Position numbers and translations under genes: made by a program | Part shown: piece by piece, positions 1 to 64,000 of the stretch | How the letters are laid out: every line of letters starts with the position of its first letter | Position numbering within the stretch: the first letter of the stretch is position 1 | The notes under the pieces: generated by a model | Told to the model about the DNA's origin: nothing | What the model saw: only the letters and a program-made list of their open reading frames with translations | The model's database searches: none | Source: Cyanosarcina radialis HA8281-LM2 | GTDB taxonomy: Bacteria > Cyanobacteriota > Cyanobacteriia > Cyanobacteriales > CCAP-1448 | Length of the DNA: 64,000 nt | Direction: 5' to 3' | Assembly: GCA_019359615.1 (NCBI GenBank) | Contig: JAHHHA010000007.1 | Span: 124,001-188,000 of the forward strand

Positions 1-772
1 TGCCCACCAGTTCGACGTTTTCGCCTTTCTTGACTTTGCCGCGCTCTACCCGACCAGTAGCAACCGTACCGCGTCCGGTAATCGAGAATACGTCTTCAAC
101 TGCCATCAAAAATGGTTTGTCGATATCCCGTTCTGGAGTGGGGACGTAAGCATCAACGGCATCCATCAGTTCGTAGATTTTATCTACCCACTCATTTTCA
201 CCGCGTTGAGTTTTTGCGTTTGCGGTCATCGCTTCCATTGCCAGCAGAGCCGAGCCAGCCACGATGGGGATATCATCTCCGGGGAAATCGTAGGAACTCA
301 GGAGTTCGCGTACTTCTAGTTCTACCAGTTCTAGTAGTTCGTCGTCGTCCACCATGTCTTTCTTGTTCAAAAAGACCACTAGGTTAGGAACACCCACCTG
401 CCTAGCTAGCAGAATATGTTCTCGCGTTTGGGGCATCGGGCCGTCAGCCGCCGACACCACCAAAATGCCTCCATCCATCTGGGCTGCACCCGTGATCATG
501 TTCTTCACGTAGTCAGCGTGTCCGGGACAATCGACGTGGGCGTAGTGCCGTTTTTCGGTTTCGTACTCGACGTGGGCTGTATTGATGGTAATCCCCCTAG
601 CCTTTTCTTCTGGGGCAGCATCAATTTCGTCGTACTTTTTGACCTTAGCCTTCCCGCCAGCTGCCAGCGTCATGGTGATGGCAGCGGTAAGGGTGGTTTT
701 GCCGTGGTCTACGTGACCGATTGTACCGATGTTGACGTGGGGTTTATTCCGTTCAAACTTTGCGCGTGCCAT
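1..772 (-). CDS. tuf: Elongation factor Tu, 3' end cut by window edge
   Basis: EF-Tu carries aminoacyl-tRNA to the ribosome as a GTP complex. Reading the minus strand from the ATG at 772 gives [20 protein letters not shown] and onward, with the G1 loop GHVDHGKT at about residues 19-26, the DCPGH G3 motif near residue 81 and NKKD (G4) near residue 136. About 257 residues are present, that is the whole GTPase domain and the start of domain 2; the rest lies beyond position 1. It is the last gene of the str operon, after rpsL, rpsG and fusA. The 230-bp spacer to fusA is unusually long and holds tandem repeats, so separate transcription of tuf is possible. Confidence 0.98.
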
Positions 773-883
773 GAGATATATTTTCTAGTTTTGAGCGAGT
801 GAATGTTGAATTGGTGAGAGGGAGCTTAATAAATTACCTTTTAATTTTACAGATAACTTTTAAGCAAAACCCACTTTTTTAGA

Positions 884-1000
884 AGTGAGGAGTGTGGAGT
901 GTTTTAGGAAGTGTTGAGTGTTGAGTGTGGAGTGTTGAGTGAAAAACGCTCCTCTGCTCCCCTGCTCCCTCTCTCCCCATCTCCCCATCTCCCCCATCTC
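884..1000. repeat. Short tandem repeats in the fusA-tuf spacer
   Basis: Two arrays lie side by side. The first (about 884-945) repeats a 7-base word of the form GTTGAGT/GTGGAGT. The second (about 960-1000) repeats the 8-base word ATCTCCCC and variants. Similar arrays with period 7 or 8 recur at many intergenic positions in this window. No gene is seen here. Confidence 0.8.
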
Positions 1001-1002
1001 CT

Positions 1003-3078
1003 TTAGCCGTTACCTTTGTTCTTGGCGATAATGGCTTCAGCTACGTTGCGGGGTACTTCTTCATAGTGACTGAACTCCATGGAGAAGATTCCTCGTCCTT
1101 GGGTATTCGATCGGATATCCGTAGCATATCCAAACATCTCTGACAAAGGTACCTTAGAGGCCACTTTGGCAATTCCCTGTTCCGAACCCATACCTTCAAC
1201 TTGACCGCGACGGGAGTTGAGGTCGCCAATTACATCTCCTAAGAAATTCTCAGGAACTTCTACCTCAACTTTCATCATTGGCTCTAATAGCACTGGCGAA
1301 GCTTTCATCACTGCTGATTTAATCGCCATCGAGCCAGCGATCTTAAAGGCCATTTCCGAAGAGTCTACTTCGTGGTAAGACCCATCTACTAATGTCACTT
1401 TCAGATCGATCATGGGATATCCAGCCAGAATACCGGATTCGCAAGCTTCTTTGATCCCTTGTTCTACTGGCGAGATGTATTCTTTCGGAATCGAACCGCC
1501 AACGATCTTGGAAACAAATTCTAAGCCGCTAGCTGGTTCTCCCGGTTCGACTTCAATCACGGCATGACCGTACTGACCTTTACCACCTGTTTGACGGATG
1601 TACTTGCCTTCAGCTTTGGTAGGCTTGCGAATAGTTTCGCGGTAAGCCACTTGGGGCGCACCCACGTTAGCTTCCACTTTGTATTCCCGCAACATCCGGT
1701 CTACCAGAATTTCTAGGTGCAACTCTCCCATACCCGCAATCACGGTTTGATTGGTTTCGGCATCGACGCTGACCCTGAAAGTAGGATCTTCTTCCGATAA
1801 AGCTTGGAGGGCTTTGGAAAGTTTCTCCATATCTTGCTTGGTCTTCGGCTCGACTGCCACCGAAATCACTGGTTCTGGGATAAAGAGCGATTCTAGGATC
1901 ACGGGGCTACCTTCTTCACAGATGGTATCTCCGGTGAAGGTATCTTTTAGCCCTAAAGCCGCTCCCAAGTCGCCAGCCCGCAGTTCGTCTACCTCAATGC
2001 GATCGTCTGCTCTCAGAACGATCAAGCGGGATATCCGCTCTTTCTTGTTCTTGGTAGCGTTTAAGACGTAGCTGCCTTTTTTGAGTATCCCAGAGTAGAC
2101 CCGAATAAAGGTCAAACGTCCGTAGGGATCTGCCATGATTTTGAAGGCTAAGGCAGATAGAGGTTCGTCGTCGCTAGCGCGGCGCTCGACTTCATCGCCA
2201 TTGGGCAGAGTTCCTTGAATTGGCGGGACCTCGGTTGGGGATGGCAGGTAATCGATGACTGCATCCAACAACGGTTGTACGCCTTTATTCTTAAACGCAG
2301 AACCGCAAATTAAGGGCACTATCGTTCCCTTAATCGTGCCTTCCCGCAGTGCTCTGCGAATTTCGTCTTCGGTGAATTCTTCCCCTTCGAGGTACTTCTC
2401 AGTTAGGGCATCGTCGGTTTCAGCCACCGATTCAATTAATTTGGTGCGGAATTCTTCGGCTTGCTCTTTAAGGTCGGCGGGAATCTCGGTTTCAGTGATT
2501 TCTTGACCGCGATCGTCTTTATACATCAAAGCTTTCATCCGCACCAAATCGACGATTCCTTGGAACTCGCTTTCAGCGCCAATAGGAATTTGGATCGGCA
2601 CGGCGTTGGCTCTCATCCGATCGCGAATCTGATCGTAAACTCTGTAGAAGTTAGCGCCTGTGCGATCCATCTTATTAATAAAGGCAATCCGAGGCACGTC
2701 GTACCTGTCGGCTTGTCGCCAAACGGTTTCCGATTGGGGTTGAACGCCACCTACCGAACAAAAGACTGCGATCACTCCATCTAATACCCGCATGGAACGT
2801 TCGACTTCTATGGTGAAGTCAACGTGACCGGGGGTATCGATGATGTTGATTTGATGGTCGCGCCAGTTGGTAGTAATGGCAGCGGCAGTAATGGTGATGC
2901 CACGCTCCCGCTCCTGTTCCATCCAATCGGTTACTGCTGTTCCCTCATGGACTTCTCCCATTTTGTGTACTAAGCCTGAGTAGAACAAGATGCGTTCTGT
3001 AGTCGTAGTTTTACCCGCATCTATATGGGCCGCAATTCCAATATTGCGGATTCTCTCGAACGGAACTGTACGTGGCAC
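1003..3078 (-). CDS. fusA: Elongation factor G
   Basis: EF-G is the GTPase that drives translocation of tRNA and mRNA on the ribosome. The 691-residue product has the usual bacterial length. It shows the P-loop AHIDAGKT at residues 17-24, DTPGH near residue 81 and NKMD near residue 135, followed by the C-terminal ribosome-binding domains with the typical RGQVEGM stretch. The chosen start is GTG at 3078, placed 4-5 bases after a strong AAGGAGGT ribosome-binding site. It sits between rpsG and tuf in the conserved order of the str operon. Assignment by family is secure. Confidence 0.98.
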
Positions 3079-3239
3079 AGCTACCTCCTTCGTGTCTGCC
3101 GTGTTTCGATCTATTACTGTCTGTTAAGATTGTATACTTTATATGACGCTAACGTAGCGAGCGATCGCCACTAGGCAAGTGGGGTTTTCTCCCTTGCCCT
3201 GCGCCACTTAAAGCTGCTTTTGTTTGCTACCTAGTCGGA

Positions 3240-3710
3240 CTAGTACCGATAGTGAGCAAAGGCTTTGTTAGCTTCTGCCATCCGGTGGGTTTCTTCCCGC
3301 TTCTTGATGGCGCTGCCAGTTTCATTGGCAGCATCTAGCAACTCGTTGGCTAACCTTTGAGCCATATTGCGGCCGGCACGCTGTCTGGAGTAGTTGATCA
3401 GCCAGCGCATTGCTAGGGCTACACCGCGATCCGGGCGAACTTCCATCGGTACTTGGTAAGTAGCACCGCCAACCCGCCGCGCCTTGACTTCTACTAACGG
3501 AGTTGCATTCCGAATAGCTTTTTCAAAGGTTTCCAGCGGCTCCGCCCCCGTGCGCTGCTCTATGATTTTTAAGGCATCGTAGACAATGCGTGTAGCGATC
3601 GATTTCTTGCCGCTACGCATGATCCGCCTAACGATCATACTAATCAGGCGGCTGTTGTAGGTTGGATCTGGTGGTACGGGGCGCTTTTCAGCGGCAGTGC
3701 GACGAGACAT
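3240..3710 (-). CDS. rpsG: 30S ribosomal protein S7
   Basis: S7 binds the 3' domain of 16S rRNA and organises the head of the small subunit. The product is 156 residues, the usual length, beginning [20 protein letters not shown] and containing the conserved [11 protein letters not shown] segment and the [11 protein letters not shown] helix. It lies between rpsL (230 bp upstream) and fusA (160 bp downstream), the standard str order. In other bacteria S7 can repress its own operon; nothing here shows whether that applies. Confidence 0.98.
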
Positions 3711-3941
3711 AATTTTTATCAGTTCGATCGATCTAGTTAATTTTACTGATTTTTAAGGCATCAGCATTATTTGCCTGGGCGCGAACAGTTACTTTTAAAA
3801 GTTTTTTTAAAAGTCTTTCCGAGTTGGAGGGTAACGGTGCGTTACGCTGCGCTAAAGCGCAGCCATGCCGCAGGCTATACACACCCTACATTTAGAGTTT
3901 GGCCGTAGTGCTTATTGGAGGTGCACCGCCCTTATTATGAA

Positions 3942-4313
3942 CTACTTCGGACGCTTGGCACCGTATTTAGAACGACCTTGCATCCGGTTTTTGACTCCAG
4001 CGGTATCGAGAGTGCCGCGAATGATATGATATCGAACTCCGGGCAAATCTTTCACCCGACCGCCCCGAATCATCACTACTGAGTGTTCTTGTAGGTTATG
4101 ACCGATTCCCGGAATATACGCTGTGACTTCAAACCCCGATGTCAGCCTGACCCTAGCTACTTTTCTTAAAGCTGAGTTAGGTTTTTTCGGGGTAGTCGTA
4201 TATACCCTGGTACAAACGCCACGGCGCTGGGGACATTGTTTTAACGCTGGTGACTTAGTTTTCTTCTGAGTCTCCTCGCGAGCATTGCGAATAAGCTGCT
4301 GGATAGTGGGCAT
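3942..4313 (-). CDS. rpsL: 30S ribosomal protein S12
   Basis: S12 lies at the decoding centre of the ribosome and monitors codon-anticodon pairing. The 123-residue product has the universal core: the [20 protein letters not shown] block with the conserved [10 protein letters not shown] loop (the lysine changed in streptomycin-resistant mutants elsewhere is the normal Lys here) and the GVRYHIIRG motif. It is the first gene of the str operon and its promoter should lie in 4314-4545, which also carries a dispersed repeat. Confidence 0.98.
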
Positions 4314-4410
4314 GACTTAGAGAGTTTGCAACTCCTAAAAGGGCTAAAGTTTTGACAAATCTCGATTGTACCGCTTTTGATGCCAACGTGTCAATGACGA
4401 TCGAGGATGG

Positions 4411-4444
4411 GCGATACGTGCTCCGCACAGGCTACGCCAACGCC
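4411..4444. repeat. Dispersed intergenic repeat, copy 1
   Basis: A 34-base word starting GCGATACGTGCTCCGCACAG lies upstream of rpsL. A near-identical copy in the opposite orientation is at 8073-8108, again between genes. Similar GCAGGCTACGCC words are widespread in cyanobacterial intergenic DNA. It can partly fold on itself through GTGC/GCAC. Confidence 0.6.
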
Positions 4445-4545
4445 TTCTCAAATTTTCTCGCCAATGAGTCAGGATAAGTAGCGGCCCCTTCCATGTTAAG
4501 ATACTTGTCAATTCTGAAAACTGTGTTGGAAACGAGGATTAAAAA

Positions 4546-4683
4546 ATGGAAGCAGCCATGCTGTTAGCGAAATTGCCAGAAGCTTATTCGATCTTCGACC
4601 CTTTGGTAGATGTGCTGCCAGTAATTCCAGTATTTTTCTTGCTGCTGGCGTTTGTCTGGCAAGCAGCTATAGGCTTCAGGTAA
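4546..4683 (+). CDS. psbK: Photosystem II reaction centre protein K
   Basis: PsbK is a single-span subunit at the periphery of photosystem II near CP43. The 45-residue product starts at the ATG at 4546, after a GAGG-containing leader. It has a short cleavable leader ending before the KLPEAY sequence that marks the mature N terminus, then [20 protein letters not shown] and [10 protein letters not shown], the highly conserved membrane span and C terminus. It is a monocistronic unit followed at once by a terminator hairpin. The gene is short and easily missed by automatic calling. Confidence 0.96.
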
Positions 4684-4709
4684 ATTTAACACCCCAATAT
4701 TTTTGATTG

Positions 4710-4737
4710 AAGGCACCTTTAACCAGGTGTCTTTTTT
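4710..4737 (+). terminator. Rho-independent terminator of psbK
   Basis: A GGCACCT stem pairs with AGGTGTC across a short TTAACC loop and is followed directly by six T residues. It starts 27 bases after the psbK stop codon, which supports single-gene transcription of psbK. Confidence 0.8.
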
Positions 4738-5047
4738 AGTTTATTCGAGTTGCTCGGTTGAATCGCATCTATAACGATGGCAGCTTAAAGGTTTTTACCT
4801 CGTGGCTCTGTGGATAACAATCCTGCCCTCAAGGCTAAAGCTATTCGGCTTTTATGTATATAGGCTCAGCACATTTAGATATGTAACGCCCGATTAAGAA
4901 AGAATAAATATTTTACCAATATTTTTATTTTTAAATGCGAATATGCCGCACTTTATAGATCGTCTCTGGTAATTGAAAAAAAAGTTCATATTTTCTGCCA
5001 ACTCTATTCGTTAAACTCTAAGTAAGGCTGACTCTAGAGGAAAGGCA
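4738..5047. other. Gene-free spacer between psbK and the next gene
   Basis: About 310 bases of AT-rich DNA. No open frame with family likeness, RNA gene or clear repeat is seen. It probably holds the promoter of the membrane-protein gene at 5048, but no confident -35/-10 pair was picked. Confidence 0.5.
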
Positions 5048-5551
5048 ATGACTGCTATTTTTGAAGTTGAACGCCAGGGACCTACATGGCAAAAAGCGAT
5101 CGTTTTGATTTTGTTATTTTGGCTCAGTAGCAGCCTGCTTTTAGACTTGGTAATTATGCCTAGTCTTTATGCGACCGGAATGATGGCTGGAGACGGATTT
5201 GCCACAGCAGGATATTCAATCTTCTGGATTTTTAATCGGATTGAGTTGTTGTGTGCGGGTTTAGTATTAACTGGTTTATTAATCGTTCATGGCACTCAAA
5301 ATGGCATTCGTTTAGCAGAAAATCGGCCAACTTTATTAGCCTTGTTTCTGCTAGGAATAGCTCTGATTTACACCTACGTTTTTACCCCGGAAATGAGTGC
5401 TTTGGGAATGCAACTAAATCTGTTTGAACCTGCTAGCGCCATGCCAGCCGGAATGATTCAAATGCACGAAGGTTACTGGATTTTAGAAGTCTGTAAGCTG
5501 ATTTTGGGAGGGACGCTTCTGAGTTGGTGCGATCGAACTGCAACCAACTAG
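5048..5551 (+). CDS. Four-span membrane protein, DUF4149-like
   Basis: The 167-residue protein has four hydrophobic segments, at about residues 17-37, 57-80, 91-111 and 143-160, and short polar loops, so it should be an inner or thylakoid membrane protein. It resembles small cyanobacterial membrane proteins of the DUF4149 type, whose function is unknown to me. It begins 6 bases after AGAGGAAA, a plausible ribosome-binding site, and is closed by a strong terminator at 5582. No operon partner is evident. Confidence 0.7.
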   Translation: MTAIFEVERQGPTWQKAIVLILLFWLSSSLLLDLVIMPSLYATGMMAGDGFATAGYSIFWIFNRIELLCAGLVLTGLLIVHGTQNGIRLAENRPTLLALFLLGIALIYTYVFTPEMSALGMQLNLFEPASAMPAGMIQMHEGYWILEVCKLILGGTLLSWCDRTATN

Positions 5552-5581
5552 ATAAATACGCTTTTGACGATATCAACGCAG

Positions 5582-5607
5582 CCCTTAGCTCAGCTAAGGG
5601 TTTTTTT
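5582..5607 (+). terminator. Rho-independent terminator
   Basis: CCCTTAGCT and AGCTAAGGG form a stem with a tiny loop, followed by seven T residues. It lies 30 bases after the stop of the gene ending at 5551. Confidence 0.9.
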
Positions 5608-5712
5608 GCGGATGCGGATCGCATCTACGAATCGCAAATCGCTCTCTGGAATTTATAGATTAGCCAAACCCAGACGGAGAAGCCTATTGGCAATCCAAAA
5701 TCCAAAATGGTA

Positions 5713-6000
5713 TCAATTGTTTGAGGAACCAAATTGACCCCACAGCAAGCGCACGCCTAAAATAGCAAATCCGATCGCGGCGATTGCTTTAAGTGCCTGT
5801 GCTGGCAAGAAAGCGGCCATCTGTCCGCCAATGAGAACTCCTAAAAAGCTAGCCAAGATCAAGGCTGTTACCGAGCCGAAAAACACGGCGCGAGGAGATT
5901 TGGAACAGCCACCGAGAGCGATCGCGGCCAATTGGCTTTTATCTCCCATTTCTGCCAAAAATACGGTGATAAAACTCAGTCCGATTAGTTCCCAGTTCAT
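5713..6000 (-). CDS. Half-size Gdt1/UPF0016 family transporter, second half
   Basis: This 95-residue protein carries one copy of the UPF0016 signature, E-M-G-D-K-S within FLAEMGDKSQLAAI near residue 17, with about three membrane spans. The family (TMEM165, yeast Gdt1, cyanobacterial Mnx) moves Mn2+ or Ca2+ across membranes. Most members have two such halves in one chain; here each half is its own gene, and the partner is 11 bp upstream at 6012. Split pairs like this have been described in cyanobacteria as hemi manganese exchangers acting as heteromers. Role in manganese export is inferred from the family. Confidence 0.85.
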   Translation of the reverse strand: MNWELIGLSFITVFLAEMGDKSQLAAIALGGCSKSPRAVFFGSVTALILASFLGVLIGGQMAAFLPAQALKAIAAIGFAILGVRLLWGQFGSSNN

Positions 6001-6011
6001 AGCTTACCCAA

Positions 6012-6446
6012 TTAAGAGTTCAGGATTTCCCAAAACAAGGCAACGGAAATACACAGTAAAAGGATTCCGGCTGAAACGTTGAGAGTCTTAGGAGTCAGAA
6101 ACTTGGCTAGCCAACGTCCCACAAGGATACCAATAAGACTGGTAGCAATTAGTGCTGCGCTAGCACCTGCAAACACCGTCCAAGGAGATTGAGATTCGGC
6201 ACTCATAAGCAAAGTTGCTAACTGCGTCTTGTCTCCCATTTCGGCTAAAAAAATGGTGCTGAAAGTAGAACCGAAGACTCCTAATGCTCCCCAATTCCAT
6301 ATATTTGCTGTCTGTTCCTCGCAAGGATCGGTATCGCTCTCAGCAACCGAATCGGTTGTCGTCTGGACTCGATCGTCTGTCTGAGTGACAGATATGGCAG
6401 GCAAGCTAGAAGGGGAAGCAGAACTTTTCAAGACGTTGAGACTCAA
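6012..6446 (-). CDS. Half-size Gdt1/UPF0016 family transporter, first half
   Basis: The 144-residue product has a polar N-terminal tail of about 50 residues and then one UPF0016 unit with FLAEMGDKTQLATLL near residue 70 and three predicted spans. It is co-transcribed with the second half-gene, 11 bp downstream, and both probably form one heteromeric cation exporter. The start is uncertain: the frame opens with TTG at 6446 and no ATG precedes the conserved part in frame, whereas an ATG at about 6460 opens a different short frame. The first codons should be treated as provisional. Confidence 0.82.
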   Translation of the reverse strand: MSLNVLKSSASPSSLPAISVTQTDDRVQTTTDSVAESDTDPCEEQTANIWNWGALGVFGSTFSTIFLAEMGDKTQLATLLMSAESQSPWTVFAGASAALIATSLIGILVGRWLAKFLTPKTLNVSAGILLLCISVALFWEILNS

Positions 6447-6505
6447 AACGAGAAGTTTTCATATTATTCTCATTTTCTCATCTCTAGACAGAAAATATCA
6501 AGCGT

Positions 6506-6853
6506 TTAACTAATTTCTCGATCGAAATGCTCCATCTCTGGGGAGAGATTGCCATAAACGCCATCAATTTGCTGGCGACAACATTCGATCGCAAAGTCGT
6601 TGAGTTCCTCTGGTTCGATGCCGTACAAGTCCTCAAATACATCTGCTTGGACGCGACAGAAGCGAGGTCTGTCTGGGTAGATTTTACAGGTTCTCGTAGG
6701 GCGATCGAAGTTGATACACCAACCATCCTCACCCACTAAACTCAGATAAAGTTGCAACTCTTCGCCAGCAAGATATTGGTCTAAATCTGGTCTGTCTGCT
6801 GGATCGAGGTGACAGCAGGCTCCACATTGTTGGACGCAGCGCCAAGTAGCCAT
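6506..6853 (-). CDS. YkgJ-family Cys-cluster protein
   Basis: The 115-residue protein has the family's cysteine pattern: CVQQCGACC at residues 6-14, a single Cys in WCIN, CKIYPDRPRFCR in the middle, and ECC toward the C terminus. Such cysteine clusters are expected to bind zinc or an iron-sulfur centre; the biochemical role is unknown. The start codon ATG at 6853 lies only 11 bp from the left end of an IS remnant, so the original upstream region of this gene was replaced or interrupted by the insertion and its promoter may now be inside the element. Confidence 0.85.
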   Translation of the reverse strand: MATWRCVQQCGACCHLDPADRPDLDQYLAGEELQLYLSLVGEDGWCINFDRPTRTCKIYPDRPRFCRVQADVFEDLYGIEPEELNDFAIECCRQQIDGVYGNLSPEMEHFDREIS

Positions 6854-6864
6854 TGTTAAGTAAT

Positions 6865-7554
6865 AACGCGATGTGCAACTCTTTGTTAAGAGCTAGTTTT
6901 ACTGGGAGAAAATCTCACCCTAAACTGGTTGCAGAATCAATAGCAACGAGAAGGATGGGAACCATGTTTTCTATCGAAGAGTTTATCATTGCTGTTTTTT
7001 GCTGTGTGGATGATTTGTTCCAAGAGGTGACGCAAGGAAGACCGATTCGGCATGGGAGCTTGGCCCCAGCTTGATGTGACTCGGAAGTGCTGACGATGGA
7101 AATCGTTGGGGAAGACCAAGGGCTTGGCACTGACAAAGGGATCTGGCAATACTTTCGTCAACACTGACTGAGCTTGTTTCGGAAGCTGCCCTCGCGCACC
7201 AGTTTCGGGCGGCAAGCAGCCAATTTGAGCCAATACAAAAGGCTGACCCAACGGCGTTTAGCAGCCCAGATGGAAGCCTTGTCCGACCAAGTACATCTGA
7301 TTGATGGCTTACCGATTCCCGCCTGCGAGTTTCGTCGCACCCACTTTTGTCGGAGCTTTCAAGGCGAAGCTAGCTACGGCTATTGTGCTGCCAAAGCGAA
7401 AACCTACTATGGCTTTCGCGGACACTTAAACATCACGGCCAGTGGTGTGATTACAAATTGTTGTTGGCTTAATCGCCACCATCTCTACCCGTTACGCTTT
7501 GCTCAAACAGTCTCCTAACCACGACTGTTTCAGAAAAAGAGTGCACATCGCGTT
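6865..7554 (+). mobile_element. Decayed IS982-family insertion sequence with both ends
   Basis: The element is bounded by inverted repeats that match over about 19 bases: AACGCGATGTGCAACTCTTT at 6865-6884 and its complement (one base shorter) at 7536-7554. Between them is a broken IS982-type transposase. At about 690 bp it is shorter than complete IS982 members (roughly 1 kb), so internal or 3' sequence has been lost while both ends stayed. I see no clear target duplication. The element fits tightly between the start of the Cys-cluster gene and the stop of the deoxyribosyltransferase gene. Confidence 0.85.
6961..7518 (+). pseudogene. IS982-family transposase, frameshifted and truncated
   Basis: The N-terminal part begins MFSIEEFIIAVFCCVDDLFQ at 6961, a typical IS982 opening. 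The frame is lost near 7074, continues in another frame as EVLTMEIVGEDQGLGTDKGI up to a stop at 7166, and resumes from about 7167 with FRKLPSRTSF and the conserved DGLPIPACEF and GEASYGYCAAKAKTYYGF blocks. After SGVITN (about 7455) family likeness stops and the C-terminal catalytic part is missing. It cannot encode an active transposase. Confidence 0.85.
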
Positions 7555-8011
7555 AATTAAGCCACTTATATAAGGCTTTATCAGGAGATGGTATTTCTTC
7601 GATCGAGGTGTAATAAAAATCTCTCCACGTATCTGGGGGAAGTCCAGCAAATATCATTAAATTCAGAGGATATTGTTCGCTGTCGGTACAACGGCGAAAA
7701 TCATCTCTAAATAAAAATATAGCCTTGTTAAGAGCTATTGCTACTCCTAACTCAACCATTACCCCTTCATCTGGAGGATTACCATTAACAACGGCAAATA
7801 TGCCATCACAATTTTTCACGTCATCTAGATCGGCTAGAGCAATTTTATATGCCCACCCTGTTTCCGATAAATCTACTTGATTGTTGCGATCGAATGGCTC
7901 CCAAACTTCTGCCCCCAATAGCTCTAATTGTTTGACAATGACAGGTAAGATGCAAGTTTTCTGTTGTTCCGAGAAACCATAAGGGTTTGCCAAGTATAGT
8001 TTTTTAGCCAT
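7553..8011 (-). CDS. Nucleoside 2-deoxyribosyltransferase family protein
   Basis: The 152-residue protein matches the family that transfers deoxyribose between bases or hydrolyses nucleotide N-glycosidic bonds. It has the LYLANPYGFSEQ opening strand, the DxxxVKNCDGIFAVVNGNPPDEGVMVELGVA core with the catalytic Glu in the GVMVELG motif, and ALNKAIFLF. Substrate is not predictable. The C terminus ends KWLN and its TAA stop spans the boundary with the IS982 remnant: the last two bases belong to the terminal repeat. The native C terminus may therefore have been shortened or altered by the insertion. Confidence 0.8.
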   Translation of the reverse strand: MAKKLYLANPYGFSEQQKTCILPVIVKQLELLGAEVWEPFDRNNQVDLSETGWAYKIALADLDDVKNCDGIFAVVNGNPPDEGVMVELGVAIALNKAIFLFRDDFRRCTDSEQYPLNLMIFAGLPPDTWRDFYYTSIEEIPSPDKALYKWLN

Positions 8012-8072
8012 TTTGCCAAGCGCCTAAAATGTTACCGCGTTAGCATAAGTGTAGTGTCGCCAACGTCTAGGT

Positions 8073-8108
8073 GCGTTGGCGCTAGCCTGTGCGTAGCACG
8101 TATCGCTT
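8073..8108. repeat. Dispersed intergenic repeat, copy 2
   Basis: Inverted relative to the copy at 4411-4444 and nearly identical to it, apart from two or three changes and an extra base or two. It fills much of the 144-bp gap between the deoxyribosyltransferase and kinase genes. Confidence 0.6.
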
Positions 8109-8155
8109 CTATGTAAATTCTAGGAAACACCGATTTATCTTAGTCCGTTCGCCAC

Positions 8156-9652
8156 TTAAGGTTCTACGGGTTCTACTTCTACAGAACCAGGTGGACACTC
8201 AGGGGCACGTCCAGTTATTTGGGGAATTACAGGTGGTGTTGCCGAAGGTGAACTTGTTTCACAAATTACCGAAGTCATGACAGATCGATCGGCTGAATCG
8301 GTCCTCGTAACGGCTCCTGTATAGCTTTTTAGTGCAGGGTCTTTTGCTGTCGCTGTTGTTATAGTTATAACTTCGTCCGCAAATACAATTCTATAGGAAT
8401 AGTTTGGTGTATCCGCTTCTGCATTACCACTAAGAGAACCTAGTGCTAAGACATTGAAATTATCGGCGAATTTAGTACCCAGTTCGGCACGATGAAATGT
8501 TTGCACTTTGTTGATAGCTCTAATATTTTCTTTAGCCTCTGATTGTTTACTTTTAATATTATTTTCAATAAAAATTGGCACATTAATAGCAGCAATAGCA
8601 GCTAACGCTATAGTTCCTAAACCTCCTACGACCCATAGCCACACCTTGGAAAACGAACTTGGTTTCGGAGCAATAGATGGCTGATTTTCGTCTGGATTAG
8701 GATTTATTGATACTGGATGTGATGGTGGTGTTGGTTGAGGATTTGGTGGAGGTGTAGGGGTAGATCCAGGATTATTTAATGGTTGCGTCGGGATAGATCC
8801 AACATTAATTACAGGCTGCGTTGGCGGGTGAGGATTCGCTAATTGTTGTATTGCTTGCAGTGCTTCTACTGCTGACGGGTAACGCTGGAGGAAGTGAAAG
8901 CGCACCATTTTGTCTAAAATATCTGCTAGCTGAGGATTCACCTGTAATCCGTTACGCCAGATAACTTCACCTGTTGCCGAATCTTCTGAGAGTTGATGGG
9001 GCAATAAACCTGTTATCGCTTGAATGCCGATCGTACCTACCGCATAAATATCGCTGCTCAATCGCGGCTTACCGCTAGCTTGTTCGGTTGGCATATATCC
9101 AGGAGTGCCGATCGCTACTGAAAAAGAAGTTTGTCCCTGGGAATTGACGACTAAAGTTTTTACTTCTCTCACAGCACCAAAGTCAATTAAAACAATTTTG
9201 CCATCTTTTCTGCGTCTAATATTTAGAGGTTTGAGATCCCGGTGAATGACATTACGTTGATGGACAAACGCTAAAACTTCTAAGATATCTTGTAATAACT
9301 TAATTACATAAGTTTCGCTCAACTGTTTGCCTGGAGTCAATTCTTGACCTAAATCGTGACCTTCTACGAATTCCTGGACTAAATAAAATTGTTGGTTTTC
9401 TTCAAAATAAGCGAATAATCGAGGAATGCGATCGTGCGTTCCCAATTGATGGAGAATTTCGGCTTCAGTTTGAAATAAACGTCGAGCAATTTGCAAAGCA
9501 TAAGGATCGGTTGTTTGCGGCTTCAGTTGCTTGACCACACAATAGGAATCGCCTGGTAAATGCGTGTCTTGAGCCAAATAGGTTTCACCAAATCCTCCAC
9601 TTCCTAACTGGTTGACGATCTTGTAGTGTCCAGCTATGGTCGTGCCAATCAT
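8156..9652 (-). CDS. Membrane Ser/Thr protein kinase with type IV pilin-like tail
   Basis: Residues 1-270 are a eukaryotic-type kinase domain: glycine loop GSGGFGETYLA at 17-27, the ATP-binding Lys in VVKQL, HRDLKPLN catalytic loop, DFGAV metal loop and GTPGYMPTEQ. A Pro/Thr-rich linker follows (about 275-335), then one membrane span near residues 338-360. The extracytoplasmic C-terminal part, starting NIRAINKVQTFHRAELG, resembles the pilin-like G/H domain found at the C terminus of some cyanobacterial proteins. This suggests a receptor kinase with a sensory domain outside the membrane; the signal is unknown. It is 498 residues and appears intact. Confidence 0.88.
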   Translation of the reverse strand: MIGTTIAGHYKIVNQLGSGGFGETYLAQDTHLPGDSYCVVKQLKPQTTDPYALQIARRLFQTEAEILHQLGTHDRIPRLFAYFEENQQFYLVQEFVEGHDLGQELTPGKQLSETYVIKLLQDILEVLAFVHQRNVIHRDLKPLNIRRRKDGKIVLIDFGAVREVKTLVVNSQGQTSFSVAIGTPGYMPTEQASGKPRLSSDIYAVGTIGIQAITGLLPHQLSEDSATGEVIWRNGLQVNPQLADILDKMVRFHFLQRYPSAVEALQAIQQLANPHPPTQPVINVGSIPTQPLNNPGSTPTPPPNPQPTPPSHPVSINPNPDENQPSIAPKPSSFSKVWLWVVGGLGTIALAAIAAINVPIFIENNIKSKQSEAKENIRAINKVQTFHRAELGTKFADNFNVLALGSLSGNAEADTPNYSYRIVFADEVITITTATAKDPALKSYTGAVTRTDSADRSVMTSVICETSSPSATPPVIPQITGRAPECPPGSVEVEPVEP

Positions 9653-9753
9653 GGTTTTGAGGTGGAAAGAGAATTAAATAGATTTTGGCACAATCCCCTT
9701 CTCAAAGCTACCCTAGAGCAAATCTTGGGCGATCCGGTAGTCACACCAGGGCT

Positions 9754-10005
9754 TTAGAGCATAAACGCTGGATATCCATCTCTAGCTTTCGACCATTCCA
9801 AAGCTTCAAACAGCCGCTTGGCATTCTCTGGAGAATGCAATAGGTAAACTGTCTCTAACAAACTATTAAGCTCATCTTCTGCAATCAAAGCTACGTTTCT
9901 ACCATCTTGACGCTTGATGACTACAATCCGATCGCTCGTCACGCGATCGAGTAACTCGGCTAGGTTAGCATCAACATTAGCGTAAATTGTTTCAGTAGAT
10001 AGCAT
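9754..10005 (-). CDS. Orphan Phd/YefM-type antitoxin
   Basis: The 83-residue protein fits the antitoxin fold: an N-terminal DNA-binding part with the YANVDANLAELLDRV helix, VIKRQDGRNVALIAEDE, and a C-terminal toxin-binding helix with LLETVYLLHSPENAKRL. In YefM-YoeB pairs the toxin gene follows directly. Here only about 100 bp separate it from the kinase gene and no toxin frame is seen on either side, so this is an orphan or the toxin has been lost. Autorepression would be expected from the family. Confidence 0.8.
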   Translation of the reverse strand: MLSTETIYANVDANLAELLDRVTSDRIVVIKRQDGRNVALIAEDELNSLLETVYLLHSPENAKRLFEALEWSKARDGYPAFML

Positions 10006-10414
10006 AAAAATAGCTATAAAGACTTTCTGTAAATATATTAACCTACTCCAATTTTTTACCTAGCCTGTTCTCCCAAGCTTGGGAGCAGGGGAGTAAGAAT
10101 TAAAAGTCCTTCTCCTAGTGTTGGGCTACGGTGTATACATAAGTCCCCCAGAACTTGGCTAGACGCAGCTTACCCTTATCCTCGGTACTCCCTCACCCCA
10201 GCCCTCTCCCCCAGGAGAGGGAGCAAGAGGCAGAAAGGGAGCCGGAGTCAAACTAGTTCAAAGTTCAGCCGCCAAATATTCTCCAGAGTCAATCGAGGCG
10301 GTTAAAGTCTTTCGTCCCTCTCCCGTGGGAGAGGGATTTAGGGTGAGGGCGAGATGTGTATACACGCTAGCCGATTGTTGGGAGAGGGATTGAGGGCAAA
10401 AAGCGATCGCTTTC
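10006..10414. repeat. Repeat-rich gap with CTCTCCC/GGGAGAG hairpins
   Basis: No gene is seen in these 409 bases. Two copies of a hairpin family lie at about 10190-10228 and 10315-10350, with CCTCACC and GGTGAGG arms around a CTCTCCC-GGGAGAG stem, and a shorter CTCCCAAGCTTGGGAG palindrome is at about 10071-10086. Further copies are at 18135, 38923, 49159 and 61850. Confidence 0.7.
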
Positions 10415-11755
10415 TTAAACCGATTCCATTTCCGCTTTGACTTCAGAAAATTCCCACGCCTCAGCTTGAGCTTCATCGGGAATGCGCTGCAATTTAGCGC
10501 CCAATAATCGCAATTTCGCCTCTAAATTGTCATAACCTCGATCGAGGTGATGCAATCCCTGAATGATGGTTTTGCCTTCAGCCGCTAACCCAGCTAGCAC
10601 TAACGCCGCTGAAGCCCTTAAATCCGTAGCCAAAACCCTTGCTCCCGATAAGAACGGTACGCCCCGAACGATCGCGTGATTGCCTTTAACTCTAATATTG
10701 GCCCCTAATCGCTGCAACTCGGCGACGTGGCGCAAGCGATTTTCAAATACGGTTTCGGTAATGATGCTGTTCCCTTCGCTCAGGGTAAGCAACGCCATAA
10801 ACTGCGCCTGCATATCGGTAGGGAAACCGGGATAAGGCAAGGTTTCAATATCGGTAGCCATCAAACTTGCTGTGGGAATCACTCGCAAACAGTCATCCCC
10901 TTCTGCTACTACCTTGACACCAATATCTCGCAACTTGGCGATCGCTGCTGCTAGATGTTCTGGAACTATAGGCGAAAGCGTCAGTTCGGAATGAGTAATC
11001 GCCCCGGCGACTAAAAAAGTACCCGCTTCGATGCGATCGGGAATGATGCTGTAGTCTACTGAATGCAGCTTCGGCACGCCTGCGATCGTAATAGTGTTAG
11101 TGCCAGCACCGCTAATTTTTGCCCCCATCGCATTGCAAAAATCCGCCAGATCGATCACTTCTGGCTCTTGGGCGGCGTTTTCGATCGTGGTTTCTCCATC
11201 GGCTAAAGTAGCCGCCATCATCAGCGTTTCCGTCGCTCCGACGCTGGGATAATCTAAGTAAATTTTGGCTCCTTTCAACCGCTTGTTGCGTCCGGGGACG
11301 TAAGCATGGACCGTGCCATGAGCGATTTGCACTTGTGCGCCCATTTTTTGCAAGCCCATGACGTGGAGTTCGATCGGTCTAGCTCCTATAGCGCATCCAC
11401 CAGGTAGAGGAATTTTCGCCTCTCCCAACCTGGCTAGCAGCGAACCGATGGTAAAAAATGAAGCCCTTAGCTGCGAAACTAGCTCGTAAGGCGCTTGCAA
11501 CAGTCCGATGTTACTAGCATTAATATCGAGAATGTCGCCGTTCTGCTCGATTTTGGCCCCTAATGCTGCCAAAATTTGGCTCAGACACTTGACATCAACT
11601 AACGACGGCACGTTACGAATCCGACAATCTTCAGGGCAGAGCAAAGCTCCAGCCATAATTACTAGTGCCGAGTTTTTCGCTCCGCTGATGGTTACGTGTC
11701 CTTTCAGGGAAGATTTGCCCCAAATCAGCAGGGCTGACTTGTCGGATTCAGGCAA
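10415..11755 (-). CDS. murA: UDP-N-acetylglucosamine 1-carboxyvinyltransferase
   Basis: MurA adds enolpyruvate from PEP to UDP-GlcNAc, the first committed step of peptidoglycan synthesis in the cytoplasm. The product shows ISGAKNSAL near residue 23 (substrate-binding Lys/Asn) and the loop [14 protein letters not shown] with the Cys that fosfomycin attacks in this family, near residue 120. The 446-residue form starts at TTG 11755. No ATG exists in frame before an upstream stop. A good GGAGG at 11791-11795 sits 8 bases before an in-frame ATT at 11782, which would give 9 more residues, so the true start is open. tRNA-Leu is divergently placed upstream. Confidence 0.95.
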
Positions 11756-11915
11756 AGATGGGTTTTCTTTTAGGCTGATAATGGGTCTATCCTCCAGATC
11801 GAACTGAATCTTGGTTGCTTTTGCGAATTTGCTTTAGATTCTACCTGAAAGATTCCCTTTGTCTATATACTCAGTCAAAATTTTTCTGGGGGTTGAGTTT
11901 TTAGATAAAAAGTAG

Positions 11916-11950
11916 TTGACATCGCCCCAGTAATGGCTAGATGATATTAG
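11916..11950 (+). promoter_or_regulatory. Possible promoter of tRNA-Leu
   Basis: A perfect TTGACA box is at 11916-11921 and AT-rich GATGAT/GATATT words at 11940-11948 could serve as the -10 region, although the spacing (18-21) is not ideal for the better match. It lies about 25 bases upstream of the tRNA. Confidence 0.4.
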
Positions 11951-11971
11951 ACTGCATATATAACAGCTTCA

Positions 11972-12055
11972 GCGGAACTGGCGGAATTGGCAGACGCGCT
12001 AGATTCAGGTTCTAGTGTTCGCAAGAACTTCCGGGTTCAAGTCCCGGGTTCCGCA
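11972..12055 (+). tRNA. tRNA-Leu, anticodon CAG
   Basis: The 84-nt sequence folds as a class II tRNA. The acceptor arms GCGGAAC and GTTCCGC pair fully and are followed by discriminator A. The D arm has GGCAGAC, the anticodon loop TTCAGGT with CAG in the middle sits between CTAGA and TCTAG, a long variable arm GTTCGCAAGAAC follows, and the T arm CCGGGTTCAAGTCCCGG closes it. The 3' CCA is not encoded. It reads CUG codons. Confidence 0.97.
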
Positions 12056-12060
12056 CTTGT

Positions 12061-12165
12061 GAAAGTGTTGAGTGTTAAGTGTTGAGTGTTGAGTTATAGG
12101 AGTTCAGGAGTTTTGGAAGTGTGGAGTGTGGAGTGTAGAGTGTTGAGTTAGGAATTCTCCCCCTC
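12061..12165. repeat. Period-7 tandem repeat array
   Basis: Words of the form GTTGAGT, GTGGAGT and GTTAAGT are repeated between tRNA-Leu and the methyltransferase gene. The same words occur in the fusA-tuf spacer and near 30740. Confidence 0.75.
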
Positions 12166-12189
12166 TTTCCCCTCTTCCCCCTCTTTCTC

Positions 12190-13005
12190 GTGCTGACCAG
12201 CCTGCAAAATCCTTTGGTAAAGCAAATCCGTAAGTTGCACTCTCGGCAGCATCGTCGGGAGCAGGGTTTGTTTCTACTGGAAGGAACTCACTTATTAGAA
12301 GAAGCTTGCGCGATCGATTACCCGCTGGTGACGGTTTGTCATACTTCACTGTGGCAAGAGAGTCACGATCGACTCTGGAAAAATCTCTGCGATCGCGCCC
12401 AAAAAATCGAACTGGTAAGCCCAGAAGTGATGCAGGTTTTAGCGACTACGGTTAACCCCGATGGAGTGGTAGCCACAGTTCCTCACCGCAACTTACAACT
12501 GCTGCCAGGAGCGCTTCAAGGACTGGGGTTGGCGGTGGAGACGCTGCAAGATCCTGGCAATCTCGGAGCCATCATCCGCACGGCAGCGGCGGCTGGGGCT
12601 GAAGGCTTATGGTTGAGTGCCGATAGCGTCGATCTAGAAAATCCTAAAGTGTTAAGGGCATCGGCGGGACAGTGGTTTCGTTTGCCCATGGCAGTCAGCG
12701 AAGATTTGACTGCTTTCGTTCGAGATTTGAAAGCGCAGGGGGTGCAGGTAATCGCGACTTTACCCCAAGCAGCAACAACTTATTGGGAAGTAGACTTGTG
12801 CCTTCCAACTCTAATTTTGTTGGGGAATGAAGGGGCGGGACTGTCTCCCGATTTGGCAGCTTTAGCCGAGGTGGAGGTCAAAATTCCCTTGAGTCGGGGA
12901 GTGGAATCTTTGAATGTAGCGATCGCGGCGGCGGTAATTTTGTACGAAGCCCAACGTCAGCGATCGACTTATCCAAGAGATATTTTGAATAAAAACCACA
13001 GATGA
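12190..13005 (+). CDS. SpoU/TrmH-family RNA 2'-O-methyltransferase
   Basis: This 271-residue enzyme should methylate a ribose 2'-OH in rRNA or tRNA using S-adenosylmethionine. The N-terminal part (NPLVKQIRKLHSRQHRREQG and LEGTHLLEEA) is the usual substrate-binding domain of the RlmB/TsnR group. The C-terminal SPOUT domain has the three motifs: QDPGNLGAIIRTAAAAGAEG, ILLGNEGAGLS and IPLSRGVESLNVAIAAAVILYE. It begins with GTG at 12190. The last residues, NKNHR and the TGA stop, come from an ACAGAT-type repeat at 12994, so the original C terminus may have been slightly different. The target nucleotide is unknown. Confidence 0.9.
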   Translation: MLTSLQNPLVKQIRKLHSRQHRREQGLFLLEGTHLLEEACAIDYPLVTVCHTSLWQESHDRLWKNLCDRAQKIELVSPEVMQVLATTVNPDGVVATVPHRNLQLLPGALQGLGLAVETLQDPGNLGAIIRTAAAAGAEGLWLSADSVDLENPKVLRASAGQWFRLPMAVSEDLTAFVRDLKAQGVQVIATLPQAATTYWEVDLCLPTLILLGNEGAGLSPDLAALAEVEVKIPLSRGVESLNVAIAAAVILYEAQRQRSTYPRDILNKNHR

Positions 13006-13063
13006 ACACAGATAAACACAGATATCTTTGATGATTTATCGGTGGGTATAAAAGCTCTATTTA
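12994..13063. repeat. ACAGAT-type dispersed repeat, copy A
   Basis: ACCACAGATGAACACAGATA and the following sequence up to GGTATAAAAGCTCTATTTAG match two other copies at 61972-62040 and 62071-62124 over roughly 55-70 bases. It overlaps the 3' end of the methyltransferase gene and the end of the convergent PIG-L gene. Confidence 0.7.
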
Positions 13064-13917
13064 GTGACTTGAGTAAAATACTCTTTGTCAAAAATACGGA
13101 AATAGATAAAGGGAGGAACCAAGGCAAAATAGGGTTGCATTTCGTCAAAAGTCGGTCTTTGCGATCGATGCAGTAACATGGCATCTCGTTTGAATTTACC
13201 AAATTTGGATATTTTTACTGCCATAGTTGGTGCTGGCAGCGTGTTATTAGCAAACAAAGCATAGTTCTGGCGAAAGCTTGCGGAAATTTTGAGAGCAGTT
13301 GCGATCGTCGGTTGAGGCAGCGTTACTTGATACATTTGTTTGACCGAAAAACCAGATTTTTCTTGCCCTTGCAGAAAGATTTCTTTAACATAACGAGCGA
13401 TCGCAATATGATCTGGATGGCCGTATAATCCAATTCGATCGTCGTAAGTAACTAAAATAGTGGGCTGATAATATTCGATTTTGTCTTTTAGCAACTTTTT
13501 CATCAAATCGGGGTCAATATCTTCAATTCCATGGTCGGGGAAGTTAAAGATTTCTAGGCGATCGAGCCCTAATAATTGTCCTACAGCTTCCAATTCTTGT
13601 TGGCGCAATCGACCGAGTGCGGCTTTTTTCTGGAAGGGATCGGATTCATCTACCAAGCCGTTAGTCGTGCCAGCCTCTCCTTTAGTCAGGGTTAAAAGAA
13701 TGGTTTCATTACTTTCCTCATTTAGCTTTTTTAAAGTTCCAGCACAAGTAATCTCGTCATCAGGATGAGGAAAAACAAACATGACTTTCTCGCCTTGAAA
13801 ATTGCCAGCGATCGTAATTGAATCGTCCTGTAATTGACGGCGTATAAACCACAAAAAAGCCAGAATAATAATAACTAAAAGTAATAAGCCTGATATTAAA
13901 TAAAGTGAATTATTCAT
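13057..13917 (-). CDS. Membrane-anchored PIG-L family deacetylase
   Basis: PIG-L enzymes remove acetyl groups from N-acetylated sugars or related substrates with a metal ion. After an N-terminal membrane anchor (about residues 5-25, LYLISGLLLLVIIILAFLWF) the protein has the metal motif FPHPDDE near residue 55, TKGEAGTTNG, and the HPDH metal ligand in GHPDHIAIA. I prefer the ATG at 13917, directly before the anchor; an in-frame ATG at 13959 would add 14 polar residues. The enzyme is probably outside the cytoplasm, since the anchor precedes the domain. The substrate is unknown. It is a single gene converging on the methyltransferase. Confidence 0.85.
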   Translation of the reverse strand: MNNSLYLISGLLLLVIIILAFLWFIRRQLQDDSITIAGNFQGEKVMFVFPHPDDEITCAGTLKKLNEESNETILLTLTKGEAGTTNGLVDESDPFQKKAALGRLRQQELEAVGQLLGLDRLEIFNFPDHGIEDIDPDLMKKLLKDKIEYYQPTILVTYDDRIGLYGHPDHIAIARYVKEIFLQGQEKSGFSVKQMYQVTLPQPTIATALKISASFRQNYALFANNTLPAPTMAVKISKFGKFKRDAMLLHRSQRPTFDEMQPYFALVPPFIYFRIFDKEYFTQVTK

Positions 13918-14066
13918 GCGATCGTGCGATAGTTTTAAATAGACTTTCAATGCTGGCAAATCGCCTATGCGTTGGGACAGGCTGGAAGCCTATCCCACAA
14001 GAATGTACTTCACTCAATTGAGAAATGATACATATATTATTTTTTATTTCAAATTTATGCTGTTTG

Positions 14067-15395
14067 TTATTTGGTCGATTGCTGAAAGTTAACTTTTAAT
14101 CCATCGATCGGATGGGGCGTAGGCATAACGCTCATTTCTAAATTCTGACTTGGCAGCAACTGCCAATCATAATCTCGCAACAGACGAGCGGCAAAGATCT
14201 TCATTTCTAGACGGGCAAACTCTTTACCCAAACATTCCCGAACACCCCCGCCAAAAGGCACGTAGCCATACTTCTGTTCGGCACTAGCTCTCTCGCTGAA
14301 GCGATCGGGATCGAATCGCTCTGGCTGGGGATAAATGCGATCGTCTTGGTGCGTCGGCCCGATTTGGTAAAGTATATTCCAGCCTTGGGGAAGTTGATAG
14401 CCATTAAAATTGCAAGTTTGCAGCACTCGCCGAAAACCACCGCCTACGGGCGGTACGAAACGCAGCACTTCTTTAAGAACTCGATCTAGATAAGTCATTT
14501 GCTTGAGTTGCTCTAGAGTGAGGGGTTCTGCTGGCGGAAATTTTTTTTGTTCCGCTCTCAACTCGGCTAAAATTTCTGGATGTTGGGCAGTCAGCAAACA
14601 AAAAGAAGCGATCGCAGAGGTTAAGGTTTCGTGTCCGGCAAACAATAGATTTAAGATTTGGTCTTTCAACTCCTCTAAACTCAAGCTATTACCATCTTCG
14701 TCAGTCGCTTTTATCAGCAATCCCAAAGCATCTGTAGCCAGAGAATCGCTGACCTGTCGCTGACGAACGATCGACTCGATTTGAGCTAATAACTGCTGGC
14801 GACAACGCAACGCCCGCCCCAACTTCGTCCAAGGCAAGTTAATCGGCAGGGCAAACAAGCCTTGACACCAAGTTTCAAAGCTTTCCCCTAAAGGAGTTTG
14901 GGAACCATCGTCTAGTCCGACGAGTAGTTGGCAGGCAATATCTAAAGTGTAGTTGCGAAGTTCGGGATACCAAGCGAACTGCTTCAGTTGCGTCCATCTT
15001 TGCAGGTAGCGATCGCTAATGGTTTCCATCGTCTCAATGTATCCTCCTAGTGCCCTCGGCATAAATGCCTGAGCCAAAAGCTTGCGCCGACTTTGGTGTT
15101 CTCCTCCAGTTTGCAGGGGTAGAGACTGTTTCCCTAGCAGCGCTCTCGTGGTATCGGGCCAGCTAACGGTGAAATACTGCTCTTCATTGCTGAAGAGAAA
15201 GCGCATTGCTTCTGCTCCGCGCATGAAGATGGTGGGTTGCCCAAAGAGACTGGTTTTGAACGTCGAGCCATACTGTTGGTGGCGTTTTTGGGCAAACTGC
15301 GGATCGCGCAAAAAGCTGAGAGCCTCTCCCAAGAATGGCAACCCAAATTTACCTGGGGGTAGGGGCAGATCGGAAACTGAGTTGGTACTAGTCAT
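14067..15395 (-). CDS. Cytochrome P450, CYP120-like
   Basis: The 442-residue heme monooxygenase has all P450 landmarks: the I-helix AGHET (near residue 255), the K-helix ExxR in KEVLR, the PERF-type segment FDPDRF and the heme loop FGGGVRECLGKEFA with its Cys ligand near residue 387. The opening LPLPPGKFGLPFLGEALSFL and overall likeness point to the CYP120 family, whose Synechocystis member hydroxylates retinoids. No redox partner gene is next to it. Soluble, since no membrane anchor is present. It diverges from the small gene at 15449 with 53 bp between them. Confidence 0.93.
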   Translation of the reverse strand: MTSTNSVSDLPLPPGKFGLPFLGEALSFLRDPQFAQKRHQQYGSTFKTSLFGQPTIFMRGAEAMRFLFSNEEQYFTVSWPDTTRALLGKQSLPLQTGGEHQSRRKLLAQAFMPRALGGYIETMETISDRYLQRWTQLKQFAWYPELRNYTLDIACQLLVGLDDGSQTPLGESFETWCQGLFALPINLPWTKLGRALRCRQQLLAQIESIVRQRQVSDSLATDALGLLIKATDEDGNSLSLEELKDQILNLLFAGHETLTSAIASFCLLTAQHPEILAELRAEQKKFPPAEPLTLEQLKQMTYLDRVLKEVLRFVPPVGGGFRRVLQTCNFNGYQLPQGWNILYQIGPTHQDDRIYPQPERFDPDRFSERASAEQKYGYVPFGGGVRECLGKEFARLEMKIFAARLLRDYDWQLLPSQNLEMSVMPTPHPIDGLKVNFQQSTK

Positions 15396-15448
15396 ACAGC
15401 TAGGAAAGGATATTGCGATCTATTATCCCAAACGCCTAGAATAGCAAC

Positions 15449-15694
15449 ATGAGACCAGAAGATATTCGCGAATTTACCCGCAGGCAACCCTTTGAGCCGT
15501 ACCGCATCCACATTACTGGAGGGCAAACTTACGATATTTATCATCCAGACCAAGTAATTGTTTTGCGATCGCGTTTAATAGTTGGAGTTGCTGGAGAAAA
15601 CGACGTGCCCGATCGAGTCGAGCATCTGGCTCTAATTCATGTCGTGCGGGTTGAGGAGCTACATTCCGAAAGAGCGATCGGTCAGCAAAATTGA
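15449..15694 (+). CDS. Small conserved hypothetical protein
   Basis: The 81-residue protein begins MRPEDIREFTRRQPFEPYRI and continues with HITGGQTYDIYHPDQVIVLR. This pattern, a helix followed by a strand-rich PF.P.RI...G..Y...HP block, is one I know from short uncharacterised proteins of cyanobacteria and planctomycetes. No catalytic residues are evident. It stands alone between the divergent P450 gene and the convergent HEAT gene. Confidence 0.65.
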   Translation: MRPEDIREFTRRQPFEPYRIHITGGQTYDIYHPDQVIVLRSRLIVGVAGENDVPDRVEHLALIHVVRVEELHSERAIGQQN

Positions 15695-15739
15695 AGGTTA
15701 GGACAATTTGCAATTACCAATTCCCAATATCAAAATTCA

Positions 15740-16396
15740 TCATTCAGATAGTTTAGCGGCTTGAGCTACTTGCTCTACAGGATCTTTAGCTAAGACTTCT
15801 AGCGTAGAGCTAGCCTCCGATCCTCCCAAACGCTGCAAGGCTTGGGCCACCCGATGGCGAATTTGCCAGTCGGGATTGGTAGCAAAAGGAATTAATAACG
15901 GGACGGCTCGATCGTCTCCTAATTCTCCAAAGGAGGCAATAGCAGTAGTTTTAAGCAACTCGTTGTCAGAAGCGATCGCCTCTTGCAGCATTTCAAACCC
16001 TCGCGGATCGCCGAATTCTCCTAACATGGCGATGATACTGAACTGGACGAGCCATTCCGAGGTACTCTGGTAAACCTGTTGTAAATCTTCAAAGGCTTCA
16101 GTTAGTTGCAAAGCGCCGATCGCATCGGCCGCTGCTGCTTGTACGTCCGGTTCTGGATCGTTGAGCAAGCGATCGCGCAATATCGTCGCAGTCGCCTGTA
16201 AATCTTGACCTCCCAAGGTATCCATCTGACTGATGGCGGCATAGCGAACGCGGGCGTTGCCATCGTTGATGACTGGTTCGAGCAACGGGAATGCTACCGC
16301 TGGTTCTAGCTCTCGTAGTTGGTTGATTCCTCGCAGGCGATCGCTAAAGTCTGGCGATGCCAGCAATTCTTTGACAGATTCAGGAGTGATATTCAT
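15740..16396 (-). CDS. nblB: HEAT-repeat phycobilisome protein, NblB-like
   Basis: NblB helps dismantle phycobilisomes and belongs to the HEAT-repeat family that includes bilin lyases. The protein has the NblB opening MNITPESVKELLASPDFSDR and five or so HEAT units such as VINDGNARVRYAAISQMDTL and NDPEPDVQAAAADAIGAL. I choose the ATG at 16396, which matches the family start and gives 218 residues; an upstream in-frame ATG at 16462 adds an unrelated 22-residue tail. The gene diverges from the antiporter with about 90 bp between them. A decayed copy of its first codons is at 19552-19617. Confidence 0.8.
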   Translation of the reverse strand: MNITPESVKELLASPDFSDRLRGINQLRELEPAVAFPLLEPVINDGNARVRYAAISQMDTLGGQDLQATATILRDRLLNDPEPDVQAAAADAIGALQLTEAFEDLQQVYQSTSEWLVQFSIIAMLGEFGDPRGFEMLQEAIASDNELLKTTAIASFGELGDDRAVPLLIPFATNPDWQIRHRVAQALQRLGGSEASSTLEVLAKDPVEQVAQAAKLSE

Positions 16397-16486
16397 GATA
16401 TTAAGTCTAACAGTTCGTAGTTCCCGGTTCATAGTATTCTTCCCGATCGGCAACGATCCCAATTCCCATAAATTCTCAGGGTCGAA

Positions 16487-18040
16487 GTGGATGTTAGCGA
16501 ATTAGTCAAGATTTCAACTATTCTCCTGCTGGTTGCCACTGGTGTAGCCTTTCTATCTCGTCGGTTAGGAATCCCTTATGTCACTGGTTTAGTTTTGGCA
16601 GGTTTGCCGATTACCGAGCTATTGTCGCGTCGGATTGGTTTAGACCCTTCGCTGGTTTTGAATCTTTTCCTGCCAATTTTGATCTTTGAAGCTGGCATCA
16701 ATACAGATGTCAGTCGCTTGCACAGCACGTTCAAACCGATTGCCCTGCTAGCAGTTCCGGGGGCCGTGCTGGCTGGGGGTATTATTGCCGTTTTGTTAAA
16801 ACTGGGACTGGGATTGAGTTGGATTCCAGCTTTATTGGTAGGAGTAATCTTGGCCAATACCGATACGGTTTCAATGATTGCTGTTTTTAGGGAGATACCA
16901 GTACCCTCGCGGCTTTCCACCATCGTTGAAGGAGAAACTCTATTTAACGATGCGGCAGCCCTAGTGGCATTTAACCTGATTTTGCAAGTATATTCGACTG
17001 GTTCGATCGCTTTTCTAGAGGGCATCCAACAACTGCTATTTATCTCTCTAGGAGGGGGTTTTGTCGGCTTAGTTTTAGGCTATTTGAGCATACCTATATT
17101 TGCCCGTTTGGACGATCCTCTCAGCAGTCTGTTACTCACAGTTGCAGTGGCATTAGGAACTTTTCAGGTCGGTCAATTTGTCGGCGTATCCGGTGCTGTG
17201 GCTGTAGTTGTAGCTGGGCTAATTTTCGGTAATCTTGGACTTTCACCTACTACTTCTGCTTCCAGTCGCATTATTTTATTGAGTTTCTGGGAATATGCCA
17301 GTTTTGCTGCTAACACCTTTATTTTTCTCCTCATTGGTGTAGAAATAAATTTAGTAACGCTCTGGCAGACTTTGCCTGCAATTTTACTAACAGTATTGGC
17401 TTATCAAGTTGGCAGACTGCTGACGGTTTATCCGCTGCTGACAGCAGTTCGTTGGTTCGATCGCCCAATACCTCTGCGCTGGCAACATTTACTCTTTGTA
17501 GGCAACATCAAAGGTTCGCTGTCGATGGCTTTAGCATTGAGCTTACCCAATACGTTACCAGGACGAGAATTTCTCATTACTTTAGTCTTCGGCAGCGTCT
17601 TAGTATCATTAGTCGGACAGGGTTTGAGCCTGCCTTGGCTAGTAAAACGCTTAAAATTATCTAAGTTTTCAGAGACTCAGCAACAGGTTGAAGAATTGCA
17701 AGCTCAACTAATGACAGCTAAAGCAGCGCAGGATGAATTAGATAGTCTGTTGAGATCGGGAGTATTACCAAAATCTATCTATGAAGAAATGCGATCGAGC
17801 TATCAAGTTCGAGTGGTTGGGGCAGAAAAAGCACTGCGAGACTTGTATAATCGTCGCCTTGATGAGTTCGATCCCCAAAGTGGTAACTCAAGCAAATTAA
17901 ATGTTATTCGTCGCCGTTTGCTGCTAGCAGAAAAAGGAGTCCTCAACGAAGCCATGCGCAAGCGAATTCTTTCCGAAGAAATCGTCCGCCAACGCATACA
18001 ATCGCTCGATCGACAACTACTAGAACTTAACGATGATTGA
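16487..18040 (+). CDS. CPA1-family Na+/H+ antiporter, NhaP-type
   Basis: The 517-residue membrane protein has about 12 spans in residues 5-410. The signature region VILANTDTVSMIAVFREIPV and EGETLFNDAAALVAFNLI contains the conserved Asp and Asn-Asp pair that bind the cation and proton in CPA1 exchangers. A cytoplasmic tail of about 115 residues (from SETQQQVEELQAQLMTAKAA) is predicted to be coiled coil and may be regulatory. Translation begins with GTG at 16487. The family exchanges Na+ (or K+) for H+ and helps with salt and pH balance; ion choice is not predictable. Confidence 0.9.
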   Translation: MDVSELVKISTILLLVATGVAFLSRRLGIPYVTGLVLAGLPITELLSRRIGLDPSLVLNLFLPILIFEAGINTDVSRLHSTFKPIALLAVPGAVLAGGIIAVLLKLGLGLSWIPALLVGVILANTDTVSMIAVFREIPVPSRLSTIVEGETLFNDAAALVAFNLILQVYSTGSIAFLEGIQQLLFISLGGGFVGLVLGYLSIPIFARLDDPLSSLLLTVAVALGTFQVGQFVGVSGAVAVVVAGLIFGNLGLSPTTSASSRIILLSFWEYASFAANTFIFLLIGVEINLVTLWQTLPAILLTVLAYQVGRLLTVYPLLTAVRWFDRPIPLRWQHLLFVGNIKGSLSMALALSLPNTLPGREFLITLVFGSVLVSLVGQGLSLPWLVKRLKLSKFSETQQQVEELQAQLMTAKAAQDELDSLLRSGVLPKSIYEEMRSSYQVRVVGAEKALRDLYNRRLDEFDPQSGNSSKLNVIRRRLLLAEKGVLNEAMRKRILSEEIVRQRIQSLDRQLLELNDD

Positions 18041-18134
18041 TGCCTTTGTCAGATGGCTATTTTTGCTAGCGAGCGTTTTATCCTAAATCCAGCGATCGAA
18101 ACCCTGAAACCTTTTCTCGCGCCTCTCCGTCTTG

Positions 18135-18190
18135 CTCCCTCTCCCACGGGAGAGGGCTGGGGTGAGGGCAAACCAGGTTATGCTAACCGA
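18135..18190. repeat. CTCTCCC/GGGAGAG hairpin repeat with GAGGGCAAACCAG tail
   Basis: The stem is followed by GGTGAGGGCAAACCAGGTTA and TGCTAAC. The copy at 38923-38985 shares this tail, so the repeat unit is longer than the hairpin alone. It lies between the convergent antiporter and DUF3124 genes. Confidence 0.7.
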
Positions 18191-18198
18191 ATTTGATA

Positions 18199-18741
18199 TT
18201 AATTCTTTTGGCTTTTGATTACCCTTCCAGGACTAATAAAAGAAATTCCTTGCTGAAAGTCGGTGCCGATCGTCACTGCTTCTACTATCGGCTCAGATAT
18301 TTCTGTGGATGACACCCACTCGACAATAAAATTTGCGCCCGAGCCTCCCAAATTATCATCCCTACTAACAAAAAAATCCGCAGATGCCAGGGCATCGAGT
18401 TGAATGGGATCTTCCAAGTATCGCTTAACTAATTTGCCATTGGAGTCATAGTAGCGCACAGAAGTAACAATCAAAGGCTTAGCCAGATCGGTGTTACGGA
18501 TGCTGAGCGTAGCTGCTAAATTAAAAATTTGCTGTCGATTCTGATGATATACGTGGGAATAGATAGGAACATAAATAGTTTGACCTCTTGCGATCTTAAA
18601 ATTCTTATCCAAAGTCACTTTTTTATAAGTCTGAATACTTTGAATAGGCTGAGGAGATGACGAGAGAGAACTTTCTGATGACTTACAAGAGGCCAGCAGA
18701 AGAATTGCTATTGCTAAATAAATAGGTGGATAAAGCTTCAT
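18199..18741 (-). CDS. DUF3124 lipoprotein
   Basis: The 180-residue product has a lipoprotein signal: hydrophobic LAIAILLL followed by the lipobox LASC with Cys at residue 19. The mature part, with ARGQTIYVPIYSHVYH and ATLSIRNTD and YYDSNGKLV, matches the DUF3124 family of unknown function, a mostly beta-strand periplasmic domain. It starts 5 bp after the TrkA-type gene and must be co-transcribed with it. Whether the two act together is not known. Confidence 0.82.
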   Translation of the reverse strand: MKLYPPIYLAIAILLLASCKSSESSLSSSPQPIQSIQTYKKVTLDKNFKIARGQTIYVPIYSHVYHQNRQQIFNLAATLSIRNTDLAKPLIVTSVRYYDSNGKLVKRYLEDPIQLDALASADFFVSRDDNLGGSGANFIVEWVSSTEISEPIVEAVTIGTDFQQGISFISPGRVIKSQKN

Positions 18742-18746
18742 TCAAA

Positions 18747-19424
18747 CTATTTACAGCCTTCAATAAAATCAATAACCTGATGTAAAGAAACTGGCTTAGT
18801 CGCAATCAATACAGTCGAACCAGGTTCTAATACCGTACTACCATTAGGAACCATCAAATCCTTATGAGGGTGAGGTTGATAGCCAATAATTAAAGAGCCA
18901 GCCGGAAACCGAGGATTTCGAGCAATTTCGGCAACACTGCGATTAGCTGCATAACAACTGTTGGGAATAGAAAGTTTTAAAACTTCAATTTGCCCCCGAT
19001 CGAAGTGCATCATCGATTCTACTTGCGGATACTCGATCGCGTTTACCATAGTGGAAACTGCTAGATCGATGGTACTAATGACGTGGTTAGCTCCTGCCAA
19101 ACGAAGTGGTTCGGCAAAATCAGCATGGCGCATCCGCGAGAGAATATGGCCGACACCATAGTGTTTAGCCAGAGTGACCATGGCTAAATTTAAGGCATCA
19201 TTTCTGAGAACGGCTGCTAAAGCATCGGCTTTCCGAACCCCAGCTTCTAATAGCACTTCTGTACTGACCGCACTGCCTTCAAAAGCCATTGCTCCTACTT
19301 GTTCGCGGGCATAGCGACAAGCGGTAGGGTCAATATCGATGATGGCAACAGTATGTCCTAGTTCTAGCAATTTTTGAGCCAAAGAAAGCCCGACTAAGCC
19401 TGCTCCGCCAACTAGCACGTACAT
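18747..19424 (-). CDS. TrkA-family K+ transport regulatory protein
   Basis: The 225-residue protein has a Rossmann NAD-binding domain of the TrkA-N/RCK type: GGAGLVGLSLAQKLLELGH at residues 6-24, followed by VAIIDIDP with the acidic residue that binds the nucleotide ribose. The second half (from about residue 145) resembles a TrkA-C domain. Such proteins gate Trk or Ktr potassium transporters in response to NAD(H) or ATP. No channel subunit is adjacent; the downstream partner is the DUF3124 lipoprotein. Confidence 0.88.
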   Translation of the reverse strand: MYVLVGGAGLVGLSLAQKLLELGHTVAIIDIDPTACRYAREQVGAMAFEGSAVSTEVLLEAGVRKADALAAVLRNDALNLAMVTLAKHYGVGHILSRMRHADFAEPLRLAGANHVISTIDLAVSTMVNAIEYPQVESMMHFDRGQIEVLKLSIPNSCYAANRSVAEIARNPRFPAGSLIIGYQPHPHKDLMVPNGSTVLEPGSTVLIATKPVSLHQVIDFIEGCK

Positions 19425-19451
19425 AGCTGCTCCTGCGAGTGCCTAAATTAC

Positions 19452-19515
19452 GACCAAAACAATTGTCAATTCGCAATTCGCAATTCGCAATTGTTAATTG
19501 CAAATTCGTTTGACA
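19452..19515. repeat. Period-7 CAATTCG tandem array
   Basis: The 7-base word CAATTCG is repeated with drift and includes the palindrome CAATTGTTAATTG. It lies upstream of the TrkA-type gene. A shorter array of the same word is at about 26949-26981. Confidence 0.7.
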
Positions 19516-19551
19516 ATTCAACAAAACTTTGTTTTTAAAGTGTTTGGGATG

Positions 19552-19617
19552 TCAGTAGCGATCGCTATAATCTTCCGATGCCAACAATTCTTTAACTGAT
19601 TTAGGAGTAATGCTCAT
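19552..19617 (-). pseudogene. Remnant of an NblB-type gene, first 21 codons
   Basis: ATG at 19617 opens a 21-residue frame, MSITPKSVKELLASEDYSDR followed by Y and TGA. It matches the first 20 residues of the NblB-like protein at 15740 (MNITPESVKELLASPDFSDR) at 16 positions, then stops. It starts 4 bases after the stop of the coiled-coil gene. It looks like the stump of a deleted paralogue; translation of a 21-residue peptide is possible but unproven. Confidence 0.65.
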
Positions 19618-19621
19618 TTTA

Positions 19622-19996
19622 TTAGTTCAATCCTTGGCGCAACTCTTCGATGAGGTCGCGGATAGCATTTTGGTTGCTTTGGGCTACTACAGCCGCCGCC
19701 TCAGCAGCTTGGGCAGCCCGTTGAGCGGTATCAACTACTCGGCTGACAGTTTGGGATAGGGAAGATATCGCCCTGGCTTGCTCGGTAAAGGCACCCGTTA
19801 ACCGTTCGACGGTCAACCGCTGGCGCTCGGAGTTTTCCGCCAGTCGATCGATTGCCTGCCACTGGCGCTCGGAGTTTTCCGCCAGTCGATCGACGGTTTC
19901 GGCTTGTCGAGCCAGGTTGTTGGCTTGTTGTTGGGAAACCTGCACCAGTTGAGCTAGTTGGGTTTTGATATCTCCGAGTTCTTGTTCGACAGCCAT
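19622..19996 (-). CDS. Coiled-coil protein of unknown function
   Basis: The 124-residue protein is almost wholly helical, with heptad spacing from residue 5 to 115. It contains a repeated 17-residue unit built on DRLAENSERQ, encoded by a nearly exact DNA duplication at about 19800-19895. There is no membrane span. It resembles short cyanobacterial coiled-coil proteins that precede NblB-like or other genes, with no assigned role. It follows leuA by 33 bp on the same strand and may be read through from it. Confidence 0.6.
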   Translation of the reverse strand: MAVEQELGDIKTQLAQLVQVSQQQANNLARQAETVDRLAENSERQWQAIDRLAENSERQRLTVERLTGAFTEQARAISSLSQTVSRVVDTAQRAAQAAEAAAVVAQSNQNAIRDLIEELRQGLN

Positions 19997-20029
19997 GTTA
20001 AGAAAGTTCCAGAAGAATTTATCTTTGTT

Positions 20030-21640
20030 TTACACTATTTGGGCTGTCAGAGGCGATCGCTTTTCTTGATTTTGCAAGGCAGCATAGAGACAGTTGAGGG
20101 CGTTGATATAAGCTTGAGCCGAAGCGACAATAATATCGGTATTGGCGGCTTGACCGGAATACACTTGATCCTCGTGCTGCACTTTAATTTTAACTTTACC
20201 TATAGCGTCGATGCCTTCCGTCACCGATTGCACGGAAAACTCGATTAACTCGTTGGGTACGTTCACCACGCGGTTAATCGCTCGGTAAATCGCATCAACC
20301 GGACCGGTACCGATAGCAGCATCGGTCAGTTCTTCTCCAGCGGGAGTTCTCAACGTGACGGTAGCCGTAGGACGAGCGTTACTACCGCAGGATACTTGTA
20401 CCAATTCCAAAGCAAAGAGTTGGGGAATTGCTTGGATTTCATCGTTAACGATCGCAAATAAATCCCAGTCGGAAATTTCTTTTTTCTTATCAGCCAACTC
20501 TTTGAACTTGACGAACACTTTATTTAAGTCAGTTTCCGACAGTTCCAGTCCTAATTCTTGCAGGCGAGTTCCTAACGCATTGCGGCCGGAGTGTTTGCCC
20601 AGAACGATCTGATTCTCGGTCAAGCCAATAGACTCGGCATCCATGATTTCATAGGTGAGCTTGTTTTTCAGCACCCCATCTTGATGAATTCCAGACTCGT
20701 GAGCAAAAGCGTTGGCCCCAACGATCGCTTTGTTGCGCTGAACCATCATTCCGGTCAAGCTGGAAACTAATCGTGAAGTTTTATAAATCTGGTGGCTATC
20801 GATCTTAGTTAGTGGTTCTTCGGAATCAACGGCGCGTCCCAGGTAAGGGTTGAAATACTGCCTTCTGACATATAGGGCCATAACCAGTTCTTCCAAAGCC
20901 GCATTCCCAGCCCGTTCGCCAATGCCGTTAATCGTGCATTCTAACTGCCTAGCACCGTTTTTCACGGCTTCTAGGAAGTTTGCTACTGCCAAGCCCAAAT
21001 CGTTGTGACCGTGAACCGAAATAATGGCTTTATCGATGTTAGGAACGTTATCTTTAATCCCTTTAATCAGCGCCCCAAATTCACTGGGAGTAGTGTAACC
21101 CACCGTATCGGGAATATTAACCGTGGTCGCTCCAGCCGCGATCGCTTTTTCTAGCACCTGATATAAAAATTCTGGATCGCTGCGTCCGGCATCTTCCGGG
21201 GAAAATTCCACATCATCAACGAAGGACTTAGCATAAGAAACCATTTCTTCGGCAATGGCGATAACTTCCGATCGCGATTTTTTCAGCTTGTACTTCAGGT
21301 GAATATCGGAAGTCGCGATGAAGGTATGAATTCTGCTTTTAGCCGCTGGTTTGATGGCTTCAGCCGCCGTTTTAATATCTTCTTTTCTGGTTCTAGCCAA
21401 ACTACAGATAATCGGGCCGTCTGGGGTTCCTACTTCTCTGGCGATCTTGTTAACAGCTTCAAAATCTCCCGCGCTGGCAAAAGCAAATCCAGATTCGATG
21501 ACATCTACTCCCAATCGGGCCAGTTGCCTAGCGATGAGCAGTTTTTCTTCTACATTTAAAGTCGCTCCGGGGCATTGTTCGCCATCTCGCAGTGTCGTGT
21601 CAAAGATAATAATTCGGTCCGATCGGGTGGATGCGTTCAT
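20030..21640 (-). CDS. leuA: 2-isopropylmalate synthase
   Basis: LeuA condenses acetyl-CoA with 2-oxoisovalerate, the first step of leucine synthesis. The 536-residue product has the TIM barrel opening [13 protein letters not shown] at residues 13-25, the metal-binding HGHND motif near residue 209, [10 protein letters not shown], and [11 protein letters not shown]. The C-terminal regulatory domain that binds leucine is present (from about residue 395, with [13 protein letters not shown] and [12 protein letters not shown]), so feedback inhibition is expected. The length is that of a complete cyanobacterial LeuA. Confidence 0.97.
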
Positions 21641-21673
21641 ATCGTGATTCCTTGATTAACTTTTTGAACTCCT

Positions 21674-21701
21674 GTACAGACGTTGCATGCAACGTCTCTA
21701 C
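21674..21701. repeat. GTACAGACGTTGCA palindrome, copy 1
   Basis: A 28-base near-perfect inverted repeat, GTACAGACGTTGCA against TGCAACGTCTCTAC, touches the stop codon of the LabA-like gene at 21701 and sits just upstream of leuA. Related palindromes lie at 40986-41026 and 51177-51204. Confidence 0.75.
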
Positions 21702-22219
21702 TAACTATCAACTTTTTCAATATAATCGCGAATATCATTGAGATCGATGTAACGATCGGTAGCATTTCGTAACTCTCTGGCAATCATTCCTTCGGTCGAT
21801 ACCACTGTAATGTGAGTATTTTTTGAACGTAAGAGTTCGATCGCCCGTTCAAAATCGCCATCGCCGCTAAAAAGTATCACTTGATTGTACTGTTCGACCG
21901 TATTAAACATATCTACTACTATTTCTATATCTAAATTAGCTTTTTGAGAATAGCGTCCAGAAACATCATCGTAATACTCTTTTAAAATTTTGGTACGAAC
22001 CGTATATCCCAAACTAATTAAAGCATCTCGAAACCCTCTTTGATCTTGTGGATCTTTTAACCCAGTGTACCAGAAAGCGTTGACTAACTTGACACTGGGG
22101 TCGTTAGTGAAATATGCCAAAACCCTTCGAGGATCGAAAAACCAACCATTCTTTTGTTGAGCGTAGAACATATTATTTCCGTCTACAAAAATAGACAGAC
22201 GAGTAAGAGAACAGCACAT
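21701..22219 (-). CDS. NYN-domain protein, LabA-like
   Basis: The 172-residue protein belongs to the NYN/PIN-like nuclease family (DUF88). It has the acidic site residues: FVDGNNMFY at residues 11-19, DIEIVVDMF near residue 100 and LFSGDGDFERAIELL near residue 117, the Asp triad typical of the fold. In Synechococcus the homologue LabA modulates clock-controlled gene expression downstream of KaiC. The likeness is high along the whole length; a circadian role here is inferred. It is a single gene upstream of leuA on the same strand. Confidence 0.85.
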   Translation of the reverse strand: MCCSLTRLSIFVDGNNMFYAQQKNGWFFDPRRVLAYFTNDPSVKLVNAFWYTGLKDPQDQRGFRDALISLGYTVRTKILKEYYDDVSGRYSQKANLDIEIVVDMFNTVEQYNQVILFSGDGDFERAIELLRSKNTHITVVSTEGMIARELRNATDRYIDLNDIRDYIEKVDS

Positions 22220-23316
22220 AATAAATTAACCTATACGATTTAACAGATCGAGAAATATAAACCTCTATGCTAGCAATTTGCCCAAACGATGTAATAGAAG
22301 TTAGCCAGAAATAATTCTTGGAGATGACGAGTTTCAAATATAGCGGTTATGGATGGCGTGCACTACAGTTTTGACCTTGCCCTAAACCTCTCTCCTTATA
22401 CGAAGAGAAGCTTTTAATTTCACTCGCCTTACCTAACCCCTGCTTGGTGCAAGCTGCTCGGCGAGGAAACCTCGCCGCGATTGCATCCGCTTTATAAGAG
22501 GGGAAGGGATCTAGAAGGGCTGGAGGGTTAGACTTATATTGCACTGAATGGCAAACTGCTATAGCCAACAGCAAGGAACTACAGACTCCAATTGAATTGA
22601 AATGCCCCTGGGGAAGCACAAACTAACTGTTATGGGCGTAGCACAGCTACATCTATATCACCATCTGGACAGTTTGGCCATCTACAATTAGGAGAAAATT
22701 GCGATCCCCAACTAATGGATTTTGCTGGTGTAGCTGCTGAGCAGGAGCTATTTTTGTATTCTGTATTCTTCTTGGATATCGATCTAAGCTAAGTAGCCAT
22801 GCAAAATAAATTGCTTAGTTCGGACTGAGTAAAGTAAGTGTGGTTTTAGCAACATGTGTAATTAATGAAAGCTTACGGACTTATTTAGATAGTAACCTTC
22901 TGGTTTCCCCGGCTTTGGGCAAGCCGTATTTTTACCCAATTTGCTACCAGACCTCAGATGAGAATCTAGCAACCGAAAAATAGGGAGATCGCCAGCAAAT
23001 GCCTAAAGGGGTATATTTCAACTTTACTATTGAAATGCGATTCTGTGTTGACTCGATCGATGTCAGCTAGGGCGAGGGGAGAGTGAGGCGAGGAAGAGTG
23101 AGAGAAAGGAAGAGAAAAACTGCCGATCGCCATTATGGTGGCAAACTGGCAGAGCAAAAATCGGTCGCGATCGCTCTTTTGTTACTCTGGTAAAATAATA
23201 TTTGCAAGAATACAGAAGTTCAGGAGTTCAGGAGTTCAGAATATCAAGACGTGCTATGGAGTGTCTTTACAAAAGTTGAAGAGAATCCCGAACTCTTAGC
23301 CTTCCTACCGAAATAA
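22220..23316. other. 1.1-kb gene-poor gap
   Basis: No complete gene is seen. At 22380-22520 there are CTCTCC-rich words and a CGGCGAGGAAACCTCGCCG hairpin (about 22460-22478). At 22601-22792 an open frame without a start codon looks like decayed coding sequence (separate entry). The rest, to the 8-base array at 23216-23245, is AT-rich and has no feature I can name. A small RNA cannot be excluded. Confidence 0.5.
22601..22792 (+). pseudogene. Possible gene fragment without a start codon
   Basis: Between two stop codons one frame reads 63 residues that look protein-like, including GRSTATSISPSGQFGHLQLG, CDPQLMDFAGVAAEQELFLY and SVFFLDIDLS. There is no ATG or GTG at a useful place, nor a ribosome-binding site. 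It may be the tail of a lost gene. I do not recognise the family. Confidence 0.35.
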
Positions 23317-24141
23317 CTAAATCGAATACGAACACCAATCGCTCCAACTGCCAGCATAGAGCTTGCCCGGATCGCTCCCAGCTACGGCCAAAGACAGAAG
23401 ATTGACGCAGGCGGTGACACCAGAACCGCAGTAGACAATAATCTCCTCAGCCGCTTCGATATCTGACCATCTCTGACGCTGTAGCTCTGGAGAAAGCAAA
23501 AGACCTTGCGAGTTAGAAACTTCCTGCCAGGGATAATTAATCGCACCAGGAATATGTCCGGCAATGGGGTCGATAGGCTCGGTTTTGCCCAAGTAGCGAT
23601 CGCTCTCTCGCGAATCCACCAAGGCGACATCGGGCAAGCCTTTCCTAGCTTTGACCGTATCGATATCGACAACCCAATCGGCTCTGACCTGGGGAATGAA
23701 TTTACCAACTTTAGGAGTTGGCAGTTCGTCAGTCACTCTGTAGCCACCAGCTTGCCAAGCAGACCAACCGCCATCTAACACCGCGACGCGATCGTGTCCC
23801 AAATAGCGCAGCAGCCACCACAAACGGGCGGCAAAGGCAAACCGAGAATCATCGTAGGCGACGACTAGGGTTTCTGAAGAGTTGACCCCGATAGCAGCTA
23901 ACTTGTCTGCTAACACTTGAATATCGGGCAAAGGATGGCGACCGCCGTGACGCTCCTGCGGACTAGAAAGATCGAGATTGAGATCGAGATAGTAAGCTCC
24001 AAGAATGTGACTGGTTTGATATTGCTGTCGTCCTAATGCGGGGTCGGAAAGAGAAAAACGACAATCGACGATCGCGATTTGCCGATCGTCAAGGCGGGCG
24101 GCTAACCATTGGGCAGAAACTACAAAATCGGTATCGGTCAT
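23317..24141 (-). CDS. sseA: 3-mercaptopyruvate/thiosulfate sulfurtransferase
   Basis: The 274-residue enzyme has two rhodanese domains. The first (residues 8-130) is inactive, ending GGWSAW. The second carries the catalytic Cys in the loop CGSGVTAC near residue 240. A CGSGVT loop is typical of mercaptopyruvate sulfurtransferases, whereas thiosulfate-specific enzymes usually have CRKGVT, so 3-mercaptopyruvate is the more likely sulfur donor. It is cytosolic and a single gene. Upstream is a long array of GGGGTGAT repeats. Confidence 0.9.
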   Translation of the reverse strand: MTDTDFVVSAQWLAARLDDRQIAIVDCRFSLSDPALGRQQYQTSHILGAYYLDLNLDLSSPQERHGGRHPLPDIQVLADKLAAIGVNSSETLVVAYDDSRFAFAARLWWLLRYLGHDRVAVLDGGWSAWQAGGYRVTDELPTPKVGKFIPQVRADWVVDIDTVKARKGLPDVALVDSRESDRYLGKTEPIDPIAGHIPGAINYPWQEVSNSQGLLLSPELQRQRWSDIEAAEEIIVYCGSGVTACVNLLSLAVAGSDPGKLYAGSWSDWCSYSI

Positions 24142-24145
24142 GAGG

Positions 24146-24300
24146 GAGATGGGGTGATGGGGTGATGGGGTGATGGGGTGATGGGGTGATGGGGTGATGG
24201 GGAGACAAGGGGCAGAGTAAAAAACTAACTACTGACTTCTAAACTTCTGAACTTCTAAACTTCTGAACTTCTAAACTTCTGAACTTCTGAACTTCTGATA
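24146..24300. repeat. Two adjacent period-8 tandem arrays
   Basis: The first (24146-24204) is about seven copies of GGGGTGAT. The second (24236-24300) is about eight copies of CTTCTGAA/CTTCTAAA. They fill the 196-bp divergent spacer between the sulfurtransferase and 6-phosphogluconolactonase genes, so both promoters must be in or beside them. Confidence 0.85.
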
Positions 24301-24337
24301 TCCTATTGTCTGGCCAGTAGGGTTTTATAATGAAGGA

Positions 24338-25087
24338 ATGCAAAAAAATGTAGAAGTATTGCCGGATGGGAAGGCGTTGACCGATCGATCGCTTGCCCTC
24401 ATCCTGGAAAAAATTCCAGGGGCTATCCAACAGCGAGGCCAGTTTACCATTGCCCTATCTGGGGGCAACACTCCTAAGCCTCTCTACGAAGCTATTGCTG
24501 CCCAAGAGCTACCGTGGGAGCAAATCCACGTTTTTTGGGGCGACGAGCGTTACGTGCCCCCACAGCATCCAGATAGCAATCAAAAAATGGCTCGCGAGGC
24601 TTGGCTCGATCGAGTCAACATTCCTGCTGCTAACATTCACCCTATGCCCACCGCTCCAGCAGATCCAGCCACCGCCGCTAAAATCCACGAAACCGAACTG
24701 CGAGAGTTCTTTAATGTCTCAGGCGAAGAATTTCCCGTGTTAGATGTTATATTGCTGGGAATAGGAGATGACGGACATACTGCGTCCTTATTTCCCCATA
24801 CGGATGCCCTGCAAGTAGGCGCAAGCAAAACTTCTGCCGGGGAAGTTCCCTTGGTGGTAGTTGGTAATAAAGATGGTCAGCCCAGACTAACTTTTACGGC
24901 TCCACTGATTAACCATGCCCGTTGTGTCATATTTATTGTTGCTGGTGCTAACAAACAACCTGCTTTAGCTCAGATCTTTGCGGCTAATGGCGATCCTCTG
25001 ACTTATCCGGCTAGGCTGATTCAGCCAGAAGGAGAGCTTTGGTGGCTGCTAGATCGATCGGCAGGTGAAAATCTAATTAGTCATTAG
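24338..25087 (+). CDS. pgl: 6-phosphogluconolactonase
   Basis: Pgl hydrolyses 6-phosphogluconolactone in the oxidative pentose phosphate pathway, which gives NADPH in the dark in cyanobacteria. The 249-residue protein has the NagB/Pgl fold: ALSGGNTPKPLYEAI near residue 39, WGDERYVPPQHPDSN near residue 67 and LLGIGDDGHTASLFP near residue 138. No other pathway gene is beside it. Confidence 0.94.
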   Translation: MQKNVEVLPDGKALTDRSLALILEKIPGAIQQRGQFTIALSGGNTPKPLYEAIAAQELPWEQIHVFWGDERYVPPQHPDSNQKMAREAWLDRVNIPAANIHPMPTAPADPATAAKIHETELREFFNVSGEEFPVLDVILLGIGDDGHTASLFPHTDALQVGASKTSAGEVPLVVVGNKDGQPRLTFTAPLINHARCVIFIVAGANKQPALAQIFAANGDPLTYPARLIQPEGELWWLLDRSAGENLISH

Positions 25088-25094
25088 TCATCGA

Positions 25095-25196
25095 TCGTCA
25101 GTCATGACTCAGAGGTTAGTGGTATGACAAAAAATACATAGCAACAACTGACACCTGATACTTGACAACTGACAACTGACATCTGACATCTGAGAA
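25095..25196. repeat. Period-7 CTGACAA/CTGACAT array
   Basis: Repeated 7-base words occupy the spacer before the FHA gene, which has its own GGAG ribosome-binding site at about 25205. Confidence 0.7.
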
Positions 25197-25215
25197 ATGA
25201 TATAAGGAGTTTTTT

Positions 25216-26253
25216 ATGATTGTTTGTCCCAATTGCAATCACCAAAATCCTGATGGAGCCACGCAGTGCGAGGCTTGCTATACGCCTCTACCGACTACTA
25301 CTAGTTGCCCTAATTGCGGTGCTGGAGTTCAGGCTGATGCTACTTTTTGCGGCCAGTGCGGTTTTAATCTTCAGCCCACTGGTACTAGCGGAGCAACTCC
25401 TATAGGAACGGTTCCCCTACCAGATCTGCCCGATCTACCTGACTTACCTGAAGTTCCTTCAGAAACCTTAGTGGTCAGCCCCGTTCAGTCCAATCCGGGT
25501 GCGGCTAGTTCCAGCCCGTTACCTCCTACAGTAGTTGGCCAAACACCAGAAGTTAGTTCTCCCGCGCCAGATCCTTGGTCGGTGCCACCCTCTACGCCAG
25601 CGATGCCAGATCCAATGGGACTAGACCCAGCGGCCATGCCCAGCAATCTCATGCCAGATCCAATGGCGGCATCTCCGACTCCACCGCCGATGCCAGATCC
25701 AATGGGATTAGACCCAGCAGCTATGCCCAGCAATCCCATGCCAGATCCAATGGCGGCATCTCCAACTCCGCCGCCGATGCCAGATCCAATGGGACTAGAC
25801 CCAGCGGCCATGCCCAGCAATCCCATGCCAGATCCAATGGCATCAGCCCCAGAAGCAACTCCGACTCCACCACCAATGCCAGATCCAATGGCAGCGTCGG
25901 GGGTAGCAAAAACTCAACTCCAGCAGCAAACTTGCCGCTTCTTGCACGTCCAAACTAATACGCTGATTGAATTACCACCAAATATCTTGGTAATTCATAT
26001 GGGCAAGCCTAACGATCAAATTCCTCCCGATATTGATGTCTCGGGTTTCCCCAACTCAGAGATCGTGTCGCGGGTTCATGCCGATGTCCGGGTTGAGGGT
26101 GATGCCTTTTATATTGAAGATGTGGGCAGTGCTAATGGCACCTACGTCAATCACACTCCCCTGCTGCGAGGCAACCGCCATCGCTTGCGAGCAGGCGATC
26201 GCGTCAGTTTGGGGAAAGGCGACTTAGTTACATTTTTGTTTCAAGTTTCTTAA
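25216..26253 (+). CDS. Zinc-ribbon and FHA domain protein with Met/Pro repeats
   Basis: The 345-residue protein has three parts. Residues 4-48 are two zinc ribbons (Cys 4, 7, 18, 21 and Cys 31, 34, 45, 48). Residues 50-225 are Pro-rich and hold a 29-residue unit, MPDPMGLDPAAMPSN-type, three times in tandem (starting at about 130, 159 and 188), encoded by an 87-base DNA repeat. Residues 235-345 are an FHA domain with SRVHADVRVEG and GSANGTYVN, which binds phosphothreonine peptides. It is therefore probably an adaptor for Ser/Thr kinase signalling. A second FHA gene follows 244 bp downstream. Confidence 0.88.
   Translation: MIVCPNCNHQNPDGATQCEACYTPLPTTTSCPNCGAGVQADATFCGQCGFNLQPTGTSGATPIGTVPLPDLPDLPDLPEVPSETLVVSPVQSNPGAASSSPLPPTVVGQTPEVSSPAPDPWSVPPSTPAMPDPMGLDPAAMPSNLMPDPMAASPTPPPMPDPMGLDPAAMPSNPMPDPMAASPTPPPMPDPMGLDPAAMPSNPMPDPMASAPEATPTPPPMPDPMAASGVAKTQLQQQTCRFLHVQTNTLIELPPNILVIHMGKPNDQIPPDIDVSGFPNSEIVSRVHADVRVEGDAFYIEDVGSANGTYVNHTPLLRGNRHRLRAGDRVSLGKGDLVTFLFQVS
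25603..25872 (+). repeat. 87-base in-frame tandem repeat
   Basis: Three units encode the Met/Pro-rich 29-residue repeat of the FHA protein, and a fourth partial unit follows. The copies differ mainly at third codon positions, which suggests selection on the protein sequence, but the array could still vary in copy number. Confidence 0.8.
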
Positions 26254-26420
26254 CTAACTAGTTAAGACCGGGGTAGGAAAATAGCTCGACTCAACTTTCC
26301 TACTCCGAGGGTAGGAGTGCCAAAATAACTAACCTGCGAAGAAGTTGTCAAACCATTATCTTTTAATTATTGAGATTGTCGATCGAAAGCTTATGCCATC
26401 GGCTTTTTGACTTTTGGACG

Positions 26421-26438
26421 GACGCGAGATCTCGCGTC
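26421..26438. repeat. GACGCGAGATCTCGCGTC palindrome
   Basis: A perfect 18-base palindrome between the two FHA genes, followed by TCTACTC. The arms resemble the GAGACG/CGTCTC arms of the larger palindromes in this window. It could act as a transcriptional hairpin or protein site. Confidence 0.5.
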
Positions 26439-26497
26439 TCTACTCCCGCGCAGCGATCCTAATCTGTTGTGTTTTACCCCTGTGAAAACTACTATAG

Positions 26498-26947
26498 ATG
26501 GCAAAGGGAAAATACTTGCAAGATCGAACACCAGTGATTACGCTGACTTTGCTCCATCCTCTCCAATCTATTCCCGTCCAGAGTTGGTCTTTTGATTCCG
26601 AATCGATCATTCGGATTGGCAGGGCGACAGATAACGATGTCGTCCTCTACAGTGCGGTAGTTTCTCGCTACCATGTCGAACTGAGGCTCACCAATTCTGG
26701 GTGGGAGGTGGTTAGCTTAGGGGCTAATGGCACCTATGTAGATGGCAAACTGATTACCCAAATGCCAGCGATCGATGGGACAGTGATGCGCCTTGCTAGC
26801 TCTGGACCTCAAGTTCAAATTAAGCTGGGCAGCGGGCGCTCGGAATCTAGAGCGAAGCCAGATCGATCGGGTTTTAGTTCCAGCGTAACAACTCCAAGTC
26901 TTGACGAACCAGATTCAGACACTTATACAGAAGAAGAAACTGGGTAG
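26498..26947 (+). CDS. FHA domain protein
   Basis: The 149-residue protein is essentially one FHA domain (about residues 10-105). It has the conserved phosphothreonine-binding set: IRIGRATDNDVVL, SRYHVEL and GANGTYVDGK. A Ser-rich acidic tail of about 40 residues follows. It lies after the larger FHA gene on the same strand and probably belongs to the same signalling set; two Ser/Thr kinases are encoded elsewhere in the window (8156 and 46831), but no direct link can be shown. Confidence 0.88.
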   Translation: MAKGKYLQDRTPVITLTLLHPLQSIPVQSWSFDSESIIRIGRATDNDVVLYSAVVSRYHVELRLTNSGWEVVSLGANGTYVDGKLITQMPAIDGTVMRLASSGPQVQIKLGSGRSESRAKPDRSGFSSSVTTPSLDEPDSDTYTEEETG

Positions 26948-27062
26948 CAATTGGCAATTCACAATTCGCAATTCGCAATTTGGGATGGAAAAAGCTCGAT
27001 CGAGCTAGATTTTGTCCCGATGATACTTGCCTCGCTCGCCCTGTAGGGTTGATTTTACAGTG

Positions 27063-27743
27063 TTACTTAATTTCCGCGATCGCTTGGGCAAACCAGCTAG
27101 CAGCACTAATATTAGTTTCTGTCGTCAAATGCTGTAGAGTTTCTTCTAATAATGAAATTGCCAACTTTTCTAAAACGCCAGATTCGGTACATTCTTGATA
27201 TTTTCCATCTGCTTGCAGGCGAAAAGCAATAACTCTTTTTCCCCGAACGTCAATTACCCAATATTCTGGAATACCTAGAGCCGCATAAAGTTGTTTTTTT
27301 TCATCTAAATCGGTGGCTAAAGTTGTATCGGAGATTTCACCCACCAAATCGGGAACTCGCCACTTATCCAGGTGAATGTAACGGGGTTCTCCTGCTTGCC
27401 ATTGTGGAGCGCCTTCGCCAATATAAAGAACCAAATCTGCTGCTGCTGCTCGAATTTTAGGCTTTTCAATTAAACAACGTCCCAAAGATTCAGCCTTCTT
27501 TTCTGAGTAGCGGCTGAACCAAATATAAAGTAGTATTGCAAACAGATCGCTAACTTTAGCGTGATTAATTCCTTCGGTTCCCATTTGAACGAAAAGATAG
27601 TTGTCATTAAAAAATAGCCTGACTCTCTCTGTATTAGGAGCGTCGCGATAAACTAAATAATCTTCCCAAGTAGCTGGCTGCCATCGGGAAATTTCGTTGT
27701 CCAAGGCTGCTTGAGGAGTAGTTTTGGTAGTTGAAGTAATCAT
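27063..27743 (-). CDS. Uma2 family (DUF820) putative endonuclease
   Basis: The 226-residue protein has the PD-(D/E)XK-like core of the Uma2 family: VPDLVGEISDTTLATDLDEK with the acidic metal ligands, then KKQLYAALGIPEYWVIDVRG. The family is greatly expanded in cyanobacteria and its physiological role is not established; nuclease activity is inferred from the fold. Three Uma2-type loci are in this window (this one, 37809 and the broken copy at 44888). Confidence 0.85.
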   Translation of the reverse strand: MITSTTKTTPQAALDNEISRWQPATWEDYLVYRDAPNTERVRLFFNDNYLFVQMGTEGINHAKVSDLFAILLYIWFSRYSEKKAESLGRCLIEKPKIRAAAADLVLYIGEGAPQWQAGEPRYIHLDKWRVPDLVGEISDTTLATDLDEKKQLYAALGIPEYWVIDVRGKRVIAFRLQADGKYQECTESGVLEKLAISLLEETLQHLTTETNISAASWFAQAIAEIK

Positions 27744-27827
27744 CAGATAAACCTGCTCAAAAAGCTAATGCTATGTTAGCAACTTTAGATAGGAGTAGAA
27801 GTGAAGTAAAGAACAGGCGATCGCCCC

Positions 27828-28526
27828 TTAAACTAAATAAGATTTCCAAGACTCGATCGCTTCTGGGGAACCGTACCACATTCCAGGCGATCGAGGGGAA
27901 TGTTTAGCCCCTTCAACGATTAAATTAGTCGCTCCTTCTAAATGGGCGGCAGATATAGGAGTAATGCCATCTCCCCAGCAATTACCTTGTCCGCAAGTTA
28001 ATTTATAGCTATTGTAAGCTAACCATTGACCTAACTTTCTCGCTCCATAAATTGATTTTCCGGCAACGCAAACATAGCGCACTTTAGAATAGAAACGTCC
28101 GGGATAGTTATCATTAACAAAATCAAGATTTTTGCGCGTCCAAGGTTCGCCGCTAATATGAGGAGTTCCTAAAGTAATGAAGGTGGCAATATAGGGGTGG
28201 GCGTGCCATAAAGCCGCCGATTCAGTCACATCTCGGTGAATTAAATATGGTTTTTCGCCTAAATAAATCCGGCCGATCCAGCCACCAGCAGAGTGACAAA
28301 CTAGGTTAATCTGAGAAACTTGATGCTGCTGTAATACTTGCTTGACAGTGCGATCGATCTGGCGCAAAATTGGCACCATCGATCGCCCTCCCACCGTCGG
28401 CCACCAATCTCGCTGGCGCAGCGGTACGGTGACAGTAGGAAATCCTAGCTGTTGGAGATATTGTTCTAAAGGACGATAAGCGATCGCGCCTTCTAAATAA
28501 CCAGGCAAAATTACAATTGGCAACAT
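27828..28526 (-). CDS. Lipase-like alpha/beta hydrolase
   Basis: The product starts MLPIVILPGYLEGAIAYRPL at 28526 (an in-frame ATG at 28544 would add 6 residues). The nucleophile elbow CHSAGGW, with Ser near residue 83, and the oxyanion strand ILPGYLEG mark an alpha/beta hydrolase of the esterase/lipase group, and GDGITPISAAHLEGA and GAKHSP contain likely acid and His members of the triad. There is no signal peptide. The substrate is unknown. It diverges from cobI with about 85 bp between them, including a GTCAAAA period-7 array at 28528-28556. Confidence 0.82.
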   Translation of the reverse strand: MLPIVILPGYLEGAIAYRPLEQYLQQLGFPTVTVPLRQRDWWPTVGGRSMVPILRQIDRTVKQVLQQHQVSQINLVCHSAGGWIGRIYLGEKPYLIHRDVTESAALWHAHPYIATFITLGTPHISGEPWTRKNLDFVNDNYPGRFYSKVRYVCVAGKSIYGARKLGQWLAYNSYKLTCGQGNCWGDGITPISAAHLEGATNLIVEGAKHSPRSPGMWYGSPEAIESWKSYLV

Positions 28527-28610
28527 AGTCAAGTCAAAAGTCAAAAGTCAAAAGTTCAAATTCCGAATAGTCCAACCCATATTTTCCAGCCAATATATTT
28601 ATTATCGATC

Positions 28611-29315
28611 GTGCAAACAGGTATTCTCTACGGCATCGGTGTCGGCCCTGGCGACCCAGAATTAATTACTCTAAAGGGGTTACGCCTCTTAAAGCAAGTG
28701 CCTGTGGTGGCATTTCCTGAAGGTAGAGGCAAGACGGGCATGGCTCAAGAAATTGTGGCTCAATGGTTGAGTCCCCATCAAGTGCAATTGCCCTTAGATT
28801 TTGCTTTCGTCCGAGATGAAACCCTGCTGGCTCAAGCTTGGGAAATTGCGGCTCAAAAGGTTTGGCACTACTTACAACAAGGGCAAGATGTCGCCTTTGT
28901 TTGTGAGGGCGATATTAGCTTTTACAGCACGTTTACCTACTTAGCCCAAACCCTACAACAATTTTATCCTGATGCGATCGTGCAGGCGATTCCAGGGATT
29001 TGTTCGCCGATGGCAGCAGCGGCGGCTTTGGGAGTGCCTTTAACCGTTCGCCACCAGCGGCTCGCGATCGTTCCGGCTTTATATGCGCCTGATGAGCTAG
29101 AAACCGCTCTAGATTGGGCAGATGTAGTAGTTTTGATGAAAGTAAGTTCTGTCTACGATCGAGTTTGGCAGATCTTACAGCGCCGTCAGTTGTTAAAACA
29201 GAGTTGGGTAGTAGAAAGAGTAGCTTTACCCAACCAAGTCATTTATAGCGACTTAAGCGATCGCCCGCACCTGCAACTGTCTTACTTTTCTCTCTTAATC
29301 GTCCAGGTAAAATAG
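28611..29315 (+). CDS. cobI: Precorrin-2 C20-methyltransferase
   Basis: This enzyme methylates C-20 of precorrin-2 (or its cobalt form) with S-adenosylmethionine during cobalamin synthesis. The 234-residue product has the tetrapyrrole methylase fold: YGIGVGPGDPELITLKGLRL at residues 6-25, CEGDISFYSTFTYL near residue 97 and PGICSPMAAAAALGVPL near residue 127. It starts with GTG at 28611. No other cobalamin gene is adjacent, which is common in cyanobacteria. Confidence 0.93.
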   Translation: MQTGILYGIGVGPGDPELITLKGLRLLKQVPVVAFPEGRGKTGMAQEIVAQWLSPHQVQLPLDFAFVRDETLLAQAWEIAAQKVWHYLQQGQDVAFVCEGDISFYSTFTYLAQTLQQFYPDAIVQAIPGICSPMAAAAALGVPLTVRHQRLAIVPALYAPDELETALDWADVVVLMKVSSVYDRVWQILQRRQLLKQSWVVERVALPNQVIYSDLSDRPHLQLSYFSLLIVQVK

Positions 29316-29453
29316 AAGTTCAAGCTTCGGCTACGCTCAGCTTGAAGGAGTTCAGAAGTTTGGGAGTTTAGTAGTTCAGAATGTCAGTTGTCAGTAGTTA
29401 AATTTCCCCCCTGCTCCTCCGCTCCCCATCTCCCCATCTCCCCCTCTCCCTCT

Positions 29454-30734
29454 ATGTCCTCTTTATCGTTTGTCACAGATTTATCAGCAAAGTTGCTACA
29501 GCCAACTGTAATTGCTGCTATTGCTTCTATTGGCGCACATAGCTTGCTGGCAATGGCTCTACCCAATTTATCGACTTCTGGAGAGGTGAAAGAGGAATCA
29601 ACTCCAGACAAAGTTGAGATCGTGGAATTAACGCCAGCAGAACGGCAACGCTTACCAGATCTATCGCCTATACCATCTCAGGCATATCAAACGCAACCGC
29701 TCTCTTCAGTGCCGCTGCTACCGCCGCACAATAACTTTTCTTCAACTATTCCTGATATTCGGCTGCCGCCCGTGAGGACGGCTAACTTGCCACCAATTCC
29801 ACCGAGCGCTCGCACTTCTTCACCCAAAACCAAACCTAATAAACCGACCAAAACGGCAAAAGCCACTAAAACCCGTAAACCCTTGAAAGTCGGGAAGACT
29901 AATAAAATTGCTAAAGTCAATAAGCCTAGTAACAGCAAACAAAGCGCTGGAACTTATAGATTTTTTAACCAGCCAACTCTTAAAGGAAAAGAAGTTACCT
30001 CGCTCCCCGATGGAGCGCTGGCCGATCTGCCTGGAGAAATCGCTCCCAAACCTCCTCAAACTACTAATCCCAAGCCTACAAAGCCTGGATCTAGAACTAA
30101 TAAGCGCCCTCAAAGAGTCGCAGCTAGAAATCGTTCCTCTAGGGCTAATCGAGGCAGATCTCCAATAGCTCGAAAGCCGAATAATTCTCAGTCTCCACCT
30201 AGAAGAAATCCCAAAAAACCGATCGCCAGATCTTCTAAACCTGCTGCTACACCTGCGACTCCCAACCCGCAACCTTCTGTAACTCCGACTCCAGCAACCG
30301 ACGATCGCGCAGTACAACAAGCGCTGATAGAACAAGAACTAGAGCGCAGCCTAACTCGCAATGAGGTTAATACTAGCGATCGCGAAGCTCAGCGCAATTA
30401 CCTTAATTGGATAGCGAAGGGAGGTCTAGATGGCAAGCGGGAAGAAATTACCATTGCTGGGACATATCCTCAAGATGCCTGTCTCAAACAACTCAATGGC
30501 AGCGCCAGCGTAGCCATTTTAGTAGAGCCAAATAAACGTCCCATCGGCCAAGGGGAATTAATCAAAAGTTCTGGTTATTCTGTTTTCGATCGACAAGCAT
30601 TAGGAGATGCACTCAGTGCCAATTTTGACAACAAAACGGAGCGATCGAAAATCTACCTCGTCACAGTTGAATATAAATACAACAGGGAAGCTTGCCCGCC
30701 AGTAGGGAAAGAGGGGGAGAGGGGGAGCAACTAG
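29454..30734 (+). CDS. TonB-like energy transducer protein
   Basis: I start this gene at ATG 29454; the frame is open upstream to 29388, but those codons are made of CATCTCCC-type repeats. The 426-residue protein has one N-terminal membrane span (about residues 12-32, LLQPTVIAAIASIGAHSLLA), a long Pro/Lys-rich periplasmic stretch (residues 45-290, many KPTKTAK and KPNK words) and a C-terminal domain with GSASVAILVEPNKRPIGQGE and DALSANFDNKTERSKIYLVT that resembles TonB C-terminal domains. It could couple the membrane potential to outer-membrane transport. No ExbB or ExbD gene is next to it. It converges on topA. Confidence 0.75.
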   Translation: MSSLSFVTDLSAKLLQPTVIAAIASIGAHSLLAMALPNLSTSGEVKEESTPDKVEIVELTPAERQRLPDLSPIPSQAYQTQPLSSVPLLPPHNNFSSTIPDIRLPPVRTANLPPIPPSARTSSPKTKPNKPTKTAKATKTRKPLKVGKTNKIAKVNKPSNSKQSAGTYRFFNQPTLKGKEVTSLPDGALADLPGEIAPKPPQTTNPKPTKPGSRTNKRPQRVAARNRSSRANRGRSPIARKPNNSQSPPRRNPKKPIARSSKPAATPATPNPQPSVTPTPATDDRAVQQALIEQELERSLTRNEVNTSDREAQRNYLNWIAKGGLDGKREEITIAGTYPQDACLKQLNGSASVAILVEPNKRPIGQGELIKSSGYSVFDRQALGDALSANFDNKTERSKIYLVTVEYKYNREACPPVGKEGERGSN

Positions 30735-30783
30735 CAACTGACAACTAGCAACTCAACACTCAACACTCAACACTCCACACTTC
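30730..30783. repeat. Period-7 array between convergent genes
   Basis: Words CAACTGA/CAACTAG and then CAACACT (the complement of the AGTGTTG word seen near 900 and 12070) fill the gap between the TonB-like gene and topA. No terminator hairpin is evident here. Confidence 0.7.
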
Positions 30784-33504
30784 TCAAACTTCTGCATTCT
30801 TCTTGCGGGTAGTCGAGCTAGTACCAGCGGCTTTAGTTTTGGTCGATTTAGTAGTAGTCGATTTAGTTTTGGTAGATTTGGTTTTAGTGGAACTAGTTGA
30901 CTTGCTGGTACTGCGAGTAGATTTTTTGGTGGAGGCTTTAGCCGATAAAAGTTCTACGGCTTTAGCTAGAGTTATACCTTCTACAGTTTCTCCTTCCGGG
31001 ATAGAGACGTTGGTTTTACCGTGGTTGAGGTAAGGGCCGTATTGACCATCGTAAATATTTACTGGTTCGCTATCACTGGGATGTTTGCCCAATTCTCGTA
31101 AGGCTTTTTTGGTATTACTGCGGCTGCGCCTGCCCGCCTTTTTCGGCTCGGATAGCAATTCCAACGCCCTCTCTAAGGTAATGGTAAAAATATCGTCTCC
31201 CGCTTTGAGCGATCGATAGTCTTTACCCTCTTTACCTTGGTCGTGAACGACATAAGCACCAAAAGGACCGATACTAGCTTGAATTTTGCGATCGGTTGCT
31301 GGGTGAGTTCCCAAAGTGCGAGGTAAAGATAGCAGCGCCACTGCTTTTTCTAAAGTCAGATCGTCGGGGTTGAATCCCTTGGGTAATGAAGCCCGTTTGG
31401 GTTTGGGGTTATCTTCAGTTTTCTGCCCGATTTGGACGTAAGGACCGTAAGGCCCGATCTTGAATAAATAAATCGGTTCGCCTTTCTCTGGATGTATCCC
31501 TAACTCGGCAGGACCTTCGGTTTTCTGACGCAGTAATTCCTCCACCCGTTCGGCATTTAAATCCGCTGGAGTCCAACCTTCGGGAATAGGAACGGTGATG
31601 GACTCATCGCCATTTTGGGACTGAATGTAAGGGTTTTTACTGCCGATGCGAATTTTGGCATCTATGTTTTCTAATTCAACTGTCCGCGCTATAGCCGGAT
31701 CGATTTGACTTTCCCGTTCTTTAACTTGGGCTTCTAAACCTTTTTCACCCAAATAAAATTTCTGGAGGTAAGGCAGCCATTTGACTTCCCCAGTAGAGAT
31801 GTCATCGAGGGTTTGCTCCATCCGGGCTGTAAAACCAAGATCTACTAAATCGGAAAAGTTTTGCTCTAACAGGCTGGTGACAGCAAAAGCCGTGAAGGTG
31901 GGAACTAAAGCGTTATTGTTCAGCTTGGCATAGCCGCGATCGCAAATAGTCCCGATGATGCTGGCATAAGTGCTAGGACGACCGATTCCTTCGGTTTCTA
32001 GAGTTTTGACTAGAGAGGCTTCGCTGTAACGGGCTGGGGGCTGCGTTTCATGATCGATCGCTTCCAATTCCTTGCAGTTGGGATGGTCGCCCGTTTTCAG
32101 TGGCGGTAGAATTACTTCTTGGTTTTCGAGCGCAGCGTCTGGATCGTCGGAACCTTCGACGTAGGCACGTAAATAACCCGCAAAGTCGATCCGCTTGCCA
32201 GTGGTACGAAAGCCAGCATCTTCTACTTGCAAATCGACGGTAATCAGGGTTTGCTTGGAATCAGCCATTTGGCAAGCTACCGTCCGCTTCCAAATCAAGT
32301 CGTACAGGGCAAATTCCGTGCCGCCCAGACCTGTTTCTTGAGGAGTACGGAAGGTATTCCCCGCTGGACGAATCGCTTCATGGGCCTCTTGAGCGCCTTT
32401 ACTCTTAGTGGTGTATTGTCGGGGTTTGGGGCTGAGGTATTCTTTGCCGTATTTTTGTTCTACACAACTGCGGGCAGCCGCGATCGCTTGGTCGGACAAA
32501 TGCACCGAATCCGTCCGCATATAGGTGATATACCCTTGCTCGTAAAGGCTTTGAGCGACCCGCATCGTATCTCTAGCAGAGAGCCGGAGCTTGCGGTTTG
32601 ACTCTTGTTGCAAGGTTGAAGTGGTAAACGGTGGCGATGGCTTGCGAGTCACCGCTCGTTCTTCAATTTCTGTCACCGTCCAGGTTTTGTCTTCCAGCCT
32701 CTCTTTTAAGGCGACAGCTTCGGCTTCATTTAATAGTCTGACGTTCCGACCCGCAATAATTTGTCCGGTATTCGGGTCGAAATCGCTCCCTGTGGCTACC
32801 TTAATCCCCGCCAAGGCAATTAATTTAGCTTCAAAAGTATTTTCTTTCTTACCCTTTTGTCCCTCGCCTACAGCCTCTAGAATTGCCTTCAAATCCCAAT
32901 AACTACCTTGATGGAAGGCGAGGCGTTGGCGTTCCCGATTGACTAACAACCTGACCGCTACCGACTGTACCCGACCGGCTGATAATCCCCAAGAGATTTT
33001 CTTCCAGAGCAAGGGCGAAAGGGTATAGCCCACCAATCGGTCTAAAATCCGTCGCGTTTCTTGAGCGCGTACTACTTGCTCGTCAATCTGGCGGCAGTTT
33101 TTCAGTGCCAATTGAATCGCTTCTTTAGTGATTTCGTGAAATACCATCCGCACGATCGGAATTTTCGGTTTCAGCACTTGCAGTAAATGCCAACTGATAC
33201 TCTCCCCTTCTCGATCTTCGTCTGTTGCCAGTACCAATTCCTCAGCTTCTTTCAGGGCATCTTTTAGCTGCTTGACGACTTTTTGTTTCTCTTTAGGAAT
33301 AATATACAAGGGTTCAAAGTTAGCTTCGACGTTCACCCCCAACTCCGCCCATTTCTTTCCCTTAAACTCTTCAGGAATGTCCTTGGATGATGGAGGCAGA
33401 TCGCGAACGTGACCCATGGATGCCTCTACTCGGTAGTTAGAGGGCAGGTAGTTGCGGATGGTGCGAGCTTTAGTGGGAGATTCAACGATTACAAGCTTGG
33501 GCAT
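30784..33504 (-). CDS. topA: DNA topoisomerase I
   Basis: TopA relaxes negatively supercoiled DNA by a single-strand break. The start at 33504 gives [20 protein letters not shown], the Toprim domain opening; an ATG at 33537 in the same frame adds 11 unlikely residues. The DEDREGE Toprim motif is near residue 103 and the catalytic Tyr lies in YITYMRTDS near residue 325. After the core come three C-terminal repeats of the type [20 protein letters not shown], typical for TopA chains lacking zinc fingers. The last 55 residues are a Lys/Ser/Thr tail rich in TKSTKTKS units, probably disordered and DNA-binding. The protein is 906 residues. Confidence 0.95.
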
Positions 33505-33834
33505 GAGAGTTGCACGAATAGCAGGGGCGCTAAACATTCCAATTTAAAGAATTGCTAGCAGATGTCAATAGACTTTTGGCTGAAATTACCGAATCGGGAT
33601 TGATTGCCAGAGGCGGTAGATCTCGATCGCCTATTCATCTACAGTAAAGCTACGGTTAGGCGATCGCCTCCAGAATCGTCAAGATAATTTAATCAAACTA
33701 AATATATTGCGGTCGGCGGTTAGTCTTCATAGCAGTTTTCACCCGTAGCGATTGTAGGACGATCGCGAGCGAGACGCTCGCACTACAGTTATTCGATCGA
33801 ATTCGCTCTGAGATCCCCCTGTGGACTATCGATA
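33505..33834. other. Spacer upstream of topA
   Basis: The divergent or upstream region of about 330 bases holds no complete gene. At 33534-33647 (plus strand) a frame without a start codon reads [20 protein letters not shown] and ends SPIHLQ; it looks protein-like and may be a gene fragment, but I do not recognise it. A GCGAGCGAGACGCTCGC hairpin word is at about 33766-33782. Confidence 0.4.
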
Positions 33835-34485
33835 TTACTGGCGACGCTCTTGTAATTGGCGATAAACAGCTTTGAGATCGACTTGATGGTGAGCTAAAGC
33901 TACTAGGGTATGGTAGAACAGATCGGCAACTTCGTTAGCGATCGCCTCCTTGTCGTCATCTTTGCAAGCCATCACCACTTCGGCTGACTCTTCTCCTATT
34001 TTCTTCAAAATTTTGTTATCTCCACCCGCAAACAGTTGGCAAGTGTAAGAACTTGCTGTCGGATTGTCGCGGCGATCGCAGATCGTCTCAAACAACTCGG
34101 ATAATGTATCGGCAGGAGGTGCAGCTTTAATTCCATCTAGTTGATGAAAGCAACTCCGTTCCCCCGTATGACAAGCAATATCTCCTACTTGCTCGACCGT
34201 AACTAGCAGCGCATCGCTATCGCAATCGTAGCGCAGACTTTGCACTTTCTGAACGTGACCGGAAGTTGCTCCCTTATGCCACAACTCGGAGCGAGAACGA
34301 CTCCAAAACCAAGTTTCTCCAGTTGTCATCGTCTTATGGAGGGACTCGCGATTCATCCAAGCCATCATCAACACCGTGCCATCGAGGTAATCTTGGACAA
34401 TGGCTGGAACTAGCCCTCGATCGTCGTAACGGATTTCTTCAACTGGAATCGCTGCACTTAAGGGGATTGATTTGGCACTTGACAT
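33835..34485 (-). CDS. hisIE: Bifunctional phosphoribosyl-AMP cyclohydrolase / phosphoribosyl-ATP pyrophosphatase
   Basis: HisIE catalyses the second and third steps of histidine synthesis. The N-terminal HisI domain (residues 15-120) has [27 protein letters not shown] and the zinc site DCDSDALL with [10 protein letters not shown]. The C-terminal HisE domain (residues 125-216) has the metal-binding [18 protein letters not shown] and NEVADLFYH motif. The 216-residue length is that of the normal fusion. It lies alone; the TnpB element is inserted about 120 bp upstream of its start. Confidence 0.96.
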
Positions 34486-34641
34486 CTGTTACAGAATCTA
34501 TATAAAAGAAACTTGCGAGTGAGCGACTTCGCTCGATGTTAAAGCTGAGCGACGTTGCCTTGAGCTTGTTGAAGAGAGCCGAAGCTTTAACCTCTGTATA
34601 TATCTTACAACGTACTGCAAGATTTGTGCTACCATAAAAAT

Positions 34642-35820
34642 ATGGCACGCTTAGCACTAACTTTAAAACTTCCTTTTTATCGACTCAATCAGGTCAAGGC
34701 GCTTGAATTTGAGCGGTTAACCGCTCTCAACACATCTGTCGCCAACGAACTGTTGTTGATGGAGAAAAAGGAGCGTTCTCAGTTAACTAGTGCTGCCTTT
34801 CACCATATAGAAATTAGTTCTAACTGGATTAACCAGACCATCCGCAATACGAATGCGAGAACTAAAGTTAAGTATTTCCAGCGGATGTGGCTAGAAACCA
34901 ACAACCAAAGTTACGAACTAGCCAAACATGGGGACTTTTACACCGTATCTTTCAACCTGTTAAGAGGGAAGAAAGGGCGAATTCCTCTATCTGTCCATGC
35001 TGCTTCCCATACCGAAATTTTAGATAAAGCCATTGAGAAGAAAGCCAAGCTTGGCAGTATCAAGTTGTGCAAGTCAAAGAAAGGTATCTGGTATGCACTT
35101 ATATCTGTGTCGATGGAAGTTCCCGACGCAGAAGAAGTAAAGGGGTGGATTGGAGTTGACAGAGGACAAAATAATATTGCAGTGGCAGCCCTGCCAAAGT
35201 CCTTTGGGAAATTCTGGAACGGTCGGAAGGTAAAATCTCTGAGAAGACGATTTCAGCAAACCAGGCAAGCATTGCAGCAAGCTAAAAAACTCAAGAAGGT
35301 AAAACAAATTGAGTCTCGCGAGCGTCGAATCATCACGCAAATCAATCACGAGATTTCTAAGCAATTGGTTAGATTCGCTCAAGATTTTCATCTGGGATTG
35401 CGTTTCGAGGAATTGACGGGTTGCCGTCAAACTATGAAACAGCGAAAGAAAACTAAATCTGACGCGGCTAAAAATCGCGATAGTTGGGCGTTTTATCAAC
35501 TTGAGATCTTTACTCGTTACAAAGCGATTCGTGCAGGCGTTCCGGTGCAATCGGTTCCTGCCCCCTACACCAGTAAGTCAGACCATCGCCATGGCGTTAT
35601 CGGCAAACGGGAAAAACATCAATTTACTGGCTTTGATGGCTATCGGTGTCATGCTGACTGGAATGCTGCTCAAAATATCGGACAATGGCTAGGGTTTGCC
35701 TGCCCGCTAGAACTTCAGAAGGTTGTATCTGTAATGGATGCTGCCGTTCTAGGGGATGGGGTCGATGACAGTCCCTTACCTAGTGATGCGTCTAAGACGG
35801 TGGTTTCAACCCCGTCTTAG
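34642..35820 (+). CDS. tnpB: TnpB RNA-guided endonuclease with altered zinc finger
   Basis: TnpB is the nuclease of IS200/IS605 elements; it uses an RNA from the right end of the element to cut DNA and is the ancestor of Cas12. Starting at ATG 34642 the protein has 392 residues. The RuvC residues are present: Asp in GVDRGQNNIAV (residue 173), Glu in LRFEELTG (256 or 257) and Asp in CHADWNAAQNIG (339). The usual CxxC...CxxC zinc finger between them is not: PAPYTSKSDHRHG and FTGFDGYRC keep only one of the four Cys. The frame is intact. Its stop codon lies inside the right-end hairpin. Confidence 0.9.
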   Translation: MARLALTLKLPFYRLNQVKALEFERLTALNTSVANELLLMEKKERSQLTSAAFHHIEISSNWINQTIRNTNARTKVKYFQRMWLETNNQSYELAKHGDFYTVSFNLLRGKKGRIPLSVHAASHTEILDKAIEKKAKLGSIKLCKSKKGIWYALISVSMEVPDAEEVKGWIGVDRGQNNIAVAALPKSFGKFWNGRKVKSLRRRFQQTRQALQQAKKLKKVKQIESRERRIITQINHEISKQLVRFAQDFHLGLRFEELTGCRQTMKQRKKTKSDAAKNRDSWAFYQLEIFTRYKAIRAGVPVQSVPAPYTSKSDHRHGVIGKREKHQFTGFDGYRCHADWNAAQNIGQWLGFACPLELQKVVSVMDAAVLGDGVDDSPLPSDASKTVVSTPS

Positions 35821-35863
35821 ACAACCGCTAGAATCCTCGTCGATTTATCGCGAGGAGTGTCAA
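35789..35863 (+). ncRNA. Putative guide RNA (omega/re-RNA) scaffold end of the TnpB element
   Basis: The region spans the end of tnpB and two hairpins up to TCAA at 35863. In this family a non-coding RNA from the 3' end of tnpB and the right end serves as guide scaffold, with the guide taken from flanking DNA, here starting CTATCGTTAAGATATACCG at 35864. Existence of the RNA is inferred from the family, not shown. Confidence 0.5.
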
Positions 35864-36139
35864 CTATCGTTAAGATATACCGACAGCTACAAAATAGCCA
35901 ATCAAATCGCCCGCTCCTCATAGGAATTTAATTTGCATTTTGGCAGACTTATGGGATAGTCCACTTTAGCTGTCCCAAAGGACAAAAGGATCGAGTGTGA
36001 CCGTGCGGACTTAAGATCGATAAAAGTTACTAAAACCTGCCTGGGCGAGTTTAGTTTGTTTGACTGCGATTTTCATGGGTGCGAGATAGACCTTAACAAA
36101 CCTCGATCGAAAATTGGTAAAAGACTAGGAGATTAATCT
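35864..36139. other. Spacer upstream of hemL
   Basis: About 275 bases. No gene, RNA or known repeat is recognised. It probably holds the hemL promoter. A weak hairpin GGGATAGTC/GCTGTCCC is at about 35952-35976. Confidence 0.4.
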
Positions 36140-37441
36140 TTGATTAGCACCACGAATTTGAACACCACTAAATCAGAAGAGATTTTTGCCGCCGCCCAAA
36201 AGCTGATGCCAGGAGGCGTGAGTTCTCCCGTGCGGGCATTCAAATCAGTTGGGGGACAGCCGATAGTATTCGATCGCGTCCAAGGAGCCTACGTTTGGGA
36301 TGTCGATGGCAATCAATACATCGACTACGTTGGCACTTGGGGACCGGCAATTTGCGGTCATACCCATCCTGAAGTGATCGGGGCGCTGCACGCCGCCCTC
36401 GAAAAAGGCACTAGCTTTGGTGCGCCCTCGGTGCTAGAAAACGTCCTGGCAGAAATGGTGATCGATGCCGTTCCCAGTATCGAAATGGTACGGTTTGTCA
36501 ACTCTGGAACCGAAGCTTGCATGGCAGTTCTGCGGCTGATCCGAGCCTTCACCGGCCGGGAGAAAGTCATCAAGTTTGAGGGCTGCTACCACGGACACGC
36601 CGATATGTTCCTCGTCAAGGCGGGGTCGGGCGTGGCCACGCTGGGGCTTCCCGATTCTCCTGGAGTGCCCAAAGCAGTCACCAGCAGCACCCTAACTGCC
36701 CCCTACAACGATTTAGAAGCCGTCAAAGCCCTATTTGCTGAAAATCCTGACGAAATTGCTGGGGTAATTTTAGAGCCTGTAGTGGGCAATGCTGGTTTTA
36801 TTCCCCCAGATGCCGGATTTTTAGAAGGCTTGCGAGAAATTACCAAAGAATACGGCGCATTGCTGGTATTCGATGAAGTCATGACAGGCTTTCGGATTGC
36901 CTACGGCGGCGCTCAAGAAAAATTTGGTATTACTCCAGATTTGACCACCTTGGGCAAAGTTATCGGCGGCGGCTTGCCTGTAGGGGCATATGGCGGTCGC
37001 AAAGATATCATGTCGATGGTGGCTCCTGCTGGTCCGATGTATCAGGCTGGGACGCTATCTGGCAACCCCTTAGCGATGACGGCTGGAATTAAGACACTAG
37101 AGTTATTGCAAAAACCGGGGACTTACGAGTATCTGGAAAAAATCACTCGTAAGCTAGCCGATGGCTGGCTGAAAATCGCTCAAGAAACCGGGAATGCTGC
37201 TTGCGGCGGTGCGATCTCCGCCATGTTTGGGATGTTCTTTACCGCCGGTCCGGTTCATAATTACGAAGATGCGAAAAAGTCTGACTTAACTAAGTTCAGC
37301 CGCTTCCATCGCGGGATGTTAGAGAGGGGAATTTACCTAGCACCTTCTCAATTTGAGGCTGGGTTTACTTCCCTGGCTCATACCGAAGCCGATATCGATC
37401 GCACTTTAGCCGCCGCACGGGAAATCATGTCGAGTTGGTAG
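36140..37441 (+). CDS. hemL: Glutamate-1-semialdehyde 2,1-aminomutase
   Basis: HemL converts glutamate-1-semialdehyde to 5-aminolevulinate, the precursor of chlorophyll, heme and bilins, with pyridoxal phosphate. The 433-residue protein has [16 protein letters not shown] near residue 24, the [20 protein letters not shown] cofactor region near residue 119, [11 protein letters not shown], and the PLP lysine in [18 protein letters not shown] near residue 273. Translation starts with TTG at 36140, placed 9 bases after AGGAG; no ATG is available near. A strong terminator follows at 37480. Confidence 0.96.
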
Positions 37442-37479
37442 CGGTAGATCGGAAATTCGATCGAAGCAACCATCATAAC

Positions 37480-37517
37480 GGGTAGTGCGAGCATCTCGAT
37501 CGCACTACCCTCTCTTT
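37480..37517 (+). terminator. Terminator of hemL
   Basis: GGGTAGTGCGA pairs with TCGCACTACCC across a short loop (37480-37510) and is followed by TCTCTTT. It lies 38 bases after the stop codon. Confidence 0.8.
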
Positions 37518-37808
37518 GGCTTGGTAAATAAAAATTAAAAATCCTATTCAAATCAGGGTGACATCCAGCTAAAGCCATGTCACTTGGCTGACTGGAATCA
37601 AGAGCCAAAGTGAATTTAATCGTATTGAGAAGCTGAGAGCGTTCTACGATGTAAGCTACACTGATGATGGCAATAGCACAGGAGAAATCCTTTAGATCCG
37701 AGAGAAATTAGAGGCAATGAAGTGCTTAACTGAGTTCGGCAGAACAGAGGAATGAAGTAAGTCCCGATCGATGAAGTCAAAAATGACCTGGCAGGTTACT
37801 CATTTGCT
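37518..37808. other. Spacer with possible decayed coding sequence
   Basis: Between the hemL terminator and the Uma2 gene one plus-strand frame reads TWLTGIKSQSEFNRIEKLRA, FYDVSYTDDGNSTGEIL, a stop, then IREKLEAMKCLTEFGRTEE and a stop. This could be an old gene with an in-frame stop, but I do not know the family and no start is apparent. Confidence 0.35.
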
Positions 37809-38351
37809 ATGAAAACGTTGGCTAAATGGTCTGTAGATGAATATCATTGCATGATAGAGGCAGGGATTCTGCGCGATCGCCATGTAGAATTGCTAGCAGG
37901 CGAAATTGTTGAGATGAGTCCAGAAACGCCAATTCATTACACTACCGCCAAACGCGGGGCGAAATATTTAGAAGAGTTGCTGTTAGGCAAAGCCGACGTG
38001 CGCTTCAACGGTCCGATTACTCTATCGGACTCAGAACCGGAACCGGATATGGCGATCGTCCGACTGCCAGAATCATCCTACAGCGATCGCCATCCCGCAC
38101 CTCAAGATATCTTTTGGATTGTGGAAGTTGCCAAAACCAGCTTAAAGAAAGATTTGGATGTCAAAACGGCGATTTATGCCACGGCTAGGATTCAAGAGTA
38201 TTGGATTTTAGACTTATCTGCCAAGCAGATAATTATATTCAGAAATTCTCAAGACGGTAAGTATGTTGAAGAATATTCCCTGAAGGAAGGCGCGATCGCA
38301 CCACTGGCATTCCCAAACGTTTTAGTGTCTGTTAACAGGCTTTTATCGTGA
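37809..38351 (+). CDS. Uma2 family (DUF820) putative endonuclease
   Basis: The 180-residue protein shows the full family pattern: WSVDEYHCMIEAGILRDRHV, ELLAGEIVEMSPETPIH, SEPEPDMAIVRLP with an acidic pair, IFWIVEVAKTSLKKDLDVKT and ATARIQEYWILDLSA. It is intact, unlike the copy at 44888. A small gene of unknown function follows 39 bp downstream and may be its partner. Confidence 0.88.
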   Translation: MKTLAKWSVDEYHCMIEAGILRDRHVELLAGEIVEMSPETPIHYTTAKRGAKYLEELLLGKADVRFNGPITLSDSEPEPDMAIVRLPESSYSDRHPAPQDIFWIVEVAKTSLKKDLDVKTAIYATARIQEYWILDLSAKQIIIFRNSQDGKYVEEYSLKEGAIAPLAFPNVLVSVNRLLS

Positions 38352-38390
38352 GTTACCAAATCGTTTTACCCTTGAATTGCGATCGTACCT

Positions 38391-38642
38391 ATGACCCCAA
38401 AACTTAAAGCTGCGATCGCAGCTATACAACCGCTATCAGCCACAGAGCGCCAACAACTGCTCCAAATCCTCATCCAAAGCCATCCTGACGAGGAATTCTT
38501 ACAAAGAGTATTACAGCAAGAGAAGGCACTAACCGTACAACTGCCCACGGGAGAAACAGTGTTGGTGAAGCCTCAACCACTGCTACCACCACTCCCAGTT
38601 TTAAGTGGGTCCATTCCTAAAGGATGGAAGGATGCAATTTAA
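38391..38642 (+). CDS. Small hypothetical protein, possible antitoxin-like
   Basis: The 83-residue protein has a helical N-terminal half (ALAA-rich, with LSATERQQLLQILIQSHPDE) and a C-terminal half ending in LSGSIPKGWKDAI. C termini of the form PxGWKDAI occur in several short cyanobacterial proteins that I associate with antitoxin-like or Uma2-linked genes, but this is recollection, not proof. It is 39 bp after the Uma2 gene on the same strand. Confidence 0.5.
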   Translation: MTPKLKAAIAAIQPLSATERQQLLQILIQSHPDEEFLQRVLQQEKALTVQLPTGETVLVKPQPLLPPLPVLSGSIPKGWKDAI

Positions 38643-38725
38643 TTTATCCGTGAATATAGAAGGCAGTGTATTTCTGGATGCTGATATTTTTATTGGTGCC
38701 CTGTGTTGAAGTAGTAAATATCCTG

Positions 38726-39040
38726 ATGGCTAAGTCTTTTCAATCGGAAACTCGATATCGTCATAATTGGTCTGTAACTATTTATGCTGCGTCCAAAGAA
38801 GCAGGTTTTTATACAGAATGTATTTCACCCAATGGTACTAAGATATCTACAGATATTTGTAGCGATCGAGGTTCTGCTTGGCAACAGGGTTACAGTCTCG
38901 TAGATCGGGCGATCGCTTTTGGCTCCCCTCTCCCAAGCTTGGGAGAGGGGCTGGGGGTGAGGGCAAACCAGTTTATACTAATCGGAAGCCTATATTTAAC
39001 CCCCAATAAACCAAAGGAGATCTGTTTAGATCTCCTTTAG
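38726..39040 (+). CDS. Small hypothetical protein with repeat-derived C terminus
   Basis: I place the start at ATG 38726 (MAKSFQSETRYRHNWSVTIY), about 80 bp after the previous gene; the frame is open from 38666. Residues 1-65 look like a conserved small domain (SVTIYAASKEAGFYTECISP, then DRGSAWQQGYSLVDRAIA). The remaining 40 residues, from FGSPLPSLGEGLGVRANQF, are translated from a CTCTCCC/GGGAGAG hairpin repeat and following DNA. The native C terminus was therefore probably near residue 65. The function is unknown. Confidence 0.5.
   Translation: MAKSFQSETRYRHNWSVTIYAASKEAGFYTECISPNGTKISTDICSDRGSAWQQGYSLVDRAIAFGSPLPSLGEGLGVRANQFILIGSLYLTPNKPKEICLDLL
38923..38985. repeat. CTCTCCC/GGGAGAG hairpin repeat inside a reading frame
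   Basis: CCCCTCTCCCAAGCTTGGGAGAGGGG is a 26-base palindrome followed by GGTGAGGGCAAACCAGTTTA, the same tail as in the copy at 18135. It is read in frame by the gene ending at 39040. Confidence 0.75.
39013..39038 (-). terminator. Hairpin at the end of the apc genes
   Basis: AAAGGAGATCT pairs with AGATCTCCTTT around GTTT, 35 bases beyond the apcC stop. The U-run on the minus strand is weak (GGTTTATTG), so efficiency is uncertain; it may work for both strands, since the plus-strand gene also ends here. Confidence 0.6.
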
Positions 39041-39072
39041 TTTCAGCTAATTTGTGATGTGGAACGCTATTT

Positions 39073-39276
39073 TTAGAGCAATCCAGTATTGGTACCAGGT
39101 TTACCAGTAGCAAGCTGGACTTTAATGATTTTGCCTCCCATTTTCATAATCCGCTGCTGTTCGCGGAACCAATTGTCGTAGGGAACTAGCTTGGTGAAAT
39201 AAGTGTTTTGCAACTCCCGCTGGGTGCGAATTCGGGTTTGGCTGGGCACGCAGGCTGTAACTTTAAACATCCGCAT
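39073..39276 (-). CDS. apcC: Allophycocyanin core linker (Lc 7.8)
   Basis: ApcC is the small linker that sits inside the terminal allophycocyanin discs of the phycobilisome core. The 67-residue product MRMFKVTACVPSQTRIRTQR and the following ELQNTYFTKLVPYDNWFREQ, IMKMGGKIIKVQLATGKPG match the family fully. It is the last gene of the apcA-apcB-apcC run; the 362-bp spacer from apcB holds a long stem-loop that could reduce its expression relative to apcAB. Confidence 0.97.
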   Translation of the reverse strand: MRMFKVTACVPSQTRIRTQRELQNTYFTKLVPYDNWFREQQRIMKMGGKIIKVQLATGKPGTNTGLL

Positions 39277-39463
39277 GAGTTAAGTTTCTCCTAAACGAAG
39301 TTTGATGCTCTTTAGTTAGCTATGCTAATTTTCTCATTTGGCGGCGCTTCCACGATCGAAGCGATCGCACTTCTTTTGACTTCCCAACTGAAGATTGCTT
39401 CTCCAGCTAGAACTATCTGTGTTGTCAATTTTAAAGAGTTTTATCGTTGGCTCTAAATATCAC

Positions 39464-39572
39464 AAGTCTGGGAGTTGAGAGCCAATACTAGATCTTCACA
39501 ACTCATCTACTGCTTTTTATTGGCTAGATAAGCTATTGAGGAGCTAGCACTCACAGTCAACTTCCCAGACTT
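39464..39572 (-). promoter_or_regulatory. Long stem-loop between apcB and apcC
   Basis: AAGTCTGGGAGTTGA at 39464-39478 pairs with TCAACTTCCCAGACTT at 39557-39572, with one bulged base. Inside it AGCCAATA (39480-39487) pairs with TATTGGCT (39518-39525). The result is a two-tiered structure of about 110 nt in the transcript between apcB and apcC. A role as attenuator, processing site or RNA stabiliser is inferred from its position. Confidence 0.65.
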
Positions 39573-39638
39573 TGTCGAGTAGAAGTTTTAAGTTTCGAGT
39601 TTTGATTTAACCTTGAACCCTAACTCGGAACCTACAAC

Positions 39639-40124
39639 TTAGCTCAAGCCAGAGCAGATATAGTCGAGGTAGACACCCATTTCCTTACCAGCATCAGCGC
39701 CAACTAGGCTAGCGGTAACTTCTTTCATCGCTTGGATAGCTCCCACTGTGGTGGAAACTGGTACGCCCAAGGAGTTGTAGGTTTCTTTCAAGCCGTTGAG
39801 AACGCGCTCGTCGAGGATAGAAGGATCGCCAGCTAGCATGGCATAGGTGGCATAGCGCAAGAAATAGTCCATATCGCGAATGCAAGCAGCATAGCGACGG
39901 CAGGTGTACATATTGCCACCGGGACGGGTGGTATCGGAGTACAACAAGGACTTAGCGACGGCTTCCTTGACGATGGTGGCGGCGTTACCGCTGATGGAGG
40001 TAGCTGCACGCACGCGCAGTTCCCCAGTGCTGAAATAACCTTTTAGCTTTTCCATTGCCGAACCGTCCAGGTATTTACCTTGAACGTCAGAAGCGTTGAT
40101 GACAGCAGTAATTGCATCTTGCAT
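39639..40124 (-). CDS. apcB: Allophycocyanin beta subunit
   Basis: ApcB pairs with ApcA in the trimers of the phycobilisome core. The 161-residue product has the bilin attachment Cys in the [20 protein letters not shown] segment (Cys near residue 81) and the conserved [20 protein letters not shown] region. The Asn in [10 protein letters not shown] near residue 71 is the residue methylated in beta subunits. The gene lies 57 bp after apcA. Confidence 0.97.
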
Positions 40125-40181
40125 GGTTTTGTTTCCTTAGCTCGCTTGATAAGTTTGCAGTTTTCAGTTCTAACCGTATTC

Positions 40182-40667
40182 CTACAGCAGACCGCCAATT
40201 ACGTAGTCGAAGTAAGAAGCAGCTTCAGAAGCATCGTCACCAGACATCATTGAGGTGGCAGCATTCTTCATAGCGCGAACGCCAGCGGCAACTGCATCGA
40301 CAGGGGTGCCGAGGGACTTGTACATTTCGCGAGCGCCCACGATGCCGATTTCTTCGATCGGGGTGACATCGCCAGCTACGATTCCGTAGGTGATCAAGCG
40401 TAGGTAGTAATCGAGGTCCCGCAGACAAGTAGCGGTCATGTCTTCACCGTAGGCGTTGCCACCAGGAGAAACGACATCGGGGCGTTGTTGGAACAATTGG
40501 TCGCCTGCTTGCTTGACGATGCGATCGCGCGAATCTGTCAAAGTTTGAGCGATGCGGACGCGGCGATCGCCAGAGGTGACAAAGCTTTTAATCCGATCTA
40601 ACTCGCCGGGGCTGAGATAGCGGGCTTCGGCATCAGCATTCACGATCGATTTCGTGACGATACTCAT
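40182..40667 (-). CDS. apcA: Allophycocyanin alpha subunit
   Basis: The 161-residue product starts [20 protein letters not shown] and carries phycocyanobilin on the Cys of [20 protein letters not shown] near residue 81. [20 protein letters not shown] follows, as in all ApcA. It is a cytoplasmic, thylakoid-associated antenna protein that absorbs near 650 nm. It lies 364 bp after apcE with a terminator-like hairpin between, so apcA probably has its own promoter in 40668-40940. Confidence 0.97.
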
Positions 40668-40869
40668 TGAGGGGTTCCTCCAAAAAATTTATTACCAGAT
40701 GTTTGAAAACTGGCTGCAAGCCAATTGAACGCTGGATCTCGTGCTTCTTTTCGGCTCGATCTGGTTAACCCAGTTGTTGCCGTAAGGTTCGCGAGCCAGC
40801 TAGCTTCCGCAAATTATTTTCCGGCATTACGTTGGCACTCTGGGGTGATTCTTAACAGTTTGTAACATT

Positions 40870-40917
40870 TTTTTTAAGAAGTTCAGGAGTTCAGAAGTTC
40901 AGAAGTTCAGAATTATA
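40870..40917. repeat. Period-8 TTCAGAAG array
   Basis: About five copies of TTCAGAAG/TTCAGGAG lie in the apcE-apcA spacer, upstream of the likely apcA promoter region. The same word recurs at 23216, 24236, 46765 and 51125. Confidence 0.8.
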
Positions 40918-40944
40918 AAGTTACTTTATACAAACATCCAACAG

Positions 40945-40970
40945 AAATAGCCCGCCATCAGGCGGGCCGA
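40945..40970 (-). terminator. Terminator-like hairpin after apcE
   Basis: GCCCGCC pairs with GGCGGGC across ATCA (40950-40967). On the minus strand it is followed by TATTTCTGTT, a moderate U-rich tail. It lies about 65 bases beyond the apcE stop and would separate apcE from apcA at least partly. Confidence 0.7.
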
Positions 40971-40985
40971 AACATAAATAATTTT

Positions 40986-41026
40986 CCCAATGTAGAGACG
41001 TAGCACTGCTACGTCTCTACATTGGG
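40986..41026. repeat. CCCAATGTAGAGACGTAGCA palindrome, copy 2
   Basis: A 20-bp arm pairs perfectly with its complement across a one-base centre, directly after the apcE stop codon. It belongs to the same family as the palindromes at 21674 and 51177 (core GTAGAGACGT-GCA-TGC-ACGTCTCTAC). It may add to termination or protect the 3' end of the apcE mRNA. Confidence 0.85.
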
Positions 41027-41031
41027 GCAAA

Positions 41032-44887
<3,856 letters not shown>

Positions 44888-45321
44888 AATTAGTCAAAAA
44901 AGGGGCATCGATCGATTGCGAATGTTTTGGTTCGACTACTTTCAAGCGTTAAGCAATGGCCAGCGGGATCGAACCAGACCAATGTTTTTATATTCAAAGT
45001 CACCAAGCGATGAGAGGGAAAAAGCGTATAGACTTAACTGTCGATCCACCTCCCGATCTGGCAATAGAAGTCGATGTCACTTCAAAAACTCAGTTGGATG
45101 CTTATCGAATGCTGGGAGTTCCTGAATTATGGCGCTACGAGAATAATCGACGGCAAATTAATATCCTGCAAGCTAGTCAGTACCAGGAAGCTCAAATCAG
45201 TCCTACGTTTCCCAACCTGCCAGTTGTCGATCTGATTTCCGAGGCGATCGAACAAAGTGCTGCGATCGGTAGAAGTCCTGCCCTAAGATCGTTTCGGACT
45301 AGAGTTCGGCAAATGCTCTGA
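44888..45321 (+). pseudogene. Broken Uma2 family gene
   Basis: The frame reads CECFGSTTFKR, a TAA stop at 44950-44952, then AMASGIEPDQCFYIQSHQAM and RGKKRIDLTVDPPPDLAIEV in the same frame, continuing to 45321. FGSTTFKR is normally joined directly to the EPDxCFYI block in Uma2 proteins, so the stop is an inactivating mutation. The N-terminal 70 or so residues upstream are also missing. A start at ATG 44956 could still give a 121-residue C-terminal fragment with the DLAIEVDVTSKTQLDAYRML core. Confidence 0.75.
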
Positions 45322-45327
45322 GGTATA

Positions 45328-45395
45328 AGAGGGAGAGAGGGCGGAGCAGGGGAGGCAGGGGAGGCAGGGGAGGCAGAGGAGCAGAGGAGAAAATT
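45328..45395. repeat. Short G-rich tandem array
   Basis: The 9-base word GGGGAGGCA is repeated about three times in a G- and A-rich stretch between the Uma2 pseudogene and the methyltransferase gene. Confidence 0.6.
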
Positions 45396-45498
45396 AACAA
45401 CTGACAATATAACGATCGACACCAATGAAAATGCTTGTCTCATAATGAAACAGGGGTATGCTGAATTCTGAACTCCTGTATTCTCGCGATCGCTGTTT

Positions 45499-46704
45499 AT
45501 GGAAATCCCGCAAAACATCAGTGCTGCTGTCGAGCGCCTTTACGATACCTATCCTTTCCCTCCAGAACCTTTACTGGACGAACCACCACCTGGTTACAAC
45601 TGGCGCTGGAATTGGCTGACTGCTTATAGCTTTTGTACCGGGCAAAAACCGCAGAAGCAGGATATTAGGATTTTGGATGCTGGCTGCGGCACGGGTGTCG
45701 GAACGGAGTATTTGGTTCATCTCAATCCCCAAGCTAAAGTTGTGGGTATCGATTTGAGTGCTGGGGCGCTGTCGGTAGCGAGAGAGCGCTGTCAGCGTTC
45801 TGGGGCAGATCGGGTTGAATTTCATCACCTCAGCTTGTACGATGCCCAGCAGTTACCGGGGGAGTTCGATCTGATTAACTGCGTCGGGGTGCTGCACCAT
45901 TTACCCGATCCGCACAGGGGAATTAAATCTCTGGCTGCCAAGTTAGCGCCTGGGGGATTGATGCACGTTTTCGTGTATGGAGAGTTGGGCAGGTGGGAAA
46001 TCAAACTGATGCAGGAAGCGATCGCTATTCTTCAAGGGGAGCAGCGGGGAGACTACCGAGATGGGGTAAATTTGGGACGACAAATATTTGCGGCTTTGCC
46101 AGAAAACAATCGTCTCGTCAAGCGAGAAAAAGAACGCTGGTCTTGGGAAAATCAGCGAGATGCTTGCTTTGCTGATATGTACGTTCACCCTCAAGAAGTC
46201 GATTATAATATCGATACGTTATTTGAATTAATTGATGCTTCTGGGTTAGATTTTATCGGGTTTTCTAATCCTCAAAATTGGCAATTAGAAAGACTTTTGG
46301 GAAATAATCCAGAGTTGATAGCACGAGCCAAAGATTTGAGCGAACGCCAACTTTATCGGTTGCTCGAACTGTTAGATCCAGAGGTCGTCAGCCACTATGA
46401 ATTTTTTCTAACTAGACCGCCATTAAAACGAGTAGATTGGTCGTCTGATGAAAGGCTAAAAGCAGCAATTCCAGAATTAAATTCTTGCTTGCATGGCTGG
46501 CCTAGCCAAAGTTTGTTTAATTACGATTATCAGTTAGTTAAGTTATCAGATAGTGAATTTGAGTTTCTCAAATTATGCGAAATAAATTCAGCAGAGCGTC
46601 GCCCTATTGGAGAGATTCTAAATAGTATGGATTTAGATCTAGACGGAGTGCGATCGCTGTTAAGTCAGCAACTAATTTTACTAACTCCAGGAGGAGTTAA
46701 GTAA
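45499..46704 (+). CDS. SAM-dependent class I methyltransferase
   Basis: The 401-residue protein has a class I methyltransferase domain: DAGCGTGVGTEYLVHLNPQA near residue 61 (SAM-binding), VVGIDLSAGALSVARERCQR with the ribose-binding Asp, and NCVGVLHHLPDPHRGIKSLA. The N-terminal AAVERLYDTYPFPPEPLLDE block is found in a group of cyanobacterial methyltransferases. A C-terminal extension of about 150 residues has no domain I know. The substrate is unknown. It is a single gene with period-7 repeats (AAGTAAT) just after its stop. Confidence 0.85.
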   Translation: MEIPQNISAAVERLYDTYPFPPEPLLDEPPPGYNWRWNWLTAYSFCTGQKPQKQDIRILDAGCGTGVGTEYLVHLNPQAKVVGIDLSAGALSVARERCQRSGADRVEFHHLSLYDAQQLPGEFDLINCVGVLHHLPDPHRGIKSLAAKLAPGGLMHVFVYGELGRWEIKLMQEAIAILQGEQRGDYRDGVNLGRQIFAALPENNRLVKREKERWSWENQRDACFADMYVHPQEVDYNIDTLFELIDASGLDFIGFSNPQNWQLERLLGNNPELIARAKDLSERQLYRLLELLDPEVVSHYEFFLTRPPLKRVDWSSDERLKAAIPELNSCLHGWPSQSLFNYDYQLVKLSDSEFEFLKLCEINSAERRPIGEILNSMDLDLDGVRSLLSQQLILLTPGGVK

Positions 46705-46828
46705 TAAGTAATAAGTAATAGCTAAGACCAGAAAATAGCTAGTTTATTCTATTCTCCTATATTCTGCTGAACTTCTGAATTCCTGAACTTCTGAACTTCT
46801 GAACTCCTGAACTCCTGTATTCTTCTTA
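46705..46828. repeat. Two tandem arrays: period-7 AAGTAAT and period-8 CTTCTGAA
   Basis: AAGTAAT occurs three times directly after the methyltransferase stop. From 46767 to 46822 CTTCTGAA, CTCCTGAA and variants are repeated about seven times, ending next to the kinase start codon at 46831. Confidence 0.8.
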
Positions 46829-46830
46829 TT

Positions 46831-48642
46831 ATGATTTACTGCCTGAACCCTAATTGCCGTCATCCCGATAATTCTGATGATAACGTCTCGTGTCAAAGTT
46901 GTGGAACTAAACTCATACCGCTGTTAGCTAAGCGATATCGAGTTGTTAAACCCTTGGGAAGCGGTGGTTTCAGCAAAACTTATTTAGCTGAAGATACGCG
47001 CCGTCTAAATGCTCTTTGTGTCGTCAAACAATTTTGGCCGACAGGAGAAGCACAAGAAAACCTAGAAACCTTAGATAGAGCGATCGAATTATTCAATCAG
47101 GAAGCTGAAAGATTGCTGCAACTAGAAGAAAATTCTCAGATTCCTACTTTATTTGATTATTTTGAAGAAGCCAGTCATTTATATCTAATTCAACAGTTTA
47201 TTAAAGGGCGTACCCTTTTACAAGAATTAGCTGAAGAAGGTTGTTTTAATGAAACTAAAATTAAAGAAATATTATTAGATTTATTACCAGTTCTGCAATT
47301 TATTCATCAAAAGCAAGTCGTTCACCGCGATCTCAAGCCTGAGAACATCATCCGTCGGGAAAGCGATCGCAAACTGGTATTGATAGATTTTGGGGTTTCT
47401 AAAGAACTCACAGAAAGAATGACCACCAAGATGGGAACGACCACCGGAACTCTAGGTTATGCTCCCAGCGAACAAATGCTTTACGGTCAAGCTTATCCGG
47501 CTAGCGATCTATTTAGCTTAGGTGCAACTAGCCTTCATTTGCTAACAGGCAAACATCCGATTTACTTGTTTAATGCGAGGGAATCGCGATGGCTGTGGCG
47601 AGAAAAACTGGCTGCCAGAAATATTGCGATCGATGAAGGCTTGGGACGAATTTTAGATAACTTAATGCAAGATATTACTAAGCGATATCAATCTGCCGAT
47701 GCTGTTTTGCAAGATTTACACTCGTTGGTTCCTGAGAAGGTCATTTCACCCGCAAGCTACTCAACAACTCAATCGACCTTTGTGGGGATCGATAAACCCA
47801 ACTTAAAATTATTTAAATTTAATACTTTGACGATCGACGATCGCGGAGAAGAAATTATTCGCCTTTGCGCCCAAGCAGAATATTTTAGTGAAGATTTAGG
47901 CAAACAGGTAGTGCTGGAAATGGTATCCATTCCTGGCGGTACGTTTATGATGGGTTCGCCAGATACAGAAAAAGAAAGAGATAGCTATGAAGGTCCGCAA
48001 CACCAAGTCACTGTAGCGCCTTTCTTTTTGGGAAAATATCCAGTAACTCAAGCACAATGGCAAAGAATAGCTGCTTTACCTGAAGTCAAATCGGCGCTCA
48101 ATCCAGATCCATCTAAATTCAAAGGTGCTAATCGCCCGGTAGAAACGATCTCTTGGCTCGATGCCATGGAATTTTGTGCCAGATTATCTAGAGAAACGGG
48201 CAGAGAATATTTTTTACCCAGCGAAGCCCAATGGGAATATGCCTGTCGTGCTGGCACTACTACCCCCTTTCACTTTGGCGAAACTATCACCCCAGAATTA
48301 GCTAACTACGACGGTAACTATAATTATGCTTCTGGTCCTAAAGGTAGATATTACTGGGAGACAACTGCTGTTGGTAATTTTCCCGTAGCTAATGCTTTTG
48401 GCTTGTACGATATGCACGGGCTAGTTTGGGAATGGTGCGCCGATCCTTGGCATTTAAATTATCGCAATGCTCCCAATGATGGTAGCGTTTGGCAAGTTGA
48501 TGGTAATGATAATTATCGAGTGTTTCGCGGCGGTTCCTGGCACTCTTTGCCTTTAGTTTGTCGTAGTGCTTATCGGTATCGGTATTCTCCTGTTTATAGG
48601 TATAGAACTATCGGCTTTCGAGTAGCAGTTTTCTTAGAATAG
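46831..48642 (+). CDS. Ser/Thr kinase fused to a formylglycine-generating-enzyme-like domain
   Basis: The 603-residue protein opens with a four-Cys zinc motif (CLNPNCRHPDNSDDNVSCQSC, Cys 4, 9, 20, 23). The kinase domain follows (residues 31-290): GSGGFSKTYLAED, VVKQF, HRDLKPENI, DFGVSKE and GTLGYAPSEQ, all catalytic residues present. Residues 365-602 form an FGE-sulfatase (SUMF1-like) domain: MVSIPGGTFMMGSPDTEKER, VTVAPFFLGKYPVTQAQW, LPSEAQWEYACRAGT and a final FRGGSWHSLP and YRTIGFRVA. In such fusions this fold often lacks enzyme activity and binds ligands. The substrate is unknown. Confidence 0.92.
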   Translation: MIYCLNPNCRHPDNSDDNVSCQSCGTKLIPLLAKRYRVVKPLGSGGFSKTYLAEDTRRLNALCVVKQFWPTGEAQENLETLDRAIELFNQEAERLLQLEENSQIPTLFDYFEEASHLYLIQQFIKGRTLLQELAEEGCFNETKIKEILLDLLPVLQFIHQKQVVHRDLKPENIIRRESDRKLVLIDFGVSKELTERMTTKMGTTTGTLGYAPSEQMLYGQAYPASDLFSLGATSLHLLTGKHPIYLFNARESRWLWREKLAARNIAIDEGLGRILDNLMQDITKRYQSADAVLQDLHSLVPEKVISPASYSTTQSTFVGIDKPNLKLFKFNTLTIDDRGEEIIRLCAQAEYFSEDLGKQVVLEMVSIPGGTFMMGSPDTEKERDSYEGPQHQVTVAPFFLGKYPVTQAQWQRIAALPEVKSALNPDPSKFKGANRPVETISWLDAMEFCARLSRETGREYFLPSEAQWEYACRAGTTTPFHFGETITPELANYDGNYNYASGPKGRYYWETTAVGNFPVANAFGLYDMHGLVWEWCADPWHLNYRNAPNDGSVWQVDGNDNYRVFRGGSWHSLPLVCRSAYRYRYSPVYRYRTIGFRVAVFLE

Positions 48643-48677
48643 CTTTAATTTTTTTTGCTAAACTGGGAGGTTAGCAA

Positions 48678-49142
48678 ATGATTATTAGAGAATATATTTC
48701 TAGCGATACTCCAGCGATCGCCCAATTATTCTATGACACCGTTCATCAGATTAATATTCGAGATTATACCCAAGAACAAGTCGATGCTTGGGCATCAAAA
48801 GATATAGATCTAGAATTTTGGCGACAAAAATTAAGTAGCAAATTTACTTATGTGGGAACGATTGACGAGGTAATTGTCGGCTTTATTCAATTAGAGGGGA
48901 ACGGTCATATCGATTGTTTTTATTGCCACTGCCAATATCAAGGGCAAGGAATCGGCAACAAACTTTACCAGCACCTCGAACTGAAGGCAAAGTTATTACG
49001 GATCGATCGCCTGTTTGTAGAAGCTAGTATTACGGCTAAACCTTTCTTTGAAAAGCAGGGTTTTGTAACCGTTCAAGACCAAGAAGTAGAGCGGAAGAAA
49101 ATTAAATTAAGGAATTTTGTGATGGAGAAGTTACTGGCATAG
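48678..49142 (+). CDS. GNAT-family N-acetyltransferase
   Basis: The 154-residue protein matches the GNAT fold. The acetyl-CoA binding motif A is CHCQYQGQGIGNKLYQHLEL, with Q/G-x-x-G-x-G/A near residue 93, and VEASITAKPFFEKQGFV closes the domain. It resembles YafP-type small-molecule acetyltransferases. It begins 35 bp after the kinase gene with a GGGAGG ribosome-binding site and may be co-transcribed. The substrate is unknown. Confidence 0.85.
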   Translation: MIIREYISSDTPAIAQLFYDTVHQINIRDYTQEQVDAWASKDIDLEFWRQKLSSKFTYVGTIDEVIVGFIQLEGNGHIDCFYCHCQYQGQGIGNKLYQHLELKAKLLRIDRLFVEASITAKPFFEKQGFVTVQDQEVERKKIKLRNFVMEKLLA

Positions 49143-49158
49143 CAAGATTTGACGAACA

Positions 49159-49305
49159 GCCCTCACCCCCAGCCCCTCTCCCAAGCTTGGGAGAGGGGAG
49201 AAAGATGCGTGTCGATGTGGAATATCAGAAGTTCCAGTAGGGTGCGTTAGACGGCGATAATCTTTACTCTGACTTAAATTCAACAATTCGTCGTAACGCA
49301 CCATT
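49159..49305. repeat. Hairpin repeat and GGTGCGTTA inverted repeat
   Basis: CCTCACCCCCAGCCCCTCTC with CCAAGCTTGGGAGAGGGG (49159-49200) is a full copy of the CTCTCCC/GGGAGAG family. At 49241-49249 GGTGCGTTA pairs with TAACGCACC at 49293-49301, a common cyanobacterial inverted repeat that spans about 60 bases. Confidence 0.7.
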
Positions 49306-49318
49306 TTAGCTTGATACT

Positions 49319-49777
49319 ATGAAAAAACTTGTTGCCTATGTATGGACTAAACCTAATGTAGGCTATATGCCTTTATTACGTTGTGTCAACCAAAATGGAG
49401 ACATTGATTCTTCAGTTACTGAGACACTGCTTAGCTTGGTTAGTCAAGTATCCGAGAAGTCATTAGTATGTCTTCAATCTATTATTGAACAGGTTGAATC
49501 CTCAAACCGCGAACAGAAAAGTCCTGATAAGCATCATTTTTCAATCAATTCGATTGATGTATGGTTTCGAGACACAAAAGCAAGTTCTACTAGCGTTGTG
49601 ATTGCAAACGAGTACATTGACAAATTTTCAGAAGATGATGGAGAACCCCAGGAGTTTACCCTAAATCAACTCAAACTCGCGATAGAGTTCTGGGAGCAAT
49701 TCTTGAAAAGGATAGAAAATGGAGGAATTGAATCTTCTGGTAATCTAAAATGCGAGTGTATATTTCCTGAATATTAG
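49319..49777 (+). CDS. Hypothetical protein
   Basis: The 152-residue protein is not recognised. It has mixed alpha/beta character, an acidic C-terminal half (DKFSEDDGEPQEFTLNQLKL, then IEFWEQFLKRIENG) and two Cys near the end (CECIF). Size, acidity and isolation next to repeats would fit an immunity-type or stress protein, but there is no direct support. It converges on purB with 16 bp between the stops. Confidence 0.5.
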   Translation: MKKLVAYVWTKPNVGYMPLLRCVNQNGDIDSSVTETLLSLVSQVSEKSLVCLQSIIEQVESSNREQKSPDKHHFSINSIDVWFRDTKASSTSVVIANEYIDKFSEDDGEPQEFTLNQLKLAIEFWEQFLKRIENGGIESSGNLKCECIFPEY

Positions 49778-49793
49778 GGGAAAAAACCAAATC

Positions 49794-51089
49794 CTAAATA
49801 TTCAGACGTTGATAAATCTCATCTAAATGCCGCAAATGGTGCTGAGGATCGAAACAGTCCTCGACTTCCTCAGAAGATAGGTACTGAGCCACGCGGGGGT
49901 CTTTGGCGATGCTTTCATGGAAGTTTCCTTCCCGTCGATTCCAGGCTTGATGGGCATTTTCTTGGACGATCGCATAAGCTTCTTCTCGATTCATCCCTTT
50001 CTCGACTAAAGCTAGCAGCACTCGTTGACTGAAAACTACGCCCCCATAGCAATTCATGTTCCTGGCCATGTTTTCGGGGTAAACCAACAAATGTTTGATT
50101 AAGTCGGCAGTTTCTACCAACATGAAGTGAGTCAGAATGCAAACATCGGGCAGAATTACCCGTTCGACAGAACTGTGAGAAATATCTCTTTCATGCCACA
50201 GAGCGACATTTTCTAAAGCCGCGATCGCATGAGATCTTAAAATCCTCGCCATTCCCGTCAACCTCTCGGAACGAATTGGGTTGCGCTTGTGGGGCATAGC
50301 TGATGAACCTTTTTGCCCTTTGGCAAAAAATTCTTCTACTTCTAAAACATCCGTGCGCTGCAAATTGCGGATTTCTACGGCAAAGCGTTCGATCGAGGCT
50401 CCTAGTAAAGCTAAGGTTTGGACGAATTCGGCATGGCGATCGCGAGAAATTACTTGAGTCGAAGCCGTATCGGGTTGGAGTCCCAATTTTTGACAAGCGA
50501 GGGATTCTACCCTCGGTTCGATATTGGCATACGTCCCCACCGCCCCAGAAATCTTGCCGACACCAATTTGGTTGCGCAAACGCACCAATCGATCGCGGTG
50601 ACGCAGCATTTCTGCCAGCCAACCTGCCAATTTAAACCCAAAAGTAATCGGTTCGGCGTGAATTCCATGCGATCGACCGATCGCAAATGTGTTTCGATGT
50701 TGCTGTGCCTGATAGCGAATGGCTTGGATCGCATCTTCCAAACGGGCCAGCAGTACGTTTAAACTAGCTACCATTTGCAATGCCAAAGCCGTATCTAGCA
50801 CGTCGGAACTAGTCAAACCCAAATGAATGTAGCGTCCAGCATCGCCGACGTACTCGTTAACATTGGTGAGGAAAGCTATGACATCGTGGCGAACTTCGGC
50901 TTCAATTTCTAGCACCCGCTGGGGATTGAAATTAGCCTTTTGCTTGATTTCTGCTAATGCCTCTTTGGGAATGTATCCCAATTCCGCTTGAGCTTCACAG
51001 ACTGCGATTTCTACTTGAAGCCAAGTTTTCAGCTTATAGGTTTCCGTCCACAGGTCGCCCATTTCGGGCAAAGTATATCGATCGAGCAC
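49794..51089 (-). CDS. purB: Adenylosuccinate lyase
   Basis: PurB acts twice in purine synthesis, removing fumarate from SAICAR and from adenylosuccinate. The 431-residue product has TSSDVLDTALALQMV near residue 87 with the catalytic region GRSHGIHAEPITFGFKLAGW near residue 137, and the superfamily signature GSSAMPHKRNPIRSERLTGM near residue 262, with the flexible-loop Ser. It is complete and of usual length. Confidence 0.97.
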   Translation of the reverse strand: MLDRYTLPEMGDLWTETYKLKTWLQVEIAVCEAQAELGYIPKEALAEIKQKANFNPQRVLEIEAEVRHDVIAFLTNVNEYVGDAGRYIHLGLTSSDVLDTALALQMVASLNVLLARLEDAIQAIRYQAQQHRNTFAIGRSHGIHAEPITFGFKLAGWLAEMLRHRDRLVRLRNQIGVGKISGAVGTYANIEPRVESLACQKLGLQPDTASTQVISRDRHAEFVQTLALLGASIERFAVEIRNLQRTDVLEVEEFFAKGQKGSSAMPHKRNPIRSERLTGMARILRSHAIAALENVALWHERDISHSSVERVILPDVCILTHFMLVETADLIKHLLVYPENMARNMNCYGGVVFSQRVLLALVEKGMNREEAYAIVQENAHQAWNRREGNFHESIAKDPRVAQYLSSEEVEDCFDPQHHLRHLDEIYQRLNI

Positions 51090-51124
51090 AGTCCGCCCTA
51101 TAGTTCAACCGTCATATTGTACAA

Positions 51125-51204
51125 CTAGTTCAGGAGTTCAGAAGTTCAGAAGTTCAGAAGTTTAGAAGTTTAGAAGGTACAGACGTTGCATGCAACGTCT
51201 GTAC
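51125..51204. repeat. TTCAGAAG array followed by GTACAGACGTTGCA palindrome, copy 3
   Basis: About six copies of TTCAGAAG/TTTAGAAG lead directly into a perfect 28-base palindrome at 51177-51204 (GTACAGACGTTGCA and its complement). Divergent promoters for purB and the glycosyltransferase must lie around this block. A CATCTCCC array follows at 51240-51282. Confidence 0.8.
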
Positions 51205-51282
51205 AGAAGTGTGGAGTTAAGAATTTTCTTCGACCTCTTCGCCATCTCCCCATCTCCCCATCTCCCCATCTCCCTCTCCCCT

Positions 51283-52365
51283 ATGTCTCGTCCAGTTTTA
51301 TACGTCGCCATTACCAATCATGGTTTCGGTCATGCTGTAAGGGCTGCATCTGTAGTCGCTAAAGTTCAGCAATTAGATCCAGAAATCCTGACGATTTTGG
51401 TGACAACCACACCGCGTTGGTTGTTAGAGTCATACATTTCAGGCGATTTCATCCATCGTCCCCGTGGTTTTGATGTCGGTGTCATCCAAGCCGATAGCTT
51501 GCAGATGGATAAACCTGCCACTTTAGAAAAACTGCGGCAAATTCAACAACAACAGCGATCGATCGTGGCTGGAGAAGTTAACTTTATTCGCCAAAATCGG
51601 GTGAGATTAATTTTGGCAGATATTCCGCCTCTAGCACCAGTAATCGCTCGCGCTGCCGATATCCCTTGTTGGATGATGGGCAATTTTGGTTGGGATTTTA
51701 TCTATCGAGATTGGCAAGGAGAATTTATCGAGATCGCCGATTGGATCGAGCAGTGTTACAGCCAATGCGATCGCTTATTTCGCTTGCCTCTCCACGAGCC
51801 AATGAGTTCTTTTCCTGTTATTACTGATGTCGGTTTAACTGGTGGAACGCCCAAATATAGCAACGATCGCCTGCTAGCAACTTTTCAAATTACTGCTTCT
51901 CAGGATAAAACGATATTGCTTTCCTTCGGGGGATTGGGGTTACAACAAATTCCCTACGACAATTTGCAGCGATTCCCCGATTGGCAATTTATTACTTTCG
52001 ATTCCCAAGCGCCCGATTTACCCAATTTAATCAAAATTATCGATCGCCAATACCGTCCGGTCGATTTAATGCCAGTTTGCGGGCGAGTAATTTCTAAACC
52101 GGGTTACAGCACGTTTGCTGAGGCTTTGCGATTAGATACCCCCATAGTTTCCCTCACCCGCAAAGACTTTGCCGAATCTCCGTTTCTGCTGGGCGGAATT
52201 CAAGACTACGCTCGACATCAAATTGTCACTCCGAGCGAGTTTTTTGAGAGTAACTGGGAGTTTCTCGATCGAAGCTTGCAGCCACCACGAAAATCGGAAG
52301 TGCTGGCTAAAGATGGGGAAGAAGCGATCGCTACGGCAATTGTTACAGCCCTTAACGCAAATTAA
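51283..52365 (+). CDS. GT-B type glycosyltransferase-like protein
   Basis: The start at ATG 51283 gives MSRPVLYVAITNHGFGHAVR and a 360-residue protein; the frame upstream to 51190 is repeat DNA. The opening ITNHGFGHAVRA is the glycine-rich loop of MurG/UGT-like glycosyltransferases, and the C-terminal part DLMPVCGRVISKPGYSTFAE has the donor-binding pattern of GT-B enzymes; related sequence precedes sugar kinases in some L-arabinokinases. No membrane span. Donor and acceptor are unknown. It lies upstream of por on the same strand with an 82-bp spacer. Confidence 0.75.
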   Translation: MSRPVLYVAITNHGFGHAVRAASVVAKVQQLDPEILTILVTTTPRWLLESYISGDFIHRPRGFDVGVIQADSLQMDKPATLEKLRQIQQQQRSIVAGEVNFIRQNRVRLILADIPPLAPVIARAADIPCWMMGNFGWDFIYRDWQGEFIEIADWIEQCYSQCDRLFRLPLHEPMSSFPVITDVGLTGGTPKYSNDRLLATFQITASQDKTILLSFGGLGLQQIPYDNLQRFPDWQFITFDSQAPDLPNLIKIIDRQYRPVDLMPVCGRVISKPGYSTFAEALRLDTPIVSLTRKDFAESPFLLGGIQDYARHQIVTPSEFFESNWEFLDRSLQPPRKSEVLAKDGEEAIATAIVTALNAN

Positions 52366-52402
52366 GATGCGAACCCCAATTTTTGATAACCTCGAAACAT
52401 AA

Positions 52403-53410
<1,008 letters not shown>

Positions 53411-53439
53411 ATTCGATCGAAGTAAACCCAATAGCTAAA

Positions 53440-53477
53440 AGTGGGAGGATCTCGATCGAGATCCTCCCACTCTTTTT
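53440..53477 (+). terminator. Terminator of por
   Basis: AGTGGGAGGATCTCGA and its exact complement form a 32-base palindrome (53440-53471), followed by CTTTTT. It lies 30 bases after the por stop. Confidence 0.92.
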
Positions 53478-53641
53478 AAAAAACCGCAAAAATTGACCTA
53501 GCGATCGCAATTTTTATAGTTTTTGGGGGAATCATTAACTATAGGAGATTGCAGCCACGCGCTCTCTGCTTTCATCTGTGCCGATCGGGGTTTCGGGGTA
53601 GGCAGGAACTATTTATCGCTCTGACTTAGGAAAAACCATTT

Positions 53642-54841
53642 ATGTATGACATCGCCATTATTGGAGGTGGAATTGTCGGCCTCTCGACCGCAATGGCTGT
53701 AGGCGATCGCTATCCCGATGCTCGCATTACTGTGTTAGAGAAAGAGAATTGCTTGGCTCATCACCAAACGGGTAACAATAGCGGCGTAATTCATTCTGGC
53801 ATCTATTACAAACCAGGAAGTTTCAAAGCTAAGTTTTGCCGTGCAGGTGCTGATTCTATGGTGCAATTCTGCCAGCAGCATGACATCAATTTTGAAGTTT
53901 GCGGTAAGATCGTCGTCGCTACCGAACCAGAAGAACTGCCGTTGCTAGAAAATCTCTATCAACGTGGTTTAGATAACGGCATCAAAGTAGCCAAACTTAC
54001 AGCCGAAGAGGTTAGAGAAATCGAGCCATATGTTAATTGTTTGGCAGGAATTAAAGTTTTTTCTACTGGGATTGTTGACTACAAACAAGTCGCTCAAAAA
54101 TATGCCGAGCTAGTCAGGCTTCGGGGTGGAGAAATTCATCTCAAGACTAAAGTGGAACGCATTGTTACTAGAGGCGACGTGCAGATCCTAGAAACCAACA
54201 ACGGTAATTTTGCCACTCGTTGGACGATCAACTGTGCTGGGTTGCACAGCGATCGCGTAGCTAAACTAGATGGGGTAGATCCTCAGTCGCAAATCGTTCC
54301 CTTTCGAGGAGAATATTACGAACTGAAGCCGGAAAAACGATATTTAGTCAAAAATCTGATTTATCCGGTTCCGAATCCTAACTTTCCGTTTTTAGGCGTG
54401 CATTTCACCCGCGCGATCGATGGTAGCGTTCACGCCGGACCGAATGCCGTCCTCAGCCTCAAACGAGAAGGATACCGCAAGAGCGACTTCGACCTGAAAG
54501 ATTTTGTGGAAGTCATGACTTATCCTGGTTTCTGGAAATTAGCCGCCAAACACGCCGATGAAGGCATACAGGAAATAATTCGCTCGTTTAGCAAGGCCGC
54601 CTTTACGCGCAGCCTCCAGCGGTTAATTCCAGAAGTGCGCTCTGAAGATCTGATGCCCACCCATGCAGGCGTAAGAGCGCAAGCTCTCGCACCCGAAGGT
54701 AAGTTAGTAGAAGACTTCTTAATCGTTAAAAATCAGCGCTCGGTGCATATTTGCAACGCCCCCTCTCCCGCAGCGACCTCTTCTTTAGAGATCGGCAAAG
54801 CGATCGCTAACCAACTTTTAACTCTTAAGTTTTCTGGTTAG
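53642..54841 (+). CDS. lhgO: L-2-hydroxyglutarate oxidase
   Basis: LhgO is an FAD enzyme that oxidises L-2-hydroxyglutarate to 2-oxoglutarate, usually passing electrons to the membrane quinone pool. The 399-residue product has the FAD-binding opening YDIAIIGGGIVGLSTAMAVG at residues 2-21, the HHQTGNNSGVIHSGIYYKPG block near residue 40 that is specific to this family, NCAGLHSDRVA, and the C-terminal HICNAPSPAATSSLEIGK. It heads a plus-strand run: the ABC permease starts 42 bp after it. A link to the sugar dehydrogenase at 57699 is discussed in the findings. Confidence 0.92.
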   Translation: MYDIAIIGGGIVGLSTAMAVGDRYPDARITVLEKENCLAHHQTGNNSGVIHSGIYYKPGSFKAKFCRAGADSMVQFCQQHDINFEVCGKIVVATEPEELPLLENLYQRGLDNGIKVAKLTAEEVREIEPYVNCLAGIKVFSTGIVDYKQVAQKYAELVRLRGGEIHLKTKVERIVTRGDVQILETNNGNFATRWTINCAGLHSDRVAKLDGVDPQSQIVPFRGEYYELKPEKRYLVKNLIYPVPNPNFPFLGVHFTRAIDGSVHAGPNAVLSLKREGYRKSDFDLKDFVEVMTYPGFWKLAAKHADEGIQEIIRSFSKAAFTRSLQRLIPEVRSEDLMPTHAGVRAQALAPEGKLVEDFLIVKNQRSVHICNAPSPAATSSLEIGKAIANQLLTLKFSG

Positions 54842-54883
54842 AGTTTCAATTTTACAGGATTTTTTGGGAACTATATCAGTACC

Positions 54884-55732
54884 ATGAATAATAAACCCTT
54901 AAAGCATCCCATGCCAGCAAAATTAACGATCGAGGCAGGTCGTACCGAAAAACAATACTGGCAAGATCTGTGGCGATATCGAGAATTATTTTATTTCCTG
55001 TCTTGGCGCGACATCTTGGTACGCTACAAGCAAACTACTATCGGGATTGCTTGGGCATTAATTCGACCGTTTTTAACCATGGTCGTATTTACAATTGTGT
55101 TTGGCAATTTAGCTAAATTACCATCTGGAGGTATTCCCTATCCAATTTTAGTATTTGCGGCGATGTTGCCCTGGCAGTTTTTTGCTAACTCTCTTTCAGA
55201 GTGCAGTAATAGCCTGATTAGCAATTCTAATTTAATTTCTAAGGTGTACTTTCCCCGCTTGATCGTACCAGCTAGTGCGGCGATCGTTAGTTTTGTTGAT
55301 TTCATGATTTCTGGAATGATTATGCTGGGACTAATGGCCTGGTATAACTTCGTCCCCGACTGGCGGATCTTGACCTTGCCGTTATTTATTGCGATCGCTT
55401 TTGCTGCTGCCATGGGTGCGGGATTGTGGATGGCGGCGCTGAACGTAGAATATCGAGATTTTCGCTATATAGTTCCTTTTATCGTCCAGTTCGGGCTGTA
55501 TATATCGCCAGTAGGGTTTACTAGTAACATCGTGCCAGAGCAGTGGCGGTTGCTCTATTCTTTAAACCCCATGGTGGGAGTGATCGATGGCTTCCGCTGG
55601 GCAATTTTGGGCGGCTCGACCGAGATCTATATGCCGGGATTTCTGCTGTCGCTGAGTTTAGTCGTCCTAGTATTTATCACTGGAATTTGGTACTTCCGGA
55701 AGATGGAGCGAACTTTTGCTGATGTGATTTAG
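54884..55732 (+). CDS. ABC-2 type polysaccharide exporter permease (Wzm-like)
   Basis: The 282-residue membrane protein has six hydrophobic segments between residues 50 and 275. It carries the ABC2_membrane family pattern: YRELFYFLSWRDILVRYKQT at the N terminus (the amphipathic interface helix), then FGNLAKLPSGGIPYPILVFA and the C-terminal MVGVIDGFRWAILGG. Such permeases, with a Wzt-type ATPase, export O-antigen or other polysaccharides across the inner membrane. The matching ATPase is the next gene, 94 bp downstream. Confidence 0.93.
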   Translation: MNNKPLKHPMPAKLTIEAGRTEKQYWQDLWRYRELFYFLSWRDILVRYKQTTIGIAWALIRPFLTMVVFTIVFGNLAKLPSGGIPYPILVFAAMLPWQFFANSLSECSNSLISNSNLISKVYFPRLIVPASAAIVSFVDFMISGMIMLGLMAWYNFVPDWRILTLPLFIAIAFAAAMGAGLWMAALNVEYRDFRYIVPFIVQFGLYISPVGFTSNIVPEQWRLLYSLNPMVGVIDGFRWAILGGSTEIYMPGFLLSLSLVVLVFITGIWYFRKMERTFADVI

Positions 55733-55826
55733 TCGTCAGCTTGCCAAACTTTAGAATTTGCCGATCGAGATCGCTTAGGTATTAGAAGTTGGGACAGTAT
55801 ATCCAATTTAGATCCTCCAAATCAGT

Positions 55827-57098
55827 ATGCCTGAAACAGTAATTCAAGTAAAAAACCTGGGTAAGAAGTATATCTTATCCCACCAAGATAATCGCGGCAC
55901 CAAAACCTTACGAGAGACGATTACTAATAGTGCCAAATCTCTCAGTCATAAACTAATCAAACCTTCAGGAAAGTCAGCATTCAATTCTAACCGCGAGGAA
56001 TTTTGGGCGCTCAAAGACGTATCCTTTGAGATCGAGCAGGGCGAATGTATTGGCGTTATCGGTCGCAACGGCGCGGGCAAATCTACTTTGCTGAAAATTT
56101 TAAGTCGGATTACAGAACCGACCAAGGGACAGGTATCTATTCAAGGGCGGATTGCCAGCCTGTTAGAGGTGGGAACGGGGTTCCATCCTGAGTTGAGCGG
56201 CCGGGAAAATATCTACCTCAATGGCGCAATTTTAGGCATGAGCAAGGTAGAGATTAAGAGGAAGTTTGATGAGATTGTCGCCTTTGCAGAGATCGATAAA
56301 TTTTTAGATACTCCAGTGAAGCGTTATTCTTCTGGAATGTACGTGCGTCTAGCTTTTGCTGTTGCCGCTCACTTAGAGCCAGAAATTTTAATTGTTGATG
56401 AAGTCCTAGCCGTGGGCGATTCGGCCTTTCAAAAAAAGTGCCTGGGGAAAATGGGAGATGTGGCTACTAAAGAAGGACGGACGGTGCTGTTTGTCAGCCA
56501 TAGTATGCAGGCTATCGCTCAGCTAACCCACCGTTGCATATTACTTTCCCAAGGCAACGTGCAATTTGATGGCAGGACAGATAAGGCCGTACATTTATAT
56601 CTCAATAGCGATAAACCACCAGAAGAAGCAGCTTATTATCAAGCCCCACCGGAAAAAACTGGCAATCATGTCGCTTGGATGCGGGTACATACTTCTGATG
56701 AGGGCGGAGTGCATTTTTGGGGCGAACCGATCGTTTTTGAGTTTGCTCTCACAATAGTTCAGCCTCATGAGAGTTTGTGGTTTTCTTTTCAAGTGATAAA
56801 CGAACTGGACCAATCTGTTTGTATTTTTTGGTTCGACAAATCCAACGCCCCCTTTTATCGCCAGTCGGGAACGTTTATCCTGCGCTGCGAGATTCCTAAA
56901 TTTCGGCTCTACATGGGTTCTTATACTTTAAGGACTTGGTTTTCCCAAAGACGGGGAAGTACGCTGTTAGAAAATCTGAGAAATGTTTGCTCGTTTGAAG
57001 TCAGTATGTATAAGCGCGAGAGAGAAGAATATGAATGGGAAAGAGATGAATGCGTCTACTTAGAAGATGCTGTTTGGCAAGTAGTTGAGTCCGACTAA
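55827..57098 (+). CDS. Polysaccharide exporter ATPase with substrate-binding tail (Wzt-like)
   Basis: Residues 5-255 are the nucleotide-binding domain: Walker A GRNGAGKST near residue 79, signature RYSSGMYVRLAFA near residue 171, Walker B ILIVDEVLAVGD near residue 190 and the switch His in FVSHS. Residues 270-420 form a beta-rich tail of the Wzt C-terminal type (HFWGEPIVFEFALTI, then FRLYMGSYTLRTWFS). In Wzt such tails recognise the modified end of the glycan chain. The presence of a tail therefore suggests a chain-end cap; the sugar genes that follow may build the repeat or the cap. Confidence 0.92.
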   Translation: MPETVIQVKNLGKKYILSHQDNRGTKTLRETITNSAKSLSHKLIKPSGKSAFNSNREEFWALKDVSFEIEQGECIGVIGRNGAGKSTLLKILSRITEPTKGQVSIQGRIASLLEVGTGFHPELSGRENIYLNGAILGMSKVEIKRKFDEIVAFAEIDKFLDTPVKRYSSGMYVRLAFAVAAHLEPEILIVDEVLAVGDSAFQKKCLGKMGDVATKEGRTVLFVSHSMQAIAQLTHRCILLSQGNVQFDGRTDKAVHLYLNSDKPPEEAAYYQAPPEKTGNHVAWMRVHTSDEGGVHFWGEPIVFEFALTIVQPHESLWFSFQVINELDQSVCIFWFDKSNAPFYRQSGTFILRCEIPKFRLYMGSYTLRTWFSQRRGSTLLENLRNVCSFEVSMYKREREEYEWERDECVYLEDAVWQVVESD

Positions 57099-57156
57099 TT
57101 TGCTAACAAGTAAATGAATTTTCAGTCAACATAATGGGAATATTAGTAAATAAGCT

Positions 57157-57666
57157 ATGGCCATTACTAGCGATGTTAAGTTAGGAGCAAACGTCAAGAT
57201 ATTTCAACCAGATTTAGTCAATATTTATGGTTGCGAAATTGACGAAGATACCAAAGTTGGAGCATTTGTAGAGATTCAAAAAGGTACGAGTATTGGCAAA
57301 CGATGCAAAATTTCTTCTCACAGCTTTTTGTGCGAAGGGGTGACGATCGAAGATGAAGTGTTTGTCGGTCACGGGGTCATGTTCACCAACGATCTTTACC
57401 CGCAAGCTACTAATGAAGACGGCAGCTTGCAAACCGAAGCCGACTGGCAAGTAGTAAAAACTTTGGTCAAACGGGGGGCATCGATCGGCAGTAATGCCAC
57501 GATTTTACCGGGAATAACTATCGGCAACCGAGCCACGATCGGCGCGGGAGCCGTGGTTACTAAAGACGTACCAGATTATGCAATTGTCGTCGGAGTTCCG
57601 GCGCGAGTAGTCGGCGATGTTCGCGATCGCCGTTTAGTTTCAGCAGCAGCAAATAACCACCAATAA
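57157..57666 (+). CDS. Left-handed beta-helix N-acetyltransferase (WlbB/WbpD-like)
   Basis: The 169-residue protein is made of hexapeptide repeats (VKLGANVKIFQ, TKVGAFVEI, TSIGKRCKI and so on). The loop VFVGHGVMFTNDLYPQATNE with catalytic Asn/Asp-like residues matches WlbB/WbpD acetyltransferases, which acetylate the 3-amino group of UDP-2,3-diaminosugars with acetyl-CoA, and also QdtC-type enzymes. It sits directly before the dehydrogenase and aminotransferase of the same pathway, which supports that role. The acceptor itself is inferred. Confidence 0.88.
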   Translation: MAITSDVKLGANVKIFQPDLVNIYGCEIDEDTKVGAFVEIQKGTSIGKRCKISSHSFLCEGVTIEDEVFVGHGVMFTNDLYPQATNEDGSLQTEADWQVVKTLVKRGASIGSNATILPGITIGNRATIGAGAVVTKDVPDYAIVVGVPARVVGDVRDRRLVSAAANNHQ

Positions 57667-57698
57667 ATCGTTCTTAATTAGCGAGCTAATAAAAAGTT

Positions 57699-58739
57699 AT
57701 GGGCAACATTAATATCGGTGTCATCGGTTACGGCTATTGGGGTCCGAATCTAGTCAGAAACTTTATGGAACTTCCGGATGCTGAGGTGAAAATGGTCAGC
57801 GATTTCCGCTCGGAATTGCTAGCCAAAGCCCAAGCCAGATATCCCACCATTCAGGTGACAACTAATTGTCAAGATATCTTCAATAATCCCGAAATCCATG
57901 CCGTAGCGATCGCGACTCCGGTTTCTTCTCACTTCGACCTCGCTTTGGCCGCCTTGCAAGCTGGCAAGCACGTCATGGTAGAAAAGCCGATGGCAGTCTC
58001 TTCCGAACAAGGTCAAAGGCTGATCGACGAGGCCGAGCGCCGCCAGCTAATCTTGATGGTCGATCATACCTTCGTCTATACGGGTGCCGTCCGCAAAATG
58101 CGCGATTTGGTGGTCAATAAGACGATTGGGGATATTTACTACTACGATTCGGTGCGGGTCAATCTGGGTTTATTCCAGCACGATGTCAACGTCATTTGGG
58201 ATCTAGCCGTCCACGACCTGTCGATTATGGATTACGTGCTGCCCTCTCAGCCTTATGCGGTGTCGGCAACCGGGATGAGTCACGTAGCTGGAAAAGTAGA
58301 AAATCTCGCCTACTTGACCTTGTTTTTTGAAGATAACTTAATGGCTCATATCAACGTCAACTGGCTGGCCCCAGTGAAGGTGCGCCGCACTATGATCGGC
58401 GGCAGCCAGCGGATGATCGTCTACGATGACTTAGAACCGAGCGAAAAAATCAAGGTGTACGACAAGGGCATTACCCTCAACGGCAATGCTAATTCTGAAA
58501 ATATGTATCAGATGTCGATCGGCTACCGCGCTGGCGATATGTGGGCACCTTATTTGGAAGTAACCGAAGCCCTGCGGGCGGAAGGAGCGCACTTTGTCGA
58601 TTGTATTAGAACTGGCGATCGCCCGATTACCGACGGCCATGCCGGATTGCGGGTATTGAGAATTCTAGAAGCGGCCACTGAGTCGATGAAGCAGCACGGT
58701 AAACTAGTCAAACTAAATTTAGCAGAGGTAGCAGCGTGA
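57699..58739 (+). CDS. Gfo/Idh/MocA family sugar dehydrogenase (WlbA/WbpB-like)
   Basis: The 346-residue protein begins with the NAD-binding GVIGYGYWGPNLVRNFMELP at residues 7-26, then HVMVEKPMAVSSEQGQRLID with the catalytic Lys near residue 98, and DLAVHDLSIMDYVL with the catalytic His. In WlbA/WbpB this enzyme oxidises C3 of a UDP-N-acetylamino sugar (UDP-GlcNAcA, or UDP-GlcNAc in the related GnnA), preparing it for transamination by the next gene. Some members re-oxidise their NADH with 2-oxoglutarate. It overlaps the aminotransferase by 4 bases. Confidence 0.9.
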   Translation: MGNINIGVIGYGYWGPNLVRNFMELPDAEVKMVSDFRSELLAKAQARYPTIQVTTNCQDIFNNPEIHAVAIATPVSSHFDLALAALQAGKHVMVEKPMAVSSEQGQRLIDEAERRQLILMVDHTFVYTGAVRKMRDLVVNKTIGDIYYYDSVRVNLGLFQHDVNVIWDLAVHDLSIMDYVLPSQPYAVSATGMSHVAGKVENLAYLTLFFEDNLMAHINVNWLAPVKVRRTMIGGSQRMIVYDDLEPSEKIKVYDKGITLNGNANSENMYQMSIGYRAGDMWAPYLEVTEALRAEGAHFVDCIRTGDRPITDGHAGLRVLRILEAATESMKQHGKLVKLNLAEVAA

Positions 58740-59845
58740 TTCCATTTGTAGATCTCAAAGCTCAATATTTGAGTATTAAAGAAGAAATCGATCCCGCCGT
58801 CATCAACGTTTTAGAAAGTACCCAATTCGTTTTGGGCAGCGAGGTGACAGCGTTCGAGCAAGAATTTGCTGACTATTGCCAAGCGAATGAGGCCATTGCC
58901 GTCAATACGGGAACTAGCGCCCTGCATTTAGCATTACTAGCAGCGGGGATAGGTCCTGGCGACGAAGTAATTACGGTTCCTTTTACCTTTGTGGCTACCG
59001 TCGCGGCCATTTGTTACACCGGAGCTACCCCTGTTTTCGTCGATATCGATCCGGTTTCCTACACGATGGATGCGACCCAAATCGAACAGGCCATCACTCC
59101 TAAAACTAAAGCGATTCTCCCAGTCCATTTATACGGTCAACCTGCCGATATGGAGCCGATTTTAGAGATCGCTCGCCGCCACGGTTTGGTTGTCATTGAA
59201 GATGCGGCTCAAGCTCATCGGGCCGAGTATAAGGGCCAGCGGGTCGGCAGTATTGGCGACATCGGCTGTTTCAGTTTCTATCCCGGCAAGAACTTAGGAG
59301 CTTATGGAGAAGGTGGCGCGGTCGTCACCAGCAATCCCGAATATGCCAAGACGATGCGGATGCTGCGAGACTGGGGGCAAGAACGCCGATACCATCACGT
59401 CCTCAAAGGCTATAACTACCGGATGGATGGGGTACAAGGGGCAATTTTGCGGGTGAAGTTGCGTCATTTAGATAAGTGGACGGAAGCCCGCCGCAGCCAC
59501 GCCGCGCAGTACGACAAACTGTTAGCCGATTCGGGGGTCAAAACTCCCACCGCCATGCCGTACAGCCATCACGTTTACCACGTCTACCCCGTGCGCTTGT
59601 CAAATCGGGAGGCCATCCAACAGCAGCTAAACGAACGGGGCATCCAAACAGGCATTCACTACCCGATTCCCGTACACTTGCAAGTTGCTTATGCCGATTT
59701 AGGCTATAAAGCCGGAGATTTTCCCCAGTCGGAACTAGCCGCTGCGGAAGTGCTGTCGTTGCCGATGTATCCAGAACTAACGCCAACGCAAGTTAGCACC
59801 GTGGCCGAAGGCCTTCAGAGCGTGCTTCAGGGAGTAAAGGTTTAA
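58736..59845 (+). CDS. DegT/DnrJ/EryC1 family sugar aminotransferase (WlbC/WbpE-like)
   Basis: The 369-residue PLP enzyme has the cofactor site TGTSALHLALLAAGIGPGDE near residue 60, VIEDAAQAHRAEYKG, and the PLP lysine in FSFYPGKNLGAYGEGGAVVT near residue 186. It transfers an amino group, normally from glutamate, to the keto-sugar made by the preceding dehydrogenase. It starts with GTG at 58736, overlapping the dehydrogenase stop, and its own stop overlaps the next start (TAATG at 59843-59847), so the three are translationally coupled. Confidence 0.93.
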   Translation: MIPFVDLKAQYLSIKEEIDPAVINVLESTQFVLGSEVTAFEQEFADYCQANEAIAVNTGTSALHLALLAAGIGPGDEVITVPFTFVATVAAICYTGATPVFVDIDPVSYTMDATQIEQAITPKTKAILPVHLYGQPADMEPILEIARRHGLVVIEDAAQAHRAEYKGQRVGSIGDIGCFSFYPGKNLGAYGEGGAVVTSNPEYAKTMRMLRDWGQERRYHHVLKGYNYRMDGVQGAILRVKLRHLDKWTEARRSHAAQYDKLLADSGVKTPTAMPYSHHVYHVYPVRLSNREAIQQQLNERGIQTGIHYPIPVHLQVAYADLGYKAGDFPQSELAAAEVLSLPMYPELTPTQVSTVAEGLQSVLQGVKV

Positions 59846-60843
59846 TGAGCGATCCCCGTCCTGGTTTAAATCCTCGGCGACTGGTTAATCTGATGCGTCA
59901 GACGATCGCAGAATGCGATTTGCAACTGCAAAATGCGATCGTCTTGACGGAAGCAGCGACTGGAGCTTATGCGGTTACGCCCGTAGTAGCAGCCCTCGCC
60001 GGAGCCGAGAAGGTCTTCGCCCTGACTCGAAATAGCCGTTACGGCACGATCGAGGAGGTACAAGCTCTGACGCGGCATTTGGCCGAACTTGCTGGCGTGA
60101 GCGATCGCATCGCCTGGATCGACGAGAAAACACCAGATATCGTCAGTCAAGCTGACATCATCACTAACAGCGGCCACCTGCGGCCGCTGGATGCCGAAAC
60201 TATTGGGTGGATGAAACCCAATGCCGTCATCGGCTTGATGTACGAGGCTTGGGAGTTTAGACCGGAGGATCTAGACCTCAATGCTTGCCGCCAGCGAGGG
60301 ATTCAGGTGGTAGGGGTGAACGAACGGCATCCCGCCGTAGACGTGTTTTCCTTTTTGGGAATCATGGCGGTCAAACTATTACTGGATGCCGGAATTGCCG
60401 TTTACAAGAGTAACGTGTTGTTGCTGTGCGATAACCCTTTTCGATCGTTTATCGAGCGAGGTTTATTGCAGGCTGGCGCTAGCGTCGATACCGTCGATCT
60501 ACTGGCCGTCGCGCCGAGCGATCGAGCCTACGATGCCATTTTAGTAGCCCTGCAACCGCAAGCGGAGCCAGTCTTATCGGCTACAGATACAGAAGCAATA
60601 GCGAAGAAGTGGCCGGGCGCTTTGGTGGCTCAGTATTGGGGAGACATCGATCGACCCAGTTTATTAGCTCAAAACATCCCGATCTGCCCGGAAATCGAGC
60701 CGAAATCGGGACATATGGGAATTCTGCCTTCAGGAGTAGGACCGGAACCAATTATCCGCCTGCAAACCGGAGGACTGAAAGCGGCCGAAGCGATTTGGCG
60801 GCAATCCACAGGCGCAGCCATGGAATTCGTGCAATTGCTGTAA
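59845..60843 (+). CDS. Uncharacterised two-lobed Rossmann-like protein
   Basis: I do not recognise the family. The 332-residue protein looks like two alpha/beta lobes: residues 25-140 with IVLTEAATGAYAVTPVVAAL (a glycine-rich loop after a strand), VFALTRNSRYG and ADIITNSGHLRPLDAETIGW; and residues 185-300 with NVLLLCDNPFRSFIERGLLQ and YDAILVALQPQAE. The arrangement recalls 2-hydroxyacid or amino-acid dehydrogenases. It is translationally coupled to the sugar aminotransferase (TAATG) and followed after 13 bp by the formyltransferase, so a role in the same sugar pathway is very likely. Confidence 0.6.
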   Translation: MSDPRPGLNPRRLVNLMRQTIAECDLQLQNAIVLTEAATGAYAVTPVVAALAGAEKVFALTRNSRYGTIEEVQALTRHLAELAGVSDRIAWIDEKTPDIVSQADIITNSGHLRPLDAETIGWMKPNAVIGLMYEAWEFRPEDLDLNACRQRGIQVVGVNERHPAVDVFSFLGIMAVKLLLDAGIAVYKSNVLLLCDNPFRSFIERGLLQAGASVDTVDLLAVAPSDRAYDAILVALQPQAEPVLSATDTEAIAKKWPGALVAQYWGDIDRPSLLAQNIPICPEIEPKSGHMGILPSGVGPEPIIRLQTGGLKAAEAIWRQSTGAAMEFVQLL

Positions 60844-60856
60844 AGGAAGGTGGGAA

Positions 60857-61822
60857 ATGGCAAATGTATTGCTAATCGGAATGGGAACGACCACTTTCAG
60901 TGCTTTGCAATCTTTGCTCGATCGTGTCAACGTGCAAGGCGTGGTGAGAAATGTTGATGACGATCCAGTAGTCACTCTGGCGCGGGAAGCAGGGATTCCC
61001 ATATTCAACGCTACCTCAATGCCAGAGATTAAATCCCTGGTTTCAAAACTGCAACCGGATTGCGTGGTGGTTTCTTCTTACGATCGAATCTTGCCGCCAG
61101 ATTTAATCGAATTGTCTGAATTTATCAACGTCCATTATTCCCCTCTGCCCCATTATCGCGGTCGTGCTAACGTCAATTGGGCAATTATTAACGACGAACC
61201 TTGTGCGGCGATCTCGATTCATAAAATTTCTCCAGGGCTAGACGATGGCAACATCTTGTTTCAACGACTGATTCCGATCGATTATGCAGATACGGTGGCT
61301 ACTGTTTATGACAAATTGAACGCCATTCAACAGCAGTATCTAGGAGAATTAGTCGTTAAAGTAGCGAACGGCTACGAAGGTAAGCCCCAAAACCAAGCGG
61401 AGGCTGACTATTGTTGTACTCGCCTGCCACAAGATGGGGAAATAAATTGGTCGGATAGCACTAGAAGGATCGATCGCTTTATTAGAGCTTTAGTCTTTCC
61501 TTTTCCTGGCGCTTACACTTACTTTCAAGGTAAAAAGCTATTAATTTGGCAAGCCCAGCCGCTCAAAGATCCGCCAGTATATAAAGGTCGGATTCCCGGT
61601 CGAGTTGTCGGTCGATCGAAAACGGAAGGTTATGTAGACGTGCTTACAGGTGATGGGGTTATCAGACTTTTAGAGGTGCAATTGCCTGGAGAGGAAAGGA
61701 CACCTCCAGCCCAGGTAATTAAGTCGATTAAAAGCACTTTAGGCTTGCAGGTGTCTGAGTTGCTGAATCGCATCGAAATTCTCGAACGACAAATTACCGA
61801 ACTCAAAGAAAATGTCAAATAG
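60857..61822 (+). CDS. Sugar N-formyltransferase-like protein
   Basis: The 321-residue protein has the fold of 10-formyltetrahydrofolate-dependent transferases (Met-tRNA formyltransferase, ArnA, sugar N-formyltransferases). The catalytic triad is visible: Asn and His in INVHYSPLPHYRGRANVNW (near residues 90 and 92) and Asp in SPGLDDGNILFQ (near residue 128). A C-terminal domain (from about 205) and a short final coiled coil follow. Coupled with the aminotransferase operon, it would formylate an amino group on the nucleotide sugar. Its presence beside an acetyltransferase suggests two different acyl groups or two amino positions. Confidence 0.85.
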   Translation: MANVLLIGMGTTTFSALQSLLDRVNVQGVVRNVDDDPVVTLAREAGIPIFNATSMPEIKSLVSKLQPDCVVVSSYDRILPPDLIELSEFINVHYSPLPHYRGRANVNWAIINDEPCAAISIHKISPGLDDGNILFQRLIPIDYADTVATVYDKLNAIQQQYLGELVVKVANGYEGKPQNQAEADYCCTRLPQDGEINWSDSTRRIDRFIRALVFPFPGAYTYFQGKKLLIWQAQPLKDPPVYKGRIPGRVVGRSKTEGYVDVLTGDGVIRLLEVQLPGEERTPPAQVIKSIKSTLGLQVSELLNRIEILERQITELKENVK

Positions 61823-62358
61823 TTGCAAACCGACTCCTTCCGGCTCCCCTTTCCTACCCCCCTGTGTCCCCCTTTGGTAAGGGGGGAGTTGGGAGAGGGG
61901 TCGGGCGCTGCCCTGAAGCTCTGCCGAAGGGGGTGAGGGCAGCAATTGTTGGGGGATACAATGCTTTTTTGACCACAGATGGACACAGATAAACACAGAT
62001 GAAATTGATGAGTTATCGGGTTTGAAAAGAGGTCTATTAGGCCTATGGCAAAAATCTAAATTTTAGATTGAGAACGCAGATAAACGCAGATGCTTTTGAT
62101 AAGTTATCGACTTCTGCAAGAGACGAGGATGATAGCTAGTGCATCGCGGTGGAAATAAACCTACCATAACAAATCGCTCGAAAGCTGATGGCATCAACCT
62201 TTTGACTTTTGACTTCCTCGCAGCGGTACTAGCCTCTTGCAGAAGAGCTTCACTAACGCTCTTATAACCAAGGATGAAAATAGATTTTCCAGACAGGTCT
62301 ATTGTAAAAGGGGACATCCGCGATCGCCAAATTAACTCCGTATAGCCCTGGAGATCCC
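61823..62358. repeat. Repeat-filled gap within the polysaccharide locus
   Basis: No gene is seen in 536 bases. From 61848 to 61941 there is a CCCCCTTTGG...GGGGGGAGTTGGGAGAGG hairpin block of the CTCTCCC type. Two ACAGAT-type copies follow (61972-62040 and 62071-62124), then TTTTAGATTG and AGAAGAGC words. A promoter for the glycosyltransferase at 62359 is expected in 62250-62350. Confidence 0.65.
61972..62124. repeat. ACAGAT-type dispersed repeat, copies B and C
   Basis: Copy B starts ACCACAGATGGACACAGATA and continues through GATGAGTTATCGGGTTTGAA. Copy C starts GAACGCAGATAAACGCAGAT and continues through GATAAGTTATCGACTTCTGC. Both share the layout of copy A at 12994. They lie 30 bases apart in the same direction. 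Confidence 0.7.
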
Positions 62359-64000
62359 ATGAATCAAAATATCAATAACATGGAAAAAGTTGGTAAGCCA
62401 AAATTAGTATTTTTTCAATGGAAACACGAGCGGCTACCCAAATTTTTGCTCTTGCATATGCAGCAACACGTTAAGTGTTTATCAGAGTTTTTTGATGTAA
62501 TTTTAATTAATGAAGATTGCGATTATCAGCAGATTTGCGATCTATATCAGCCAGATTTAGCCTTATTTGAAAGCGGCTACAGATCTTCGATTTCCCAGAG
62601 ACTAAAGATTACCAACACCTCAACTCATCCACAAATACCTAAATTAGGATTTCATAATGCAGATGCTTGGTGCGATTGGCGCACGGGCTTTCTCTCTGAT
62701 ATGGAGCATTGGGGTATAGAAACCTTTTTTTCTATCTGCACTACTACGCCTGAACACACGCCAGAGATAGCAGAAAATATGTTTGTTTGGCCGAATTTTA
62801 TCGATGCTGATGTGTATCGAGATTACGGCGAATCGAAAGTCGTAGAAGTGCTGATTAATGGCTGTGTCAATTTATTATATCCTTGGCGAGAAAAGATATT
62901 TAATATTCTGACTGACCGCTATCCATCTTTGGTTTTTCAGCACTCAGGGTATGACAGTTCTTCCTCACAAATGATTTACGGCGAGCAGTATGCCCGCACG
63001 CTCAATGCCAGTTTTTTTGTCCCAGCGTGCGGTACGGTAGCCAAGGATGTGGTTCGCAAACACTTTGAAATCCCAGGATCTAGATCCTGCCTGATTGCAG
63101 AAAAAACCCCATCTGTTGAAGCCGCTGGCTTCGTCGATATGCAAAATTGTGTCTTTGCTGATGAAAGCGACATCTTGGATAAGCTAGATTACTTGTTTAA
63201 AAATCCAGACGAGCTAGCACGCATTACTGATAGCGGATATCAACTAGTTCACTCTCAACATACATTAAAACAGAGAGATCAAATTTTGCAGTGGTTTAAT
63301 CTTCATAAGCATCTTAAACCCAATCAAAAGATCGTGCAAACAAACCCTTTTGGAGATCTTACCGTTGTCGATAAATCGTCAGGGATTGAAAGCTCGCATA
63401 TAATCTGTAACGGAGCACATCTCGTTGCTCTACGCCAGGGAGATGAGAAACTCTGGGCTGAGAAATATGATGAAGCAGAAAGTTTGTATCTCAAATGCCT
63501 GAACTACATCCACTGGATGCGAGAACCAAAACTGAAACTAGCCCTGTGCAGTTTATATAAAGGTACCCCAAAAAGATCGCTAGAACTGCTGGTAGAACTA
63601 GTTAATGTTGACTTGATGCACTCTCAAGTCTTAGATCCAGATCCAATAGAATGGGCTTATTTAATTATTTCTCTTCTGTGTCAAGGAAAGCTAAATGAGG
63701 CCATCATCCGTGCCGAGCAATTTCCTTTACTTTGTCATCCCGAACTAGAACGCACTCGTTGGGTGGTTAACGTTTTGCAAAACAAAAGAGATATTATTCC
63801 TCCATCAGCAGAGCGATCGCCAAAATCACGCCGCAGCGTTCACCAAATGCCTAGCCTCAACTTGGCTGATTGGGTCGATCGTCTCGCGATCGTGCTGCGA
63901 TCGTGCCAACAGTTGAAGCTGGCAGAACAGTTGCATGGTTTATCTATTCGAGGAGACGAAGTAATAGAAACCCCAAAAATAAACTCTAATAATGTTACCG
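62359..64000 (+). CDS. CgeB-like glycosyltransferase with helical extension, 3' end beyond window
   Basis: An ATG at 62359 opens a frame of at least 547 residues that runs off the window. After MNQNINNMEKVGKPKLVFFQ comes a GT-B type glycosyltransferase: residues 20-170 (acceptor lobe), then FVWPNFIDADVYRDYGESK, VEVLINGCVNLLYPWREKIF, and the donor lobe with ASFFVPACGTVAKDVVRKHF, KTPSVEAAGFVDMQNCVFAD and NPDELARITDSGYQLVHSQH. This matches the Glyco_trans_1_2/CgeB group. From about residue 375 helices of TPR character follow (WAEKYDEAESLYLKCLNYIH, then SLYKGTPKRSLELLVELV). It probably assembles the exported glycan. Confidence 0.8.
   Translation, partial: MNQNINNMEKVGKPKLVFFQWKHERLPKFLLLHMQQHVKCLSEFFDVILINEDCDYQQICDLYQPDLALFESGYRSSISQRLKITNTSTHPQIPKLGFHNADAWCDWRTGFLSDMEHWGIETFFSICTTTPEHTPEIAENMFVWPNFIDADVYRDYGESKVVEVLINGCVNLLYPWREKIFNILTDRYPSLVFQHSGYDSSSSQMIYGEQYARTLNASFFVPACGTVAKDVVRKHFEIPGSRSCLIAEKTPSVEAAGFVDMQNCVFADESDILDKLDYLFKNPDELARITDSGYQLVHSQHTLKQRDQILQWFNLHKHLKPNQKIVQTNPFGDLTVVDKSSGIESSHIICNGAHLVALRQGDEKLWAEKYDEAESLYLKCLNYIHWMREPKLKLALCSLYKGTPKRSLELLVELVNVDLMHSQVLDPDPIEWAYLIISLLCQGKLNEAIIRAEQFPLLCHPELERTRWVVNVLQNKRDIIPPSAERSPKSRRSVHQMPSLNLADWVDRLAIVLRSCQQLKLAEQLHGLSIRGDEVIETPKINSNNVT

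What the first reader, a model, noticed from the sequence alone, without database searches (positions are those of the whole stretch)
34609..35900. TnpB with intact RuvC residues but without the canonical Cys4 zinc finger
The three catalytic acids are present, the frame is full length, and both element ends with their hairpins and a candidate guide start are visible. Yet the region that normally holds CxxC...CxxC reads YTSKSDHRHG...FTGFDGYRC, with one Cys left. Either zinc binding is replaced by His/Asp ligands or the subdomain folds without zinc. Stand-alone TnpB elements are natural RNA-guided nucleases, so a zinc-free variant would be useful for understanding the fold. I have a vague recollection that related cyanobacterial copies share this feature, which I cannot verify.
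Basis: partly seen in the sequence, partly recalled or inferred. Interest (0 to 1): 0.55.

Follow-up and report, generated by a model that had tools for sequence, protein, structure and literature searches.

The report
RNA-guided nuclease lacking its zinc finger
This cyanobacterial transposon gene encodes an RNA-guided DNA-cutting enzyme (TnpB) from a conserved lineage that has lost the zinc-binding cysteines usual in such enzymes, although relatives in that lineage still multiply and stay under selection, so the metal site seems dispensable.

Summary
The ORF at 34642-35820 (+) is a full-length TnpB (392 aa; NCBIfam guided_TnpB 129 bits, cut-off 100) with an intact RuvC D-E-D and none of the four zinc-ligand cysteines. 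This is a lineage trait, not decay: 65 of 65 zinc-less rows (20 in the nearest set, window included; 38 and 7 in two further sets) lack both Cys of the first pair. dN/dS is about 0.09-0.11, and the former finger is more constrained than the rest of the protein. One relative's genome holds 30 near-full-length zinc-less copies with one right-end form and 30 different guides. The nearest clade's right-end RNA covaries strongly (102 double-changed cells; shuffles 28 +/- 4). Relatives at about 48-60% keep Cys4 or His-Cys3. A set nested among zinc-less rows has Cys-Cys-Cys-His on the shortened loop, suggesting one loss and a later re-invention. The right end (35863) and guide start (35864) hold. Zinc binding and cleavage are untested inferences. 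New variant of a known kind.

The parts
34642..35820 (+). tnpB coding sequence, 392 aa, solo (no Y1 transposase beside it)
   Evidence: a TnpA was found in 0 of 17 held loci of the nearest set
35158..35160 (+). RuvC-I catalytic Asp173 (GVDRGQ)
35407..35409 (+). RuvC-II catalytic Glu256 (LRFEEL)
35656..35658 (+). RuvC-III catalytic Asp339 (HADWNAA)
35578..35652 (+). former zinc-finger segment S313-H337 of the TNB domain: D314, H317 and G330 at the first three Cys positions; loop one residue shorter than in Cys4 relatives
34524..34595 (.). dispersed palindromic repeat (partial copies elsewhere in this genome); lies where relatives have their left-end hairpins
34489..34492 (+). best remaining candidate for the left flank TTAC; weak, no typical left-end hairpin follows
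35758..35775 (+). guide-RNA scaffold helix 1 (inside the coding sequence)
35790..35822 (+). guide-RNA scaffold helix 2 (spans the stop codon)
35834..35856 (+). guide-RNA scaffold helix 3, right-end hairpin
35855..35863 (+). right-end terminus GAGTGTCAA
35864..35883 (+). predicted guide (first 20 nt of the flank)
   Evidence: position inferred from element ends in multi-copy relatives; length of 20 nt assumed

Best explanation
[quoted passage not shown] The four Cys were replaced by a conserved S/T-D-H-R-[NT]-G ... F-x-G-x-D-G-Y-x-C motif with one loop residue deleted. It should work like other TnpBs. The 3' end of the tnpB transcript, with three hairpins ending in GAGTGTCAA, serves as guide scaffold, and the flanking DNA from 35864 is the guide. 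The protein recognises a YTAC motif and cuts the matching emptied donor site, so that the element is kept after excision. Shown: intact catalytic acids, purifying selection including the former zinc finger, covarying scaffold RNA, clade-wide loss of Cys, recent multiplication of a zinc-less relative. Inferred: RNA guidance, cleavage, the YTAC requirement, absence of metal. The window copy has no recognisable left end, so the copy itself may no longer move although protein and scaffold look intact.
For: NCBIfam guided_TnpB 129.1 bits against cut-off 100; Pfam TNB domain 41.7 against 26.3. No Cys at the first two ligand positions in 65 of 65 zinc-less rows (A 20, E 38, C 7; 30 of the E rows come from one genome). 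Tail one residue shorter (9) in 93 of 93 rows of A+E+C+B (two of them, L100 and L103, are printed as 11 because an earlier Tyr was taken as anchor; one search shows 9), against 10 in 11 of 13 Cys4/His-Cys3 relatives (the other 2 were not parsed and are longer) and in 4 of 4 outgroup rows. Median dN/dS 0.087 (14 rows of set A, dS near saturation) and 0.108 (30 copies of G354) against 0.112 for one Cys4 pair. pN/pS of the former finger 0.160 against 0.248 for the rest (A) and 0.052 against 0.129 (G354); lower in 5 of 5 sets, narrowly in set C (0.219 against 0.238). G354: 0 of 32 matches with a stop inside; of the 30 held as loci, 30 end in GGAGTGTCAA, 28 have TTACGAA within 320 nt upstream, and the 30 guides all differ. 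RNA: 28 pairs, 96.1% of cells paired, 21 pairs with changes on both sides, 0 of 500 shuffles as high. AlphaFold2 with 9 rows: residues 311-350 at pLDDT about 79-86; best solved matches are AsCas12f (Z 26.1), with ISDra2 TnpB at Z 19.0.
Against: No biochemistry. The good TNB model rests on an alignment in which 4 of 9 rows keep Cys or His ligands (a fifth, L130, is cut before the region), so its fold may be borrowed; with 4 rows, all zinc-less, residues 311-350 had pLDDT about 26-31. AlphaFold does not model metals. D314 is invariant (58 of 58 in A+E), so a metal role for it is not excluded. In this genome there is one such copy, no transposase beside it and no typical left end.
Confidence: 0.74

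Rival explanations
1. The metal site is kept with other ligands: Asp/His in the first knuckle and Asp/Cys in the second bind zinc or another metal.
For: D314 is invariant in 58 of 58 A+E rows, and an Asp (one Asn) and usually a Cys follow in the GxDGYxC stretch. Viral-contig relatives L131 and L132 have His-Cys3, and Cas12m2 has a solved HCCC site (PMC10442227, passages), so the ligands can change.
Against: H317 of the window is Asn in 19 of 20 set A rows; H315 is 17 of 20; the Cys is Val or Ala in L018, L029, L078 and L088; set C has S, S, N, C. Asn, Thr, Ser and Gly are poor zinc ligands (general knowledge).
Confidence: 0.12
2. A repurposed or domesticated TnpB: fixed single copy, kept for its guide (for example as a regulator or a local defence) rather than for transposition.
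For: Single copy in the genome at high identity, a TnpA found in 0 of 17 held loci of set A, left end not recognisable, conserved operator-like palindrome at the promoter.
Against: Set A relatives have different flanks and guides but conserved ends, as expected of moving elements that use a transposase in trans; the host has 5 Y1 transposase matches, one of them partial. The RuvC acids are kept, unlike nuclease-dead TnpB derivatives (recalled).
Confidence: 0.1
3. A decaying copy that lost its Cys by drift.
For: No typical left end in the window.
Against: The whole set shares the replacement motif; dN/dS about 0.1; open frame; intact scaffold RNA.
Confidence: 0.03

Closest known systems
ISDra2 TnpB (Deinococcus radiodurans), cryo-EM 8h1j and 8exa
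   Same: Domain order, RuvC D-E-D, right-end RNA that runs into the flank, fold (8h1j: Z 19.0 over 302 residues)
   Different: ISDra2 has a CCCC zinc finger, C331/C334/C351/C354 (PMC10097598, passages); here none, with one loop residue fewer. Motif YTAC instead of TTGAT (the latter recalled)
Cas12f (AsCas12f, OsCas12f, CnCas12f1)
   Same: Best structural matches and, with a TnpB-labelled entry, among the best sequence matches in solved structures
   Different: Cas12f uses CRISPR RNAs (general knowledge) and binds zinc in the TNB domain (PMC10097598 legend). I did not look for a CRISPR array around the window
Cas12m2 (type V-M)
   Same: TNB zinc ligands can vary (HCCC; PMC10442227, passages)
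   Different: Still binds zinc; altered RuvC triad; here the triad is canonical
Cys4 and His-Cys3 relatives at about 48-60% identity (L023, L024, L026, L039, L071, L072; plasmid loci L084-L086; viral-contig loci L127, L129, L131, L132)
   Same: Same family by sequence; the same right-end form in several; promoter palindrome in 4 of 10 tested
   Different: Keep CCCC or HCCC; loop one residue longer (10 in 11 of 13; 2 longer still)

Membership tests
TnpB, RNA-guided endonuclease (NCBIfam NF040570) | Score above the curated cut-off | tested here: met
   129.1 bits against 100
TnpB, RNA-guided endonuclease (NCBIfam NF040570) | RuvC D-E-D triad | tested here: met
   D173, E256, D339, conserved in relatives
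TnpB, RNA-guided endonuclease (NCBIfam NF040570) | Structured right-end RNA overlapping the 3' end of tnpB, guide beyond the end | tested here: met
   Covarying three-helix scaffold in 20 sequences; guide position inferred from multi-copy relatives. Expression not tested
TnpB, RNA-guided endonuclease (NCBIfam NF040570) | RNA-guided DNA cleavage next to a TAM | not testable with these tools
   Needs biochemistry
TnpB/Fanzor as defined by the motif D-X(125,275)-[TS]-[TS]-X-X-[C4 zinc finger]-X(5,50)-RD (PMC3627910) | C4 zinc finger | tested here: not met
   D, H, G at the first three positions, no fourth Cys. By that definition it is outside; by sequence it groups with Cys4 TnpBs
IS200/IS605 element | Y1 transposase, subterminal hairpins, fixed target motif | tested here: inconclusive
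   Relatives: Y1 TnpA within the held locus in 6 of 7 set C, 4 of 15 set B (one partial), 4 of 38 set E, 0 of 17 set A loci; TTAC or CTAC left flank. Window: right end yes, left end not recognised, no TnpA beside it

The most novel reading that the evidence does not exclude
A TnpB lineage lost its zinc finger once, with a one-residue loop deletion and a D-H-R-N / G-x-D-G-Y replacement. It stayed an active mobile RNA-guided nuclease, and one branch later re-invented a different zinc site (Cys-Cys-Cys-His) on the shortened loop, so the zinc site of TnpB is evolutionarily interchangeable. The tree with one loss is not rejected (p-AU 0.344), whereas a clade of zinc-less rows without the Cys3-His set is rejected (p about 4e-39) (groups named after a first tree was seen).
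Probability: 0.45. Interest if true: 0.66.

Novelty: new variant of a known kind. Interest (0 to 1): 0.55.

Why it matters
The C4 finger has been described as part of a strictly conserved motif of TnpB and Fanzor (PMC3627910, passages), and it is present in the solved ISDra2 TnpB and SpuFz1. A conserved, multiplying zinc-free lineage, with Cys4, His-Cys3 and Cys3-His relatives at 38-60% identity, is a natural experiment on what the zinc does (stability, or target-strand loading). It also offers small nucleases that may not need zinc or reduced cysteines. And it warns that searches built on CxxC...CxxC patterns (such as the regular expressions in PMC10711439, passage) would miss such proteins.

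Tried and rejected
Left end at 34609: rejected (palindrome). Left-end hairpin at about 34525: first taken by me as the left end (note), then rejected because partial copies of that stretch occur elsewhere in this genome (two at E below 1e-4, two weaker), one of them inside a 415-codon open frame. Empty-site comparison: the hisIE side matched in 40 of 40 relatives, but the match stops near the gene start in most, so the empty site could not be read; I did not align it further. Phage records: no match at E 1e-15. Plasmids: 4 records at E 1e-40. Viral contigs: 7 scans gave matches on 5 contigs; on 4 I read the TNB region (2 Cys4, 2 His-Cys3), on the fifth the longer match is cut before it and the short one was not read. 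Rfam: 0 matches in the window at gathering score. Monophyly: sets A, E and D each needed two changes on the tree, and the root is unsure because outgroup branches are long. First structure model: TNB region unresolved.

Limits of the genome counts: only the best few candidates of each genome were scored, so copy numbers there are lower bounds (G354 shows 4 matches and 32), and the samples overlap. The TnpA check used four usable query proteins (two more came out empty) and loci with mostly 1.5 kb flanks.

Papers: the TnpB classification paper that I wanted (doi 10.1073/pnas.2308224120) is not held. It may still be in print. PMC10711439 says that 'many' TnpBs hold the finger (passage), so exceptions may be known. 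A find in the main text of two mutational papers gave no 'zinc' or 'cysteine' (PMC11844463 and PMC13330202).

Full report
What is there. The frame at 34642-35820 lies between hisIE (33835-34485, minus strand) and hemL (36140-37441) (gene names by my reading of the translations). It scores as guided_TnpB and as the TNB domain. Its three RuvC acids are intact. At the place of CxxC...CxxC it reads SDHRHG...TGFDGYRCHAD. Four other TnpB-like genes of the same genome found at E 0.001, 30-38% identical, keep four Cys; a fifth, more distant one turned up later and also has Cys pairs.

It is a lineage trait. In 291 genomes of the order, 32 hold a relative at E 1e-60 or better. In 388 genomes of the class, 18 do at E 1e-45; the samples overlap. 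Further order samples gave 6 of 63, 1 of 9 and 2 of 29. The genome-contig scan gave 3 loci, the plasmid search 4 records. I sorted the rows by sequence. A, nearest, 67-78% identical: D-H-R-N then GFDGYRC. E, about 42-52%: D-H-R-T/N then G(A/Q/F)DGY. C, about 38-43%: S-S-V-N then KCTSG. B, about 38-46%: C-S-T-C then CPNGH. D, about 48-60%: four Cys, or His-Cys3. In one search the first-pair positions lack Cys in 20 of 20 A (window included), 38 of 38 E (30 from one genome) and 7 of 7 C rows, and hold Cys in 28 of 28 B rows (many are copies within genomes). Eleven of 13 D rows were parsed (C1: 9 Cys, 2 His; C2: 11 Cys).

It is not decay. Among 30 copies of G354 the median dN/dS is 0.108; among 14 A rows 0.087 (dS near saturation, so rough); for one Cys4 pair 0.112 (my own Nei-Gojobori count). 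The former finger has a lower pN/pS than the rest in 5 of 5 sets, by little in set C. G354 has 32 matches, 0 with a stop inside. Of the 30 held as loci, 30 end in GGAGTGTCAA, 28 have TTACGAA upstream, and the 30 guides are all different; one (L113) has a Y1 transposase beside it. Nine of the 30 carry an 8-residue insertion inside the former finger loop. So a zinc-less TnpB element has multiplied there recently.

The guide scaffold. Aligning the last 110 nt of 20 A elements gives three helices. Cells paired 96.1% (shuffled mean 75.0), 21 of 28 pairs with changes on both sides, 102 double-changed cells (28.0 +/- 4.0), 0 of 500 shuffles as high on any measure; sliding the partners by 1-3 columns drops paired cells to 42.5-53.0%. 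The alignment was not fitted to the structure, but the structure was derived from the alignment. Multi-copy relatives fix the end at GTGTCAA and the left flank at TTAC. In A the left flank is CTAC in 10 and TTAC in 2 of the 12 rows (of 18) that I accept; 5 rows, the window among them, gave none, and one call at -556 I discard.

The window copy. Its right end matches fully (35855-35863). Upstream lies a dispersed palindromic repeat. The copy may be fixed; a transposase in trans exists in principle (5 Y1 matches in the genome, one partial).

How the loss came about. With the finger columns left out, trees place B inside the zinc-less E/C side (98/98 and 98/99 support for B+C; E rows L079, L029/L088 and others branch below). 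The tree in which A+E+B+C is one clade, and so a single loss, is 3.95 log units worse and not rejected (p 0.344). A zinc-less clade that excludes B is rejected (p about 4e-39). The 93 rows of A+E+C+B share the shorter tail, 9 residues, against 10 or more in D and outgroup rows (two G354 rows print 11 because an earlier Tyr was taken as the anchor). The simplest reading is one loss with a deletion, then a new Cys3-His site in B. Independent losses, a zinc-less family ancestor with regain in D, or exchange of the segment by recombination remain possible.

Structure. With 4 rows the TNB region was not resolved (pLDDT about 26-31 at 311-350). With 9 rows it was (about 79-86; short strands at 322-324, 327-329 and 335-337), whole-model pLDDT 74.9. 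Best solved matches are AsCas12f (Z 26.1, 3.4 A over 333 residues), with ISDra2 TnpB at Z 19.0 over 302. Four of the nine rows keep ligand residues, so this shows that the sequence is compatible with the ordinary TNB place and fold, not that it folds without metal.

What is known. ISDra2 TnpB and the Fanzor SpuFz1 have CCCC fingers (PMC10097598 and PMC10432273, passages). Cas12m2 has HCCC (PMC10442227, passages). PMC3627910 calls the C4 finger part of a strictly conserved motif (passages). PMC10711439 says that many hold it (passages). I recall that the Nuc/TNB domains of Cas12a and Cas12b have no zinc; this comes from no call. So a zinc-free TNB is not without precedent in the wider superfamily, but I found no report of it for TnpB in the ten searches listed under Tried and rejected.

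Noticed in passing
window 34602-34623; upstream of tnpB in L009, L012-L018, L020, L021, L038, L080, L084, L127, L129, L131: Conserved palindrome ATCYTRC-N7/8-GYARGAT near the tnpB promoter (13 of 18 A, 4 of 10 D, 0 of 25 E/C/B loci), an operator-like site of unknown binder.
   Followed up: partly
L131:641-1816, L132:1501-2679 (viral contigs): Relatives with His-Cys3 in place of Cys4, like the ligand set of Cas12m2.
   Followed up: partly
L101, L104, L106-L109, L112-L114 (G354): Eight extra residues inserted in the former finger loop of 9 of 30 otherwise intact copies; L105, L110, L111, L113 and L114 also differ just after the RuvC-III motif.
   Followed up: partly
window 34524-34595; L146 and L147: Dispersed palindromic repeat with partial copies in this genome, one inside a 415-codon open frame.
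   Followed up: partly
L148:1999-3189 and L145: A further, distant Cys-bearing TnpB of this genome has the same right-end form AGAATC...GAGTGTCAA just after its stop, so this right end is shared by distant TnpBs.
   Followed up: no
L007: Contig filed as Candidatus Gracilibacteria carries a TnpB that falls inside set A, otherwise cyanobacterial; possibly a mis-binned contig.
   Followed up: no
L087 (Chroococcidiopsis thermalis PCC 7203 plasmid pCHRO.01): Named strain with a zinc-less set C TnpB and a divergent tnpA on a plasmid typed as conjugative: a good laboratory source.
   Followed up: partly
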